Source of the DNA: Gemmatimonadota bacterium
Lineage (GTDB): Bacteria; Gemmatimonadota; Gemmatimonadetes; Longimicrobiales; Gaopeijiaceae
Length of the DNA: 64,000 bases
NCBI GenBank assembly: GCA_027623325.1
Contig: JAQBXY010000006.1
Coordinates: 62,001-126,000 of the forward strand
Reading direction: 5' to 3'
The position numbers were made by a program, and so were the translations under genes. The notes under the pieces are model-generated. The model was not told the DNA's origin, did not search any database, and saw only the letters and a program-made list of their open reading frames with translations. Below, piece by piece: positions 1-64,000 of the stretch (position 1 is its first letter; each line of letters begins with the position of its first letter).

Positions 1-514
1 GTCGCCCGGTCATCATGAAGCGAAACATGCTCTCGAGGTGGCAGTATCCACCGAAGCCTGCCGTCCCCGCGATGTCGTCCCGCAGGGTGGGGTCGCCCGA
101 CGACGCGATCGCATGGGGCGCGCCGAACGAGAATCCGATCACGCCGACGCGCTCGTCGCGCGCGGCGCCCGAGGAACGCAGGCCGGCGATCGCGGCCTTG
201 ATCGTGGGGGCGGAGAGGTGAGGTGCCAAGTCGAGGGCTCGCCATTCCGGTACCTCGGGCACGATCGTCACCGTACCCGTCGCCGCGACGGACCGGGTAA
301 AGCGCACGAGTTGATCGTGCGCTCGTCCCTGTCGGGTGATGCCGTGCATGACGATCCAGGCCGGGAGTGGCCCGGAGGATTTCCGCGGCCGGACGAGCGT
401 CGCAGGTACGGTGGTGCCGTCCCGATCGAGGAGGATCTCATCCTGCACCACCTCCGCGCTTTCGGAGAGCCACGCCCGCGCGTACCGAAGTGTGCGAAGG
501 GTTACGAGGGTCAT
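1..514 (-). CDS. Alpha/beta hydrolase (dienelactone hydrolase/prolyl oligopeptidase type), partial, 3' end cut by window edge
   Basis: This frame is absent from the ORF track because its stop lies beyond base 1. I translated the reverse strand from the ATG at 514. The product begins MTLVTLRTLRYARAW and has an oxyanion-type segment (IVMHGITRQG, about residues 54-63) and a nucleophile elbow GFSFG (about residues 141-145) containing the likely catalytic serine. Those are hallmarks of the alpha/beta-hydrolase fold, so it probably hydrolyses an ester or similar bond; the substrate is unknown. The acid and histidine of the triad would lie in the missing C-terminal part. No signal peptide is evident. 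It is divergent from the ridA-like gene. All plus-strand ORFs over this stretch look like shadows. Confidence 0.72.
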   Translation of the reverse strand, partial: MTLVTLRTLRYARAWLSESAEVVQDEILLDRDGTTVPATLVRPRKSSGPLPAWIVMHGITRQGRAHDQLVRFTRSVAATGTVTIVPEVPEWRALDLAPHLSAPTIKAAIAGLRSSGAARDERVGVIGFSFGAPHAIASSGDPTLRDDIAGTAGFGGYCHLESMFRFMMTGR

Positions 515-653
515 GCGGAAAGCTAGTGAAGCTGGGTCGACCAGTGCATGGTCCAATTGACGTAGGCGTAGGGTGCTCGGAGCACATCCTTGCCGGACGA
601 GGCGGGGTCGGGCATGATCCGGCTGCATCCACGCCCTTTCCAGGAGAACCACC

Positions 654-1100
654 GTGAAGCGTCTCGCACTTGTCCTCGGCCTGGTCGCGCTGAGCGCACA
701 TCCGGTCGTCGCGCAGGATCAGACGCGCATCGTACATCAGCCCTCGACGCGATCGCCCCTCAGCGCGGCGGTCCAGGTCGGCGACGTGTACTGGCTCTCT
801 GGCAAGCTCGGGGCGACTGCCGAGACTCGCGCCATGACCGAAGGGCGCGTCGCGGCCGAGACGCACAACATCATGCGGTCGTTCGGTGCTCTGCTCGAGG
901 AGCTTGGTTTGGACTTCCAGGACGTCGTAAGAGGCACGGTCTACCTTGCGGACATCGATACCTTCGCAGAAATGAACCAGGTGTACGCCGAGTACTTCGA
1001 GAGCGGCGCCGCCCCCTCGCGGGTCACCGTTGCCGTCGCCGGGCTCGTCGGTGGAGGTGCGATCGAGATCGCGTTCGAGGCGGTGAGAACCGGAGGGTGA
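654..1100 (+). CDS. RidA/YjgF/UK114 family protein with signal peptide
   Basis: A 148-aa protein starting at a GTG preceded by AGGAGAA. Residues 1-20 form a cleavable signal peptide ending in a VVA-Q-like site, followed by one RidA domain. The conserved arginine of the family appears in PSRVTVAVAGL near residues 120-130, followed by the usual IEIAFEAV end. Classical RidA hydrolyses reactive enamine/imine intermediates from PLP enzymes in the cytoplasm; the signal peptide suggests that this one works in the periplasm. The adjacent downstream gene is a PLP-fold protein with a Tat-like signal, so the two could act together, which is inference. The exact substrate cannot be read from sequence. 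Confidence 0.85.
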   Translation: MKRLALVLGLVALSAHPVVAQDQTRIVHQPSTRSPLSAAVQVGDVYWLSGKLGATAETRAMTEGRVAAETHNIMRSFGALLEELGLDFQDVVRGTVYLADIDTFAEMNQVYAEYFESGAAPSRVTVAVAGLVGGGAIEIAFEAVRTGG

Positions 1101-1125
1101 CCGCCTAGGGAAGCGGGGCCGTCAT

Positions 1126-2379
1126 ATGACCATGGATCGTCGGGGTTTCCTGAGCGTCGTCGGTGGCGCGTCCTTGGCTTGGCCCCGGTCGATCGAGGCG
1201 CTTGCGCGCGAATTGCAGGAAGGCGGGGCCCAGGACGACGAAGCGTTCTGGTCGCTGGTCCGCCAGCAATTCCTCGTTCCAGCGGATCGGATCTACCTCA
1301 ACAACGGAACGCTCGGCCCTTCACCCAGGATTGTGGTCGACGCGGTCGCCGAACATGTCAGACGGGTGGCGCAGACCTACCCGCCCGGTGTGGCCTGGAT
1401 GGACCTCAAGGCCGCGGCTGCCCACCTGCTCGGCGGAGATCCGGCGGGATTCGTTTTCCCACGGAACACGACGGAGGCGATGAACTTCGTCGCCAATGGA
1501 ATCGAGATCAGTCCGGGGGATGATGTCGTTTCGACGGACCACGAGCACATCGGTGGGCTCGAACCATGGAGACTGATCACGAGCCGCCGTGGCGCGTCGC
1601 TAACGATTGCGTCCCTCCCCGTCCCGGCCAGAAGCAGCGATGAGCTTGCGGACGCGGTTTGGGCCACCGTGACGCCCGCGACCCGCGTTCTGTGTGTCTC
1701 CCACATGACCTTTACGACCGGGACCGTTCTTCCGGTTCGGGAGCTGGCGGACCGCTGCCGCGAACGGGGCGTGATCTTCGTCGTCGACGGCGCGCACCCG
1801 CCGGGAATGCTGTCGATGGACGTGGGCGCGCTCGGCGCCGATTTCTATGCCACGTCACCCCATAAGTGGCTGCTCGCGGCCCAAGGGACAGGGCTTCTCT
1901 ATCTCGATGAGTCGTGGTGGGAGAGGCTTTGGCCCACGCTCGCGTCGGGGGGATGGGACGACCTTTCCTTGGGAGCCCACCGTTTCAACCATCTCGGCAC
2001 CATGGATGAGTCCCGCTTGGCCGGACTGCTTGCCAGCCTGGACTTTGTGCAGGCCCTCGACCCTCACCGTATCGAGGCGAGAATCCGGCACCTTCGCGGC
2101 CTTCTGGAGGCCGGCCTGAGGGAGATCCCGGGGATCGCGATCGCGACGCCGGTAGCTGAGGTGCTCAAGGGTGGGATGGTCTCGTTCGCGATCGACGGGG
2201 TGGAGTCGGCCGCGCTTCAGCGTCACCTTTCCCGGGTCGCGAACGTCCGAACGCGGGTGATCGGCGAGTATGGCTACGGGTGGATGAGGCTTTCGACCCA
2301 CGTCTACAACGCCCCGAGCGAGATCGAGCACGTGCTCACCCTTCTGGACGACGTCGCACGCAACGGGATTCCGGCGTAG
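1126..2379 (+). CDS. Aminotransferase class V-fold PLP-dependent protein with Tat-like signal
   Basis: A 417-aa protein of the class V aminotransferase fold (isopenicillin-N-epimerase/cysteine-desulfurase-like). The N-terminus DRRGFLS plus a short hydrophobic stretch resembles a twin-arginine signal. The cofactor aspartate is in FVVDGAHPPG (D221) and the Schiff-base lysine in ATSPHKWLLA (K247). FPRNTTEAMN near residue 115 fits the phosphate-binding region. The reaction is not predictable. Likely cotranscribed with the ridA-like gene 25 bp upstream. Export with cofactor bound would fit Tat, but the hydrophobic core is short, so export is uncertain. Confidence 0.82.
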   Translation: MTMDRRGFLSVVGGASLAWPRSIEALARELQEGGAQDDEAFWSLVRQQFLVPADRIYLNNGTLGPSPRIVVDAVAEHVRRVAQTYPPGVAWMDLKAAAAHLLGGDPAGFVFPRNTTEAMNFVANGIEISPGDDVVSTDHEHIGGLEPWRLITSRRGASLTIASLPVPARSSDELADAVWATVTPATRVLCVSHMTFTTGTVLPVRELADRCRERGVIFVVDGAHPPGMLSMDVGALGADFYATSPHKWLLAAQGTGLLYLDESWWERLWPTLASGGWDDLSLGAHRFNHLGTMDESRLAGLLASLDFVQALDPHRIEARIRHLRGLLEAGLREIPGIAIATPVAEVLKGGMVSFAIDGVESAALQRHLSRVANVRTRVIGEYGYGWMRLSTHVYNAPSEIEHVLTLLDDVARNGIPA

Positions 2380-2430
2380 ACGAGTCGAATGACCCGTGAG
2401 CAACGCACCAAGCGTGGAGAGCAGGGATCG

Positions 2431-3516
2431 ATGAAGAGAGTGTCGGTGGTGCGAGTCGGCTTGCTGGTCGGTGTGTTGGGGTTCGCGGTCTGGTCCCTCG
2501 CCGGGGCTCAGAATCTCGAAGTCCCCGCGGGCTTCGACATCTCCGTCTTCGCCGAGGGCCTTGGGGGTGTGCGCACTCTGGAGGTCGGACCGGACGGTCT
2601 GTTGTACGCGGTGCGGTCGCGCGACGGGACGATCCACCGCCTCGATCCTGCCGGGAACGGCGGATCGGAGGAAATCGTCGACGGGCTCAACCGACCGTAC
2701 GGCTTGGCGTTCTCCGATGGCTGGATGTACGTGGGCGAGCGACATCGGATCGTTCGGTTCCGGGCGCCCGCGTATTCGACACCCGAAGTTGTGGTTCCGG
2801 ACTTGCCGACCGGCGGGAGCCACTGGACTCGTGAGATCGAATTCGGCTCCGATGGAATGCTCTATGTGTCCGTTGGATCGAGCTGCAATATCTGCGAGGA
2901 GCGGGATCCGAGGAGGGCTGCGGTGACGCGCTATCGTCCCGACGGATCGGACGAAACCATTGTGGCCGAGGGACTTCGCAACTCAGCCGGACTCGCCGTC
3001 CATCCGGCGACAGGAACTCTGTGGGTGTCCCAGAATGAACGCGACATGCTCGGGGACGATCTGCCCGTGGAGGAGATCAACATCCTGTCCGATGGCACGC
3101 ACTTCGGATGGCCGTACTGCCATGGGCAGGGCGAGACGAATCCTGAGTACCGTGATCGGGCCGCGTACTGCCGTGACACGACCCCTCCCGCACTCTCGAT
3201 CCAGGCCCATTCGGCCCCGTTAGGGATGGCGTTTTACACCGGGGAGCAGTTTCCGGCCGAGTACCGTGGAGACCTCTTCGTCGCGTTGCATGGGTCGTGG
3301 AACCGCTCGGAACGAACGGGCTACAAGTTGATTCGGGTCCGGGTGGAGAACGACCGTCCGGTCTCCTACGAGGACTTCGCGACGGGATGGCTGTCCGGGC
3401 GCCGCGTGACGGGTCGCCCCGTGTACCCGGTCGTTGGTCCGGATGGGAGCCTCTTTCTTTCCGACGATGAGGGTGGCCGCATCTATCGAATTCGGTGGAC
3501 GGGTCCGGGAGAGTGA
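2431..3516 (+). CDS. PQQ-dependent sugar dehydrogenase / L-sorbosone dehydrogenase-like secreted beta-propeller
   Basis: The track starts at 2389. I prefer the ATG at 2431 (MKRVSVVRVGLLVG) because it places a signal peptide at the N-terminus and AGCAGGG lies just upstream. The mature part has repeated propeller blades (VGPDGLLYAVRSRDG, FSDGWMYVG, FGSDGMLYVSVGSSC, LAVHPATGTLWVS, VGPDGSLFLSDDEGG) typical of the glucose/sorbosone dehydrogenase family. These periplasmic enzymes use PQQ to oxidise aldoses or aldehydes, although many relatives have no proven substrate. No c-type heme motif (CxxCH) is seen. About 361 aa, a normal single-domain length. The stop overlaps the next start, implying cotranscription with the DUF2723 gene. 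Confidence 0.83.
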   Translation: MKRVSVVRVGLLVGVLGFAVWSLAGAQNLEVPAGFDISVFAEGLGGVRTLEVGPDGLLYAVRSRDGTIHRLDPAGNGGSEEIVDGLNRPYGLAFSDGWMYVGERHRIVRFRAPAYSTPEVVVPDLPTGGSHWTREIEFGSDGMLYVSVGSSCNICEERDPRRAAVTRYRPDGSDETIVAEGLRNSAGLAVHPATGTLWVSQNERDMLGDDLPVEEINILSDGTHFGWPYCHGQGETNPEYRDRAAYCRDTTPPALSIQAHSAPLGMAFYTGEQFPAEYRGDLFVALHGSWNRSERTGYKLIRVRVENDRPVSYEDFATGWLSGRRVTGRPVYPVVGPDGSLFLSDDEGGRIYRIRWTGPGE

Positions 3517-5729
3517 TCGACGAAGTGCAGGATCACGAAACGGCGAAACCTCCTTTTGCGACGGCTCTCGGGGTGAGCCTTGGGGTCTTCGCGCTCTACG
3601 TGGCAACGCTTGCCCCGACGACGGCCTTTTGGGACACGAGCGAGTACATCGCGACGGCTCACACCCTTGGGATTCCCCATCCGCCCGGTAACTCGTTCTT
3701 CGTCGTGCTGGCCAAGGCGTGGAGCCTCCTGCTCGCGCCGACGGGTTTGTCCGTGGCGGTCCGCATCAATCTGTTCGCGGCGGCCACGAGTGCGGGTGCG
3801 ACCGGATTCCTTTACCTGATCGCCCACCGGGTCCTGCGCGACGTCTTCCAGAGCGACGCGTTCGCCCGTTACGGTGCCATCGCTTCGGCGATCATCGGCG
3901 CCACTGCGTTCACGGTGTGGAACCAGTCGAACGTCAACGAAAAGGTCTATACGCTCAGCGTCTTCATCATCGCCGCCGTGAGCTGGCTTGCGATTCGATG
4001 GCGCGATCGCAGGGACGAAGCCGGGTCCGAGCGATACCTGTTGTGGGCCGTCTTCCTCATGGCGATCGGCTCCACCAGTCACATGATGTCCGTACTCCCG
4101 GCTCCGGCCTTGGGCGTACTGGTCCTCCTGTCTGGTCCCGGGCGACTCCTGAAGGTCCGCTTCCTCGCCCGCGCCTTTGCGCTGGTTGCGCTCGGGCTCT
4201 CGTTCAACTTCGTGTTGCCCATCCGCGCCTCACTCGATCCGGTCATCAATGAGGGGGACCCCGCCTGTGCCTCGGTCGCGGACGCTGCCGTGGCGATCTA
4301 CTCGAACGGCCGGGCGGGCTGTCGGGCGCTGGGAGCGAACCTCCGGCGGGAGCAGTATCAAACGCCTCCTGTTACGCAGCGAAAGGCGCCGTTCGCCGCT
4401 CAAATGGCGATGTACACGCAGTACTTCGAGTGGCAGTGGTCCCGCGGACTGAATCCATCGGAGCTACCGCGCACGGATCGGGTCCCCTTTACCCTGTTGT
4501 TCCTCGTGCTCGGCCTGGTCGGGTTGGGCGCCGCGGCGAAGGCCGACCGGGTGGTATTCTCGTATCTCGGGGTTCTCGCCGCGACACTCACGGTTGGCCT
4601 GGTGATCTATCTGAACTTCAAGTACGGATACTCCCTGTCGCCAGAGATCACGGATCCGAATCAGCACGAGGTCCGCGAGCGAGACTACTTCTTCGTCGCC
4701 GGGTTCCTGTTGTGGGGCTCACTCGCTGGCATCGGTCTCGCTTGGACGTGGGGTACTCTGGCGGGTGCCCTGGGAGGTGGGGTTCAGAAGATGCGTGTGA
4801 CGGCCCCGATTCTCCTCGTCGCGCTCATACCTCTGGTTCTGAACTGGAGTTGGGCGAGCCGGGCCGGCGACTACGCTGCGCGTGATTGGGCTTACGATCT
4901 GCTCATGAGCGTGGAGCCCTACGGAGTCCTCTTCACCAACGGTGACAATGACACATTTCCGCTCTGGTACCTGCAGGAGGTCGAGGAGATTCGGAAGGAT
5001 GTCACCGTCATCGTAGGACAGTACTTATTCACGACGTGGTATCCGAAACAGCTCCAGGCGCTCACGACTCCCGAGAAGCAACGCACCTTCGATGCGGGCC
5101 TGGTTCCTGGTCTGCATGAGGATCGCGCCGCGCCCAGGGGCCCCATTGTCGATCTCGCGCACGAGATGCTGGACGAGGTCGGCACCGCACGCCTCGCGGA
5201 AGATCTGACGATCTCATTTCCGAAACTCGCCGTGACCTATCCGGCGGGAATGGTGCTCGATCGCGGTCAACAACTCGCCCTCTCGATCATTCACGACTCG
5301 GGAGATGAGCGGCCGATCTTCTTTTCCGCTTCCGGGGGCATGCTGACCGAACTGGGACTCGAGCGGTGGGGGGTACGGCACGGCTTGGCTACGAAGCTCG
5401 TGTTGAGAAATATTGAGACGGATCCCAACGAGGGACTCGTGAAGGGAACGGCAGAGTACGGAGGTAGCTGGTTCGACCTGGACCAGTCGCTCGTTCTGTA
5501 CCAGGAGGTCTACGGCTTCCGGGGGATCAAGGATCGACGCATCTGGCAGGATCGCTCGACTCTGAACATCCCTTGGCAGTATTACGTGATGGCACGCCAG
5601 CTCGGGGACGCTTCGGCGGTGGATGGACGCGACGCAGCGCTCGTACAGCAACTCCGAGACGACGGGATCGCCTTCCAGTTGGTCGCGCAGGGTGGACTGT
5701 TCGGCACACCCGGCCTCCTCGACCGATGA
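3513..5729 (+). CDS. DUF2723 family integral membrane protein (GT-C type glycosyltransferase-like, GT117/TMEM260 family)
   Basis: About 738 aa. The track begins at GTG 3495; GTG 3513 is a better start because it overlaps the previous stop (GTGA) and follows GGGAGA. The N-terminal half has many membrane segments and the DUF2723 signature (FWDTSEYI, GIPHPPGN near residues 35-55). The C-terminal soluble part begins around LFTNGDNDTFPLWYLQEVE. By family knowledge these are GT-C fold proteins related to protein O-mannosyltransferases, common in Bacteroidota and Gemmatimonadota, acting at the inner membrane on periplasmic or exported proteins. The acidic FWDTSE segment would hold the candidate catalytic residue. 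Donor and acceptor are unknown. Confidence 0.85.
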   Translation: MIDEVQDHETAKPPFATALGVSLGVFALYVATLAPTTAFWDTSEYIATAHTLGIPHPPGNSFFVVLAKAWSLLLAPTGLSVAVRINLFAAATSAGATGFLYLIAHRVLRDVFQSDAFARYGAIASAIIGATAFTVWNQSNVNEKVYTLSVFIIAAVSWLAIRWRDRRDEAGSERYLLWAVFLMAIGSTSHMMSVLPAPALGVLVLLSGPGRLLKVRFLARAFALVALGLSFNFVLPIRASLDPVINEGDPACASVADAAVAIYSNGRAGCRALGANLRREQYQTPPVTQRKAPFAAQMAMYTQYFEWQWSRGLNPSELPRTDRVPFTLLFLVLGLVGLGAAAKADRVVFSYLGVLAATLTVGLVIYLNFKYGYSLSPEITDPNQHEVRERDYFFVAGFLLWGSLAGIGLAWTWGTLAGALGGGVQKMRVTAPILLVALIPLVLNWSWASRAGDYAARDWAYDLLMSVEPYGVLFTNGDNDTFPLWYLQEVEEIRKDVTVIVGQYLFTTWYPKQLQALTTPEKQRTFDAGLVPGLHEDRAAPRGPIVDLAHEMLDEVGTARLAEDLTISFPKLAVTYPAGMVLDRGQQLALSIIHDSGDERPIFFSASGGMLTELGLERWGVRHGLATKLVLRNIETDPNEGLVKGTAEYGGSWFDLDQSLVLYQEVYGFRGIKDRRIWQDRSTLNIPWQYYVMARQLGDASAVDGRDAALVQQLRDDGIAFQLVAQGGLFGTPGLLDR

Positions 5730-6913
5730 CTGATCCCTCGCTCGAGCGCGGCGAACTCTATCGGTACGCCCGACATCTTGCTCTCCCCGAGGTAGGAGTC
5801 GCGGGTCAGGAGAAGTTGAAAGCCGCGCGGGTGCTGTGCGTCGGGGCGGGGGGGCTGGGATCTCCGCTTGCGCTCTATCTGGCGGCGGCGGGCGTCGGCA
5901 CCATCGGGATCGTCGACTTCGACACCGTCGATGAGAGCAACCTCCAGCGGCAACTGCTTCACGGCACCAAGGATGTCGGTCGCGACAAGCTCGACAGCGC
6001 GGTCGAACGTCTAGCGGATGTGAACCCGCACGTCCGGGTCGTCCCCCACCATACGAGGCTGTCGGCCGAGAACGCGCTCGAGATCCTCGCGAACTACGAC
6101 GTCATCGTGGACGGGACGGACAACTTCCCGACGCGTTATCTGGTGAACGACGCCTGCGTCTTGTTAGGAAAGCCGAATGTCTACGGATCGGTGTTCCGCT
6201 GGGAAGGGCAGGTCTCTCTCTTCGCGACGGAGGGTGGCCCCTGTTATCGCTGCCTGTTTCGTGAGCCGCCGCCCCCGGGGCTTGTACCGAACTGCGCAGA
6301 GGGCGGTGTGCTCGGCGTGCTCCCCGGCATCATCGGATCTGCACAGGCTATGGAGACGATCAAGCTGATCCTCGGGGTTGGCCGAAGCTTGGCGGGTCGG
6401 CTCCTGCTCTTCGACGCGCTCGAGATGACGTGGCGGGAGGTCGCTCTCCGGCGAAATCCGAAGTGTCCGGTGTGCGGTGACGCCCCCTCCCAGCCCGGCT
6501 TGATCGACTACGAGATCTTTTGCGGGATCAAGCCTGCTCCGGGCTCTGAGATTCCCGGCGACTCACCTGAGGTCCCCGAGGACCGGCCGGTCGAAGAAGT
6601 CGAACCGCGCGAGGCAGCCAAGCGCCTCGCGTCTGAGGCACCTCCCTTCCTTCTCGACGTTCGAGAGTCGTGGGAATGGGCGGTCAGCAATCTGGCGAAC
6701 CATGGGGCCCGGCTCATTCCCCTCTCCGAAGTGGGAGACAGAGTGTCGGAAGTCCCGTTGGACCGCCCCATCGTGGTGTATTGCCGGTCGGGCCAGAGGA
6801 GTCGGGTGGCCGCGCGTCGACTCCTGTCGGCCGGACGTACCGAGGTCTTGAGTCTACGGGGGGGGATTTCCGCGTGGGCTGCGGACGTCGATCCCGATCT
6901 CCGCGTGGGATAG
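5726..6913 (+). CDS. moeZ: MoeB/ThiF-type adenylyltransferase fused to a rhodanese domain
   Basis: The ATG at 5726 overlaps the previous stop (ATGA) and opens [18 protein letters not shown], the typical start of MoeB. The 395-aa product has the ATP loop [19 protein letters not shown] (39-57), [24 protein letters not shown], a zinc pair CYRC (173/176) with a partner CPVCG near 247, and an adenylyltransferase cysteine in VPNCAEGG (C190). A rhodanese domain follows from about residue 300 with active-site loop CRSGQRS. Enzymes of this architecture activate the C-terminus of a ubiquitin-like sulfur carrier (MoaD, ThiS or CysO type) by adenylation and sulfuration for molybdopterin, thiamine or cysteine synthesis. 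No carrier protein is in this window, so the pathway is open. Confidence 0.9.
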
Positions 6914-6918
6914 CGTCC

Positions 6919-7068
6919 ATGCCGCGGCCCCATGTCGTCATCGTTGGCGCGGGCTTCGGTGGTGTATGGGCGGCGCGGACGTTGGCCAACAAGGCGGTCG
7001 ACGTGACGCTGATCGACCGGAACAACTACCACACCTTCTTTCCGCTTCTCTATCAGGTCGCGGCCGCT
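6919..7068 (+). pseudogene. N-terminal remnant of a type II NADH dehydrogenase (NDH-2)
   Basis: An ATG 5 bp after the MoeB-like stop starts [15 protein letters not shown], followed by [16 protein letters not shown] and PLLYQVAAA. This is the FAD-binding Rossmann start of an NDH-2/FAD-dependent oxidoreductase (family length about 400-450 aa). Homology ends abruptly after about 50 residues: [14 protein letters not shown] is not NDH-2-like, and neither other frame restores it, so this looks like a deletion and not a frameshift. The reading frame stays open into the downstream outer-membrane protein, producing the 364-aa ORF of the track, which I do not believe is a real fusion. An assembly junction at about 7065 is an alternative explanation. 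Confidence 0.7.
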
Positions 7069-7248
7069 TTCGGCCTCGTTCGGGTATTCCTCTGCTGGCC
7101 TGCTGAGTTTCTCGACGGGGTCATCGGAGTATCGCTACACTGCGTTTATTGTCGGGCTCGACTGGGTCTTCTAGCTCGGATCCGTTGCAGTGAAGACCCG
7201 CCGAGTGCGAGCTTCATTTCGTTCGATCCCCTGATTCGGAATTCTGCC

Positions 7249-7764
7249 ATGCGTGCTCTTCTTGTGATCGCTCTCGCGTCCGCCGTGCTCCTCCCGACAG
7301 GTGTCGAAGCGCAGCCGCGTCTCATGCTCGGGGGAGGTATCTCCAGCCCGAACGGCGACTTCTCGGCTTCGGCCGAGGCAGGATACCACCTACAGGTCGG
7401 CCTTCAAGTTGGAATCCCTACGTTGCCCGTCGGATTTCGGGCGGATGGCGGAATCCACCGGATGGGCCAAGGGAACGCTGCGCTGGTACGGACCCAGATT
7501 CTGGTCGGGTCCTTGAGCGGCGTTCTTACGCTGCCGGGGATTGGCTTGTCCCCGTACCTGCTCGCGGGCGTGGGGAGCTATCAGACGGAAGCCGGTCTCA
7601 TCGGTGCTTCAGAGAAGATGACCGAGACGGGGTATCATGGCGGATTCGGCGTCAATATCGGGGCCGGCGGCCTGGGCGCCTTCGCCGAGATCCGATTCGT
7701 TCAGATCAAGTCAGATACCCAGACGACACGCTTCATTCCAATGACCTTCGGGATCAGGCTCTAG
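7249..7764 (+). CDS. Small secreted outer-membrane beta-barrel-like protein
   Basis: 171 aa from the ATG at 7249. It has a clear signal peptide ([22 protein letters not shown]) and then alternating glycine-rich beta strands ([31 protein letters not shown]), ending in [10 protein letters not shown]. This pattern fits a small 8-stranded barrel of the OmpW/OmpA-like superfamily, frequent in Gemmatimonadota. Function is unknown. The longer track ORF (6670 start) fuses it to a truncated oxidoreductase and to out-of-frame MoeB sequence and is not credible. It converges with the E1 gene, 30 bp away. Confidence 0.72.
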
Positions 7765-7793
7765 GGCACTCCCGAGAGGGCGCCGAGCGACCG

Positions 7794-9929
7794 CTAATAC
7801 GCGGCCAGCTCGACGATCGCATCGACGACATCGGGGGTCTGCGGCAGAATCACGTTCTCGATCTGGGGCGCGTAGGCCACCCAGGTGTCCATTGAAGCAA
7901 CTCGCTTTACTGGACCGTCGAGGTACTCGAAGAGTTCGTCCGCGATGCGTGCCGCGATCTCCGAGCCGATGCCCCAGGACAGGCTGTCCTCGTGCACGAT
8001 GACCACCTTGTTCGTCTTCTTCACCGAGGTGGCGATGCGATCCATGTCGAAGGGCTGGACGGTCCGTAGGTCGATGACTTCGGTTTCGATCCCATGTTGC
8101 TCGGAGACGATCTTCGCAGCATCGAGGCTCCGCTTCACCAGCGCACCGCACGTGACGAGTGTCACGTCCGAACCCTCGCGGCACACCTTGGCCTTTCCGA
8201 AGGGGATCATGTACTCGGGACCGGGATCGCGGCCCTTGTTGTACACCTGCCGATAGAGGTGCTTGTGCTCGAGGAAGATCACAGGATCGTCGCACCGGAT
8301 CGCGGTACGGAGCAGCCCCGCGGCATCCTCCGCCGTCGCCGGCATGCACACCCGCAGCCCCGGTGTGTGCGTGAAGAGCGTTTCACCGGTCTGAGAGTGA
8401 TAGATGCCACCACCCTTGAGATATCCACCGTACGTGACTCGCACGACCGCGGGAGAGGAAAAATGGCCGTTCGATCGATAGCGCATCGTCGCCATTTCGT
8501 TCCGGATCTGCATCATGGCTGGCCAGATGTAGTCGAAGAACTGGATCTCCACGACCGGCTTCAAGCCCCTTGTGGCCATTCCCACCGCACGTCCCGCGAT
8601 GTTGGCCTCCGCGAGCGGTGAATTGTAGACCCGGTCCGAGCCAAAGCGCTGCTGCAGGCCTTGTGTGACCTTGAAGACGCCCCCTTTTCCTTTCACTTCG
8701 GCGAGAATGTCTTCGCGCGACGCGTCGGCTACGTCCTCTCCGAACACCACGATTCGTGGATCACGCTCCATCTCGCTGCTCAGGCAGGAGTTGAGCAAGT
8801 CGACCATGGTCAGGAGCTTGTCGTCCGCGTACTGCGGTGCGTCTTCGGTGTCGAACTCTGACGAGGTAGGATCGACGTCGGCCGAGTAGAGGTGGTGCAT
8901 CGCCGTGGAAGGGTCGGGCTGTGGCGATGCCAGCGCCTGGTCCCCCGCCTCCGCTACGCTCTTCTCTACTTCGCTCTCCAGCGAGTCCAAGTCGTCGGCC
9001 GTCGCTACCCCCAACTCGATCAACAATGCTCGGGCGAGTACCAGCGGATCCCGTGCGTCCTGAGCATCTCGCTCGGCCGACGTGCGATACGCCCGCTCGT
9101 CGTCCGACATCGAGTGCGAGTACGGACGGGTCGTGTGCGCGTGCAGCATGGCCGGCCCATGTCGATTCCGGGCGTAGGAGATGGCTTCGCCCGCGGCCCG
9201 ATAGCTGTCTACGAGGTCGGTCCCATCACAATGCACGATGTGCAGGTGAGGGAACGAAGACGCGAGGCGTGAGATACTGCCACCCGCGGTCTGTACCTCG
9301 ATGGGAACGCTGATCGCATACCCGTTGTCCTGTACCACGTAGACGACCGGCAGACGGAGGTTGCACGCGGTGTTGAGCGACTCCCAGAACTCGCCCTCGG
9401 ATGTCGCCCCATCTCCGGTACAGACGATGACGACCTCGTCGTCTTGGAAGTTGGTGATCCGGTCGCGCAGGCCCTCGACGTTGGGGACTTTGGTCCCGGC
9501 TTCCGCTGCCCCGACGGCCTGAAGGAACTGCGTGCCCGTGGGAGATGAGGAGGTCGGGATGTTGAACCGCACATCCCCGAAGTGGGCCGGCATCTGACGG
9601 CCCCCGGAGGCCGGGTCAGCCTCGGCGCCGACCGCTTGAAGGAGATGATCGAGCGGCGTTTGTCCGAGCGCCAGCATCATCGCCCGGTCCCGATAATACG
9701 GATAGAACCAATCGTGGGCCGACGTACAATGTTCGGCCACCGCGACGCCGATCGCCTCGTGTCCTGCACCGGATATCTGAAAGAAGACCTTGTTCTGGCG
9801 CTTGAGGCTCATCTCGCGATCGTCGATGCGGCGCGAGGTCACCATGGTGCGGTAAAACCTCAGGAGTTGTTCGTGCGTCAAGCCGGCCAGATCCGTGGAA
9901 TCCACGATCTCCTTCGCTTGCGTCGCCAT
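7794..9929 (-). CDS. Fused alpha/beta E1 component of a 2-oxo acid (branched-chain type) dehydrogenase
   Basis: 711 aa combining both E1 subunits. Residues 1 to about 350 are the alpha part, with substrate/TPP features [13 protein letters not shown] and the TPP-Mg motif [15 protein letters not shown] followed by [13 protein letters not shown]. Residues about 365-711 are the beta part ([42 protein letters not shown]). The enzyme decarboxylates a 2-oxo acid with thiamine diphosphate and passes the acyl group to a lipoyl E2; similarity to the 2-oxoisovalerate type is best, but pyruvate cannot be excluded. Such single-chain E1 proteins are known in Bacteroidota and Gemmatimonadota. E2 and E3 are not in the window. 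Transcribed alone on the minus strand. Confidence 0.9.
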
Positions 9930-10198
9930 GTAGTCCGGTGTGGGAGTCTCGATACGGCTTCAAAGATACTGTCCTGGAAGGCAGGGCGAAGGGGTTGAGC
10001 GTCAGGTCGAGTTCGAGAGGCGAATCTCACGACCGATGTGCTGCGGGTCCGTAACGGGGAGTCGACAGGTGTGGCCGCGACCCCCACGGGGGCAAGGAAC
10101 ATTTGAATTCGTCGCCCGAGCGCCTGCCTGCTACATTATTCTCGATTTTCTGCCTCGGGAGACGAAGTCCTGACGGAAGCTTTCGATCCGAAGGAGAT
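9930..10198. other. Intergenic region between divergent E1 gene and plus-strand operon
   Basis: About 270 bp without a convincing gene. It must contain promoters for both directions. I find no clean -35/-10 pair. AAGGAG at 10191-10196 is a strong ribosome-binding site for the following small gene. Confidence 0.5.
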
Positions 10199-10225
10199 CT
10201 GCCGCTGTACCTGAGAATCGCCGGA

Positions 10226-10465
10226 ATGGCGCTCCGCCGCCCGCGGATGATTCCGTACCTGCTACGCGCTGGCTGGGCGTTCCGGGCCCGCGATTGGTAT
10301 CGTCGACCCCCGTTCGTGCCGGTGCCTCCACGCTCCTATATGGAGTGGCGACTGGAAACGGCGTACGGCGATCCGCATGCGACCCCGACCATCGACGAGT
10401 TGGAGCGGTACCTCATGTGGACGGCGCGCATGCGCGAGCAGATGACCAGGCCAGGTCATGACTAG
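10226..10465 (+). CDS. Small conserved-looking protein of unknown function
   Basis: The ATG at 10226 gives a 79-aa basic protein (MALRRPRMIPYLLRAGWAF, then PPFVPVPPRSYMEWRLETAYGD and ERYLMWTARMREQM). The tryptophan/proline-rich core looks constrained. The true start may be upstream: AAGGAG at 10191-10196 sits 8 bases before an in-frame CTG at 10205, which would add LYLRIAG. The track start (TTG 10103) adds residues that look non-coding. I do not recognise a function. It overlaps the next gene (start 10458), so the two are probably translated together. The short hydrophobic stretch could associate with the membrane. Confidence 0.55.
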   Translation: MALRRPRMIPYLLRAGWAFRARDWYRRPPFVPVPPRSYMEWRLETAYGDPHATPTIDELERYLMWTARMREQMTRPGHD

Positions 10466-10829
10466 GCTTCTGCTTCTCCTCGGCCTGGCGCTCGCGACCT
10501 GGTACTACTTTCCGGAGACACGGGCGATGTTGCTCGATGTGGCGGAGCCCGTCATCGTGCCCGTTATTCGGTTGGGAACGGAAGAGGAGATGGGTCAAGT
10601 GGGTCGACACGTCATGGATCATGAGCGACTGACGGGGCAGCTGCCCGCGGCGTCGGGCTGGCTGGCCTGGCTCGACTACCGCTATCCATCAGCGACCTTG
10701 AAGGAGGATCCCTGGGGCTCCATCTATCAACTCGAGGTATTCAAGGACTCCATCGCGGTCGTGTCATTCGGCCCCGACCGTACCCGCGGGACGGACGACG
10801 ACTTCTGGGTCGTCACCTCCCGAGAGTAG
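10458..10829 (+). CDS. GspG-like (type II secretion pseudopilin C-terminal domain) protein with N-terminal membrane anchor
   Basis: 123 aa. An N-terminal hydrophobic helix (TRLLLLLGLALATWYYF) is followed by a soluble domain ending in KEDPWGSIYQLEVF and VVSFGPDRTRGTDDDFWV. The DPWG...Y and SxGPDxxxGTxDD elements match the C-terminal calcium-binding part of major pseudopilin GspG. The prepilin cleavage motif (G/FTLxE) is absent, so it is not a standard pseudopilin; it may be a membrane-anchored relative. No other secretion genes are in the window. It overlaps the preceding small gene by 8 bases and lies 12 bp before the DedA gene, so it belongs to the same operon. Confidence 0.65.
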   Translation: MTRLLLLLGLALATWYYFPETRAMLLDVAEPVIVPVIRLGTEEEMGQVGRHVMDHERLTGQLPAASGWLAWLDYRYPSATLKEDPWGSIYQLEVFKDSIAVVSFGPDRTRGTDDDFWVVTSRE

Positions 10830-10841
10830 CGAGCTTCTCGC

Positions 10842-11510
10842 GTGGATCTTCTCAACCCCCTTGTCGACCTCCTGCCGGTCTATGGTCCAGGGTTTCTCTT
10901 CGTTCTGGCCATCCTCGAGACTTGTTTCGTAACTGGGCTGGCTGTTCCCTCCGGAGTGATGACTTCGGCCGCCACGGTGTTGGCGCTCGAAGGGCGTCTC
11001 GAGCTACCGGCGGTCGTGGCTGCGGCAGCCGCGGGTGGTTTCCTGGGCGACAGCCTGGGATTCTGGATCGGGCGGGCATGGGGTCGACACGTCATGCTGG
11101 GTGGAGGCAGGTGGGCCAGGATTCTCGGAGCCCGTCAGGGGAAGGTCGATGAGCTGTTTGGGAGACATCCTTTCTACTCAGTCACTTTCGCCCGGCTGAT
11201 CTCGTTCGTACGAACCGTCATGCCGATCTCGGCCGGCATGAGTGGACTGAGCTACCGTCGTTATCTCCTGTACGAGGTGCCCGGACTCGGGATGTGGGTC
11301 GCGATCTATGTCTCGATCGGCATCCTTGCGAACGAGAGTTGGGGGCTTGCGACCCAATTGCTGGGCGTGGGCGGGACGCTGGCGTTCGCGGCGGCGACGG
11401 TCGTCGTGTGGACCGCTCTGCGACGGAGCGGCACCTCTCGTCGAACACGGCGGACCCGACCCTCCGACGGGCCTACGGAATCAGCGGAAGTTTCCAGCGG
11501 AGCACCCTAG
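10842..11510 (+). CDS. DedA family membrane protein (SNARE-associated/VTT domain)
   Basis: 222 aa from GTG 10842. The VTT-type signature is visible: ILETCFVTGLAVPSG near residues 25-40, GGFLGDSLGFWIGRAWG, the long GRHPFYSVTFARLISFVRTVMP stretch with its conserved arginines, AGMSGLSYRRYLLYEVPG, and terminal helices. DedA proteins are inner-membrane proteins now linked to lipid (undecaprenyl phosphate or phospholipid) translocation and membrane-potential maintenance. The stop directly abuts the CoaE start. The C-terminal tail is basic and serine/threonine-rich. Confidence 0.88.
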   Translation: MDLLNPLVDLLPVYGPGFLFVLAILETCFVTGLAVPSGVMTSAATVLALEGRLELPAVVAAAAAGGFLGDSLGFWIGRAWGRHVMLGGGRWARILGARQGKVDELFGRHPFYSVTFARLISFVRTVMPISAGMSGLSYRRYLLYEVPGLGMWVAIYVSIGILANESWGLATQLLGVGGTLAFAAATVVVWTALRRSGTSRRTRRTRPSDGPTESAEVSSGAP

Positions 11511-12770
11511 GTGTTGAGCGTTGCGCTCACCGGGAACGTGGCCGCCGGGAAATCCGCTGTGGCCGCCCGTTGGGCCGAAGTCGGAGTACCAGTCATCAGC
11601 GCGGATCAGCTCGCGCGGGAGGCGGTCGTTCCGGGGAGCACGGGCCTCAGGGCCGTCACGGAGGCGTTCGGACCGGATGTGCTCGCGGTCGACGGATCCC
11701 TCGATCGAGGCCGCTTGCGCGACGTAGTGTTCAACGATCCGACGGCGCGACAGCGCCTAGAGGACATCCTGCACCCCATGATCTGGCAACTGCGGGATCG
11801 CTGGCTAAACGAGCGCCGCGCCGAAGGTGCGTCGCTCGTCGTCTCGGAGATCCCGCTCCTGTTCGAGACGGGTCGCACGGCGGACTTCGACGCCGTGGTG
11901 CTCATCGACGCGCCCGTCTCCCTTCGCCGGGCCAGGCTCGTATCGGACCGTGGCATCGGCGGCGAGGAGGCCGATCGTATGATCGCCGCGCAGCTGGACC
12001 CAGAGGCGAAACGGTCGGCCTCGGACTTCGTCGTCGACAACGACGGCAGTCGCGAAGATTTGATCGAAGAGGCGGACGCGGTCCTCGCTGTACTCCGCGA
12101 GCGAGCAGGGCAGTCTACGATGAGAATCGACATGCATCTCCACACGGCCGGTTCGTGGGACTGCCTGTCCGACCCAGAGTTCGTCCTCGCCGCAGCGATG
12201 GAGCGGGGGTACGGACGCATCGCCATCACCGATCACAACCGACTCGAAGTCGCGCTTCGTATGGCGGAGGCCCATCCCGATCGAATCATTCCGGGGGAGG
12301 AGGTGAAGACCGCCGAAGGGATCGATGTGATCGGACTCTATCTGACGGCGGAGATCCCCAAGGGCACCCCGGCCGAGGAGACCATCGGTCAGATCAGGGC
12401 TCAGGGTGGCATCCCCTATTTGCCCCACCCTTTTGCCGGGGGGAAGGGTGGGGGTGGCAAGTACGCGGAAACGCTTGGTCCGTTGTGTGATGTGATCGAG
12501 GTCTTCAACGCACGGCTGCATTCGGTGAACGCCAATCGGAGAGCACAGGAGCTTGCCGCGCGACTCGGCAAGCTTGGTGGTGCGGGCTCGGACGCCCACA
12601 CGATCGGAGAGGTTGGGAACGCCTTCGTCGACCTTCCGCCCCACCCGAATCGACCCGAGGCGTTGAGGGCTGCCCTGCGGACCGCACGTGTGGGAGGCAG
12701 CGAAGCTTCGAGGGCGGTCCACCTGGCGTCCACGTGGGCGAAGCTGAGGAAGCGGCTTCCGGGTGGCTAA
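11511..12770 (+). CDS. coaE: Dephospho-CoA kinase fused to a PHP-domain phosphoesterase
   Basis: 419 aa, about twice the size of CoaE. Residues 1-200 are dephospho-CoA kinase: P-loop ALTGNVAAGKS, ISADQLAREAVVPG, and SEIPLLFETG. It would catalyse the final ATP-dependent step of CoA synthesis. Residues 204-419 are a PHP domain with metal ligands in IDMHLHTAG, AITDHNRLE, GEEVKTAEG, YLPHPF and AGSDAHT, resembling PHP phosphoesterases of the TrpH/PolX type. There is no stop between the parts. An in-frame ATG at 12120 lies exactly at the junction, so separate translation of the PHP part is possible, though its upstream AGCAGGGCAG is only a modest ribosome-binding site. The upstream DedA gene abuts and the DHH gene overlaps. 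Confidence 0.87.
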   Translation: MLSVALTGNVAAGKSAVAARWAEVGVPVISADQLAREAVVPGSTGLRAVTEAFGPDVLAVDGSLDRGRLRDVVFNDPTARQRLEDILHPMIWQLRDRWLNERRAEGASLVVSEIPLLFETGRTADFDAVVLIDAPVSLRRARLVSDRGIGGEEADRMIAAQLDPEAKRSASDFVVDNDGSREDLIEEADAVLAVLRERAGQSTMRIDMHLHTAGSWDCLSDPEFVLAAAMERGYGRIAITDHNRLEVALRMAEAHPDRIIPGEEVKTAEGIDVIGLYLTAEIPKGTPAEETIGQIRAQGGIPYLPHPFAGGKGGGGKYAETLGPLCDVIEVFNARLHSVNANRRAQELAARLGKLGGAGSDAHTIGEVGNAFVDLPPHPNRPEALRAALRTARVGGSEASRAVHLASTWAKLRKRLPGG

Positions 12771-13917
12771 GGAGTCTGGGGAACCAAGGTCGGTAGCGGG
12801 CCGACCCCTGACCGCGGTAGCTTTGCCGTACCGGTCGACACCGAGCGACCGGACTCCACGCCTCCAGGGTCAGGAACGTTTCTTGAGCTATCGAACGCCT
12901 TCGCACCGTGCGGCGGCGGTCAACGAAACCCGGAATGCACTTCTGGCATCCCGGTGCGCGATTCTGACCACCCACCTGAACGCCGACGGCGATGGCGCCG
13001 GCTCCCAAGCGGCGATCGCTTCGTGGCTCCGCGCCAACGGGACCGAAGCCTGGATCATCAATCCGACCGCCTTTCCGGACGGCTTGCGCTTCCTCGTCGA
13101 GAGGAATGAGTGGATCGTCCCGGTGGGCTCCAGGCGAGCGCGCGAGCTGTGTGAGACCGCCGATCTGGCGGTGGTGCTCGATACCGGCGAGGTGCCGCGC
13201 ATCGGACGGGTGCATGAGATGATTCGCGATGTGTCCACCGTGGTCATCGATCACCACCCGGTCGGCGACCACGCCATCGGCGGAGTCTCGCTGCGAGACA
13301 CGACCGCCTGTGCCACTGGCGAGCTCGTCTACGATGTGATTCTGGCGGCGAACGGCCCTTGGACGGACCAAGTGGCCCAGGGCATCTATGTCGGGATCCT
13401 CACCGACACCGGTGGCTTTCGGTTCGAGAACGCGACGGCTGGCTGCCACCGCGTCGTCGCAGAGGTCATCGAGCGCGGGGTCGAACCGGAGGCGATGCAC
13501 GAGCGGATCTACGGTTCGTCGCCCCTGCGCCGGTACCAGGTGCTTCGCTTCGCGCTCGAATCGCTCGAGCACGATTCCGACTCCGGTGTGTCGTGGATGG
13601 TGATTCCCCGGGAGCGGTACGAGGAGTTCGGCGCGACGGCGGAAGACCTTGAGGGCATCGTCGACATTCCGCGTTCGATTTCCGGCACCGAAGTCGGCCT
13701 TCTGTTCCGGAGCACCACGGGCGGTGATGTGAAGATCTCCTTTCGCTCCAATGGGCTGGTCGACGTCAACGCGCTTGCCCGTCGGTTCAACGGAGGTGGG
13801 CACGTGAAGGCATCGGGGGCAATGGTCCCCGGGCCGATGGAACGGGCGATGGGCGAAGTGCTGGAGGCGACCCGGGCCGCAGTGGCCAAAGTAAGAGTCA
13901 AGGGAGCCGGTCGTTGA
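12763..13917 (+). CDS. nrnA: DHH/DHHA1 phosphoesterase, NrnA-like (oligoribonuclease/pAp phosphatase)
   Basis: The product has DHH-family motifs: THLNADGDGAGSQ (motif I), VVLDTGEVPRIG (II), VIDHHPVGDH (III, the DHH core), GILTDTGGFRFENAT (IV), and a DHHA1 end with NGGGHVKASGA. NrnA-type enzymes degrade short RNA oligonucleotides and dephosphorylate 3'-phosphoadenosine 5'-phosphate using manganese. The track start (GTG 12763, overlapping the CoaE-PHP stop) adds about 40 residues that look unconserved. A TTG at 12883 preceded by AGGAA six bases upstream gives the normal family length and may be the true start. It is followed by an overlapping TTGA start. Confidence 0.87.
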   Translation: MAKESGEPRSVAGRPLTAVALPYRSTPSDRTPRLQGQERFLSYRTPSHRAAAVNETRNALLASRCAILTTHLNADGDGAGSQAAIASWLRANGTEAWIINPTAFPDGLRFLVERNEWIVPVGSRRARELCETADLAVVLDTGEVPRIGRVHEMIRDVSTVVIDHHPVGDHAIGGVSLRDTTACATGELVYDVILAANGPWTDQVAQGIYVGILTDTGGFRFENATAGCHRVVAEVIERGVEPEAMHERIYGSSPLRRYQVLRFALESLEHDSDSGVSWMVIPRERYEEFGATAEDLEGIVDIPRSISGTEVGLLFRSTTGGDVKISFRSNGLVDVNALARRFNGGGHVKASGAMVPGPMERAMGEVLEATRAAVAKVRVKGAGR

Positions 13918-14348
13918 GCACGTCGGGACCCCACAAGGACGTCGACCCGGGCGTGCCCGAGGCCCTTCCGCGGATGTTGATCCGCCTACGGGATCGGCTC
14001 GGGGTCGAGACCATCGATCGGCTCTGGATCTTTCCTCCGGTTCGGCGAGGGAGGCGTGAACAAGGGCTCGTCGCCGTCAGCACGTTTCAGGTCGGCGAGG
14101 AACGCAGGAGCATGGTTACCGTCGCCTACAATGCGGAGCACACGGGGACGGGCATCACCGTAGAGCCTTCGTTTACACGTGAGGGGGAAGCACCTGCGGA
14201 ACTCTTCCCGGGAGTCATGGAAGGGGTCGTGCGACGTGGCGGTGAAGAAAAAGGGGAACCGCGAGAGGTCGAGATCGATGCGTCAGCGGAACGCTTTGAA
14301 GAGTTGATTGCAGAGTACGACGACGTATTCCTGGCGAGAGAATTGTGA
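13914..14348 (+). CDS. Conserved-looking hypothetical protein in fur operon
   Basis: 144 aa from a TTG overlapping the previous stop (TTGA). The body reads as a soluble alpha/beta protein: LIRLRDRLGVETIDRLWIFPPVRRGRREQGLVAV, then VTVAYNAEHTG and a C-terminal acidic helix FEELIAEYDDVFLAREL. No motif is recognised and no membrane segment or signal peptide is present. The overlap on both sides (next start GTGA at 14345) makes it a firm member of the operon. It might be a small adaptor or metabolic protein, but I cannot assign a function. Confidence 0.7.
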   Translation: MSTSGPHKDVDPGVPEALPRMLIRLRDRLGVETIDRLWIFPPVRRGRREQGLVAVSTFQVGEERRSMVTVAYNAEHTGTGITVEPSFTREGEAPAELFPGVMEGVVRRGGEEKGEPREVEIDASAERFEELIAEYDDVFLAREL

Positions 14349-14845
14349 CCACGGAACAAGCGTCGTCTCCGTTCATACGGCTGTTCTCACGTTACCTCCG
14401 GGACCTCGGTCTTCCCGTAACTCACCAGCGGGAGGCTGTTGCACAGGTGGTCATCGCATCCGACGGGCACCTTTCAGTCGATGACATCGAGGGAGCGCTT
14501 CGGGCCGGTGGTGAACGAATCGGCAAGGCGACGATCTACCGAACGCTGGATCTTCTGGTCCGCAGCCGGCTCGTAGAGGAACACGACTTCGGAGAGGGTT
14601 TCAAACGCTACGAGCATCGGCTCTCGAACAACCCCATCCACGAACACATGATCTGTGTGGAATGCGGGACCGTGACCGAATTCGAGAGCAACGAGTTGTA
14701 CCGTGTCGAGAATCGGGTGCGAACGGAGCATGGCTTCCTGCCCGTTCGGAGACGCCTGGAGATCTATGGCCTCTGCAAGGACTGCCAGGACGCGGGGGTC
14801 GAGTTGACCAAAGAAGGCCTCATCTGTCCCATTGAAATCGCGTAG
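14345..14845 (+). CDS. fur: Fur family metal-dependent transcriptional regulator
   Basis: 166 aa from GTG 14345 (overlap with the previous stop). An N-terminal winged helix (LPVTHQREAVAQVV, GERIGKATIYRTLDLLVRSRLVEE) is followed by the metal-binding dimerisation domain with HEHMICVECGTVTEF and a second CxxC in GLCKDCQD. Both CxxC pairs of the structural zinc site are present, and HEHMIC carries the usual metal-site histidines. Fur-family members sense iron, zinc, manganese or peroxide; the subtype cannot be told from this sequence. Its place inside an operon with coaE, nrnA and agmatinase genes gives no direct clue to the regulon. Confidence 0.9.
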   Translation: MTTEQASSPFIRLFSRYLRDLGLPVTHQREAVAQVVIASDGHLSVDDIEGALRAGGERIGKATIYRTLDLLVRSRLVEEHDFGEGFKRYEHRLSNNPIHEHMICVECGTVTEFESNELYRVENRVRTEHGFLPVRRRLEIYGLCKDCQDAGVELTKEGLICPIEIA

Positions 14846-14859
14846 AGATCGAGTTTCGC

Positions 14860-15837
14860 ATGCCCAACCGTCACGACCCCGACGCAGCAGGCCGAGGATC
14901 GGAAAAGGTGCGCCCGCATAGTGTCCCAAGTGGGCTAGGCGACCTCCCGTGGGAGCTGCCGCATACCTTCCTCGGTCTGGATGAGCCTGCGGACAGCTTT
15001 GAACGGGCAGACGCCATCCTCCTCCCCGTTCCCTACGAGTCCACCACCTCATGGGGAGGTGGCACCCGCCGAGGTCCGGCGGGCATCCTGTCCGCGTCAC
15101 GGTATGTCGAGTTGTACGACCAGGAGTTCGACTGCGAGCCTGGTGCCCGACTTTCGATCCATACGCTCCCGGCCATCGAGTTGACCCGAGCCGGCGCGAC
15201 TCCTGCCATGCAGGAGTTGCAGGAGGTATATGGCCGCGTGGCCGATGCCGCGGGAGATCGATTCGTGCTCATGCTGGGAGGAGAACATTCGGTGTCGTCT
15301 CCAGCGATTCTGGCGCAGGCCGAGCGGCACTCCGATCGGATCTCGGTGCTGCAGATGGACGCGCACGCGGATCTGAGGGGCGAATACGAAGGCACAGCGA
15401 ACTCCCACGCATCGGCGATGGCGCGGGTACTGGACCGGGCCGATGTGGTCGGCGTCGGTCTACGTGCCGTGAGTCAGGAGGAGGTGGACGTTTCGCGCGC
15501 TTCCACAGCGTCGACACTCATCTGGGCCGACGAAATGTGGGAGAATGACGCGTGGATGGATCGAGCGCTCGAGGCGTTGGGCCCCAAGGTCTATCTCACG
15601 TTCGACGTGGACTACTTCGATTCGTCGCTCGTTCCCTCCACCGGGACTCCTGAGCCCGGAGGCGGTGATTGGTATCGGACGTTGCGCTTCCTGAAGCGGG
15701 TCTTCGCCGAGCGAGAGGTCATCGCCGCGGACATCGTGGAACTGGCGCCCGTTCCGGGGCTGAACGCACCGGACTTCCTCGTCGCCAAGCTGGCATACAA
15801 GCTGATTTCCTACCGCTTTCAAGCCCGGCTCACCTGA
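14860..15837 (+). CDS. speB: Agmatinase / ureohydrolase
   Basis: 325 aa with the manganese-cluster motifs of ureohydrolases: MLGGEHSVSSP, QMDAHADLRGEYEG with NSHASAM, and LTFDVDYFDSSLVPSTGTPEPGG. The N-terminal part includes the usual DAILLPVPYESTTSWGGGTRRGP segment. Agmatinase hydrolyses agmatine to putrescine and urea in the arginine decarboxylase route to polyamines. Guanidinobutyrase or another ureohydrolase activity cannot be excluded. It starts 14 bp after fur and is the last gene of the operon before a 113-bp gap containing inverted repeats. Confidence 0.88.
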   Translation: MPNRHDPDAAGRGSEKVRPHSVPSGLGDLPWELPHTFLGLDEPADSFERADAILLPVPYESTTSWGGGTRRGPAGILSASRYVELYDQEFDCEPGARLSIHTLPAIELTRAGATPAMQELQEVYGRVADAAGDRFVLMLGGEHSVSSPAILAQAERHSDRISVLQMDAHADLRGEYEGTANSHASAMARVLDRADVVGVGLRAVSQEEVDVSRASTASTLIWADEMWENDAWMDRALEALGPKVYLTFDVDYFDSSLVPSTGTPEPGGGDWYRTLRFLKRVFAEREVIAADIVELAPVPGLNAPDFLVAKLAYKLISYRFQARLT

Positions 15838-15900
15838 CCGGGAAGGTTGGGTTCGTTCAAGACGTCCCATTCGGACGGACATAGGTTCATGAGGGTCAGG

Positions 15901-15929
15901 GCGTTCGCAGGGGCGAACGTCTCGTTCGC
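15901..15929 (+). repeat. Overlapping inverted repeats ahead of the ADOP permease gene
   Basis: Three related segments lie in 29 bases: GCGTTCGC (15901-15908), GCGAACG (15913-15919) and CGTTCGC (15923-15929). The middle one can pair with either neighbour, giving two mutually exclusive hairpins 20-50 bases before the ADOP start. This could be an operator or a leader switch; no terminator T-run follows. Confidence 0.45.
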
Positions 15930-15950
15930 AAACAGGGGAGGGAGGGTGCC

Positions 15951-18395
15951 ATGATGAGAACCGTGCGACTTACGGTACGGAGTCTGCTTAGGACTCCTGG
16001 ATATACGGTTGCATTCGTTCTGACCCTGGGTCTGGGAATCGGTCTGAACACGGCGATTTTCAGCGTCATCAACGGTGTGTTACTGTCACCGCTCCCGTAT
16101 CCCGACGCGGATCGCATCGTGTATCTCAAGCAGCCCCTGCTGGCGGCTGGCGTGGACAACACTCGGTTCTCCTTCGAAGAAGTCCAGGACTACCGCGAGC
16201 AGTCGCAGACACTCGATCAGTTCGTAGAGTACGGCGACTGGACCTTCACCGTCGTCGGTGATGAGGATCCGCACCGAGCGGTCGGTGGGCTGGTCACGGC
16301 GAACTACTTCGAGGTGCTCGCGATCAACCCGGCGGTGGGTCGTTCCCTCGGTCGTCAGGACGACGGTCAGGGGGCAGAACCGGTCATGGTTCTCACGCAC
16401 GACTACTGGACTCGCGTGTTCGGCGCGGACCCGGACGTCATCGGTACAACCGTCCGACTCTATGCGTTCTCCGCGCCGAAAGTCACGCGTATCGTCGGGG
16501 TCCTCGAGCCCGGGACGCACTACACGGAAACTCGGAAGCAGGACTTCTTCGTCAACTACGCGACGAACGACCACTATATCAGTGCGACGATGCAGGACGC
16601 TCGGAACCATCGCATGACGGACGTCTTCGCTCGCCTCAAGCCGGGCCAGTCGCCGGCGGCTGCGCAGGCCGAACTCGAGTCCCTGCACGGCGCGATGCGC
16701 GCGGCGTACGCAGGTGCCTATCCTCCGCACCTGGAGATGCGGATCCAAGCCACGCTGTGGCAGGACGAACTCACCAGCGAGGCTCGTCCGACGCTCATCG
16801 TCTTGATGGGAACCGTGGCGCTCGTCCTTCTTCTCGCGTGCGCGAATGTCGCGAATCTCACGCTCACGAGGATCGTGCGGCGGGAGCGCGAGCTCACCGT
16901 GCGAGCGGCGCTTGGGGCCGGTCGAACCGCCCTGCGGAATCAACTCCTGACCGAGAACCTGATCCTCTCGCTAGCTGGGGCAGGGTTGGGACTCGTGCTC
17001 GCCGTCTTCGGCATGGAGCTTCTGGTCGAGTATGCGAACCGCTTCACGGTTCGGACCGGCGAGATCGGCATTGACCTTCCCGTACTCGGCTTCACCATAG
17101 TCGTGGCCGTCGTCGTGGCCGTCCTACTCGCCTGGGCTCCGTCACTCCCGAGTGTCCACAGCCTCGGCAACGCCGCCGGCGCGGCCGGAGGAGCGCGAGG
17201 CGGGGTAGGACTCTCTCGAAAGTACGTCCAGAACGGACTCGTCGTGAGCCAGCTGGTCCTTTCGTTCACCTTGCTGATCGGCGCAGGGCTGATGGTGCGC
17301 AGCCTCATCAATCTGACGCAGGTGGATACCGGGCTCGCCTACGAGAACGTGGTCACCATGCAGGCGCCGAACATCACCGGACTCGATGCCGCGGAGGACC
17401 TGATCCTGATGGACCGCGTGGTTGAGGAGATCGGAAGCTTCCCGGGAGTCAGGGCCGCAGCGTACGCGTCCCGGGCCCCGTTCGAGGTCGTTACCCTGCA
17501 ACAGCGCAACTTCCGGGTCGAGGATCTCGCGGAAGAGGGCCTCGCGTCGCCGATGATGCAGGTCAACACGGTTTCTCCCGACTACTTCGGTACCGTTGGG
17601 GTGCCCATGGTTCAGGGACGAGTCTTCCTCTCAACGGACGTTGCGGGAGACGAACCCGTAGCCATCATCAACGAACGCATGGCGATGGACCTCTTCGGGA
17701 ATGAGAGCCCGATCAATCGCCGGATCTCGGGGCAGCAGTTCAATGGTGAATGGGGCGAGTGGAACCGGATTGTGGGGGTTGCCGCGAACACACGTGAATA
17801 CGGTCTGGCAGTAGAGGGCGCACATACGATCTATCTACCCGCAGCACAGGGCTTCCCGGGCCCCGCGATCATAGTAGCTACGGCCGGCGAGCCGGGACCG
17901 GTGGCGCGCCGCGTGAGCGAGATCGTGAAGGGACTGGATGCCGACCGGCCTGTCGACAACGTTGCGACGCTCACCGAGTTGCGGACCGAGGACATCGCTG
18001 CGAACCGTCTGAACGCAGCGCTCTTCTCTGCCTTCGCGGTACTCGCCCTCCTGATTGCGGCGATCGGTGTACTCGGCGTCCTCGCCTTCGCCGTCAGCCA
18101 GCGTACACGAGAGTTCGGAGTCCGGATGGCGCTCGGAGCGCAGCAGCGACAAGTGCTCGGAATGGTCTTGCGCGAGGGTGCCATCCTGGCAGGTGCGGCG
18201 CTCGTCATCGGTGTTTTGGCCGCTCGCGCTCTGTCCGGCTTCCTCGTGGAACTCCTGTACGAAGTGAACGGGACAGACCCGGCAACCTATGCGGGTGTCG
18301 GCTTGGTGTTGGCCACGGTGGCGATCGTCGCCTCGTATGTGCCGGCAAGGCGGGCCACGAGGGTGGAACCGATCGCGGCGCTCCGTTCGGAATAG
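15951..18395 (+). CDS. MacB-like ABC transporter permease of the ADOP type
   Basis: 814 aa. It has the typical start VRLTVRSLLRTPGYTVAFVLTLGLGIGLNTAIFSVINGVLLSPLPY, a MacB periplasmic core domain (about 60-260), a FtsX-type membrane block (about 280-410), a second duplicated periplasmic region (about 440-660) and a final FtsX block with SQRTREFGVRMALGAQQRQVLGMV, ending VPARRATRVEPIAALRSE. This duplicated architecture is the acidobacterial duplicated orphan permease family, also common in Gemmatimonadota and usually without an adjacent ATPase, as here. Substrate is unknown. A strong terminator follows. Confidence 0.88.
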   Translation: MMRTVRLTVRSLLRTPGYTVAFVLTLGLGIGLNTAIFSVINGVLLSPLPYPDADRIVYLKQPLLAAGVDNTRFSFEEVQDYREQSQTLDQFVEYGDWTFTVVGDEDPHRAVGGLVTANYFEVLAINPAVGRSLGRQDDGQGAEPVMVLTHDYWTRVFGADPDVIGTTVRLYAFSAPKVTRIVGVLEPGTHYTETRKQDFFVNYATNDHYISATMQDARNHRMTDVFARLKPGQSPAAAQAELESLHGAMRAAYAGAYPPHLEMRIQATLWQDELTSEARPTLIVLMGTVALVLLLACANVANLTLTRIVRRERELTVRAALGAGRTALRNQLLTENLILSLAGAGLGLVLAVFGMELLVEYANRFTVRTGEIGIDLPVLGFTIVVAVVVAVLLAWAPSLPSVHSLGNAAGAAGGARGGVGLSRKYVQNGLVVSQLVLSFTLLIGAGLMVRSLINLTQVDTGLAYENVVTMQAPNITGLDAAEDLILMDRVVEEIGSFPGVRAAAYASRAPFEVVTLQQRNFRVEDLAEEGLASPMMQVNTVSPDYFGTVGVPMVQGRVFLSTDVAGDEPVAIINERMAMDLFGNESPINRRISGQQFNGEWGEWNRIVGVAANTREYGLAVEGAHTIYLPAAQGFPGPAIIVATAGEPGPVARRVSEIVKGLDADRPVDNVATLTELRTEDIAANRLNAALFSAFAVLALLIAAIGVLGVLAFAVSQRTREFGVRMALGAQQRQVLGMVLREGAILAGAALVIGVLAARALSGFLVELLYEVNGTDPATYAGVGLVLATVAIVASYVPARRATRVEPIAALRSE

Positions 18396-18421
18396 CCTCG
18401 GGCCTAGCAGCTTGCCCCTGA

Positions 18422-18461
18422 GTGGGCGTCTCTCGACCTTCAGGGGGACGCCCACCTTTTT
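18422..18461 (+). terminator. Rho-independent terminator after ADOP permease gene
   Basis: A perfect 9-bp stem, GTGGGCGTC (18422-18430) with GACGCCCAC (18447-18455), is followed by C and TTTTT at 18457-18461. Confidence 0.9.
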
Positions 18462-18505
18462 ATTGACACCGCCCTCACCGCGGTGCGCGCCGGACGGACC
18501 CGTTG

Positions 18506-20065
18506 ATGGAACGCACCGAACCGCCGCCCCGCCCCCTGGTGCCTCGTCGCCTCCCACCCGAAGAGGCGGAAGCCCGGTTCCCTTGGAGTGAGCTTTCTCG
18601 CGCCACCGGCGGGGAGACGATCTGCGGAAACGAAATTTCGCTTCACTTCGACGGCCCCAGCACTTTCTCGTCCTGGCTCGAGTCCATCCAGGCGGCGAAG
18701 CGTTTCGTCTACTTCGAAAACTACCTCGTCCGAGACGACGCGGTCGGTCGTGAGTTCCGCGAGGTACTCGTTCAAAAGGCCCAAGAGGGGGTCGCCGTCT
18801 ACCTCATCTACGATTGGTTCGGATGTTGGGCCACGCCCCGGTCGTTTTGGAAACCCCTCCGTAGGGCAGGCGTTCAGGTACGCGCCTTCAACCCGCCCAC
18901 CGTCGCGTTGGGCAATCCGTTCGGGGCTCTCCAACGCGACCACCGCAAGCTGATCGTGGTAGACGGGGACGTCGCACACCTCGGGGGCCTGTGCATCGGC
19001 GTCGAGTGGGCCGGCACCGCGACCGAATCGCCATGGCGGGATACCGGACTCGAGATTCGGGGCCCCGCCGCGCACGCGGCAGCGCGTGCATTCGAGGCGG
19101 TCTGGGCGTCGATCGGTGCACCGATTGGGTCGCCGGCTCCACCCCCAGAGAACCCGGCGCCGGACGGCGGCGTCCCCGTATGGCTCATTGAGGGCGAGCC
19201 GGGGAGGGCCCGGGTATACCGGACCCTCCATCTCTCCGCGGGTCGAGCGCAGAGGTCGATCTGGATCACGGATGCCTACTTCGTGGCGCCGCTCGCTCTG
19301 TCGGAAGCGCTGGCGGCCGCGGCCCAACAAGGCGTCGACGTCCGAATCCTGGTGCCGGCGCACAACAACTGGCCGATCGTGGGCTCGATGTCACGGGGCG
19401 GCTATCGCACGCTGCTGGAGGCCGGCGTTCGAATCTTCGAGTGGCAGGGATCCATGATCCACGCCAAGACGTCGGTCGTCGATGGGGTGTGGTGTCGGGT
19501 CGGCTCGAGCAATCTCAACCGAGCGAGCCTGCTCGGGAACTGGGAAATCGACGTGGGTGTTCTGGATGGAGGTTTGGGGCAACAGCTCGAGGGTCTGTTT
19601 CTCGCGGATCTCGCGTCCTCGGTTGAAATCGTCTTGCCGGGTGGTCCGATCATCGGAGGTCGACCGGTGTCCACCGCGGTAGGCATGTCGATCGAACCGC
19701 TCGATCCTCATGGCACACTTCCGGAACGGATCGAGCGGGAACTGCGCGCATGGCGGGCCACCCCACGACGTCTCACGATGGCGTCGGTCGTGAGGGCCAG
19801 CGAGGTTCTGGGCGACGCACTGGCAGGAAACCGGACGCTCGGCCGTGAGGACCGAACGGTGCTCGGCTTTCTGTCGATCGGGGTGTTGGTGATCGCGGGG
19901 ATGGCGGCCCTCGCACCCGCGGCGATGGGGTGGGCGGTGGCAGTGGTCGCCGGATGGATCGGGATCACCACGGGCGTCCGGGCGTATGTGCAGGCTCGGC
20001 GTGCCCGGTTCGAAGAACGGGAGGCAGAGAGGCATGCCAATAATTCAGAGAAGGCGACACAGTGA
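18506..20065 (+). CDS. Phospholipase D family protein, cardiolipin synthase-like
   Basis: 519 aa from ATG 18506 (the track uses the adjacent TTG). Two HKD active sites are present: HRKLIVVDGDVAHLGG and HAKTSVVDGVWCRVGSSNLN. Unlike typical cardiolipin synthase the membrane segments are at the C-terminus (about 450-495: LGFLSIGVLVIAGMAAL, MGWAVAVVAGWIGI), followed by a charged tail. The family transfers phosphatidyl groups, making cardiolipin from phosphatidylglycerol or phosphatidylethanolamine; other phospholipase D chemistry is possible. It overlaps ccdA by 4 bases. Confidence 0.85.
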   Translation: MERTEPPPRPLVPRRLPPEEAEARFPWSELSRATGGETICGNEISLHFDGPSTFSSWLESIQAAKRFVYFENYLVRDDAVGREFREVLVQKAQEGVAVYLIYDWFGCWATPRSFWKPLRRAGVQVRAFNPPTVALGNPFGALQRDHRKLIVVDGDVAHLGGLCIGVEWAGTATESPWRDTGLEIRGPAAHAAARAFEAVWASIGAPIGSPAPPPENPAPDGGVPVWLIEGEPGRARVYRTLHLSAGRAQRSIWITDAYFVAPLALSEALAAAAQQGVDVRILVPAHNNWPIVGSMSRGGYRTLLEAGVRIFEWQGSMIHAKTSVVDGVWCRVGSSNLNRASLLGNWEIDVGVLDGGLGQQLEGLFLADLASSVEIVLPGGPIIGGRPVSTAVGMSIEPLDPHGTLPERIERELRAWRATPRRLTMASVVRASEVLGDALAGNRTLGREDRTVLGFLSIGVLVIAGMAALAPAAMGWAVAVVAGWIGITTGVRAYVQARRARFEEREAERHANNSEKATQ

Positions 20066-20793
20066 ATGAAGTCGAAGTAGGAATCCTGATCGCGTTTACG
20101 GCGGGTGTGTTCTCCTTCCTGTCTCCGTGCGTTCTGCCCCTCGTCCCCAGCTATCTCACCTTCATCACAGGGATGAGTCTCGAAGATCTGGAAGGAGGGG
20201 TGAACCGAAAGGCTACGATGGTTCACGCGAGCCTTTTCGTGATCGGATTCAGTTCGATCTTCATCCTGCTCGGTGCCTCGGCCTCGTTTCTAGGTCAGTT
20301 CTTTCGCCTCTACGAAGTATGGATCGCCCGGATCGGCGGTTTGATCATCGTCGTCTTGGGCCTTCACCTCTCCGGCGTGTTTCGATTGACACCCCTCATG
20401 CAGGAGAAGAGGATCCATCTCGCCAACAAGCCTGCGGGCTATCTGGGGACGCTCGGCGTCGGGATGGCATTCGGCGCAGGGTGGACTCCGTGCATCGGAC
20501 CGATCCTCGGGGCCATTCTGACGTACGGGTTTTCGCAGGATACCATGTGGGCTGGCGTCGGCCTTTTGAGCGTGTATTCGCTCGGCCTCGCGGTGCCCTT
20601 CCTGATCGCTGCCCTCGCTCTCGACTCCTTCCTTCAGACGTTCCGGAAGTTCCGGCACTGGATCCCCGTCATTGAGAAGGCGTCGGGCGTGCTGCTCATA
20701 TTCCTGGGAATTCTGCTACTGACCGGGAAGTTCACGGTGCTGAGCACATGGCTTACGCGCTTCACGCCGAACTTCATTCTCGAGCGGATCTAG
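20062..20793 (+). CDS. ccdA: CcdA-type cytochrome c biogenesis / disulfide electron-transfer membrane protein
   Basis: 243 aa from a GTG overlapping the previous stop (GTGA). It shows the paired CcdA signatures FSFLSPCVLPLVPSYL (helix 1) and GAGWTPCIGPILGAIL (helix 4), each carrying one redox cysteine, with about six membrane helices. CcdA/DsbD-type proteins pass electrons from cytoplasmic thioredoxin across the inner membrane to periplasmic thiol proteins, needed for cytochrome c maturation. No partner thioredoxin-like protein is adjacent. It converges with the ABC exporter gene 30 bp downstream. Confidence 0.92.
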   Translation: MNEVEVGILIAFTAGVFSFLSPCVLPLVPSYLTFITGMSLEDLEGGVNRKATMVHASLFVIGFSSIFILLGASASFLGQFFRLYEVWIARIGGLIIVVLGLHLSGVFRLTPLMQEKRIHLANKPAGYLGTLGVGMAFGAGWTPCIGPILGAILTYGFSQDTMWAGVGLLSVYSLGLAVPFLIAALALDSFLQTFRKFRHWIPVIEKASGVLLIFLGILLLTGKFTVLSTWLTRFTPNFILERI

Positions 20794-20823
20794 TCGCGAG
20801 AGCTTGAGGTACCGGGCGACAGG

Positions 20824-22596
20824 CTACGCCCGATCCGTCGCCAGATCTTCTTCGAGTAGCTGACGTCTCAAGAGGCGGGCATAGGTGCCTTCCTCCGTTA
20901 TCAGGACGGCGTGCCGACCCTCTTGAACGATGCGGCCTCCCTCAAGGACGAGGATCTTGTCCGCGTTCATGACCGCGCTCACTCGGTGGCTGATGATGAA
21001 GGCCGTTCGCCCACCGGTCACGTTTCGCAGGTCGGCCAGGATCGCGGACTCTGTGTGCGTATCGACGGCGCTCAGCGCATCGTCCAGCACCAGAATGACG
21101 GGGTCCCGAGCGAGTGCACGGGCCAGTGTGGCGCGCTGCTTCTGGCCCCCCGACAGATTGATGCCGCGCTCACCGAGCATGGTGGCGTATTCGTTGGGGA
21201 AGTCGAGAATCTGGCCGTGTAGCTGCGCGATTCCCGCTGCGGTTCGGATGGCGGTGTCGATTGATGGCTCGTCCGCATCCTCTCCCCGACCGAGTCCCAA
21301 TCCGATGTTGCCCTCGATCGTGTCGGAAAAGAGGAAGCTGTCTTGGGGCACCATCCCGATCTGACGCCGGAGGTCGGCCGGGTCGATCTCCGTCAGGGGC
21401 ACGCCGTCGAGCAGCACCTGCCCCTCCATCGGATCGTACAGACGGGCAAGAAGCCCGATCAACGTGCTCTTTCCCGAGCCTGTGGGTCCCACGATCGCGA
21501 CGGTCTGGCCTGGCTCGACCGTGAAGTCGATCTGGTCGAGCACGCGGCGTTCCGTCCCGGGGTATACGAACGACACACTTCTGAACTCGACTCCACCCAG
21601 AGCTCCCTGGAGAGACTTCGGTTCTGAGGGCACGACGACGGCGGGAACCGCTTCGAAGATGCGGTTGAGTCGTCCCATCGACGCCGCTCCTCGCTGGTAC
21701 AGATTGACGACCCATCCCAGCGCGATCATTGGCCACACCAGTAAGGCCAGATAAAACCCGAACGCCACGAAGTCGCCGATCGTCATCGTGCCGGCCATCA
21801 CCTCGAGTGCCCCCAGCCACGTAACTAGTACCGTGGCCGCCCCCGCGATCAACATGAGGAATGGGTGGAAGGCCCCGGCCGTCAGGACCAGCTTCATGTT
21901 GCGGACGCGGTACTCGTCGTTGAACGCGTCGAACTGGCGGGCCTGCTCGGATTCCTGGGTGTACGCCCGCACGATTCGTACGCCCGTGAGACTCTCTTGC
22001 ACGAAGGTCGAGAGCGCCGAGAACTGCTCCTGGATCTCCTCGAAGCGCTTGTGGATGATCTTGCCGAACGAGAGCACGATGGCCGGGAGCACGATCATCG
22101 GAATCATCGCGTAGAGCGTGAGCCGAGGGCTGATCCAGATCATGAGGGCCAGCGCGAACACGAAACTCGCGACGGTGTTGGCCGTGTACATGATCGCGGG
22201 CCCGGCGGCCATGCGGACCGACATCGTATCGTTCGTGGCCCGGCTCATCAGATCGCCCGTTCTAGTACTTCCGTAGAAGGTGGCGTCGAGCCGGAGCAGG
22301 TGGCGAAAGAAGTCATTCCGTATGTCGGCTTCGATCCTGCGACTGATGCCGTTCAGCAGCTCTCTCATGCCGTAGCGGAACGCTCCGCCCACGACAGACG
22401 CCACCACGATCAACGAGGCGAGTGCTAGAATGCGACGAGGGGTCACGTTCGGGTCGCCGAGCCCATCGATGGCGAGCTTCATCAGCCACGGGCCGACCAC
22501 CTGGAATACGTTTGCGAACAGGACACAGACCAGTCCCAATACCAGGGGTCGCCGGTACGGACGGAAGTAGGGGATGAGCGATCGCAGTTCACGCAT
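20824..22596 (-). CDS. ABC exporter, fused permease and ATPase (MsbA/MDR-like half transporter)
   Basis: 590 aa. Residues 1-300 hold six membrane helices of the type I exporter fold (RPLVLGLVCVLFANVFQVVGP; NGISRRIEADIRNDFFRHLL). The ATPase follows from about 330, with Walker A GPTGSGKST, a Q-loop GMVPQDSFLF, signature LSGGQKQR, Walker B VILVLDDALSAVD and the H-loop FIISHRVSAV. Works as a homo- or heterodimer exporting lipids, drugs or peptides; the substrate cannot be predicted. The ggt gene starts upstream on the same strand with a 75-bp gap, so cotranscription is possible. Confidence 0.92.
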   Translation of the reverse strand: MRELRSLIPYFRPYRRPLVLGLVCVLFANVFQVVGPWLMKLAIDGLGDPNVTPRRILALASLIVVASVVGGAFRYGMRELLNGISRRIEADIRNDFFRHLLRLDATFYGSTRTGDLMSRATNDTMSVRMAAGPAIMYTANTVASFVFALALMIWISPRLTLYAMIPMIVLPAIVLSFGKIIHKRFEEIQEQFSALSTFVQESLTGVRIVRAYTQESEQARQFDAFNDEYRVRNMKLVLTAGAFHPFLMLIAGAATVLVTWLGALEVMAGTMTIGDFVAFGFYLALLVWPMIALGWVVNLYQRGAASMGRLNRIFEAVPAVVVPSEPKSLQGALGGVEFRSVSFVYPGTERRVLDQIDFTVEPGQTVAIVGPTGSGKSTLIGLLARLYDPMEGQVLLDGVPLTEIDPADLRRQIGMVPQDSFLFSDTIEGNIGLGLGRGEDADEPSIDTAIRTAAGIAQLHGQILDFPNEYATMLGERGINLSGGQKQRATLARALARDPVILVLDDALSAVDTHTESAILADLRNVTGGRTAFIISHRVSAVMNADKILVLEGGRIVQEGRHAVLITEEGTYARLLRRQLLEEDLATDRA

Positions 22597-22671
22597 TGCG
22601 GCACATACCCCTCATGGGCGTTGCGGATCGGTAGGTCGGCGTTTGGTCCCGATGAGGGCGGTCCGCGTCGA

Positions 22672-24435
22672 TCAATACCCGATCGCCGCGCCTCCCCGTC
22701 GTGGATCGGACCAGGCCGTGAGCCGCCCGCCGTCGACCAGGATCATCTGAACGTCCCCGGATACTCCCGAACGCTCGACCATCGTGTGCCCGAGCGCCTC
22801 GAGGGCGCGGACCGTCGCCGCGTCGAGGGCACCGGGTTCATAGTAGATCTGGTCCGGCAGGTGCTGGTGGTGCACGCGCGGGGCGTTCACCGCCTGCACC
22901 GCGTTCATCCCGTAGTCGAGTACGTTCGATATCGTCTGGAAGACCGTAGTGATGATCGTCGCTCCACCCGGCGTACCGGTGACCATGCGGACCGCGCCGG
23001 TCGAGTCGAGCACGATCGAAGGCGTCATGGCGGACAGCATGCGCTTCCCCGGACCGACCGAGTTGTTCTCACCCTGCACGAGGCCGTATTGGTTGGGTGT
23101 GCCGGGCTTGGAAGTAAAGTCGTCCATCTCGTTGTTGAGAACGAAACCGGCTCCCTCCACGGTCACTTTGCTGCCGTACCACGAGTTGATCGTAGTAGTG
23201 ACCGCCACGGCGTTTCCTTCGGCATCGACGATCGAGAAGTGCGTCGTATTCTGACTCTCATCAGCGCCTCCCTCCATTCCCGGACCGACATCGGCCGAGG
23301 AGGTCGCCGACGTCGTGGAAATCGTTCCTGCCCGTTCGATCGCATAATCCGGCGAGGTCATGCGTTGCAGCGGGATGTCTATGAAGTCGGGGTCGGCGAG
23401 GTAGTGGTTCCTGTCCGCATATGCACGTCGCCAGGCTTCGGCGTACAAGTGGACCATCTCCGCCGAGTGCCAGGGCAGCGACCCCAGTTCGAAGGTGCTC
23501 AGGATATTCGCGATTTCTGCCATCGTTGCGCCGCCCGACGACGAGGGCGGCATCGAAATCACGGTGTGTCCTCGATAGGAGAACGAGATCGGATCGCGCC
23601 ACAGCGCTTCATAGGATGCGAGGTCCTCATGGGTCATGATGCCCTTGCCTCGCTTCATTTCGTCTACGATCAGATCGGCGGTGACCCCTCGATAGAATCC
23701 GTCTGGCCCCTGATCACGAATCCGTCGTAGCGTTGCGGCGAGGTCCGGCTGGCGGAGCGTATCGCCCACTTCTGGAGGTTGCCCTTCGCGAGGGAGGAAT
23801 TGTGCCGCCGACGCAGGATAGGCGGAGAGCGCCTCGATCATCTCCGGGCTCAGCGAGCCGAGGAATCGCGGCAGGACCTCGAAGCCATCGGCCAGAGCGA
23901 TCGCGGGCGCGACGAGCTCGGTCCAGGAGCGTGACCCGAATCGCTCGTGCGCCTTCCACATGCCTGAGACTGTTCCAGGTACGCCCGCGGCCAGGTGGCC
24001 CACGACCGAGGCATTCGTGACGTTGCCGGCGGCGTCGAGGAACATGTCGCGGCTGGCCGCCAAGGGCGCTTTCTCACGAAAGTCGAGAGAAGCCGTCTGG
24101 CCGTCGGCTGTGTGGAGGACCATGAATCCTCCGCCTCCGATGTTCCCCGCTTCGGGATTCACCACCGCGAGCGCGAACTGAACCGCGATGGCAGCGTCGA
24201 TCGCGTTCCCTCCGGCCCGGAGGATGTCGATGCCGACCTGACTCGCGTAGGCGTCGGTCGTCACCACCATGCCCTCGGAGGCCGTGATCGGAGGGACTAC
24301 CGACGAATACGCCCACCCCTCGGGAAAGGCCCATGTGCCCTGGGCCGACTCTGCCGAAGTGCAGGCGGACGCACCCACGACGAGGAGGCCTGTGCCGAGT
24401 ACGTGGCGAACGAGAGAGGTGACAGACTTGGTCAT
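22672..24435 (-). CDS. ggt: Gamma-glutamyltransferase, lipoprotein
   Basis: 587 aa, a normal GGT length. The N-terminus MTKSVTSLVRHVLGTGLLVVGASAC carries a lipobox (ASAC), so the protein is probably anchored to a membrane. GGT landmarks: AGGNAIDAAIAVQFALAVVNPEAGNIGGGGF, PPSSSGGATMAEI, and the autocleavage site NTTHFSIVD, where the second threonine would be the catalytic N-terminus of the small subunit. Downstream TTTINSWYGSKV and GVPVTM-like elements complete the small subunit. The enzyme cleaves gamma-glutamyl bonds, for example glutathione, outside the cytoplasm. It is divergent from murQ. Confidence 0.93.
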   Translation of the reverse strand: MTKSVTSLVRHVLGTGLLVVGASACTSAESAQGTWAFPEGWAYSSVVPPITASEGMVVTTDAYASQVGIDILRAGGNAIDAAIAVQFALAVVNPEAGNIGGGGFMVLHTADGQTASLDFREKAPLAASRDMFLDAAGNVTNASVVGHLAAGVPGTVSGMWKAHERFGSRSWTELVAPAIALADGFEVLPRFLGSLSPEMIEALSAYPASAAQFLPREGQPPEVGDTLRQPDLAATLRRIRDQGPDGFYRGVTADLIVDEMKRGKGIMTHEDLASYEALWRDPISFSYRGHTVISMPPSSSGGATMAEIANILSTFELGSLPWHSAEMVHLYAEAWRRAYADRNHYLADPDFIDIPLQRMTSPDYAIERAGTISTTSATSSADVGPGMEGGADESQNTTHFSIVDAEGNAVAVTTTINSWYGSKVTVEGAGFVLNNEMDDFTSKPGTPNQYGLVQGENNSVGPGKRMLSAMTPSIVLDSTGAVRMVTGTPGGATIITTVFQTISNVLDYGMNAVQAVNAPRVHHQHLPDQIYYEPGALDAATVRALEALGHTMVERSGVSGDVQMILVDGGRLTAWSDPRRGGAAIGY

Positions 24436-24540
24436 CGGAGAACGTGCCTCGAGAGTGCGCGCGTTGCCGCGGTTGGCCGCAGCCGAGTAGCTTCGAATGC
24501 CGCTGAAGATCAGCCTGCCTCACCCCGGATACAAGCATTC

Positions 24541-25443
24541 ATGCGGGATCACCGCCTCACCGAACAGCGTAATCCGGCTTCCGCGCGGATCGACGAACTC
24601 GACGCGCTCGGGATCGTCGACCTCATCAACGCGCAAGACGAGCTCGTGGCTTCCGCGGTTCGCGAGGCGCGCACCGCAATCGCGCGGGCTCTCGAACTCG
24701 CAGAGGCCGCGTTTCGGGCGGGTGGGAGGCTCATCTACGTCGGCGCAGGCACGTCGGGCCGACTCGGCGTCCTCGACGCCGCCGAGATGCCCCCGACGTT
24801 CGGAACCGACCCGAGCATGGTGCGAGGCGTCATTGCGGGTGGTGTCGAGGCGCTGGTGCGTGCCCAGGAGGGAGCCGAGGATCGCCCAGCGGATGGAGGT
24901 ACCGCGATTGACGCTCTCGGGGTGAATTCGAACGACTTCGTGCTCGGGATCGCCACCTCAGGCACGACGCCCTACGTGCACGGGGCACTGGATCGGGCAC
25001 GCGAATTGGGCGCGCGGACCGGCTTCCTGATGTGCACCACTCCCTCGCCTGAGGTCGTCGAGAAACACGATGTGGTGATCGCAGTGCTTGTTGGCCCAGA
25101 AGTCATCACTGGGTCCACACGCATGAAGGCGGGCACCGCGACCAAGCTCGTCCTGAACACGATCACGACGGGTGCGATGGTGCGCCTCGGGAAGGTGCAC
25201 GGGAACCTGATGGTCGATCTCCAGGTCACGTGCGCCAAGCTCCAGGACCGCGGTGAACGCATTCTCGAGGAGGTCCTCAATGTCGAACGCACGATCGCGC
25301 GTGATCTTCTGAACCGGGCCGACGGACAGGTGAAGACCGCGCTGGTGATGGGTCGGCTGGGCACCGATGCCGACGAGGCGCGGCGGCGGCTCCGTGAGGC
25401 AGCCGGAGTGATCTCCGCGGTGGTCGGAGAACTCGAGGAGTGA
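24541..25443 (+). CDS. murQ: N-acetylmuramic acid 6-phosphate etherase
   Basis: The track ORF starts at 23995 inside antisense ggt; the real start is ATG 24541 (MRDHRLTEQRNPASARID). The 300-aa SIS-domain protein shows TEQRNP, RLIYVGAGTSGRLGVLDAAEMPPTFG, GIATSGTTPYV and GSTRMKAGTATKLVLN, all characteristic of MurQ. It cleaves the D-lactyl ether of MurNAc-6-phosphate to give GlcNAc-6-phosphate during cell-wall recycling or MurNAc use. No MurP or AmgK partner is adjacent. The following membrane protein overlaps its stop (GTGA). Confidence 0.93.
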   Translation: MRDHRLTEQRNPASARIDELDALGIVDLINAQDELVASAVREARTAIARALELAEAAFRAGGRLIYVGAGTSGRLGVLDAAEMPPTFGTDPSMVRGVIAGGVEALVRAQEGAEDRPADGGTAIDALGVNSNDFVLGIATSGTTPYVHGALDRARELGARTGFLMCTTPSPEVVEKHDVVIAVLVGPEVITGSTRMKAGTATKLVLNTITTGAMVRLGKVHGNLMVDLQVTCAKLQDRGERILEEVLNVERTIARDLLNRADGQVKTALVMGRLGTDADEARRRLREAAGVISAVVGELEE

Positions 25444-27107
25444 CCTCAGCCCGCCTTCACTGGAGCCTCTTTGCGGTCGCCGTCACGGTGAGCACCGTGG
25501 TGGTCGCCGCGGCGTTCAACCCCGTGCCGCATACGGGCGGTGACAACGCCGGCTACATCAGTTTGGCACACGGGCTATTGACTACCGGGAGCTATACCGA
25601 CGTCTTCGACCCGGAAGGGCTGCCCCACACCAAGTATCCGCCCGTCTTTCCGGGGATTCTGGCTGTTCTGATCGGCTTCGGCGCCCGGTCCTGGGTCGCG
25701 TTGAAGCTGACTGCGGTGGTCTCGACCATTACAGCAGTCGGGTTGACGTACTTGTTGGCGGCGCGCTCCCTCGGTGCCGTCGCGGGCCTGGCAGTCGCAC
25801 TCGTGTTCGCGCTCTCCTCCGCGGTCGTGTACTACAGTCACTGGATCTTGTCCGATCCTGTCTTCATGGCTCTGACGCTCGCTGGCCTTCTCGCCCTCCG
25901 GAGAGCCGACGAGGATGGCGCGCGAGGGGTGTGGCTCGTGGTCGGCGTCGCCGCGGCGGGTATGGCCTTCTTCACGCGCTCCGCGGGTCTTCCCCTCGTG
26001 TTGGCGCTCCTCGGATGGCTTGCCTTTCGCCGGAGATGGGGTGCGCTCGGGACCGCCTCCGCCCTGGTCGGCCTCCCGATGCTTCTGTGGTGGTTACGTG
26101 GGAGGGCACCCGGCGTGGCCCAGTACGGGGCCGAGTTCTGGATGGTCGATCCGTACCAGCCCGCGTTAGGGAGTGTGGGGGTGCTCGGCCTGATTCCGCG
26201 CCTCGCGGCGAATGCCGGGGCGTACGTCTTGAATCACGGTCCGGCCGGCGTCTTCGGGGCGGACGGTCCGTTCCTGGCGCCCCTCGGCATCGTTCTAGGG
26301 CTTGCCGCGCTCGCGGGTTGGGGCCTGCTCGTGCGGGAGAGGCTCGGTCCTGTGGAGATCTTCCTTCCTCTCTACACCGGGCTGATTCTGCTGTGGCCGG
26401 AAGTCTGGAGCGGCGATCGCTTCGCGCTCCCCCTCTATCCCTTGGTCTTCCTATATGGTGCGGTTGCGCTCCGCGAAGCCAGGGGCCGCCTCCCGGAGTT
26501 CGCTGGCAACGCCGTGGCGGCGATAGTCTTTCTCTCGCTCTTTCTGCCCGCCGCTACGAACTGGGTCGACGGTGTCCGCACGGCGTCGACGTGTGCGTCG
26601 ATTTCCGAGGAGCGCGGGTCTTGGGCCTGCTACGGACCCCAGGTCGGATACTTCGTGAGTGCGGCAGCCTGGACGGCGCGAGGCCTCCCGGATGGATCTG
26701 CGGTACTCTCGCGTAAGCCCCGGCATTTCTACCTCTTGAGCGGACATCCCAGCCGAGCGTTTCCGTTCAACGAAGACCCGGTGGCCCACCTCGCTCTCGC
26801 CGACTCGTTGGGAGCCCGTTACGTGCTGCTCGATCGGTGGGATGGACTCGCCGGACGGTATGTAGGCGCGGCAGTTCGTGGAAATCCCGGAGCCTTCTGC
26901 TACGTAGGTGGCTTCGGTCCCGCAGAGGAGGGTGGGTCTCAACTATTGGGCATCCTTCCCCTCGAAGCCCGGCGCGCGCAGGGCCCCGGCGATGGGGGAG
27001 GCATCCAGCTCGCTCCGTGCCCGTCGGGTTATTCCCTCAGCACAGCGGTCAACGCGGGCTACACGCCGTCGGGCAGGATTCCCTTGCTCGAGACACTGGA
27101 TTCGTAA
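25440..27107 (+). CDS. Multi-spanning membrane glycosyltransferase-like protein (GT39/ArnT-like)
   Basis: 555 aa from GTG overlapping murQ. Residues 1-385 contain about ten hydrophobic helices with an early acidic loop (PHTGGDNAGYISLAHGL) and KYPPVFPG, typical of GT-C enzymes that use polyprenyl-phosphate sugars on the periplasmic side. The C-terminal 160 residues are soluble (SACTAR-like region, VLSRKPRHFYLLSGHPSRAFPFN, GARYVLLDRWDGLAGRYV). Substrate unknown. Its end overlaps the convergent minus-strand gene by 49 bp. Confidence 0.75.
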   Translation: MTSARLHWSLFAVAVTVSTVVVAAAFNPVPHTGGDNAGYISLAHGLLTTGSYTDVFDPEGLPHTKYPPVFPGILAVLIGFGARSWVALKLTAVVSTITAVGLTYLLAARSLGAVAGLAVALVFALSSAVVYYSHWILSDPVFMALTLAGLLALRRADEDGARGVWLVVGVAAAGMAFFTRSAGLPLVLALLGWLAFRRRWGALGTASALVGLPMLLWWLRGRAPGVAQYGAEFWMVDPYQPALGSVGVLGLIPRLAANAGAYVLNHGPAGVFGADGPFLAPLGIVLGLAALAGWGLLVRERLGPVEIFLPLYTGLILLWPEVWSGDRFALPLYPLVFLYGAVALREARGRLPEFAGNAVAAIVFLSLFLPAATNWVDGVRTASTCASISEERGSWACYGPQVGYFVSAAAWTARGLPDGSAVLSRKPRHFYLLSGHPSRAFPFNEDPVAHLALADSLGARYVLLDRWDGLAGRYVGAAVRGNPGAFCYVGGFGPAEEGGSQLLGILPLEARRAQGPGDGGGIQLAPCPSGYSLSTAVNAGYTPSGRIPLLETLDS

Positions 27108-27739
27108 ATCAAGGCGAGCGCGATGCCGAAGACCACATGCTCCAGGTAGGCCCGATCGTGGCGGTCGAGCCCGTCGACAACGGCCCCGATGACCGGAAGG
27201 CCTCCGTGCGGGGTGTGCGACCCCAGCAGACCTGCCAGTCCACCCATGGGGTCCATCGCATACTCTGCCGAGCCGTACAGAGCGCCCTTCACCGCCGCTG
27301 GGCCGGGGACGCGCGGTTCGACGATCGAGGCGTATACGAGACCCTGTCCGACGCCGGCTACGAGCCGGCTCGCTGTTTCCCGGTCGATGACCGGCAGTTC
27401 GGCCTGCCCCCTGAGCAGGGGTCGGACAAGATCGACGACCAACGCGGCGGCCGCCCCGGCCATGCCCGCGCGGGCCAGTCTCGTGAATCCGGGTTCGCTT
27501 CGTTTCCCCCATCCGGCGAGGGCCCGGTCGACCAGCATGGCGATTCCGGCCGCCATGAGGTCATCGGCGGACGGGAGCCCTGCCCGCGCCTCCACGTCGT
27601 GCCGGTCGCGCCGGGTCGGACCGCGTTCGCTACGTCCGCGCTCGGCCAGCGCAGCAATGGATCGCTTGGGAGGCGTGCCGAGGCGAGCCCTCTCGAAGGC
27701 GTGACCGAGGTGGAACCAGATGCTTCTCTTGGAGGCCAT
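27059..27739 (-). CDS. Hypothetical protein, possibly membrane-associated
   Basis: 226 aa. Hydrophobic stretches occur at LARAGMAGAAAALVVDLV, LVAGVGQGLVYASIV and YLEHVVFGIALALIYES; the arrangement of small glycine/alanine-rich helices and a YGSAEYAMDPMGGLAGLLG segment loosely recalls YagU/DUF1440-like inner-membrane proteins, but I cannot confirm this. The N-terminal 60 residues are basic and the start is uncertain, because the ATG at 27739 is only 5 bp from the divergent ATG at 27745 and has no clear ribosome-binding site; the ATG of MAAGIAMLVD is an alternative. Confidence 0.55.
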   Translation of the reverse strand: MASKRSIWFHLGHAFERARLGTPPKRSIAALAERGRSERGPTRRDRHDVEARAGLPSADDLMAAGIAMLVDRALAGWGKRSEPGFTRLARAGMAGAAAALVVDLVRPLLRGQAELPVIDRETASRLVAGVGQGLVYASIVEPRVPGPAAVKGALYGSAEYAMDPMGGLAGLLGSHTPHGGLPVIGAVVDGLDRHDRAYLEHVVFGIALALIYESSVSSKGILPDGV

Positions 27740-27744
27740 TACCG

Positions 27745-30700
27745 ATGATTCCGAAGGGTGGGGGGAGAAGGTTGGCGCGGGGGGCGGGGCTTTTCAAGCT
27801 CGGCAGCGTGGTGCGCGGCGTAGTCGGCGCTTGCGGCTGTGCGCTCATCCTCTCTCCTTCGGCGGCCTGGGCGCAGGCGCCGGACGAGGCCTGGCGAACG
27901 ATTTCCACCGAACACTTCCGCGTGACCTTCCCCGCGCGCCTGGAATCGTTGGGTCGGAAGGCGGCCGACCGAGCGGAGCATGCTTGGACAGAGCTGTCCG
28001 ACTTCTTCATCGAGCCACCCCGCGATGTCATTGACGTGGTGGTGACGGACCACACCGACGTGTCGAACGGCTTCGCGCAGGTCACGCCTTCCAATCGCAT
28101 CACGATCTTTGCCCGCCCGCCCGCCGATGCGCTCTCGCTAGGGCACATGGACGAATGGATGGACCTCGTCATCACGCACGAACTCGCGCACATCGTTCAC
28201 CTCGATCCGGTCCGGAATCCTATCGGACGGGTCGCGCGCGGGGTGTTCGGCCGCATCTCGTCGGAATGGCCCTTCTTTCCCGGCTTGGGCACGCCACGCT
28301 GGATCCGCGAAGGTCTCGCTACCTGGTACGAGTCACGACTTAGCCAGGCGGGCAGGGTGCGGGGAACGTTCAACGAGATGCAACTCCGGACGGCGGTGCT
28401 CGAGGGTCGCTTCGAGAATATCGGCCAGGCCGCGGGGGAGTCGCCGCTATGGCCGGGGGGGAACCGCCCCTACGCATACGGCTCGCTCTTCTTTGACTTC
28501 CTGCTGGAACGCCACGGGGAGGATCGCATGGGAGCCCTCGTCGAGGCGATCGCGGGTCAGTGGATTCCCTATCGGCTCGATGCGGCCGGAGAGAGTGCGC
28601 TAGGTGTGTCGTTGTCGTCCGAGTGGCGCGCCTGGGAGGCGCAGCTCGAACTCGAACTGACCGATCTGGATGCGCGCCTTGCTGAGCGAGGCCCGGTGTC
28701 GGAGCCGGAGCAATTGACGTCAGGAGCGCGTTGGGGGCTGCACCCCAGAGTGTCTCCTGACGGCCGTTGGTTGGTCTACACACGCTCGGACGGCCGTTCC
28801 GATCTCCAGTTGCACCTTCGAGAGCTTGGCACCGGCCTGGTCCGGCCCCTGGGCCGAACGAACGGACTCAGCACGTTCGATTGGCTTCCGGATGGACGCC
28901 TTTTGGTTGCGCAGCTGGAGCTGGAGGATCCGTATCGGACGTATAGCGATCTCTACATCTTCGACCTGACCGGTGGTCAGCATCGGTTGACCCGGAGCGC
29001 GCGCCTGACGCAGCCCTCGGTTTCGCCCATGGGCGAGCACGCCGTGGCCGTTCAAGAAGGCGACGGCACGAATTCCCTCGTCAGGGTCGATCTCGAGACG
29101 GGGGTGGTAACGGTTCTCGTCGCGTCGGATCCGAACGTTCATTGGGCCTTTCCGAGTCACTCCCCCGACGGACGATGGATCGCGGCGACGCGGTGGCTCC
29201 CCGATGCCCACCACGATGTTGTGATCCTGGACGGGCGGAGCGGCGCACTGGTGGATCAGGTTACGGATGACCGCGCCCTCGATATGGGTCCGATGTGGAG
29301 CGCGGATGGGCGCTGGCTCGTGTGGGCATCGGACCGTAGTGGGATCCTCAACATCCTCGGGGCCGGTGTCGATGGCGCGACGGGTGCCGCTGCGGCGCCG
29401 GTCATGTTGACTAACGTGCGGACCGGGGCCGCGTATCCCTCCGTCGATCCGTCCGGGTCGTGGCTCTACTTCAGCGGGTATCACGTAGACGGTTGGGAGG
29501 TCGAACGGATCCCCTTCGAACCGGACGCAGGAGCCGGCGCAGTCCGCGCCGTCGCTCGCTTCGATGCCGCGCTTCCGCCCACGGTGCGGGGAGCTTCCAC
29601 GGCTCCGGTCGAAGACTACTCGCCCCTGCCAACGCTGGCGCCGACCTACTGGGAAATCTCGTCGCGGTCGGCCGTTGCCACGCCAGCGATCTCGCGGACG
29701 GACGAGGATCTATTCCTGCGGAGGAGGGAGCTGCTCGGCTTCGCGCTCGGTGCCCAGACCTCCGGACGGGATCTTGTGGGCCGCCACTCCTATTCGGCGG
29801 CGGCACGTGTCTTCACATCGGGCGGGAAGGCGGAGGGTGGGGCTTCCTACGCGTTCTTCGGTCTCGCGAACCCGATCCTATCGCTATCGGTGCGGCAACG
29901 GTACGACGGCGACGGGCAACAGGTTCAGGGACCGGCTCTCGACACTTTGCTGACGCTCGAACGCGAGCGGGGGATCGACGGGGCGGTCACCTTCAGCGCC
30001 CCGACGTGGAGACGCAACGTCGCGGTCACGGTAACCGGCGGGTTGGTCTGGGAGCACAGGGAATTGCTCGGGAACGACTTGATGCCGTCGACCTTGTATG
30101 CCCTCGCGCGACCCAACAGCCGTCTGTCCAATTTCAGTGTCGCCGCCAACTACAATTCATCGCGGTCCCATTCGTTTCAAATGGGCACGGCGCGAGGCAT
30201 CAACGCCTTCATCCAGGGCCGGATGCGTACCGAATTGAGTCTTCCCGACTCATTGAACGGAGTCGCGGGAGCGGATCGGTCGGTCCATGAAGTGATCGGG
30301 CGGCTGCGCGGCTCGATTCCTCTCGGAGGAGGTGGCCGAGCTGCCCACATCCTCGCGCTTCAAGCGAGCGGCGGAGTGGCGTCGGGACCCGGTGGCGGTG
30401 CGCTTCACTATCGGGTAGGGGGTGCATCGGGCAGCAGGGAGGACCTCACGGGCCTGGATCTGTTTGGTGGTGATTTCATTTTCTTCCCTGTCCGCGGCTA
30501 CGAGACCTCCAGCCGCTTCGGGCGATACGCGTGGAGTGCTTCCGCGGAGTATCGCATTCCGCTCTGGCTCATCAATCGGGGCCTGCGGGCGTGGCCGATC
30601 CATCTGGATCGGGCCATGGGCACGCTCTTCCTGGACGCCGGGAACGCGTGGGGCCCCGATGTAACACCCACTGGCTTTCCCAACACGCTCCAGCTCGCGC

Positions 30701-30840
30701 TCGCGTCGGTCGGTGCCGAGATAACGACTGAGTTCCTGGGCCTGTACAACGTCGAGGTCCGTCTACGCACGGGTGTTGCCGTCCCTCTGGTCCAAAGCGA
30801 TGGGGTTCGCGGTTATGTGAGGGTCGGGCTGCCGTTCTGA
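27745..30840 (+). CDS. Secreted gluzincin-type protease, beta-propeller and outer-membrane barrel protein
   Basis: 1031 aa, start supported by GGAGG nine bases upstream. Order: signal peptide (to about 44, AAWAQ); peptidase-MA-like zinc domain with HELAH at 145-149 and third ligand E189 in WIREGLATWYE; a TolB-like propeller from about 325 to 600 with repeated VSPDGRWLVYTRSD, HSPDGRWIAATRW and WSADGRWLVWASDR blades; then a beta-rich region from about 640 ending GYVRVGLPF, a C-terminal aromatic typical of outer-membrane barrels. I infer a surface or periplasm-facing protease anchored by its own barrel. Family parts are known; the combined function is not. Confidence 0.83.
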   Translation: MIPKGGGRRLARGAGLFKLGSVVRGVVGACGCALILSPSAAWAQAPDEAWRTISTEHFRVTFPARLESLGRKAADRAEHAWTELSDFFIEPPRDVIDVVVTDHTDVSNGFAQVTPSNRITIFARPPADALSLGHMDEWMDLVITHELAHIVHLDPVRNPIGRVARGVFGRISSEWPFFPGLGTPRWIREGLATWYESRLSQAGRVRGTFNEMQLRTAVLEGRFENIGQAAGESPLWPGGNRPYAYGSLFFDFLLERHGEDRMGALVEAIAGQWIPYRLDAAGESALGVSLSSEWRAWEAQLELELTDLDARLAERGPVSEPEQLTSGARWGLHPRVSPDGRWLVYTRSDGRSDLQLHLRELGTGLVRPLGRTNGLSTFDWLPDGRLLVAQLELEDPYRTYSDLYIFDLTGGQHRLTRSARLTQPSVSPMGEHAVAVQEGDGTNSLVRVDLETGVVTVLVASDPNVHWAFPSHSPDGRWIAATRWLPDAHHDVVILDGRSGALVDQVTDDRALDMGPMWSADGRWLVWASDRSGILNILGAGVDGATGAAAAPVMLTNVRTGAAYPSVDPSGSWLYFSGYHVDGWEVERIPFEPDAGAGAVRAVARFDAALPPTVRGASTAPVEDYSPLPTLAPTYWEISSRSAVATPAISRTDEDLFLRRRELLGFALGAQTSGRDLVGRHSYSAAARVFTSGGKAEGGASYAFFGLANPILSLSVRQRYDGDGQQVQGPALDTLLTLERERGIDGAVTFSAPTWRRNVAVTVTGGLVWEHRELLGNDLMPSTLYALARPNSRLSNFSVAANYNSSRSHSFQMGTARGINAFIQGRMRTELSLPDSLNGVAGADRSVHEVIGRLRGSIPLGGGGRAAHILALQASGGVASGPGGGALHYRVGGASGSREDLTGLDLFGGDFIFFPVRGYETSSRFGRYAWSASAEYRIPLWLINRGLRAWPIHLDRAMGTLFLDAGNAWGPDVTPTGFPNTLQLALASVGAEITTEFLGLYNVEVRLRTGVAVPLVQSDGVRGYVRVGLPF

Positions 30841-30928
30841 GGGCCTGTTTTCGAGACGTCTGACCCCTTGCCGGCGACGGCACGATCACCGAAGATAACC
30901 CGAAGATAGCGCTGCGAAGCGGGATTTC

Positions 30929-30946
30929 GCGACAAACATTTGTCGC
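30929..30946. promoter_or_regulatory. Perfect 8-bp inverted repeat upstream of the nrdJ promoter
   Basis: GCGACAAA-CA-TTTGTCGC is a perfect palindromic pair with a 2-base spacer, centred about 23 bases upstream of the -35 box. It looks like a binding site for a dimeric regulator; it does not match the LexA or Fur consensus sequences I know. Confidence 0.5.
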
Positions 30947-30960
30947 CCGTCTCGGCAAGC

Positions 30961-30989
30961 TTGACCCCAAGATATTGGGTCCGTACAAT
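30961..30989 (+). promoter_or_regulatory. Sigma-70-type promoter of nrdJ
   Basis: TTGACC (30961-30966), a 17-base spacer and TACAAT (30984-30989) match the housekeeping consensus closely. Predicted transcription start near 30996, giving a leader of about 130 nt before nrdJ. Confidence 0.8.
30965..30980. promoter_or_regulatory. NrdR-like box 1
   Basis: CCCCAAGATATTGGGT lies inside the promoter spacer and shares 12 of 16 positions with the NrdR-box pattern ACACWATATATWGTGT, including the central AT-rich core and flanking C/G symmetry. NrdR represses ribonucleotide reductase genes when dATP or ATP levels signal sufficiency. Confidence 0.65.
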
Positions 30990-30995
30990 GCCTTT

Positions 30996-31011
30996 GCCCA
31001 ACATCTGGTAG
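30996..31011. promoter_or_regulatory. NrdR-like box 2
   Basis: GCCCAACATCTGGTAG repeats the CCCAA-AT-T-GG pattern exactly 31 bp after box 1. Tandem boxes about three helical turns apart are the known NrdR arrangement. It covers the predicted transcription start. The match is weaker than box 1. Confidence 0.55.
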
Positions 31012-31024
31012 GTGCCTGAGGGGG

Positions 31025-31033
31025 TTATCCACA
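31025..31033. promoter_or_regulatory. DnaA box (perfect consensus)
   Basis: TTATCCACA is the canonical high-affinity DnaA box. Two related sites follow in the same leader at 31089-31097 (TTTTCCACC) and 31101-31109 (TTTTCCACA). Confidence 0.65.
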
Positions 31034-31044
31034 GGTGAATCGCC

Positions 31045-31070
31045 GGCGGGAGTGCGCTCCCGCCGTTTTT
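31045..31070 (+). terminator. Intrinsic terminator or attenuator in the nrdJ leader
   Basis: An 8-bp perfect stem GGCGGGAG/CTCCCGCC with loop TGCG is followed by GTTTTT. It lies downstream of the predicted nrdJ promoter and upstream of the gene, so it must be read through, or it ends a short leader RNA of about 75 nt. Confidence 0.8.
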
Positions 31071-31088
31071 CAACTCCTAGATCCGGCG

Positions 31089-31109
31089 TTTTCCACCCGC
31101 TTTTCCACA
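31089..31109. promoter_or_regulatory. Two further DnaA-like boxes in the nrdJ leader
   Basis: TTTTCCACC (31089-31097) and TTTTCCACA (31101-31109), 12 bp apart. The second fits the relaxed consensus TTWTNCACA exactly, the first has one mismatch. Confidence 0.55.
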
Positions 31110-31125
31110 CGGAGCAAGAGTCGAG

Positions 31126-33651
31126 ATGACGCGCGTTCACCAGCCCCGCCCCCGTAGAGAGTCGATCATTTTCGACGATGTTCTCCCCGATGACCTTCCC
31201 CGGGCGGAGTTGACCGAAAACGCTCGCATCGTCCTCGGCAAGCGGTACCTGAAGAAGGATGCCGAGGGTATGCCCACGGAAGATCCGGAAGTCATGTTCT
31301 GGCGCGTGGGGCGCACCATCGCAGCGGTCGACGGAGACTACGGAGCCTCGGAGTCTGCGGTCGACGAGGTCGCGCGGCAGTTCTATGACCTCATGATCAA
31401 CGGCACGTTCGAGCCGAATTCGCCGACGTTGATGAACGCCGGTCGGCCGCTCGGGCAGCTTTCTGCGTGTTTCGTACTTCCGGTCGATGATGCGCTCTCC
31501 AATGGCCAGAGCGGTATCTACGACACGCTGAAGTCGATGGCACTGGTGCATCAGTCCGGTGGTGGGACCGGCTTCTCCTTCTCGCGTCTCCGGTCCGAGG
31601 GGGAGATGGTTCGCTCGACCATGGGAGTCGCGTCGGGCCCGGTCTCGTTCATGAAACTCTACGACGCAAGCACGGACGTGGTGAAGCAGGGAGGGACGCG
31701 CCGGGGGGCCAATATGGGCATCCTCCGCGTCGATCACCCCGACATCCGCTCTTTCATCGCCTGCAAGAACGACACGAGCCAGGTGACGAACTTCAACATT
31801 TCCGTAGCGATCACCGACGCGTTCATGGCGGCCGTGCAGAATGGCGAGTCCTATGACCTCGTGAATCCGCGAGACCAGGAAGTGGTCGGGCAGGAAGACG
31901 CGCGTGAGATCTTCGACATGATCATTCATGGTGCCTGGCTCACGGGTGAGCCCGGTACCTTCTTCATCGATCGCGCCAACGAGTACAATCCGGTTCCGGC
32001 GCTCGGTAGCTACGAGGCTACGAATCCGTGCGGCGAGCAGCCGCTGTTGCCCTACGACGTTTGCAATCTCGGGAGCATCAACCTCGGCAAGTTCGTTCGC
32101 GACGAGGCGCGTCCTGGCACCGATCCGGAAGATGGCATCGACTGGGAGGCGCTGCGGCAGGTCGTGCACCTCTCGACGCATTTTCTCGACAACGTGATTG
32201 ATGCGAACGTCTATCCGCTCCAGGAAATTCACGACCTGGCGCAGAATATTCGGCGCATAGGGTTGGGAGTCATGGGATGGGCGGACATGCTGGTCCGTTT
32301 GGGCATCCCGTACGACTCGGAAGAGGGTGTGGCACTCGGACGCCGCGTGATGGAGTTCGTGAACGAGGAGTCGCGCAACGCTTCGGAGAAGCTGGCCGAG
32401 ATCCGGGGTGTCTTCCCCGCGTGGCCGGCGTCGATCTGGGGCCCCGACGGCAAGGCGGCCGTTCAGGAAAGTGGCGAGCGGATCCGACCGGAGCGAAGGC
32501 TGAGGAATTGCAACCTCACGACGGTCGCTCCGACCGGGACGATCTCGATCTTTGCCGGGTGCTCGGGAGGCATCGAGCCTCTCTTCGCCGTAGCGTTCAT
32601 GCGTAACCAGGCCGGCTCCTTGATGCCGGATGTGAACCCCGACTTCGTCCGACTAGCGGAGGAGGGCGGCTGGTACTCCACGGATCTCATGGAGCGGATC
32701 GCGCAGGAAGGGCATATCCATTTCGATGAGGTGCCCGAAGAGGTCCAGCGGACCTTCCGAACCGCCCACGATATCACGCCGGAGTGGCACGTGCGGATGC
32801 AGGCCGGGTTCCAGGAGCACACGGACTCGGCCATCTCCAAGACGACCAACTTCCCACGGGAAGCGACCGAGGCGGACGTACGCGAGATCTACGAACTCGC
32901 GTTCAGCCTGGGGTGCAAGGGCGTGACCGTCTACCGCGACGGGGCTCGGGAGGGCCAAGTGCTTTCCACGGGCGCCACCACGAAGAGTGAGTCGACGGAC
33001 GCTTCGAACGAGCTGTCGCAACTTCAGCACCAGGTCGCGGACGCTCGCGAGGAGGCGCACAACCTGCGCATCGAGATCGAGCGCCTGAAGGCGGAGCTAC
33101 AGGATCAGGACCTCAACGCCGGGGCATCCCGCCACAAGCGCCAACGACCGGCGGCGCTGCGCGGCTACACCATGAAGATGATGTCACCCTTGGGGGACCT
33201 GTACGTCACCATTAACGAGGACATCGGAGGTCGCCCGTTTGAGGTATTCTGCACGCTCGGAAAGGCGGGTGGGGCCGCCAATGCGGACGCCGAGGCGATC
33301 GGACGATTGATGTCGCTGGCTTTACGCTCCGGCATCTCGATCCGACAGGTCAAAGACCAGCTCCGAGGCATCTCCTGCGATCGCGCGGTGGGGTTCGGAC
33401 CGAACAAAGTACTTTCGGCGCCCGATGCGATCGGTCAGGCGATCGAGCGATACCTCGAAGAGAAGGAGGGTGTGCAGGAGGCTCTTCCTCTCATTCTCTC
33501 TGCTACTCAGGGCGGGACGCAAGTTCAGGCGTCGTCCACAGGTTCAGAGTCGTTCGACATGGGAACGTGCCCGGATTGCGGAACTGGCCACCTCGCCTTC
33601 GAGGAAGGGTGCAAGAAGTGCCACGTGTGCGGATACTCGGAATGCGGGTGA
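31126..33651 (+). CDS. nrdJ: Adenosylcobalamin-dependent (class II) ribonucleotide reductase
   Basis: 841 aa. Class II NrdJ features: LSACFVLPVDD, SGGGTGFSFSRLR, CGEQPLLPYDVCNLGSINLG, the catalytic-loop region TVAPTGTISIFAGCSGGIEP, and TDSAISKTTNFP. A predicted coiled-coil linker (about 625-655, QLQHQVADAREEAHNLRIEIERL) leads to a TSCPD domain and a C-terminal cysteine-rich end CPDCGTGHLAFEEGCKKCHVCGYSECG, which would re-reduce the active site. The enzyme makes deoxynucleotides using B12 and works with or without oxygen. Control is predicted from the upstream promoter, NrdR-like boxes, DnaA boxes and leader terminator. A strong terminator follows. Confidence 0.95.
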   Translation: MTRVHQPRPRRESIIFDDVLPDDLPRAELTENARIVLGKRYLKKDAEGMPTEDPEVMFWRVGRTIAAVDGDYGASESAVDEVARQFYDLMINGTFEPNSPTLMNAGRPLGQLSACFVLPVDDALSNGQSGIYDTLKSMALVHQSGGGTGFSFSRLRSEGEMVRSTMGVASGPVSFMKLYDASTDVVKQGGTRRGANMGILRVDHPDIRSFIACKNDTSQVTNFNISVAITDAFMAAVQNGESYDLVNPRDQEVVGQEDAREIFDMIIHGAWLTGEPGTFFIDRANEYNPVPALGSYEATNPCGEQPLLPYDVCNLGSINLGKFVRDEARPGTDPEDGIDWEALRQVVHLSTHFLDNVIDANVYPLQEIHDLAQNIRRIGLGVMGWADMLVRLGIPYDSEEGVALGRRVMEFVNEESRNASEKLAEIRGVFPAWPASIWGPDGKAAVQESGERIRPERRLRNCNLTTVAPTGTISIFAGCSGGIEPLFAVAFMRNQAGSLMPDVNPDFVRLAEEGGWYSTDLMERIAQEGHIHFDEVPEEVQRTFRTAHDITPEWHVRMQAGFQEHTDSAISKTTNFPREATEADVREIYELAFSLGCKGVTVYRDGAREGQVLSTGATTKSESTDASNELSQLQHQVADAREEAHNLRIEIERLKAELQDQDLNAGASRHKRQRPAALRGYTMKMMSPLGDLYVTINEDIGGRPFEVFCTLGKAGGAANADAEAIGRLMSLALRSGISIRQVKDQLRGISCDRAVGFGPNKVLSAPDAIGQAIERYLEEKEGVQEALPLILSATQGGTQVQASSTGSESFDMGTCPDCGTGHLAFEEGCKKCHVCGYSECG

Positions 33652-33703
33652 GCCTAGGGGTCGGGTGAGCCTCAGCGTGCAGAGGAATCGAAGCCGCGGG
33701 AGC

Positions 33704-33740
33704 GAGCGGGGTGGCGTGATGCGCCACCCCGCTCTTCCTT
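33704..33740 (+). terminator. Terminator after nrdJ
   Basis: A perfect 13-bp stem GAGCGGGGTGGCG/CGCCACCCCGCTC with a TGATG loop (33704-33734), followed by TTCCTT. The T-run is imperfect but the stem is very stable. Confidence 0.8.
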
Positions 33741-33774
33741 AAGGAGCCTGCCCCACACTTTCCCGGCCGAACGC

Positions 33775-34548
33775 ATGCGCATTCCGCTTCTGCTCGCCCT
33801 GGCCCTGCTCGGGGGGTCCTCGACTGGCTCGGCCCAGACGGCCGTTCCGAGCCGTGCGATGCAGGAGTCGGACGAGCTGTACTTCGCAGGGCAGGTCGGG
33901 TCGGCGTTCGAGACTCTGAATCGCCATCTGACCTCCGACTCGACGGACTATGACGCGTTGTGGCGTGCCGCACGTGCAGCGGTGGTCCTGGGCGTGGCGG
34001 AGGAGCGCACGGGCTCTCAGAACGAATGGCTCGACCCGGCGATCGTGCTGTCGGAGCGTGCCCTCGCATTACGTCCGCACGGCGTCGACGGTCTCTACTG
34101 GCACGGCGTTGCCGCGGGTCGTCGCGCGCTCAACGCGAAGTCGGACTACGCGGCCCGGCTCGTCCAGGTCGTGTACGACGATGCCCACGCGATCCTCGCG
34201 CTCGATTCCCTTCACGGGGGTGCCCACAACATGCTGGGCAAGCTGAACTACGAAGTGATGAGCTTGTCCCGCGTGAAGCGCGCGATGGCTCGACTCTTCA
34301 TGGGGAACCAGGCCCTCAGTGACGCAAGTTGGGAGAACGCGCGGCACCACCTGACACGGGCCGCCGAACTTTGGCCCGACTACGTGCTCTTTCACTTCGA
34401 TCTCGCGCAGTTCTACCGAAAGCGAGGGCCCGAAGAGGAGGCGATCCGCTCATTCCGTCGCGCGATCGATCTGCCGACCGTGCACCCGATCGACGTCGGG
34501 CTCAGGGCGGACGCCCAAGCGAGGCTGGACGGGATGACTTCTCGGTAG
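33775..34548 (+). CDS. Secreted TPR-repeat protein
   Basis: 257 aa with a signal peptide (MRIPLLLALALLGGSSTGSAQ) and helical repeats across the rest: DELYFAGQVGSAFETLNRHL, ALWRAARAAVVLGVAEE, ARHHLTRAAELWPDYVLFHFDLAQFYRKRG and EEAIRSFRRAIDLP. The two last units match the tetratricopeptide pattern. It probably acts as a periplasmic scaffold; no partner can be named. It begins 38 bp after the nrdJ terminator, so it must have its own promoter in the 33.7 kb gap or depend on readthrough. Confidence 0.78.
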   Translation: MRIPLLLALALLGGSSTGSAQTAVPSRAMQESDELYFAGQVGSAFETLNRHLTSDSTDYDALWRAARAAVVLGVAEERTGSQNEWLDPAIVLSERALALRPHGVDGLYWHGVAAGRRALNAKSDYAARLVQVVYDDAHAILALDSLHGGAHNMLGKLNYEVMSLSRVKRAMARLFMGNQALSDASWENARHHLTRAAELWPDYVLFHFDLAQFYRKRGPEEEAIRSFRRAIDLPTVHPIDVGLRADAQARLDGMTSR

Positions 34549-34554
34549 AGCTCG

Positions 34555-35943
34555 TTAGGAGGCCCCGGCTTGAGCCCACCACGGCCCCGTGATCGCCAGC
34601 GTCCATCCGTTGAGCTGCATGTTGACGAAGAACGTCGAGCCGTCCGGTGAGAAGCACGCTCCGGCGAACTCTCCGTCCCCATTCAGGTTGTGGGCGAGTT
34701 TGTAGATCTCTCCCTCCGGCGTGACACCGACCAGATAGTCATCACCGGTCCCGTCCTCGCACACGATCAGGTCTCCCCAGGGTGCGACCGTGAGATTGTC
34801 GGCGTTCTCGATCATCGTCCCGTCATTGGGTTCGATGAAGAGTTCGAGCGTGCCCGGGTCGGAGCGCTCCCCCACGCTGCCTTCGTGCGGGCTCGGTCGG
34901 TACTTCCAGATCTGCCCCTTGCCGGCCTCGCCACCGTTGGTACACGCGATGAAGACCTCGCCGTCGCCGTGGAAGATCCCTTCCCCCCGCGCAAAGAGGG
35001 CGGCCCCTGCGGCGTGACCTCGATGGCGAAGGTCGTTGTCCGGGGATTCGACGTTCTCGAGGTCGATCCAGTCCACGTCCATCACCACGCCGGGTTCGAC
35101 TCCGCGACCCTCGAAGTTGCGGGTGTCCAGCCCCGGTTGGTCTCGAACGGACAGTGCCTGCAGGCGGCCGCCGCGAACGAGTTCACCCGGGACATCGGGA
35201 ATGAAACGGTAGAGCAGGCTATCGCTCGTGTCCTCAGTCTGGTACACGACTCCGCTGGCCGGGTGAACCGCGATCGCCTCATGTTTGAAGCGGCCCATCG
35301 CCCGGAGGGGAACGGGACGAACCGGGAGGCTGGTGAGACGGGCGGGGACCTCAAAGGTGTAGCCGTGGTCACGGGCGTACGGGCCGCCGGCTCGGTGCGT
35401 AATCTCCTCGCAACTGATCCAGGATCCCCACGGGGTCGGGCCGCCGGCGCAGTTCCAAAGGGTGCCCGCCAGGCTCAGGTGATGAGATACGAGCCTCTGG
35501 TTGACCGTATCGAACAGGAGCGTCGTGGTCCCCCCCAGCGGCGGAACGCCGTCCGTTCCCGTGTCGTACAGCAGCGAGCGGTCAAGGCGACCGAGCAACT
35601 CCAAATCCGCTCCGAACGCACTGGTCTCCGCACCGGCCGACTCTGTCTGCTCGTGGTTCCGAACGAGAAGCGTCATTCCACTCGGGCCCCGAAAGGTCGC
35701 CATGCCGTCGTGTCGAGCAGGAACGAAGAAGCCATCGCTCATCCGCTCACCCGCTTGCGAGATGATGCGGTAGCTGAATCCCTCCGGGAGCGCGATGATA
35801 CCGTTCGGATCGTCGAGAAGCGGTCCTGTCGGTCGCCGCGGAACCAAGCCCTGAGCGGTCGGCCGCTGACTACACGCCAACCCTGAGAAACCGAGAGAGA
35901 TGGCTGCAGCGGAACCGAGAAAGCTACGGCGCGAAAGGGTCAT
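34555..35943 (-). CDS. PhoX-family (DUF839) alkaline phosphatase-like protein with Tat signal
   Basis: The track starts at 36114; ATG 35943 is better because it gives MTLSRRSFLGSAAAISLGFSGLACS, a twin-arginine signal with a possible lipobox. The 462-aa product is a beta-propeller of the DUF839/PhoX type (GMTLLVRNHEQTES, NCAGGPTPWGSWISCEE, YTFEVPA, GRFKHEAIAVHPASGVVYQTEDT, NADNLTVAPWGDLIVCEDG, GACFSPDGSTFFVNMQ). PhoX enzymes are calcium/iron phosphomonoesterases exported folded by Tat, but many DUF839 proteins lack proven activity. It overlaps the divergent M28 gene region at its start. Confidence 0.86.
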   Translation of the reverse strand: MTLSRRSFLGSAAAISLGFSGLACSQRPTAQGLVPRRPTGPLLDDPNGIIALPEGFSYRIISQAGERMSDGFFVPARHDGMATFRGPSGMTLLVRNHEQTESAGAETSAFGADLELLGRLDRSLLYDTGTDGVPPLGGTTTLLFDTVNQRLVSHHLSLAGTLWNCAGGPTPWGSWISCEEITHRAGGPYARDHGYTFEVPARLTSLPVRPVPLRAMGRFKHEAIAVHPASGVVYQTEDTSDSLLYRFIPDVPGELVRGGRLQALSVRDQPGLDTRNFEGRGVEPGVVMDVDWIDLENVESPDNDLRHRGHAAGAALFARGEGIFHGDGEVFIACTNGGEAGKGQIWKYRPSPHEGSVGERSDPGTLELFIEPNDGTMIENADNLTVAPWGDLIVCEDGTGDDYLVGVTPEGEIYKLAHNLNGDGEFAGACFSPDGSTFFVNMQLNGWTLAITGPWWAQAGAS

Positions 35944-35965
35944 GTATCGTTGGCTAGGGGCACGT

Positions 35966-36928
35966 ATGCCCGATTGGGTCGAGAAATGTGTCCCTCGTGG
36001 TCGGCCGCCCTGGCGCTCCTTCCTTCCACTCGTGCTGGTCATGGCGGCCTGCTCGGCGGACCCGGCGATCGGTCCCACGCCGGGTCGACCCGTATTCGAC
36101 GGGGAAGTGGCCATGGAACTGGTTCAGCGTCAAGTCGCGTTCGGCCCGCGAGTGCCGGGGACTGACGGACATGCTCGCCAGCTGGCCTGGATGCTGGCGC
36201 GACTCGACTCCCTCGCGCCGGTGATGGTCGCCGACACGTTCGACCATGTAGCTGTCTCCGGCGACTCGCTGCGCTTGGTCAACGTGCTGGCGCGATACAA
36301 TCCCGACGCCTCGAGGCGGATCGTCCTGCTCGCCCATTGGGACACTCGCCCCCGATCCGACGAGGCGCTGGACGTTGCTCTGCACGACATACCGGTTCCG
36401 GGGGCGAACGACGGAGCTTCGGGTACAGCGGTCCTCCTCACCCTTTCCAGCATCCTCTCCGAAAACCCGCCTCCGCTGGGCGTCGACCTGCTTTGGGTCG
36501 ACGGTGAAGACTATGGGCCGGGCGTCGAAGACATGCTGTTGGGTGCGCGTCACTACGCGGCGACTGTTGCGGACGACGGCCGGCCGGTATACGGGCTGTT
36601 GCTCGACATGGTCGGCGACGCCGACCCGAGCTTCCCGGTAGAAGGAATCTCCGCGCAGTATGCGAACGTCGTGGTCCAGAAAGTGTGGCGCGCAGCGGAG
36701 CGGCTCGGGTACCGCGCGTTCTTTCCAACAGCGGTTGGAAGGACGCTCACGGATGACCATGTTCCTCTCATCGAGGCCGGCATTCCGACCGCGAACCTCG
36801 TCGACTTCACCTATGGTCCCGGCAACTCGTATTGGCACACTCCTCAGGACGTGCCCGAGAATGTGAGTGCCACGACGTTGGGGATGGTCGGTGAGGTCGT
36901 GACCGAGTTGATCTACTCGGGCGGATAG
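35966..36928 (+). CDS. M28-family zinc metallopeptidase / glutaminyl-peptide cyclotransferase-like lipoprotein
   Basis: I chose ATG 35966 (MPDWVEKCVPRGRPPWRSF) because AGGGG lies six bases upstream; the track start is 35900. A lipobox-like VMAACS follows the hydrophobic segment, suggesting a lipoprotein. Zinc ligands of the M28 fold are visible: LLAHWDTRP (H, D), GANDGASGT (D), WVDGEDYG (E/D), LLDMVGDAD (D) and NSYWHTPQDVPENV (H). The WVDGEDYGP form is typical of bacterial glutaminyl cyclases, which make N-terminal pyroglutamate, but aminopeptidase activity is possible. It faces phoX head to head. Confidence 0.83.
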   Translation: MPDWVEKCVPRGRPPWRSFLPLVLVMAACSADPAIGPTPGRPVFDGEVAMELVQRQVAFGPRVPGTDGHARQLAWMLARLDSLAPVMVADTFDHVAVSGDSLRLVNVLARYNPDASRRIVLLAHWDTRPRSDEALDVALHDIPVPGANDGASGTAVLLTLSSILSENPPPLGVDLLWVDGEDYGPGVEDMLLGARHYAATVADDGRPVYGLLLDMVGDADPSFPVEGISAQYANVVVQKVWRAAERLGYRAFFPTAVGRTLTDDHVPLIEAGIPTANLVDFTYGPGNSYWHTPQDVPENVSATTLGMVGEVVTELIYSGG

Positions 36929-36957
36929 CGCCCGGGCCCACCCGAGAAGGAGCCACA

Positions 36958-37902
36958 GTGTCCGAACGTCCGAGCGCCAGGGTCGCCGTCGTGCAGGCCG
37001 CCGCCGTCCCCTTCGATAGCGAAGCAGCTGTGGACACGGTCTGCGCCATGACAGCGACGGCTGCAGCCGATGGAGCGGAGTTGGTCCTGTTCCCAGAGGC
37101 CTATGTCGGTGGTTACCCCTGGGGCCTGGCGTTTGGCACCGCCGTCGGCGGCCGGTCGGACGCGGGTCGGAGGGTGTGGGAGCGGTACTGGTCCGCGTCG
37201 ATCACCGTTCCTGGCCCCGAAGTCGCCCGGATGGGTGAAGCTGCGCGCGCGGCTGGGGTGTACCTCTGCGTTGGGGTCATCGAGCGCGACAGCACGTATG
37301 GCGGCGGCACCCTTTTCTGCACGCTCCTGTACATCGGACCCGACGGAGCCTTGCTCGGCAAGCATCGCAAGCTCAAGCCGACTGCGGCGGAGCGACTGAT
37401 CTGGGGTGAGGGAGATGGAAGCACACTCACCGCCATCGATACCCCGCTCGGCAAGGTCGGCGGCCTCATCTGTTGGGAGAACTATATGCCCTTGGCCCGG
37501 ATGGCCATGTACGGCAAGGGCGTGCAGATCTACCTCGCTCCCACGGCCGACGCCCGCGAGCGTTGGCAGGCCACACTACGGCACATCGCGCTTGAAGGTC
37601 GGTGCTTCGTGCTCGGCTGTAACCAATACGTTCATCGCGATATGTACCCCGCCGACCTCGAGACTAGGGACGAGCTCGAGGCGTGGCCGGAGACGCTCAG
37701 TGCGGGAGGGTCGTCCATCTACGGACCATTGGGCGAGTTGTTGGCAGGGCCACTCTGGAACGAAGAGGGCATCGTGTTCGCGGATCTGGACATGACCGCG
37801 ATCCCGCGGGCGAAGTTCGACTTCGACGTCATGGGGCACTACGCGCGCCCTGATGTATTTCGCCTTTCGGTGGACGAATCAGCACACAAGCCGATCGACT
37901 AA
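36958..37902 (+). CDS. Nitrilase (carbon-nitrogen hydrolase)
   Basis: 314 aa from GTG 36958. The catalytic triad is complete: glutamate in LVLFPEAYVGGYPWG, lysine in GKHRKLKPTAAERLIWGEG, cysteine in GGLICWENYMPLARMAMY. The GxxxYPWG and RLIWGEGDGS elements match true nitrilases (hydrolysing nitriles to acids and ammonia) better than amidases. Length is slightly below the 330-360 typical. Downstream is the rocD promoter, so the gene is probably transcribed alone. Confidence 0.88.
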   Translation: MSERPSARVAVVQAAAVPFDSEAAVDTVCAMTATAAADGAELVLFPEAYVGGYPWGLAFGTAVGGRSDAGRRVWERYWSASITVPGPEVARMGEAARAAGVYLCVGVIERDSTYGGGTLFCTLLYIGPDGALLGKHRKLKPTAAERLIWGEGDGSTLTAIDTPLGKVGGLICWENYMPLARMAMYGKGVQIYLAPTADARERWQATLRHIALEGRCFVLGCNQYVHRDMYPADLETRDELEAWPETLSAGGSSIYGPLGELLAGPLWNEEGIVFADLDMTAIPRAKFDFDVMGHYARPDVFRLSVDESAHKPID

Positions 37903-37922
37903 CACGGGCGGGTATTGGCGGG

Positions 37923-37951
37923 TTGGCGCCGGCCGAGAGAGGCATTATAAT
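37923..37951 (+). promoter_or_regulatory. Predicted promoter of rocD
   Basis: TTGGCG (37923-37928), a 17-base spacer and a perfect TATAAT (37946-37951). The predicted start near 37958 leaves a 45-nt leader. Confidence 0.8.
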
Positions 37952-37961
37952 GAGCGTCCAC

Positions 37962-37975
37962 TGCATAAACATTCA
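37962..37975. promoter_or_regulatory. ArgR/AhrC-like box at the rocD transcription start
   Basis: TGCATAAACATTCA resembles the ARG-box core TGAATwwwwATTCA, with two deviations (C at position 3, C at position 9). It sits just after the predicted start of a gene of arginine/ornithine metabolism. Confidence 0.4.
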
Positions 37976-38002
37976 TCGTCGCCCGTTACGACGAGGACTC
38001 CC

Positions 38003-39220
38003 ATGACCCAAGCTACTGTCTCCAAGACACAGGACTTCCTCACCGAAGCCGACCGGTACAGCGCACACAATTACCATCCGCTCCCGGTCGTCATCGAGCG
38101 AGGTGAGGGTTCTTGGGTGTGGGATGTCGACGGAAACCGCTACATCGATATGCTGTCGGCTTATTCGGCCGTCAACCAGGGCCATCGGCATCCTGCCGTC
38201 ATCGCGGCCGCGAAGGCCCAGCTCGACACGTTGACGCTGACCTCGCGTGCGTTCCACAACGACCAGATGGGACCCTTCCTCAAGATGCTCTGTGAGGTAA
38301 CGGGCTTCGATCGGGCGCTCCCGATGAACACCGGGGCCGAAGCGGTCGAAACCGCCATCAAGATGGTCCGGAAGTGGGGCTACAAGGTGAAGGGCGTGCC
38401 AGCGGGCAAGGCCGAGATCATCGTCTGCGAGAACAACTTCCACGGGCGGACGACGACCATCGTCGGATTCTCGACCGAGGATCAGTACAAGGACGGTTTC
38501 GGTCCTTTCACGCCGGGTTTCAAGGTGATCCCGTACGGAGATTCCGACGCCCTCGAAGCCGCGATCACCGAGAACACGGTGGGCTTCCTGGTCGAGCCGT
38601 TGCAGGGCGAGGGTGGCGTCGTGGTACCGCCGGAGGGTTTCCTCACCCGCGTCCGCGAGATCTGCACCGCGAACCGCGTCGCCTTCATTGCCGACGAAAT
38701 CCAGACGGGCCTGGGCCGCACCGGCCGCATGTTCTGTTACGACTGGGATGGAGTCCGACCGGACATCCTCATCGTCGGAAAAGCCCTGGGTGGAGGTGTA
38801 TACCCGGTATCAGCGGCCATCGCCGATACAGAGTTCATGGATGTGTATCAGCCCGGTGACCACGGTTCAACGTTCGGTGGGAACCCCCTTGCTGCGGCTA
38901 TCGGTCTCGCCGCGCTCGGCGTGATCATCGACGAGAAGCTCCCGGAGCGTTCCGATGAACTCGGCACATGGTTCATGGACCAATTGCGTGCGATCGGGTC
39001 GCCGCACGTTGAGGAAGTCCGTGGGAAGGGACTGATGATCGGAGTAGTGATCAAGCAGTCGAGTGGGCCGGCCCGTCCGTTCTGTAAAGCGCTCCAGGCG
39101 CGGGGTGTATTGGCCAAGGAGACGCATCACCAGGTCATACGGTTTGCTCCGCCTCTCACCATCACGACGGATGAGTTGGAGTTCGCCCTCGACCACGCCC
39201 GCGCGGTGCTGAGCGAATAG
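38003..39220 (+). CDS. rocD: Ornithine--oxo-acid transaminase (ornithine aminotransferase)
   Basis: ATG 38003 opens MTQATVSKTQDFLTEADRYSAHNYHPLPVVI, the characteristic start of RocD; the track start at 37853 is too early. The 405-aa class III aminotransferase has MLSAYSAVNQGHRHP, MNTGAEAVETAIKMVRKWGY, FHGRTTTIVGFSTE, EPLQGEGGV, ADEIQTGLGRTG and the PLP lysine in VGKALGGGVYPVSA. It converts ornithine and 2-oxoglutarate to glutamate semialdehyde, linking arginine with proline and glutamate. A strong promoter and an ArgR-like site lie directly upstream. Confidence 0.94.
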   Translation: MTQATVSKTQDFLTEADRYSAHNYHPLPVVIERGEGSWVWDVDGNRYIDMLSAYSAVNQGHRHPAVIAAAKAQLDTLTLTSRAFHNDQMGPFLKMLCEVTGFDRALPMNTGAEAVETAIKMVRKWGYKVKGVPAGKAEIIVCENNFHGRTTTIVGFSTEDQYKDGFGPFTPGFKVIPYGDSDALEAAITENTVGFLVEPLQGEGGVVVPPEGFLTRVREICTANRVAFIADEIQTGLGRTGRMFCYDWDGVRPDILIVGKALGGGVYPVSAAIADTEFMDVYQPGDHGSTFGGNPLAAAIGLAALGVIIDEKLPERSDELGTWFMDQLRAIGSPHVEEVRGKGLMIGVVIKQSSGPARPFCKALQARGVLAKETHHQVIRFAPPLTITTDELEFALDHARAVLSE

Positions 39221-39246
39221 AGTCCACGCGTTCGTCCGAGAAAACC

Positions 39247-39280
39247 GAAGCCCCCGCCGGTTCCATCCGGCGGGGGCTTC
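39247..39280. terminator. Bidirectional terminator between rocD and the YggX-like gene
   Basis: A perfect 14-bp stem GAAGCCCCCGCCGG/CCGGCGGGGGCTTC with loop TTCCAT. The minus-strand side is followed by TTTT (AAAA at 39241-39244), so it best serves the convergent minus-strand gene, but the stem should also stop rocD. Confidence 0.85.
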
Positions 39281-39322
39281 GTGTTGGAGTTGGTCGACGA
39301 CGGCAGGCTCAGGCGGGTCTTA

Positions 39323-39607
39323 TCACCACTCGACCGAACCCTGCTTCGTGGTATCGATCTCCTTGCCCCCCCCACCATCCAGCAGGACCGTCTCGATCTG
39401 CTCGTAGAGGAACTCACGGGACTTCGGTTCCCTGGGATCGAGCCCATAGTGATTGATGAGCGAGGTCTGGTGTGTGAGCCAGTCCTTCCAGCACGAGGCG
39501 CAGATCGTGAGCGCGATCCGTTCGCCTAGCTCGTTGCGGAAGGGGGGCTTCGCGAGAGGCTGACCTCCGGCACCACAGCGGCGGCATTGGATTGTTTCGT
39601 CGCTCAT
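39323..39607 (-). CDS. YggX-like Fe(2+)-trafficking/oxidative damage protection family protein with extra cysteine pairs
   Basis: 94 aa from ATG 39607 (MSDETIQCRRCGAGG). The core PPFRNELGERI...CWKDWLTHQTSLINHYGLDPREPKSREFLYEQIETVL follows YggX: a PG-ELG-RI segment, W-WxxxQTxLINxxxL and a closing helix. Unlike classic YggX, with one cysteine, this one has CRRC and CASC, suggesting a bound metal such as zinc or iron. YggX is associated with protection of iron-sulfur proteins. It is divergent from fabH, with 84 bp between. Confidence 0.8.
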   Translation of the reverse strand: MSDETIQCRRCGAGGQPLAKPPFRNELGERIALTICASCWKDWLTHQTSLINHYGLDPREPKSREFLYEQIETVLLDGGGGKEIDTTKQGSVEW

Positions 39608-39691
39608 TTCGTATCTTGGCCGAGAGGCGAGGGGTGGGGTCACGGTGTACACATCGCCGAGTCGCTAGATCCCTCGCGCTCTTTCCTCTTT

Positions 39692-40699
39692 ATGGAGAAG
39701 GTTGTGCCCGTAACCGTATTCGCTGGCACCGGATATTACGTCCCGGACAGGGTCGTGACCAACGAGGAACTCACGCAGTACATGGATACGTCCGATGAGT
39801 GGATCGTCGAACGGACCGGGATCACGGAGCGCCGATGGGTGAGCGATGGGATGAGCGGCGCGGAGATGGCGCGCCGCGCATCGGTCATGGCGCTCGAGGC
39901 GGCCGAGATGCGAGCGGACGAGATCGACGCGATCGTTCTGGCGACGCTGAGCCCGGACCACTTCTTCCCCGGAACCGGCGTCTTTCTTCAACGCGAACTG
40001 GGACTCGGGACGGTTCCGGCTCTCGACATCCGGGCGCAGTGCTCGGGCTTCGTGTACGGTCTTTCCGTCGCCGACGCCTGGATCCGGTCGGGCCAGTTCC
40101 GAAACGTCTTGTTGGTGGGTGTCGAAATCCAGTCGACGGGTATCGATGTATCGACGCGCGGGCGGGACATCGCTGTCCTTTTCGGCGACGGTGCCGGGGC
40201 GGCCGTCCTCACGGCGACAGAGGACGCGGACCGAGGAGTGCTCTCGACCCGGATCCACTCCGATGGGCGCCACGCCGAGGTCCTGTGGGCGGAAGCGGCC
40301 TCCTCTCGCAAGAACCCGAGAATATCCAAAGAGGACATCGAGGCCGGGCGGCACTACCCCACGATGGAGGGTCGGGACGTATTCAAGCATGCGGTAACAC
40401 GTATGCCAGAAGCGGTTTTGGAGGTCCTGTCGGCGCACGGCCTAGAGCCGTCGGACATCGACCTCCTCATCCCACATCAAGCGAATCTCCGGATCTCGCA
40501 AATGGTACAACGGCGGCTGGGATTGCCGGACGAGAAGGTCTTCAACAACATCCAGAGCTACGGAAACACGACGGCGGCTACGATTCCCATCGCGCTTGCC
40601 GAAGCGGTTCGGGCGGGTCGCCTGGGGCGGGGGGATTTGTTAGCTCTGGTGGCGTTCGGATCCGGCTTCACGTGGGGTGCATCTCTGATCCGCTGGTAG
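39692..40699 (+). CDS. fabH: Beta-ketoacyl-ACP synthase III
   Basis: The product has the KAS III catalytic triad: cysteine in IRAQCSGFVYGLS, histidine in LLIPHQANLRIS, asparagine in SYGNTTAATIP, and the start AGTGYYVPDRVVTNEEL. KAS III begins fatty-acid chains by condensing an acyl-CoA with malonyl-ACP. ATG 39692 lacks a ribosome-binding site; GTG 39704 sits 6 bases after GGAG and may be the true start (MPVTVFAGTG). No other fatty-acid synthesis gene is adjacent. The branched-chain E1 of this window could supply branched primers, which is inference. Confidence 0.93.
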   Translation: MEKVVPVTVFAGTGYYVPDRVVTNEELTQYMDTSDEWIVERTGITERRWVSDGMSGAEMARRASVMALEAAEMRADEIDAIVLATLSPDHFFPGTGVFLQRELGLGTVPALDIRAQCSGFVYGLSVADAWIRSGQFRNVLLVGVEIQSTGIDVSTRGRDIAVLFGDGAGAAVLTATEDADRGVLSTRIHSDGRHAEVLWAEAASSRKNPRISKEDIEAGRHYPTMEGRDVFKHAVTRMPEAVLEVLSAHGLEPSDIDLLIPHQANLRISQMVQRRLGLPDEKVFNNIQSYGNTTAATIPIALAEAVRAGRLGRGDLLALVAFGSGFTWGASLIRW

Positions 40700-40747
40700 T
40701 CTGATTCGGCGGAAAAGACCGTCGGGGCGTGGACGCCCGGAAAGGGC

Positions 40748-40761
40748 GTGATTAATTTCAC
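40748..40761. promoter_or_regulatory. CRP/FNR-type palindrome upstream of dksA-like gene
   Basis: GTGA-TTAATT-TCAC has the half-sites and 6-base spacing of CRP-family sites, though the outer T/A of the full consensus are missing. A possible -10 (TACGAT) follows at 40766-40771. Confidence 0.35.
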
Positions 40762-40792
40762 CGGCTACGATACTTGGGTTCGCGAGGCATGC

Positions 40793-41176
40793 ATGGCTTT
40801 GACGAAGAAACAGCTGGAGCATCTCGAGAAGCGGTTGCTCGACGAGCGCGCGCGCGCGCTGAAGGCGTTGGGCCTCTTCGATCAACAGACCCAGGAAGAC
40901 CGCGAGTCGACGGATTCCGACTTCTCGGCCTATACCGATCACATGGCTGATCAGGGCACTGAGGCGCAGGAAAGGGAGAAGGCGGCGGCGTTCGCTACAA
41001 AAGAGGGCCGCTACCTCTACCGCCTCGAAGAGGCGTTACGTCGGATGTACTCGGATCCGAAGAACTTCGGGAAATGCCACACGTGTTCCGCTGACGTCGG
41101 CTTCCAGCGACTCGACGCGCTCCCGCACGCACGGTACTGCATCGACTGCAAGCGCAAGGAAGAGTCAGCCGCCTGA
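40793..41176 (+). CDS. DksA/TraR-type zinc-finger protein
   Basis: 127 aa from ATG 40793 (MALTKKQLEHLEKRLLDERARAL), chosen over the track start because GAGG lies upstream and the earlier residues look non-coding. A long N-terminal coiled coil (about 1-75, with the acidic tip DFSAYTDHMADQGTEAQ) precedes a four-cysteine zinc finger CHTCSADVGFQRLDALPHARYCIDC. DksA proteins enter the RNA-polymerase secondary channel and modify transcription with ppGpp; related proteins of unknown role share this fold. No DxxDxA tip motif is plainly present, so a true DksA role is uncertain. Confidence 0.85.
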   Translation: MALTKKQLEHLEKRLLDERARALKALGLFDQQTQEDRESTDSDFSAYTDHMADQGTEAQEREKAAAFATKEGRYLYRLEEALRRMYSDPKNFGKCHTCSADVGFQRLDALPHARYCIDCKRKEESAA

Positions 41177-41189
41177 TCCCGAAGGCTCG

Positions 41190-42332
41190 TTAGGCGTGAA
41201 GCGCTCGCAGCAGCGCTTCGCCCGCGACCTCGGCCTTCCAGCGGCGCATCCCCTCGATCGCGAGTAGTTCTGCCCCGTCGGTCGGTGCGGCCCTGGCGAT
41301 CTCGATAATGACTGCGTTCGCGAGAAGTGTCCCGGGCGGAAGACCCAGCTCGTCGGCGACCCGATTACGGACGTGCTTGAGCCTGTCGACCATCGCTTCC
41401 AGTTCGGGCGGGGGACGCCCTGGCCCCCGGCGCACACCTCTCGGATAGCCGATCAGCTCATTCTCGGGCATGTCCGCGACGGCCTGCAGGCGTTGAAGGA
41501 GCTTATGGCCTTGGTCCCGCGCCAGGCCACGAGGGAAGCTCTTGATTTCCATGAGCTCCTCGACGCGATTCGGCTTCTGGGCCACGGCCTCGATGAGGGG
41601 CGGATCGCCGATCACTCGAAATGGCGCGCGATCGAGGCTCCTCGCCACTTCGTCTCGCCAAGTGAGTGCCTCACGCAGCGCGGTGACGTGTCGGGGCGAC
41701 AGGTCCCGAGCTCCCTTGACCCTGAGTACGGGGTCATCGGGCTCGGTCGCTTCCGTGGGACCGTCGGCGACGGTCTCGAGCGCCCGACACTCTTCCTCTG
41801 CCCACGCGCGCCGACCCATCGCGTCGAGTTCGGCGTTCAGGAGGTTCACGAGAGCGTTGAGGTGTCGCGTATCGCTGGCGGCGTAGTCGAGCATGCCCTC
41901 GGACAGGGGCCGCTCCGCCCAATCCGCCCGTTGATACTTCTTCGAAACGTGCACGCCGAGTCGAGTCTCCAGCAGCGAAGCGAGGCCGAGCGATTTTTCT
42001 CCCACCAGCGACGCCGAGATCTGTGTGTCGACGAGGCCTGTAATCCGAATGCCAAGATCTCGGCTGAGGAGCCGAAGGTCGAAGTCGGCGCCATGCATCA
42101 TCACCGGGACGTCCGGGTTCTCGATCGTCGGACGCAGCAGTTCAGACGGGTCGAACGAGAGCGGGTCGACCACATACGTCCGATCCTCGATGGACACTTG
42201 CACGAGGCAGAGGCGGTCGGAGTATCGGTGAAAGCCTGCCGCTTCGCAGTCGAGAGCGATACGATCGGCGGTAGCCAGGTCCTCTTTCAACGCCCCCGCT
42301 TCTGCGAGGGATTGTACGTGGATGTGACTCAT
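41190..42332 (-). CDS. rnd: Ribonuclease D
   Basis: ATG 42332 (MSHIHVQSLAEAGALKED) is chosen; the track start at 42494 adds poor sequence. The 380-aa product has the DEDD exonuclease motifs IALDCEAAGFHRY (Exo I), MMHGADFDLRLLSRDLG (Exo II) and LDYAASDTRHL (Exo III, DEDDy), then HRDC-like helical domains from about 205 and 290. RNase D trims 3' ends of tRNA precursors and other stable RNAs. It is divergent from pyk and convergent with the dksA-like gene (13 bp). Confidence 0.92.
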   Translation of the reverse strand: MSHIHVQSLAEAGALKEDLATADRIALDCEAAGFHRYSDRLCLVQVSIEDRTYVVDPLSFDPSELLRPTIENPDVPVMMHGADFDLRLLSRDLGIRITGLVDTQISASLVGEKSLGLASLLETRLGVHVSKKYQRADWAERPLSEGMLDYAASDTRHLNALVNLLNAELDAMGRRAWAEEECRALETVADGPTEATEPDDPVLRVKGARDLSPRHVTALREALTWRDEVARSLDRAPFRVIGDPPLIEAVAQKPNRVEELMEIKSFPRGLARDQGHKLLQRLQAVADMPENELIGYPRGVRRGPGRPPPELEAMVDRLKHVRNRVADELGLPPGTLLANAVIIEIARAAPTDGAELLAIEGMRRWKAEVAGEALLRALHA

Positions 42333-42496
42333 GGTCTCGGCTTTCGGCTCGCCAACTCGGGAAGGGGTGCGGCGCGAGAAAGAAAACGGAAGCCTGACGA
42401 GACGCCACCCCCCGCGGGTGTTGCCCCGTCTCGTACCGGTGGCGACAATTCCCCTCCGACGTGAGGTGAAGGCCTCCTTCCTCGACCCACTCATCC

Positions 42497-43915
42497 ATGC
42501 TCCGAATCAAGGTCGTCTGTACGCTCGGACCGGCTACTTCCGATCCGGCGACCGTACTCGCGATGGTGCGCGGCGGAATGAACCTCGCCCGGGTCAACAT
42601 GTCGCACGGTTCGCGGGACGATCATCGACGGTCGATCGAGGCTGTCCGCGCCGCTGCCGAAGAGGTCGGACGCCCCGTCGCGATTCTGGTGGATCTCGCC
42701 GGCCCCAAGATTCGGGTAGGGGAGCTGGCCGAGCCGCGGGTGCTGAACCGCGGTGATCAAGTCATTATGGCTCCCGAGGAGAGCGCCACAGGCGACGAAA
42801 TCCCCACGACCTACGCGGCGCTTTCTGAAGAGATCAAGGCGAACGACGTCGTACTTCTCGATGACGGCCTGCTCGAGCTCCGGTGCAAGGGGACGACCGG
42901 GGATCGCACTCGCCTCGAAGTCGTGCGCGGGGGTGTGCTGAAGAGCCGCAAGGGGATCAACCTCCCGACCGTCAACGTCAAGGCGCCGTCGCTCACGGAG
43001 AAGGACCTCTCGGATCTCGACTTCGCGCTCGAGCAGCAGGTCGAGTACATCGGGCTTTCCTTCGTCCGGCGCCCAGAAGACGTGATCGACCTCAAACTAC
43101 GGGTAGCCAAACGTGCGCTCGTAGTGGCGAAAATCGAGAAGGTTCATGCCCTGCGGGCGATCGAAGAAATCCTGGCCGAGACCGATGCGGTGATGGTCGC
43201 CCGCGGGGACCTCGGCGTGGAGTTGCCCTTTGAGCGTGTCCCGCTCGCGCAAAAACGCATCATCCAGCTCGCGAACTACTACGGTCGACCGGTCATTACC
43301 GCGACGCAGATGCTCGAGTCGATGATCGAGCACGCGAGACCGACCCGGGCCGAAGTATCGGATGTCGCCAATGCGATTCTCGACGGGTCGGATGCCGTCA
43401 TGTTGTCGGGCGAGACCGCGGTCGGGAAGTATCCCCTCCAGGCTCTCGATGCCCTCGTCCGGATCGGGACCGAGATTGAGCGAAGCGGATTCCTCGAGAG
43501 GGGCCCCCGCTATCTCACACGTCCAGGGCTACGGACTCGGGGTGGCGCGTCCCGACGCGAGCACGCGATCGCGGCTGCAACCGTTGACTCTGCTCGGCAG
43601 ATCGGCGCACCGGCGGTCATCGTCATTACCCGTTCCGGATTCTCGGCACGCCTTGTTTCCTCGTACCGGCCTGCGGTGCCCGTCTTCGCCGTGACCACGG
43701 AGTTGGCGACGTATCGTCAGTTGGCGGCGGTGTGGGGCGTCCGACCGGTTCTCGCCGAGGGCGTCGATGTGACGTACGAGGCGCTTTCGGCCTACGGTAT
43801 TCGTATGGTCAAGGAGACGGGAGTCGGCGAGGCAGGAGCGTCCGTGGCGATCACGGCCGGGTTCCCGTTCCACGAGCCCGGGTCGACAAACAACATGCGA
43901 CTCGACCGGCTGTAG
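42497..43915 (+). CDS. pyk: Pyruvate kinase
   Basis: 472 aa with the canonical start RIKVVCTLGPATSDP, ARVNMSHGSRDDH, ILVDLAGPKIRVGEL, the active-site helix around VMVARGDLGVELPFERVPLAQKRII, and VITATQMLESMIEHARPTRAEVSDVANAILDGSDAVMLSGETAVGKYP. The C-terminal domain (about 355-472) holds the regulatory region. Converts phosphoenolpyruvate and ADP to pyruvate and ATP. It starts a run of plus-strand genes; the MBL gene follows 7 bp later. Confidence 0.96.
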   Translation: MLRIKVVCTLGPATSDPATVLAMVRGGMNLARVNMSHGSRDDHRRSIEAVRAAAEEVGRPVAILVDLAGPKIRVGELAEPRVLNRGDQVIMAPEESATGDEIPTTYAALSEEIKANDVVLLDDGLLELRCKGTTGDRTRLEVVRGGVLKSRKGINLPTVNVKAPSLTEKDLSDLDFALEQQVEYIGLSFVRRPEDVIDLKLRVAKRALVVAKIEKVHALRAIEEILAETDAVMVARGDLGVELPFERVPLAQKRIIQLANYYGRPVITATQMLESMIEHARPTRAEVSDVANAILDGSDAVMLSGETAVGKYPLQALDALVRIGTEIERSGFLERGPRYLTRPGLRTRGGASRREHAIAAATVDSARQIGAPAVIVITRSGFSARLVSSYRPAVPVFAVTTELATYRQLAAVWGVRPVLAEGVDVTYEALSAYGIRMVKETGVGEAGASVAITAGFPFHEPGSTNNMRLDRL

Positions 43916-43922
43916 CGGAGCG

Positions 43923-44702
43923 GTGAAGCTCACCTTCCTCGGCACGGGCACGTCGTTTGGGGTGCCGATTGTGGGTTGCGACTGCTCGACGTGCACATCG
44001 TCAGACCCACGCGACCAACGAACCCGACATGGGGCGCTCGTCGACCTCGACGGGGGTCGCCTTCTGGTCGACACACCCCCCGAGCTACGGCTCCAGCTCC
44101 TCGCCGCCGGCGTGGACTCGATCGACGCGTTGTGGTTCACGCACGTACACGCGGACCATATCCACGGTATCGACGACGTCCGGGTGTTTACGGTTCGCAA
44201 CGGTGACATGTCGGCCTTTGTAGCTCACGAGTACATGTCGACCATGCAGGCGCACTTCCAGTACATCTTCGACGATGAAGTGCTTCCTCCCGTGGGTAGT
44301 TCCAAGCCGAAGATCCGGCTGCAAGGGGTCGAGGCCCTGCGCTCGCTCGATATCCTGGGGCATTCCTTTACTCCGGTGCGTGTGCCCCACGGAGATTGTT
44401 CCGTGTATGGCTTTCGCGTGGGTGGGCTAGGGTACATCACGGACGGGAAAGCACTCCCGACCGAGACGCTGGATGTCCTGCGAGGGGTCGATGTGTTGGT
44501 GCTCAACGCGCTCTGGTTCGGTCGACCGCACGCGTCCCACTTCAATGTGGAAGAGGCTGTGGCCGCTGCGCGTGAGGTAGGGGCCGCGAGGACATATCTC
44601 ACGCACCTCACCCATCGAGTCTCGCACCAGGAGCTCCTGGACAGGCTGCCCGAGGGCGTGTTCCCGGCCTACGACGGCCTAACCGTGGAGGTCGATGCAT
44701 GA
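43923..44702 (+). CDS. PhnP-like MBL-fold metallo-hydrolase
   Basis: 259 aa from GTG 43923. N-terminal TFLGTGTSFGVPIVGCDCSTCTSSDPRDQRTR is the cysteine-rich start of the PhnP group (zinc-binding CxCxxC), followed by metal ligands FTHVHADHIHGIDD and later PHGDCSVYGFRVGGLGYITD and LTHLTHRVSH. PhnP is a phosphodiesterase acting on cyclic phosphate; related proteins act in other pathways. Overlaps pgi by ATGA. Confidence 0.88.
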   Translation: MKLTFLGTGTSFGVPIVGCDCSTCTSSDPRDQRTRHGALVDLDGGRLLVDTPPELRLQLLAAGVDSIDALWFTHVHADHIHGIDDVRVFTVRNGDMSAFVAHEYMSTMQAHFQYIFDDEVLPPVGSSKPKIRLQGVEALRSLDILGHSFTPVRVPHGDCSVYGFRVGGLGYITDGKALPTETLDVLRGVDVLVLNALWFGRPHASHFNVEEAVAAAREVGAARTYLTHLTHRVSHQELLDRLPEGVFPAYDGLTVEVDA

Positions 44703-46063
44703 ATACGATCCGGTTCGACTACGGGAATCTGTTGTCGTCGCGAGTCGAAGGTGGCATCGACGAGCGCCAACTGGCGACGTCGCTGGCGGATCGCTTCCGC
44801 GCAGCCCATGCGGCTGTCGAGGCACGACGAGCTCAGGGTGATCTCGGCTTCCTCGATCTCCCTTATGCCACCGAATCGGTGGACCGCGTCACCGAACTCG
44901 CCGACGGCTTTGCCCAGTGGTTTCAGGACGTCGTGGTTCTCGGAATCGGAGGGTCGGGCCTCGGTGCGACCGCGCTCAAGGAGGCTTTGCTCGGGCCATT
45001 TTGGAACGCCCGCGACGAAGAGGGGCGCGAGCATTTTCCACGGTTGCATGTCGTAGACAACCCCGATCCCCACACGTTCCAGCGTCTCCTGGAGCTGCTG
45101 GACCCCGCGGGGACGATGTTCAACGTCATTAGCAAGTCCGGGACAACCGCCGAGACGATGGCGCAGTACCTCGTTGCCCGTGATTGGATGGAATCTGCGG
45201 TAGGTCAGGACAAGGCGCGTGGACACTTCCTGTTCACGACCGACCCGACCCGAGGTGCCCTGCGGCAGATCGGGGAGGCCGAGGACATCCCGATGCTCTC
45301 AGTTCCGGAGAACGTGGGGGGGCGATTCTCTGTACTCTCGGCCGTCGGCCTGCTTCCGGCTGCGGTGTGCGGGGTCGATCCGCGCGCTCTCTTGGCTGGA
45401 GCCGCGGCCATGGAAGAGCGCTGCAGGTCTGACCAGCTCGCCGAGAATCCGGCTGGGCTCGTCGCAGTTCTTCTTCACCAGGCCGATCAGGAATTGGGGC
45501 GCCCGATCCATGTCCTCATGCCCTATGCGGATCGGCTCCGGCCGGTCGCGCTCTGGTTCCAACAACTCTGGGCCGAGAGCCTCGGGAAAGCCGATTCGGG
45601 TCCCACTCCTCTCGCTGCCCTCGGTGCTACGGATCAGCACTCCTTGCTGCAGCTCCTCATGGAAGGACCCCACGACAAGGTGGTGCTCTTCATCCATGTC
45701 GAGAATCCCGAAGCGGAGGTGGCCATTCCCCAGCGACACCCGGAAATACCGTCGTTGGCCTATCTTGGCGGACACTCGATGGGCGAGCTGCTCTCCGTCG
45801 AGCGTGCGGCGACGGCCGAGGCGCTTCGCGGCGCCGGGAGACCGAATTGCACCTTGATCATGCCGCGGATCGGCGGTGAAGAGCTCGGGCAGCTCCTCAT
45901 GCTCTTTCAGATCGCGACCGTCTACGCGGGTGCGTTGTACGGCGTCGATCCGCTCGACCAACCGGGGGTCGAGGTTGGCAAGCAACTAACGTACGGCTTG
46001 ATGGGTCGTGTGGGCGTGACTCGTCCCGAAATGCTCGATCCTGACTCCCGCTGGATCGTTTAG
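44699..46063 (+). CDS. pgi: Glucose-6-phosphate isomerase
   Basis: 454 aa, the short bacterial form. Motifs: VVLGIGGSGLGATAL, KSGTTAETMAQYLVA, FSVLSAVGLLPAAVCG, a catalytic-histidine region TDQHSLLQLLMEGP, and GVEVGKQLTYGLMGR near the end. Interconverts glucose-6-phosphate and fructose-6-phosphate. The start overlaps the MBL stop (ATGA), so translation may be coupled; pyk, MBL and pgi together suggest a glycolytic transcription unit. Confidence 0.95.
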   Translation: MNTIRFDYGNLLSSRVEGGIDERQLATSLADRFRAAHAAVEARRAQGDLGFLDLPYATESVDRVTELADGFAQWFQDVVVLGIGGSGLGATALKEALLGPFWNARDEEGREHFPRLHVVDNPDPHTFQRLLELLDPAGTMFNVISKSGTTAETMAQYLVARDWMESAVGQDKARGHFLFTTDPTRGALRQIGEAEDIPMLSVPENVGGRFSVLSAVGLLPAAVCGVDPRALLAGAAAMEERCRSDQLAENPAGLVAVLLHQADQELGRPIHVLMPYADRLRPVALWFQQLWAESLGKADSGPTPLAALGATDQHSLLQLLMEGPHDKVVLFIHVENPEAEVAIPQRHPEIPSLAYLGGHSMGELLSVERAATAEALRGAGRPNCTLIMPRIGGEELGQLLMLFQIATVYAGALYGVDPLDQPGVEVGKQLTYGLMGRVGVTRPEMLDPDSRWIV

Positions 46064-46074
46064 CTACGCCCTGG

Positions 46075-46140
46075 CACTGGTGGTTCGCGTGCCTACCGCT
46101 CGTTACCTTCAGGTAGGCGTGCCCGTGCCGGGCACCAGTG
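46075..46140 (+). repeat. Nested inverted repeats before ytxH-like gene
   Basis: CACTGGTG (46075-46082) pairs with CACCAGTG (46133-46140), and GCCTACC (46091-46097) with GGTAGGC (46112-46118) inside. No T-run follows; it may end the pgi transcript or form a leader structure. Confidence 0.5.
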
Positions 46141-46156
46141 GTCGAGGGAGAGATCG

Positions 46157-46573
46157 ATGAAAGATCACGACGAGGTCCCCTATATCGTCATCGAGCGCGA
46201 CAGCGGCGGTGGCGTCGGTTCTTTTCTCCTCGGAGCGTTGGTGGGTGCGGGCTTGGCACTGCTGTTCGCTCCGAAGAGTGGCGCGGAAACGCAGGAGGAG
46301 CTCAAGGAACAAGCTCGTAAGCTGCGCGTCGTCGCAGAAGAGCGAGTCCGTGAGGCTCAGCGTCAGCTCGAGGATCGACTGGAAGAGGCCCGCGAGGGTG
46401 TTCAGACCCGTTACGACGAGGTCCGCGAAGCGGTAAGCGCGGGCCGAGAGGCTGCGGTCGATGCACGAGGCGAACTCGAAGGAAAGCTGAACCGCTCGAA
46501 GGCCGCCTACCGAGCAGGCATGGCTGCGGCGCGCGAGGCCGTTGTCGCCGGGACGGACGACGCCGAGGACTGA
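46157..46573 (+). CDS. YtxH-like membrane-anchored coiled-coil protein
   Basis: 138 aa. A single N-terminal glycine-rich membrane segment (GSFLLGALVGAGLALLFAPKSGAETQEEL) carries the YtxH/gas-vesicle-GvpP signature ending LLFAPKSG. A long charged helix follows (about 45-110, ARKLRVVAEERVREAQRQLEDRLEEAREGV), likely a coiled coil. YtxH proteins are small stress-related membrane proteins of unknown function. RBS GGGAGAGA lies close to the start. Confidence 0.82.
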   Translation: MKDHDEVPYIVIERDSGGGVGSFLLGALVGAGLALLFAPKSGAETQEELKEQARKLRVVAEERVREAQRQLEDRLEEAREGVQTRYDEVREAVSAGREAAVDARGELEGKLNRSKAAYRAGMAAAREAVVAGTDDAED

Positions 46574-46613
46574 TCCGCTCCGGGGAGCGCCGACCGACCC
46601 CGCGAGGCCGCGG

Positions 46614-47516
46614 GTGGGGACCCCCAGGCATCACAGGCTCCGTCATCGCCTGAGAGAGTCGTCCCGTCGTATGATCGAGAAGTGCGACGATGACGACGTA
46701 TTTTTCATGGCCGGCGCAATCGCGTTCAACCTGGTACTAGCTCTTTTTCCCTTGCTCGTACTCGGCATCGGCATCGCGGGCTTTGCGCTCACGCGACTCG
46801 GTGATCCTACCCAGGCGGTCCTGACGCTCGTCACGGACAACCTGCCTCAGGCGTCGGGAGTGGATCTCACTCGCTTCGTTGAAACGGTCACGGAGGGGCT
46901 TGTGGCTCGGCGCGCGGGCTACACGATCGTCGGGGCGATCTTCTTTCTGTGGATTGCGACTCGACTATCGGCATCCGTGCGCGTCGCACTCCGCGAGATT
47001 TTCGACATCGGTGCGAAGCGGGGTCCGCTCGAGGGGAAGCTCTTCGATATCAGCGCCGTGGTGGTGGCTGTATTGCTTCTGACCTTGAATCTCGGCGTCA
47101 CCGTGCTGATCGAGGGCGCGGTCGACTACGGGGTAGACTTCTTTCCGATTGTGGGGTCGACGCTTTCCCTCGCCGAGAGGCTCGTCGGATACGTCATCTC
47201 GTTCGGGTCGATTTGGGTGCTGCTGCTCCTCATGTATCGGTACATGCCGGCGCGTCCCATCGGCTACCGCACCGCGGTCATCGCGGCCACCTTCGCCGCC
47301 GTGTCACACGAGTCGCTGAAGTTTGGCTTCTCCTGGTATGCGACGGAGGTCGCGAACTACGGCTCCGCGCTGGGGAATCTGGCGACCGCGGCCATCCTGT
47401 TCTTCTGGATCTATTACGAGGCCCTAGTGTTTATCCTGGGCGGCGAAGTGGCCCAGGTATACACGATGAGAAAGGCGAGTCGGGTGGGTGTCGTGACCTT
47501 CAAGGACAACGTGTGA
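46614..47516 (+). CDS. YihY/BrkB family inner-membrane protein
   Basis: Start uncertain: the track uses TTG 46542 within ytxH; GTG 46614 gives a normal N-terminal segment, and ATG 46671 (MIEKCDDDDVFFMAGAIAF) is the minimum. Membrane helices include FFMAGAIAFNLVLALFPLLVLGIGIAGFAL, YTIVGAIFFLWIATRLSASVRVALREIFDI, VISFGSIWVLLLLMYRYMPARPIGYRTAVIAATFAAVSHESLKFGFSWYA and TAAILFFWIYYEALVFILGGEVAQVY. This is the BrkB/YihY/RNase BN (misnamed) family. Function is unsettled. Confidence 0.87.
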   Translation: MGTPRHHRLRHRLRESSRRMIEKCDDDDVFFMAGAIAFNLVLALFPLLVLGIGIAGFALTRLGDPTQAVLTLVTDNLPQASGVDLTRFVETVTEGLVARRAGYTIVGAIFFLWIATRLSASVRVALREIFDIGAKRGPLEGKLFDISAVVVAVLLLTLNLGVTVLIEGAVDYGVDFFPIVGSTLSLAERLVGYVISFGSIWVLLLLMYRYMPARPIGYRTAVIAATFAAVSHESLKFGFSWYATEVANYGSALGNLATAAILFFWIYYEALVFILGGEVAQVYTMRKASRVGVVTFKDNV

Positions 47517-47529
47517 CCCGGATCGGTCG

Positions 47530-47991
47530 GTGACAGAGGGCCCAGCGCGAAAGGTCGTTGCCCGTAACCGGAAGGCGAGGCACGAATTCGAGATCCTCGA
47601 GACCGTCGAGGCGGGCATGGAGTTGAGAGGCCCGGAGGTCAAGTCGATGCGCGCGGGTGGAGTCTCTTTTCAGGACTCCTTTGCCCGGGTCGACGGAGGT
47701 CAGGTCTGGCTTCACAGCCTCCACATCAGCCCCTACGAACAGGCCAATCGGGCTAATGTCGACCCGGTGCGAACTCGACGGTTGCTCCTCAATCGAGGGG
47801 AGATCCGCAAGCTCGCCGTGAAGACCGACGAGAAGGGTCTGACGCTCGTCCCACTGGAGATCTACTTTTCCCGAGGATATGCCAAGGTCACGCTGGGCGT
47901 GGCGCGCGGCAAGAAGCTGTACGACAAGCGCGAGGACCTAAAGCGGCGCCAGCAGGACCGAGACGCGCGCCGGGCCATGGAGAACCATTGA
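47530..47991 (+). CDS. smpB: SsrA-binding protein SmpB
   Basis: 153 aa from GTG 47530. SmpB signatures: VVARNRKARHEFEILETVEAGMELRGPEVKSMRAGGVSFQDSFARV, LHISPYEQANRANVDPVRTRRLLLNRGEIRKL, and the end VARGKKLYDKREDLKRRQQDRDARRAM. It binds tmRNA and the ribosome to rescue stalled translation. The stop overlaps the amidase start (TTGA). No ssrA gene is seen in this window. Confidence 0.95.
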   Translation: MTEGPARKVVARNRKARHEFEILETVEAGMELRGPEVKSMRAGGVSFQDSFARVDGGQVWLHSLHISPYEQANRANVDPVRTRRLLLNRGEIRKLAVKTDEKGLTLVPLEIYFSRGYAKVTLGVARGKKLYDKREDLKRRQQDRDARRAMENH

Positions 47992-49298
47992 AGCGTATGC
48001 GACTCACCCTTTTGCTGCTGTTCACGGGATTCCTTCCCGCCTGGGGCGAGGCACAAGACCGCCCCAGCCTGGAGATCGAACGCGCGGAAGGAGTGTCGAC
48101 GCGCACCGCCGTAGATCTCGCTCGCGGGTACGCGGCCGTTCGCCTTTCGCTCCTACAAGAGCTCGGGTGGGCCGTCTCGGAAGAAGAGGGGGCGATCGTG
48201 CTGTCCGCGGCCAGGGAAATCACCATCACCATGCGCCTCGACTCCCCTTTCTTCCGCTGGGACGGAGTCGTTCTCCAGATGGCGGACGTGCCCTACCGAG
48301 CCGGAAACCAGACGTTCATCCCGCTTCAATTCCTGACGGACTTTCTGCCGCGCCGTCTTCCGGGTCTCTACGAGTTCGTGGGAGAGCGCTCATTGCTTCG
48401 GGCGGGCGATTTGGACCTGCTCCGGGAGATGATGATCGAGGATCAAACGCCTGAGATCGCTCGAATCCGAGCCTCGACCGCAGGGCCCATCGCCACGGAG
48501 CCTTCGAGCCCGGCCCCACCCGCTACAGGTTCGGTCAACGTTGAGAGCGCGGCGCCATCCACCTACGATGGGGTGCGACTCGTGGTCATCGATCCCGGGC
48601 ACGGGGGAGCCGACCCCGGTGCGTTGGGCCCGGATGGTATTCGCGAAAAGACGGTGGCCTTGGCGATCGGCTTGAAGCTCGCCGAGAGGCTTCGGGGGTT
48701 GCCGAAACTGGAAGTCCTGCTGCTGCGAGACGACGACACGTTCGTGGACGTTTGGGCGCGCGGCCAGATTGCTACGGATGCGAAAGGTGAGCGACCCGGG
48801 ATCTTCGTCTCGATCCACGCCAACTCCTTCCCGGCGCGGCGAGAGGCGAGCGGCTTCGAGACCTACTTTCTGTCGGATGCGCGCACAGAACATGAGCGAC
48901 GTGTCTCGGCGATCGAGAACGCGTCCCTGAGCATGTCGGGCCAGAACGTCAATCCGGAGCAGATGCAGGATATCGACTTTATTCTGCGCGACCTGAAAAA
49001 CTATGAGCACGCGCACTGGTCGGAGAACCTCGCCAGCCTGATTCAAGACGAGATCGCGGACTTCCACCCGGGCCCCAACCGGGGCGTGAAGCAAGGAGTA
49101 CTCGCTGTGTTGACCAACGCGTTGATGCCGTCGGTGCTCGTGGAGGTCGGGTATCTCTCCAATACCGAAGAGGGCCGGCTCCTAGGTGAGGAGGCGTTCC
49201 ATCAGGACACCGCTGATGCGATCTCCGAGGCGATCGTCCGCTTCTTCGATCGTTATCCGCCGGGCGCCGGGGGCGGAGGATCACGGGAGGACCGTTGA
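47988..49298 (+). CDS. N-acetylmuramoyl-L-alanine amidase (Amidase_3)
   Basis: 436 aa from TTG overlapping smpB. A signal peptide (LTLLLLFTGFLPAWGEAQ) is followed by an N-terminal beta-rich region (about 25-150; QTFIPLQFLTDFLPRRLPG resembles a copper-amine-oxidase-like or AMIN-type binding domain), a proline/serine linker and the Amidase_3 domain (about 195-425) with VIDPGHGGADPGALGPDGIREK, the metal histidine in FVSIHANSFP, and VLVEVGYLSNTEEGRLL with its catalytic glutamate. It cleaves the amide between MurNAc and peptide in peptidoglycan. Confidence 0.92.
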   Translation: MKRMRLTLLLLFTGFLPAWGEAQDRPSLEIERAEGVSTRTAVDLARGYAAVRLSLLQELGWAVSEEEGAIVLSAAREITITMRLDSPFFRWDGVVLQMADVPYRAGNQTFIPLQFLTDFLPRRLPGLYEFVGERSLLRAGDLDLLREMMIEDQTPEIARIRASTAGPIATEPSSPAPPATGSVNVESAAPSTYDGVRLVVIDPGHGGADPGALGPDGIREKTVALAIGLKLAERLRGLPKLEVLLLRDDDTFVDVWARGQIATDAKGERPGIFVSIHANSFPARREASGFETYFLSDARTEHERRVSAIENASLSMSGQNVNPEQMQDIDFILRDLKNYEHAHWSENLASLIQDEIADFHPGPNRGVKQGVLAVLTNALMPSVLVEVGYLSNTEEGRLLGEEAFHQDTADAISEAIVRFFDRYPPGAGGGGSREDR

Positions 49299-50626
49299 GA
49301 TCAGTCGGCGTCACGATCGCCGGTTGCCTGCTCGTTCTTTCGGGCTGTTCCTATCACAACGTGGTCCACAACGCGGCGGGCCTCTACGCTGAAGCGGAGG
49401 CGCACCGCCGCGCCGGACGTGACTCTGTTGCTCATGTCCAGTATTCACTCGTCATCGAAAAGACGGGGCAGGCCTTCCGGGCTCGGCCGGACAGCGAGTG
49501 GGCAGGGGAGGCCCTCTTCCTGCTCGCTCGTTCTCGACTGCGAGTGGGAGACCTTCGAGCAGCGGATGCGGCACTCTCGGAAGCACGCCACCGAACGCAA
49601 CATCCTGCCCTCCGAGCGGAGATTCTCGTCTATCAGGCGATTGTACAGTTCGAGGCCGGTGACAGGAACGGTGCCTTGGAGCGGGCCAATGAAGCCCTCG
49701 AGGGTCCCATCAAGGGTGAAGCTCTAGCCGAGGCGCACCTGCTCCGGGGTCGCCTGCTCCTCGGGCGCCGACTGACGGATCAGGGTTGGTGGGACCTCGA
49801 TCGAGCGAGCGAAGCGTACGAGCCGCTTCGGGTCGAGGCCGACCTGGATCGCCTGAGGTTCGGCGTGCGCCATGACGATCGATCGAGGGCGCGATGGGCG
49901 CTCGAGGGGCTGCTTGCCCACGCCGAGGCCGGTCCTCGAACTGACACGATCGTGGCACTCGTCGGCCAAGCAACGGCTCGATGGGGAGCGAGTGAGGCGG
50001 CTCGGTTACTTGCCGGCGCCGACTCCTCTACGTGGGATCGGACTGCGCGAGGACGGATCGCTCTCGAGCGGGCGCGTCTGTTGGACCTGGGTGGTGACAC
50101 GATCGCAGCGGCGGCTCAGGCTTGGAGTATCGCAAGGGGTCTGGGGCAGTCTGCCGCCGAAGCCCGACTGCTGATTTCATCCTGGCGCCTGACGAGGTCC
50201 CGTGATCTCAGAGAGGCCTTCGCGGTTCGCGCGATCCTCCTCCCGGCGGGTGGCGATCCGCGCGTGGCGCAGACATTGGAGTCGATCGAGCTCCTCGAGC
50301 ACTTTACGACGGTGGGCCTGAACGAAGCCCTCGGGTGGTTCGCCGCAGCGGAGGTGGCGCGAGACCAGCTGGGAGCTGTGCATCTCGCTCGGGGCTTCTT
50401 CCTCGCCTATGCGGATGGTGCGCCGGCGGACCCCTGGGCTCCCAAGGCCTTGTTGGCCGCGCTTGAGGTGTCGTCGGCGGAGGGTGATCGATCATGGCTT
50501 CGCGGCCGGCTGGAGGCACACGCGCGCAGCCCTTACGTTCTGGCCGCGTTCGGTGGGCCCGCCGCCGGATTCGAAGAGCTCGAGGAGGAATTGGACGTGC
50601 GGCTGAGAGAACTCACACGCAGATGA
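49295..50626 (+). CDS. Lipoprotein with helical (TPR-like) repeats
   Basis: 443 aa from TTG overlapping the amidase stop. The signal GVTIAGCLLVLSGCSYHN has lipobox LSGC. The body shows alpha-helical repeats (YAEAEAHRRAGRDSVAHVQYSLVIEKTG, GEALFLLARSRLRVGDLRAADAALSEARHRT, AEILVYQAIVQFEAGDRNGALERANEAL). Such TPR-like lipoproteins often organise cell-envelope complexes. Its place between an amidase and pyrD suggests an envelope role, which is inference only. Confidence 0.78.
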   Translation: MRSVGVTIAGCLLVLSGCSYHNVVHNAAGLYAEAEAHRRAGRDSVAHVQYSLVIEKTGQAFRARPDSEWAGEALFLLARSRLRVGDLRAADAALSEARHRTQHPALRAEILVYQAIVQFEAGDRNGALERANEALEGPIKGEALAEAHLLRGRLLLGRRLTDQGWWDLDRASEAYEPLRVEADLDRLRFGVRHDDRSRARWALEGLLAHAEAGPRTDTIVALVGQATARWGASEAARLLAGADSSTWDRTARGRIALERARLLDLGGDTIAAAAQAWSIARGLGQSAAEARLLISSWRLTRSRDLREAFAVRAILLPAGGDPRVAQTLESIELLEHFTTVGLNEALGWFAAAEVARDQLGAVHLARGFFLAYADGAPADPWAPKALLAALEVSSAEGDRSWLRGRLEAHARSPYVLAAFGGPAAGFEELEEELDVRLRELTRR

Positions 50627-51546
50627 AGCTTGCCACCACCGTATTCGGACACGAGTTCCAGAACCCGATTCTGCTGGCCGCCGGCACCTGCGGCTTCGGC
50701 CAGGAGCTGGAGGAGGTGCTCGACGTCGAGGAGCTGGGAGGCTTCGTGACCAAGTCCGTGACCGTAGAGCCGCGGAGCGGCAATCCAGCTCCTCGCGTCA
50801 CTGAATTCGGCGCGGGCATGTTGAACTCGGTCGGACTCGCCAATCCGGGATTGATCCGAACCCGTTCCGAGAAACTTCCGTGGCTGGCGAGTCATGTGCG
50901 AAGAGCGCGAGTCTTCGTCAGCGTCGCAGGGCACACGGTGGAGGAGTTCTTCCAGCTCCTGGAAGGCCTCGACGGAGCTGACGGCTTCCTGGGTTTCGAA
51001 CTCAATCTCTCTTGCCCGAACGACAACAATCGTGGTGGCCCGCCCTTCGCGCTCGATCCAGAGGCTGTGTCCGTGATCGTGTCCGGGTGCCGAGCGCGCA
51101 CCCAGCGCCCATTGCTCGCGAAGCTCGCGCCGAACGACCCCGATGTGGGCTCGACGGCTCGACTCGCGACTGAGGCGGGCGTCGATGGAATAACGCTCGT
51201 GAATACCTTGCCGGGATTGTTGCTGCGCGCAGGGTCGGGCGAGACCGAATTGGGTGCCGGTCAGGGAGGAATGAGCGGGCCCGGGCTGCGCCCGGCCGGC
51301 TTGCGGGCGGTTCGAGAGGCCCGGGCCCACACCGATGTGCCGCTCCTCGGAGTCGGGGGCGTGCTCGCCCCGCAGGATGCGGTGGCCTATGCACGGGCGG
51401 GGGCGAATCTTGTTCAGATGGGGACGGCGTCGTTCGCCGCCCCGCGCGCGAGTGCCGCAGTCATTCGGGGCCTGAAACGATGGGGCGCCCGGCAGGGGGT
51501 TGCCTCCTGGGACGACCTTCAGCCCTCGAGGGGAGTGGCGATATGA
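50623..51546 (+). CDS. pyrD: Dihydroorotate dehydrogenase, class 1B-like
   Basis: ATG 50623 overlaps the previous stop (ATGA); track start 50494 is too early. About 307 aa. FMN-barrel motifs: NPILLAAGTCGFGQE, SVTVEPRSGNPAPRVTE, LNSVGLANPG, ELNLSCPNDNN (the catalytic cysteine typical of class 1), LAKLAPNDPDV, and GVGGVLAPQDAVAYARAGANLVQMGTA. It oxidises dihydroorotate to orotate. Class 1B normally pairs with the PyrK electron-transfer subunit, which is not adjacent here. pyrF follows with a 4-base overlap. Confidence 0.93.
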   Translation: MKLATTVFGHEFQNPILLAAGTCGFGQELEEVLDVEELGGFVTKSVTVEPRSGNPAPRVTEFGAGMLNSVGLANPGLIRTRSEKLPWLASHVRRARVFVSVAGHTVEEFFQLLEGLDGADGFLGFELNLSCPNDNNRGGPPFALDPEAVSVIVSGCRARTQRPLLAKLAPNDPDVGSTARLATEAGVDGITLVNTLPGLLLRAGSGETELGAGQGGMSGPGLRPAGLRAVREARAHTDVPLLGVGGVLAPQDAVAYARAGANLVQMGTASFAAPRASAAVIRGLKRWGARQGVASWDDLQPSRGVAI

Positions 51547-52244
51547 GCCGAGTGATCGTGCCGCTCGATGTGATCTCATCAGGAGAAGCCCTGGCTCTGG
51601 TTGATTTGCTCGGAGACCGCTGCGACTTCTACAAGGTCGGGTTCGAGCTGTATACCCGTACGGGCCCTGACGTGGTTCGAGAGCTGATCGCGAGGGGGAA
51701 GAGGGTCTTCCTCGACATCAAACTGCATGATATTCCCAACACCGTGGCCGGAGCGGTCCGGGCTGCGTCTGACCTGGGCGTCGACTTGCTGACCGTTCAT
51801 GCGGCGGGCGGTCCAACCATGCTCGATGCTGCGGCGAAGGCCGCATCGGGTGACCTGCGTCTCCTTGCGGTAACCGTCCTGACTTCGCTGAGCCCGGACG
51901 AAATGGGTACGGTCTGGGACCGTGAGATCCGGTCCGTTCGCGAAGAGGTGGGAAGACTCGCACTCATGGCTCGCGATCGGAACATGGACGGAGTGGTCGC
52001 CTCGGCCCTGGAAACATCCTGGATTCGTGGTCAAGTCGGGGACGATTTCCTGATCGTCACGCCGGGCATTCGTCCTGCGGGTGCGGACCGGGAAGATCAG
52101 AATCGGGTAGCCACGCCCTCGGAGGCTGTCCGTGCCGGTGCCGATTACCTGGTGATCGGTCGCCCGATTACCGCCTCGGACGACCCGGCGGGAGCGCTCT
52201 CCGCCATCCAGGATGAGATCGAACAAGCGGAACAAGCACGCTGA
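51543..52244 (+). CDS. pyrF: Orotidine-5'-phosphate decarboxylase
   Basis: ATG 51543 (MSRVIVPLDVISSGEAL) overlaps pyrD. The 233-aa protein has FYKVGFELYTRTGP and the catalytic array VFLDIKLHDIPNTVAGA (D-K-x-x-D), then LTVHAAGGPTML and VTPGIRPAGADREDQNRVATP with IGRPITASDDP. It forms UMP from OMP, the last step of the pathway also served by pyrD. Confidence 0.95.
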   Translation: MSRVIVPLDVISSGEALALVDLLGDRCDFYKVGFELYTRTGPDVVRELIARGKRVFLDIKLHDIPNTVAGAVRAASDLGVDLLTVHAAGGPTMLDAAAKAASGDLRLLAVTVLTSLSPDEMGTVWDREIRSVREEVGRLALMARDRNMDGVVASALETSWIRGQVGDDFLIVTPGIRPAGADREDQNRVATPSEAVRAGADYLVIGRPITASDDPAGALSAIQDEIEQAEQAR

Positions 52245-52275
52245 CACCAGTTCAACACTGATCGATGGGGCCCGG

Positions 52276-53709
52276 ATGCCACTGAAGGTCTACAACACAG
52301 CAACCCGTTCGCTCGATCTCTTTGTCCCCCTCGAGGAGGGGCGAGCGAAGGTCTACGCGTGTGGCCCGACGATCTACGATCACGCCCACATCGGAAACTT
52401 CCGGGCGTTCCTCTTCTACGATCTGGTACACCGGTACCTGGAGTGGAAAGGCTACGAGGTCCGGTTCGTCATGAACTTGACCGACGTCGACGACAAGACA
52501 ATCAAGGGGGCGGTCGCGGCCGGTTCTTCCGTCGGTGAATTCACCCGCCAGTTCGGTGACCTGTTTCTTGCGGATTGTGCAACCTTGGGCATCGTCCCCG
52601 TCGATCGTTATCCGCGTGCTACGGACTATATCGGGCCGATGATTGACTTCATCGGCCGGCTCATCGAGTCGGGGCATGCGTACCAAGCGGACGACGGCGC
52701 GGTGTACTACTCCATTGCCAGCTTCGAGCGATACGGAAAGCTCAAGGGAATCGACCTGGATTCGCTGAAGGTCGGAGCGAGAGTGTCCCACGACGAATAC
52801 GAGAAGGAGGACGCTCGAGACTTTGCCCTGTGGAAGGTGGCGAGCGAGGAGGACGAAGTCGCCAGCGCTGCGTGGGACTCACCTTGGGGCCGGGGGCGTC
52901 CGGGATGGCACCTCGAGTGCTCCGTGATGAGCGTCACGGAGCTCGGCGACACGCTGGATATGCATCTCGGAGGGGAGGATCTCGTTTTTCCGCATCATGA
53001 GAACGAGATCGCCCAGTCGGAAGCCGCTACGGGCAAGCCCTTTTCGCGGAACTGGCTGCATGTGAAGCATCTCCAGCTCGAGGGGCGCAAGATGTCGAAG
53101 TCTCTCGGCAACTTCATCACGGTGCGGGAGCTTCTTGAAGAGGGCTTCGGTCCGGCGTCGATTCGGCATCAACTCCTCGGGGCTCACTACCGGAGTGAAC
53201 TCAACTTCACACGGGAAGGACTCAACGCCTCGAAGAGTGCCGTGCAGCGTCTCGTGGACTTCGATGATCGGGTGCGTGCCCTTCCGACCGGACAGGCGGC
53301 AACGGCGACTGATCTCCAGACTATATCCGAGACTGCGCTCGATGCGTTCGCTGCCGCCATGGACGACGACTTCAATACCTCCGACGCCTTGGCGGCCCTA
53401 TTCATGTTCGTATCCCGTGCCAACGCGGCCTTCGATGCGGCTGATGTCGTTCTGGAGAGCGATCGCAACGCGGTGCGCGAGGTTCTCGGTTCCATGGATC
53501 GGGTTCTCGGTCTCCTTGAAGTGGCGCGCGCGTCCCGTGCCGTCGACGACGACCTCGCCCTCTGGGTTGACCTGAAGATTCAGGAGAGGGCCGACGCCCG
53601 CGCTCGTCGGGATTTCGCCGCCGCGGACGGTATTCGCGACGAGCTCTCGGCCCGCAACATCGTCCTGGAGGACGGGGCCGGGGGGACTCGATGGAAGGTC
53701 GTAGACTGA
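52276..53709 (+). CDS. cysS: Cysteinyl-tRNA synthetase
   Basis: ATG 52276 (MPLKVYNTATRSLDLF) chosen over the track start. 477 aa. Features: zinc cysteine in YACGPTIYD, the HIGN element HAHIGNFRAFLFYDL, NLTDVDDKTIKGA, GWHLECSVMS, FPHHENEIAQSEA, HVKHLQLEGRKMSKSLGNFITV with KMSKS, and a C-terminal helical anticodon domain. Charges tRNA-Cys. The gap to pyrF is 31 bp. Confidence 0.96.
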   Translation: MPLKVYNTATRSLDLFVPLEEGRAKVYACGPTIYDHAHIGNFRAFLFYDLVHRYLEWKGYEVRFVMNLTDVDDKTIKGAVAAGSSVGEFTRQFGDLFLADCATLGIVPVDRYPRATDYIGPMIDFIGRLIESGHAYQADDGAVYYSIASFERYGKLKGIDLDSLKVGARVSHDEYEKEDARDFALWKVASEEDEVASAAWDSPWGRGRPGWHLECSVMSVTELGDTLDMHLGGEDLVFPHHENEIAQSEAATGKPFSRNWLHVKHLQLEGRKMSKSLGNFITVRELLEEGFGPASIRHQLLGAHYRSELNFTREGLNASKSAVQRLVDFDDRVRALPTGQAATATDLQTISETALDAFAAAMDDDFNTSDALAALFMFVSRANAAFDAADVVLESDRNAVREVLGSMDRVLGLLEVARASRAVDDDLALWVDLKIQERADARARRDFAAADGIRDELSARNIVLEDGAGGTRWKVVD

Positions 53710-53737
53710 GCGATGGTCCGCGGTCGGGGGCGTATTG

Positions 53738-53969
53738 ATGGCCGCTTCGCCGGACCGGGGGGTTATCGAAGAGGTTCGTCGCCGTCGGGTGCTGAAGGTG
53801 GTCGCGGCCTACCTGGGGCTCGCCTTCGGCGGCTTTGAAGGCGTCCTCCTCCTCGCCCAGGTCCTGCCGGAACTCGGACGACGCATTGGAGGCGCCACGC
53901 CGGACGTGGATGCTCTTGACGCTCATGGGCGTTGCGGCAGGTGCCCGCATGCAGATCTTCCGTCACTGA
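53738..53969 (+). pseudogene. Remnant of a transmembrane sensor/TPR-type protein N-terminus with a frameshift
   Basis: From ATG 53738, VIEEVRRRRVLKVVAAYLGLAFGGFEGVLLLAQVLPELG resembles the short N-terminal membrane module (ELRRRxVxRVAxxYxxxAW) found before large regulatory TPR or cyclase/kinase proteins in Gemmatimonadota and related bacteria. The zero frame then becomes nonsense, while a shifted frame gives a plausible second helix (RTWMLLTLMGVAAGARM) ending at a TGA at 53967. The rest of the gene is missing, replaced by a tRNA gene. It is therefore likely a decayed fragment, though a small functional protein is possible. Confidence 0.55.
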
Positions 53970-53996
53970 CCGCGATCGTTAGTTTTTCGGCGTCAC

Positions 53997-54069
53997 GCTG
54001 GCGTAGCTCAATTGGTAGAGCAGCTGATTTGTAATCAGCAGGTTGGGGGTTCAAGTCCCTTCGCCAGCT
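53997..54069 (+). tRNA. tRNA-Thr (anticodon TGT)
   Basis: Acceptor GCTGGCG/CGCCAGC (7 bp), D-arm AGCTCAATTGGTAGAGC, anticodon arm CTGATTTGTAATCAG with TGT, T-arm GGTTCAAGTCC. The 3' CCA is not encoded. Same position as thrU in the E. coli tRNA-tufB operon. Confidence 0.95.
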
Positions 54070-54188
54070 TCCTGGGAACCGTGTGGGAACGTGCGTTTCG
54101 AGCCTTCAAAAGGCCCTGAAATCACAGAGGTTTCGACCCTTTACGCCTCCCTGACCGCCGGTTACCTTTCATAGCTCGTTCGTAAAGC

Positions 54189-54220
54189 AGCCGCTCCTAC
54201 TATTACGGGGCGGCTCTTTT
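54189..54220 (+). terminator. Terminator-like hairpin between tRNA-Thr and tRNA-Tyr
   Basis: AGCCGCTCC (54189-54197) pairs with GGGGCGGCT (54207-54215, one G-T wobble), loop TACTATTAC, then CTTTT. Confidence 0.7.
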
Positions 54221-54287
54221 CCACGTTCGGAGGATCGTGGTTGAGTCGGTCGAGCGTTCCGCGGCAGCGCTTTCGGGAACGGCATCA

Positions 54288-54369
54288 GGTGGGGTACCGA
54301 AGCGGTCAAACGGGGCAGACTGTAAATCTGCTGGCATAGCCTTCGGAGGTTCGAATCCTCCCCCCACCA
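54288..54369 (+). tRNA. tRNA-Tyr (anticodon GTA)
   Basis: Acceptor GGTGGGG/CCCCACC, anticodon arm CAGACTGTAAATCTG with GTA, a long variable arm (class II), T-arm GGAGGTTCGAATCCTCC. CCA is not encoded. Confidence 0.95.
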
Positions 54370-54389
54370 TAGAAGAAAAGATTTTCGAG

Positions 54390-54463
54390 GCGGGAGTAGC
54401 TCAGTTGGCTAGAGCATCAGCCTTCCAAGCTGAGGGTCGCGGGTTCGAGTCCCGTCTCCCGCT
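54390..54463 (+). tRNA. tRNA-Gly (anticodon TCC)
   Basis: Acceptor GCGGGAG/CTCCCGC, D-arm AGCTCAGTTGGCTAGAGC, anticodon arm CAGCCTTCCAAGCTG with TCC, T-arm GCGGGTTCGAGTCCCGT. CCA is not encoded. Confidence 0.95.
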
Positions 54464-54491
54464 CTGCAGGGCCCGGCGGGAGCCGGAGCGC

Positions 54492-54563
<72 letters not shown>

Positions 54564-54634
54564 TGTACGTGAAGTTTCGTCGCGGGGCACTACGTCCCGT
54601 CTTGCGGAATCCTAAGGATCAGAAGAGGACAGCG

Positions 54635-55825
<1,191 letters not shown>

Positions 55826-55845
55826 TTGAAGCGTAGAGGGGGCGC

Positions 55846-55914
55846 GTGAGCGCTGTCTCTCTCCGCGACTTGGACGGCACCAGCCGTAGAGTCGCTCCGA
55901 GAGACATGGCTCAC
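55846..55914 (+). ncRNA. 69-nt four-helix hairpin between tuf and rpmG
   Basis: Four successive perfect helices nest on one axis: GTGAGC/GCTCAC, GTCTCTC/GAGAGAC, GCGAC/GTCGC and ACGGC/GCCGT, separated by small internal loops (GCT/ATG, TCC/TCC, TTGG/AGA) and capped by ACCA. 23 base pairs in total. No T-run follows, so it is not a simple terminator. It may be an RNase processing site or a regulatory RNA element. Confidence 0.6.
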
Positions 55915-55968
55915 GGCCACGGCAGCGTGACACAGTAGCAACACAGCAGGGCGCCACAGGAGGCTTTG

Positions 55969-56121
55969 ATGCCGCGCGATAAAGTGATTCTCGCCTGTCA
56001 GGACTGTCAGGAGAGGAACTACAATACGATGAAGAACAAAAGGCTTCACCCTGAGCGGGTTGAGTACCGCAAGTATTGCCCGCGTTGTCGCACGCACCAG
56101 ACGCACAAGGAAACCAAGTAG
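55969..56121 (+). CDS. rpmG: 50S ribosomal protein L33
   Basis: Too short for the ORF track. ATG 55969 with AGGAGG upstream reads [21 protein letters not shown], then [28 protein letters not shown], 50 aa. Two CxxC pairs (ACQDC, CPRC) show the zinc-binding form. rpmG between tuf and secE is a widespread bacterial arrangement. Its TAG overlaps the secE start (GTG at 56121). Confidence 0.95.
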
Positions 56122-56333
56122 TGTCGGCTGTCGAGCGGCTCAAGGACACGCGGACGTTCATTGAGGAGTGCTGGATCGAACTCCAAAAGGTGACGTGGCC
56201 GGATCAGGATCAGCTCCGCAGCGCGACGCTGGTGGTGATCCTGTTCACGATCGTCATTTCGGCAATCATCTGGCTTATGGATAAGAGTGTGAGCTGGGTT
56301 ATCGGGTCCATCATGGGCCTATTCGGGGCTTAG
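56121..56333 (+). CDS. secE: Preprotein translocase subunit SecE
   Basis: GTG 56121 shares one base with the rpmG stop. 70 aa: a basic/amphipathic helix with the SecE motif EELQKVTWPDQDQLRSAT (FIEECWIELQKVTWP here), then one membrane helix LVVILFTIVISAIIWLMDK. Stabilises SecY in the protein-export channel. The track start at 56076 lies in rpmG. Confidence 0.95.
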   Translation: MSAVERLKDTRTFIEECWIELQKVTWPDQDQLRSATLVVILFTIVISAIIWLMDKSVSWVIGSIMGLFGA

Positions 56334-56343
56334 GGTGACGACG

Positions 56344-56886
56344 ATGGCTGACACTCACTGGTACGCGGTTCAGACCTATTCCGGGCACGAGAATAAGGTC
56401 CAGAAGCTGATTCAGCGGAAAATCGAGGACGAGCCAGGTGATGAGGAGCAAGGCGAGATCCTCGAGGTGTTGGTGCCGACTCAGGAAGTCATGGAGATCC
56501 GCAACGGGAAGCGGGTGACTGTCACGCGGCGGCTGTATCCCGGGTACGTGTTGGTGCACATGGCCATGAATGAGCGGACCACGCACGTGATCAACAACGT
56601 GCAAGGAGTCATCAAATTCGTGGGATCGGGGCAGTCGCCACAGCCTCTTCGCGAAGAGGAGATCAACAAGATCCTCGGTGTGGAGGTGGCAGCCGAGGAG
56701 AAGGCGCAGGCTGAGATCCCGTTCCATGTCGGCCAAGTGGTCGAAGTTACGAAGGGACCGTTCACGGACTTCAGTGGAACGGTGCAGGACGTTTACCCGG
56801 ACAAGGGCAAAGTGAAGGTCGAGGTGGCGCTCTTTGGGCGGCCGACCTCGGTTGAACTCGACTATACGGACCTGAAGGGATACTAG
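56344..56886 (+). CDS. nusG: Transcription termination/antitermination factor NusG
   Basis: ATG 56344 preferred: AGGG lies 8 bases upstream. 180 aa. NGN domain MADTHWYAVQTYSGHENKVQKLIQ, RRLYPGYVLVHM, NNVQGVIKFVGSGQSPQPL; KOW domain FHVGQVVEVTKGPFTDFSGTVQDV. It binds RNA polymerase and affects pausing and Rho termination. It starts directly after secE. Confidence 0.97.
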   Translation: MADTHWYAVQTYSGHENKVQKLIQRKIEDEPGDEEQGEILEVLVPTQEVMEIRNGKRVTVTRRLYPGYVLVHMAMNERTTHVINNVQGVIKFVGSGQSPQPLREEEINKILGVEVAAEEKAQAEIPFHVGQVVEVTKGPFTDFSGTVQDVYPDKGKVKVEVALFGRPTSVELDYTDLKGY

Positions 56887-56889
56887 GGC

Positions 56890-57315
56890 ATGGCTAAGAA
56901 GGTAATCGGGTTCATCAAGCTCCATGTGACGGGCGGGCAGGCCAATCCAGCCCCCCCGGTGGGCCCCGCGCTGGGTCAGCACGGCGTCAACATCATGGAG
57001 TTTTGCAAGCAGTTCAATGCGAGGACCCAAGACAAACACGGCATCACCACGCCGGTGGAAATCACGGTCTTCGCGGATCGCTCTTTCACGTTCATCACCA
57101 AGACGCCTCCCGCAGCAGTGCTGATCAAGCGGGCGGTAGGGCTTCCCAAGGGCTCGCCGGTGCCGAACCGTGACAAAGTGGGCAAGATCACTCGGGCGCA
57201 GTTGACCGAGATCGCTCACACCAAGATGGAAGACCTCAACGCGAACGACCTCGACTCTGCGATCGACATGATCGCGGGAACGGCTCGTTCGATGGGGATT
57301 GTCGTAGAAGGATAG
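56890..57315 (+). CDS. rplK: 50S ribosomal protein L11
   Basis: 141 aa, starting 3 bp after nus[57 protein letters not shown], and [25 protein letters not shown] are diagnostic. Part of the GTPase centre of the ribosome. Confidence 0.98.
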
Positions 57316-57345
57316 CTTTCCGGGGTTTGACCCCGGGCCCGTGCA

Positions 57346-57372
57346 CCACCGACTGAGAGCCGTCAGCGGTGG
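57346..57372 (+). promoter_or_regulatory. RNA hairpin between rplK and rplA (possible alternative to the L1 site)
   Basis: CCACCG-a-CTGA-GAGCCG-TCAG-CGGTGG forms a stem of 10 bp with a one-base bulge. Its 3' arm shares GGTGG with the candidate L1-binding element, so the two folds exclude each other. A further hairpin CCGGGGT-TTG-ACCCCGG precedes it at 57320-57336. Confidence 0.5.
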
Positions 57373-57398
57373 GAGGGTTTACGAACCGGCTCGATGAC
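57369..57398 (+). promoter_or_regulatory. Candidate ribosomal protein L1 autoregulatory site before rplA
   Basis: GGTGGGAGGGTTTACGAACC followed by GGCTCGATGA folds as GAG/CTC and GGTT-TACG-AACC around a small internal loop. GGTGGGAGG matches the L1-binding strand of 23S rRNA (GGUGGGAGGCUUUGAAG in E. coli), and GATGA is the usual partner loop. It ends 3 bases before rplA, so L1 binding would block its translation. Confidence 0.6.
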
Positions 57399-57401
57399 AG
57401 G

Positions 57402-58097
57402 ATGCCAAAAACAGGTAAGCGTTACTCTGCCGCGCGCTCGAGCGTGCCGGCGGGTACTAAGTTGCCTCCGGAGGAGGCGGTGAAGCTCGTAAAGGAGCTC
57501 GCCTCTGCGAAGTTCGACGAATCCGTCGATGTCGCGACTCGTCTCGGAGTGGATCCGCGAAAGGCGGACCAACTCGTTCGGGGTACTGTGGTGCTCCCCC
57601 ACGGAACAGGTAAGGCTGTCCGTGTTCTTGTGATCGCACAGGGCGAAAAGCAAGCGGAGGCCACTGCGGCTGGAGCCGACTACGTCGGCGTCGAGTTCGT
57701 CGAGAAGATCCAGGCTGGATGGCTCGACTTCGATGTCTGCGTTGTCACGCCTGACCTCATGGGTAAGGTGGGGCCGCTCGGACGTCTGCTCGGCCCACGC
57801 GGCCTCATGCCGACGCCGAAGGCGGGAACGGTGACGTTCGATATCGGGCGTGCCGTTCAGGAGATCAAGGCGGGTAAGATCGAGTTCCGGGTGGACAAGA
57901 CCGGAAACGTCCACGCGCCGATCGGGAAGGTCTCCTTCACTGAGGAACAGCTCAGCGAGAACCTGAACGCCTTCATGGACCAGATTGTTCGAGCCAAGCC
58001 CTCGGGCGCAAAGGGTACGTACCTCCGGAGCGTCACCGTCTCCAGCACGATGGGGCCGGGCGTGGCTATCGACCTGAACCAATACAGGAGAGCCTAG
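57402..58097 (+). CDS. rplA: 50S ribosomal protein L1
   Basis: ATG 57402 ([15 protein letters not shown]); track start is 33 bp earlier. 231 aa. Motifs: [61 protein letters not shown], and [23 protein letters not shown]. Binds 23S rRNA at the L1 stalk and represses its own mRNA; see the RNA element upstream. Confidence 0.98.
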
Positions 58098-58628
58098 ATG
58101 GATCGTACTCAGAAAGAGTCGTTCGTCGCGGAGCTCCAGGAGCGCATCGATCGCGCACCGGTCCTCTACCTGACGGATTTCACAGGACTGAGCGTCAAGG
58201 CGATGACGGAGCTTCGGAGTTCTCTCCGTAAATCCGGGGCGGAGTACGTTGTCGTCAAGAACCGCCTGGCCAAGCGCATCTTCACCGCGTCAGACTCACT
58301 TCCCGATATAACGGGCAGTCTGAAGGGCCCCACGGGTCTTGTCTTTGGCTACGGAGACGCCGTCGCGCCAGCGAAAGCACTCAGTGACTTCGCGAACGCG
58401 AACGACAAGCGGCCAGTGTTCAAGCTCGGCATCATGGACAACAAGATTCTCCAGCCCGAACAGCTGGAGAAAATCGCGAAGCTTCCGTCGCGAGAGCGGT
58501 TGCTGGCTGAGCTGGTCGGTGCCCTCGAGGCACCCATGGCAGCGCTGGCGTCCGTATTGGAAGCGAAGCTGCAGGAGACAGCCGGACTGCTCGAGGCTCT
58601 CAAGGTGGAGCGCGAACAGGCAGGCTGA
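58098..58628 (+). CDS. rplJ: 50S ribosomal protein L10
   Basis: 176 aa, directly abutting rplA. VLYLTDFTGLSVKAMTELRSSLRKSGAEYVVVKNRLAKR and KGPTGLVFGYGDAVAPAKAL mark L10. C-terminal helices (LASVLEAKLQETAGLLEALKVERE) bind L7/L12 dimers. The classic L10 leader would lie within rplA because no gap exists. Confidence 0.98.
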   Translation: MDRTQKESFVAELQERIDRAPVLYLTDFTGLSVKAMTELRSSLRKSGAEYVVVKNRLAKRIFTASDSLPDITGSLKGPTGLVFGYGDAVAPAKALSDFANANDKRPVFKLGIMDNKILQPEQLEKIAKLPSRERLLAELVGALEAPMAALASVLEAKLQETAGLLEALKVEREQAG

Positions 58629-58736
58629 GCCCGCGTCCAGGGCGAGTAGGCGGGGCGCGGGCGCGTCCCTTGTAACCAACATGGTCCAACCCATCACCGG
58701 CGCGGCGCTGGTGAGCATCAGGAGGAAGCAGGAAAA

Positions 58737-59111
58737 ATGGCGAAACAGGAAGAGCTGCTCGAAACCATCGGTAACATGACCGTTCTCGAGCTCTCCGAGT
58801 TCGTTGACGCCTTCAAGGTCAAGTTCAACGTCACGGCGGTGGTCGCGCCCATGGCTATGCCCGGCGGAGCCGCTGGTGGCGAGGCCGTCGTTGAAGAGAA
58901 GGACGAATTCGACGTCGTTCTCGAGGGCGTGGGCGACAAGAAGATCCAGGTCATCAAGGTGGTGCGCGAGCTCACCGGGTTGGGTCTGAAGGAGGCCAAG
59001 GAATTGGTCGACGGAGCGCCGAACACGGTTAAGGAGGCGGCCACGAAGCAGCAGGCCAATGATATGAAGGCCAAACTCGAGGAAGTCGGCGCCACCGTCG
59101 CCCTCAAGTAA
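58737..59111 (+). CDS. rplL: 50S ribosomal protein L7/L12
   Basis: 124 aa with AGGAGGAAG upstream, a strong ribosome-binding site fitting its high copy number. N-terminal dimer helix ([22 protein letters not shown]), a glycine/alanine hinge, and the C-terminal domain [42 protein letters not shown]. It recruits elongation factors. Confidence 0.98.
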
Positions 59112-59151
59112 TTAAATCCGGAGCGAGCCGCTTGACGGCGAACGCACTGGG

Positions 59152-59168
59152 CGCGGCACCGTGCCGCG
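59152..59168 (+). promoter_or_regulatory. GC-rich hairpin in the rplL-rpoB gap (possible attenuator)
   Basis: CGCGGCAC-C-GTGCCGCG is a perfect palindrome in the 144-bp gap, in the position where E. coli has its rpoB attenuator. The T-run is weak (TTGC). Confidence 0.4.
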
Positions 59169-59255
59169 TTGCAACTCGGGCTAGCGCGGGTCCCGGCTGC
59201 GAGTACTCTTCTTCGGGGGGGTGCCTGCAGTCCGGGCCTCGTGCGCTTGTCCCAT

Positions 59256-64000
<4,745 letters not shown>

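Follow-up and report, generated by a model that had tools for sequence, protein, structure and literature searches.

The window, the whole stretch of 64,000 nucleotides analysed here, contains at 11511-12770 on the forward strand one open reading frame of 419 aa, with a GTG start, a TAA stop and no internal stop codon, in which a dephospho-CoA kinase (CoaE) domain is followed by a PHP metal-dependent phosphoesterase domain (Table 1). A gene for a membrane protein of the DedA/VTT type lies directly upstream and a gene for a DHH-DHHA1 phosphoesterase directly downstream. The initial annotation had described the frame as an in-frame fusion of CoaE to a PHP phosphoesterase and the next gene as another, NrnA-like phosphoesterase. 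Both descriptions were borne out, the first by the single ORF, the matches to both Pfam profiles and the presence of the fusion in 50 genomes, and the second by the presence of PF01368 and PF02272. CoaE-PHP is a new domain architecture assembled from known families, and it is real, conserved and recurrent. In the AlphaFold2 model of the full-length protein both domains are predicted with confidence (pLDDT 92), and since its pTM was 0.61, the placement of the CoaE and PHP domains relative to each other is not fixed by the model.

Table 1. Features of the coaE-php locus; positions are those of the window unless a locus is named.
Feature	Position	Strand	Residues	Evidence or remark
DedA/VTT-domain membrane protein	10842..11510	+		PF09335, E 3e-16; fused to CoaE-PHP in relatives
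CoaE (dephospho-CoA kinase) domain	11511..12119	+	1-203	PF01121, TIGR00152; linker of about 5 residues included
CoaE P-loop GNVAAGKS	11532..11555	+	8-15	kept in all full-length alignment rows
Equivalent of catalytic Asp32 of M. tuberculosis CoaE	11604..11606	+	Asp32	invariant in alignment
PHP metal-dependent phosphoesterase domain	12120..12770	+	204-419	PF13263, E 2e-13; fold; stop codon included
Inner ATG exactly at PHP start	12120..12122	+		possible relic of a separate php start; anti-SD -4.9 kcal/mol
HxH metal ligands	12135..12143	+	His209, His211	invariant, 42 sequences
Equivalent of RNase AM Asp20	12159..12161	+	Asp217	invariant; ligand role PMC9410882
TDH motif	12228..12236	+	His242	equivalent of RNase AM His45; Asp and His invariant
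Glu pair	12297..12302	+	Glu263-Glu264	Glu264 aligned to RNase AM Glu72; invariant; alignment to solved relative
Asp at place of metal-binding RNase AM His83	12324..12326	+	Asp272	invariant Asp, 42 sequences
PHP motif	12423..12431	+	His306	equivalent of His198; Pro and His invariant
SDAH motif	12588..12599	+	Asp361, His363	equivalents of Asp255 and His257; Ser, Asp and His invariant
NrnA-like DHH-DHHA1 phosphoesterase, next gene	12763..13917	+		PF01368, PF02272; 8-base overlap with php end in the present gene call
Three-domain DedA(VTT)-CoaE-PHP ORFs	L153:2765-4654, L146:2768-4633, L168:2750-4645

CoaE catalyses the last step of CoA synthesis, in which the 3'-phosphate of CoA is added, and the source genome contains only one match to it. 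In the window protein PF01121 covers residues 3-181 with 163 bits (cut-off 27, E 7.7e-48), and TIGR00152 is also above its cut-off (131.7 bits vs 65.55). Judged by the alignment, the active-site motifs of CoaE are intact in the fusion. In the DXD motif (11598-11606, residues 30-32) the first Asp is replaced by Ser30, a change found in 49 of the 59 rows from the window's family (f1), fused and split alike, and the first Asp is retained in families f2, f7 and f9 and in nearly all f3 rows. Since the protein retains the catalytic Asp and is the sole CoaE of the genome, its membership in the CoaE family is not in doubt despite Ser30. The DXD motif has been reported for almost all, not all, CoaE proteins (PMC2765170) and is thus not strictly defining. 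A 389-aa ORF of family f5 (L104) that looked like an extended CoaE was discarded, as it has no Pfam CoaE match and so represents a different frame.

With regard to the PHP half, PHP_C (PF13263) matches residues 341-393 with 50.1 bits (cut-off 21.3) and the N-terminal PHP model (PF02811) reaches 23.6 bits, slightly under its cut-off of 26.4; together, the PHP phosphoesterase matches span residues 204-396. When this part was modelled alone by AlphaFold2 (mean pLDDT 96), the best fold matches in the PDB were PHP proteins with a probability of 1.00 (2anu, 7ug9, 9etk and 2yb1), the closest being TM0559 of Thermotoga, followed by RNase AM, PsfC and CV1693. TM0559 of T. maritima (2anu) is similar in size and nearest in fold (TM about 0.69). 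However, it shares 18% identity with the window PHP, and it is an uncharacterised stand-alone protein that bears the name of a predicted phosphoesterase only. The best characterised relatives are CV1693 (2yb1) and RNase AM/YciV (7ug9, 9etk), which have the PHP fold and most of the metal ligands in common with the window PHP. In contrast to them, the window PHP does not have the insertion domain with its phosphate- and base-binding residues, and it presents an Asp for one ligand His.

We aligned 42 relatives, fused and split, and the HxH, Asp, TDH, Glu, PHP-motif His and SDxH ligands were invariant in both forms alike. The claim of the initial annotation that all PHP metal ligands are kept is thus right for the HxH, TDH, PHP and SDAH motifs but not for the equivalent of RNase AM His83, which is Asp272 in 42 of 42 sequences and could still bind metal in place of His. 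This alignment shows a predicted three-metal PHP site that is nearly complete, and the domain probably works like a three-metal phosphoesterase. No clear counterpart of RNase AM Arg201 is seen at the corresponding position, and Asn130 and Arg132 (PHP-part numbering) are invariant among the relatives.

The domain could not be placed in any of the characterised PHP groups that we tried. It scored 28.2 bits with the model of the 3',5'-nucleoside bisphosphate phosphatase CV1693 (NF041577, cut-off 400) and 18.9 bits with that of the RNase AM group/RNase RNM (cut-off 375), and the insertion domain of both groups is absent from this compact domain of 216 aa. The CehA/McbA metallohydrolase model (NF038032) matches residues 205-394 with an E of 2.9e-12, but its 46.7 bits are below the cut-off of 80. 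In RNase AM and CV1693 the 5'-phosphate and the base are bound by residues between the PHP core and the insertion domain (PMC9410882). Because these pocket residues are in, or at the edge of, a domain that is absent here, the known mode of the pAp phosphatases is not simply transferable. The neighbours of the PHP paralogues, considered as a clue to function, were mixed (cell-wall hydrolases, glycosyltransferases) and gave no clear message.

The junction between coaE and php was read in 97 loci, and each genome was counted once for the totals. Fifty genomes, which belong to 23 genera of one class of Gemmatimonadota (18 genera in f1, 4 in f7 and 1 in f9), have the two genes fused, and 36 genomes of 25 other genera have them split but adjacent, with php 3' of coaE in another frame. 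When split, the genes overlap or nearly touch. No genus presents both states. The initial annotation had considered that the domains might be separate genes in close relatives; this is so elsewhere in the family but not in the window's own genus, in which all the genomes with a readable locus are fused. It had also considered that an error of sequencing or assembly could have deleted a stop codon, an explanation to which the 60-contig assembly of the source genome lends something. However, the identical fusion is kept in 50 independently assembled genomes, the single-contig G017 and G155 among them, which excludes a lost stop codon, and we regard this explanation as refuted, with a practically negligible probability. 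The same conservation of the frame, together with the profile matches of both domains, rules out a chance open frame. Among the best 80 hits of a scan of the contig collection, nearly all were titled Gemmatimonadota, and a few carried other NCBI titles.

The coaE-php pair is an old neighbourhood in this class, which is found fused, split or without PHP. No close PHP was found in three f1 genera, the large g24 and the small g27 and g36, which keep coaE and mostly nrnA too, and nearly all genomes sampled from f4 and f5 are likewise without this PHP, again with coaE and mostly nrnA kept. These absences indicate that the cells can do without PHP, and pAp may already be dealt with by NrnA. In the three f1 genera php appears to have been lost from the middle of the operon, and in L105, from one of them, nrnA lies directly behind coaE.

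In a joint tree of both domains (85 rows; all trees come from 'quick' searches) 7 changes of the fused state are required, and branches with good support force at least 6 of these; each of the single-domain trees, CoaE or PHP, forces at least 4. A single fused clade, that is, a single origin with no later change, was rejected (p-AU 1.15e-39). Therefore, coaE and php have been joined or separated repeatedly, with at least 4-6 fusion or fission changes. The split state prevails throughout f2 and f3, in most of f9 and on the outer branches of f1, so that several fusions would seem more likely than one fusion with many losses.

The ATG noted in the initial annotation exactly at the junction is indeed there, at 12120-12122, and had been taken to leave open two separate products. 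Full-length CoaE-PHP would then be accompanied by a separate PHP made from this codon, and the precise position of the ATG and its retention in most relatives of the same genus fit that idea. However, its anti-SD duplex energy is weak, of a size that in-frame codons of the same ORF also reach by chance, several same-genus relatives (L003, L005, L017 and others) have a non-start codon instead, and there is no stop upstream, so the long chain would be made anyway. Furthermore, the best start near PHP has a median anti-SD energy of -5.75 kcal/mol in split loci vs -3.5 kcal/mol in fused ones (Mann-Whitney p = 0.005, which is optimistic because the rows are related), and in ten fused loci the stretch that runs from 15 codons ahead of the PHP start to 4 codons inside it contains no ATG, GTG or TTG. 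The inner php start has thus been weakened in fused lineages, and this weakening, together with the ten loci without a start codon, makes a single CoaE-PHP chain the likely product, with a second, separate PHP being very improbable.

As a control, fusion was also scored in the same loci for all neighbouring genes of the conserved operon. The coaE-php pair is fused in 53 of 82 loci, and none of the four downstream pairs ever is (php-nrnA 0/73, nrnA-hyp 0/71, hyp-fur 0/72 and fur-speB 0/55; 0/271 in total), nor are two upstream pairs (0/46 and 0/30), with the control genes likewise closely spaced. As the loci are related, the counts do not represent independent events; even so, the difference is large. 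The control bears on the possibility that the fusion is neutral, with co-transcribed neighbours joined by chance frame changes, domains that work independently and a PHP substrate that is not related to CoA. In agreement with neutrality, the split genes overlap or nearly touch, so that a small indel can join them, the linkers between CoaE and PHP vary in length and sequence among relatives, and PHP is missing in many of them. On the other hand, four other tight operon pairs never fuse, the fusion is found in 23 genera with several changes of state, and coaE and php stay together where the flanking genes differ, as in L098 (f3) and L101 (f7). We consider that a neutral fusion is rather unlikely, although it deserves some weight.

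The only other pair that fuses in this control is DedA-coaE (8 of 36 loci). In the window, the TAG of the DedA gene (11508-11510) abuts the coaE GTG (11511) in the same frame (11508-11513), so that a single stop lies between them. Reading of this TAG as an amino acid, to give a DedA-CoaE readthrough protein, was considered and no evidence for it was found, the coaE GTG having a start signal of -5.8, like the starts of its neighbours. A similar in-frame arrangement is present in G126 (L204), with the TAG one codon earlier. In a search of the whole family, DedA-CoaE-PHP was found as one ORF of 622-650 aa, with no stop, in seven genomes (G280, G016, G366, G367, G365, G152 and G340) from genera g4, g31 and g137 (loci L144, L146, L149, L153, L155, L165 and L168). 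Four of the seven were scanned with Pfam (L146, L153, L155 and L168), and VTT, CoaE, PHP and PHP_C were all above their cut-offs. In the three-domain chains about 8-14 residues lie between the end of the last predicted membrane helix and CoaE, and L153 and L168 have lost any start codon right at the N-terminus of CoaE. A DedA-CoaE fusion with php as its own gene is also found in L185:2712-3953 (f1) and L181:2436-3668 (f2), the VTT protein of the latter being of a different type. L185 has an ATG at CoaE with a strong start signal (-8.6), so a separate CoaE may also be made there.

Among the DedA proteins are flippases of undecaprenyl phosphate and putative flippases of phospholipids (PMC9876793, PMC10127716), and the VTT protein in front of CoaE in the window belongs to the same superfamily (PF09335). 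It could be that DedA, CoaE and PHP form one membrane-bound complex, in which the last step of CoA synthesis and a phosphoesterase would be joined to a transporter of a lipid carrier or phospholipid. This proposal comes from the seven genomes in which the three parts are one chain, with the last predicted helix leading into CoaE, and from the separate joining of DedA and CoaE in at least two further lineages; we advance it as speculative and unlikely. If it were true, the window protein would be the two-thirds-fused form. The DedA fusion may also connect the supply of CoA with the cell membrane.

The explanation that we regard as probable, with reserve, is a true single-chain CoaE-PHP that derives from long-adjacent operon genes, repeatedly joined or separated, and in which PHP would have a CoA-linked role. 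Both activities would serve one pathway and would gain from a fixed 1:1 ratio and from proximity. PHP would hydrolyse a phosphate ester on an adenine nucleotide arising from CoA metabolism, and the candidates are a 3'-phosphorylated nucleotide such as pAp, which would be released by AcpS using CoA, or CoA itself or a CoA fragment. This identity of the substrate is tentative, a possibility that we would not yet expect to be the right one. The broader suggestion of the initial annotation, turnover of a CoA-related or nucleotide by-product by the PHP domain, would be plausible. AcpS, which uses CoA and releases pAp, was found in the source genome, and APS kinase was looked for there and not found; pAp would thus come here mainly from the use of CoA, sulfate assimilation being an unlikely source. 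Nanoribonuclease and pAp-phosphatase activities are both known from the NrnA-like DHH family. In the literature, pAp is considered a by-product of CoA metabolism (PMC8268124). Points against this CoA-linked role are the missing pocket of the known pAp phosphatases, the many relatives that keep coaE without this PHP, and the unrelated genes beside the PHP paralogues.

A kinase and a phosphoesterase on one chain could also act as a bifunctional regulator, in which CoaE would make CoA and PHP would remove its 3'-phosphate, thereby setting the CoA/dephospho-CoA ratio like other fused opposing enzymes. In the model, the compact PHP without a lid-like insertion could admit such a large substrate. 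However, this cycle would burn ATP unless it were tightly regulated, and the Pfam scan revealed no regulatory domain, so we find this role improbable.

The statement of the initial annotation that CoaE is normally a single-domain protein does not always hold, as there are known counterexamples in the CoaE-UPF0157/GrpB proteins of mycobacteria and in the mammalian bifunctional CoA synthase. In the mammalian enzyme the kinase is joined to the preceding enzyme of the pathway. This protein (PDB 2f6r) is likewise a bifunctional chain that contains a dephospho-CoA kinase, whereas the partner of CoaE in the window is not an enzyme of CoA synthesis. CoaE-UPF0157 (GrpB-like) also has an N-terminal CoaE followed by a second domain, and it is the CoaE part that matches best (PMC2765170; PDB 6n39; NF002879). 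However, its second domain has a reported role in folding (PMC2765170), and that of the window protein is a metal-dependent phosphoesterase. NF002879 matches residues 1-191 only and below its cut-off, the C-terminus being PHP and not UPF0157. Among the papers searched, none was found that names dephospho-CoA kinase, PHP domain and fusion together, none on dephospho-CoA kinase and Gemmatimonadota, and none naming both DedA and dephospho-CoA kinase. The recurrent fusion to CoaE, with DedA added in some relatives, points to a physical or pathway link, hints at an uncharacterised CoA-related job of PHP, and gives a concrete starting point for assays of what a PHP subfamily with no assigned function acts upon.

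Finally, the NrnA-like protein is present in 238 of the 246 members of the class, and its gene adjoins the coaE-php locus in much of both f1 and f2 and, to some extent, also in f7 and f9. The ORF of the window matches NF053633 with an E of 2e-29, but its 102.6 bits are below the cut-off of 350. Its relatives align only from about residue 30-50 onward, and the true nrnA start is probably later than called; the apparent stops inside the nrnA matches of relatives were read as an extension upstream past the true start. A second DHH-DHHA1 protein is encoded directly upstream of coaE, overlapping the coaE start, in L101:6656-7849 (f7) and L100:5776-6849 (f9). Elsewhere in the window, the ORF at 7794-9929 on the reverse strand (711 aa) appears by eye to join both parts of a 2-oxoacid dehydrogenase E1, alpha and beta, in one chain.
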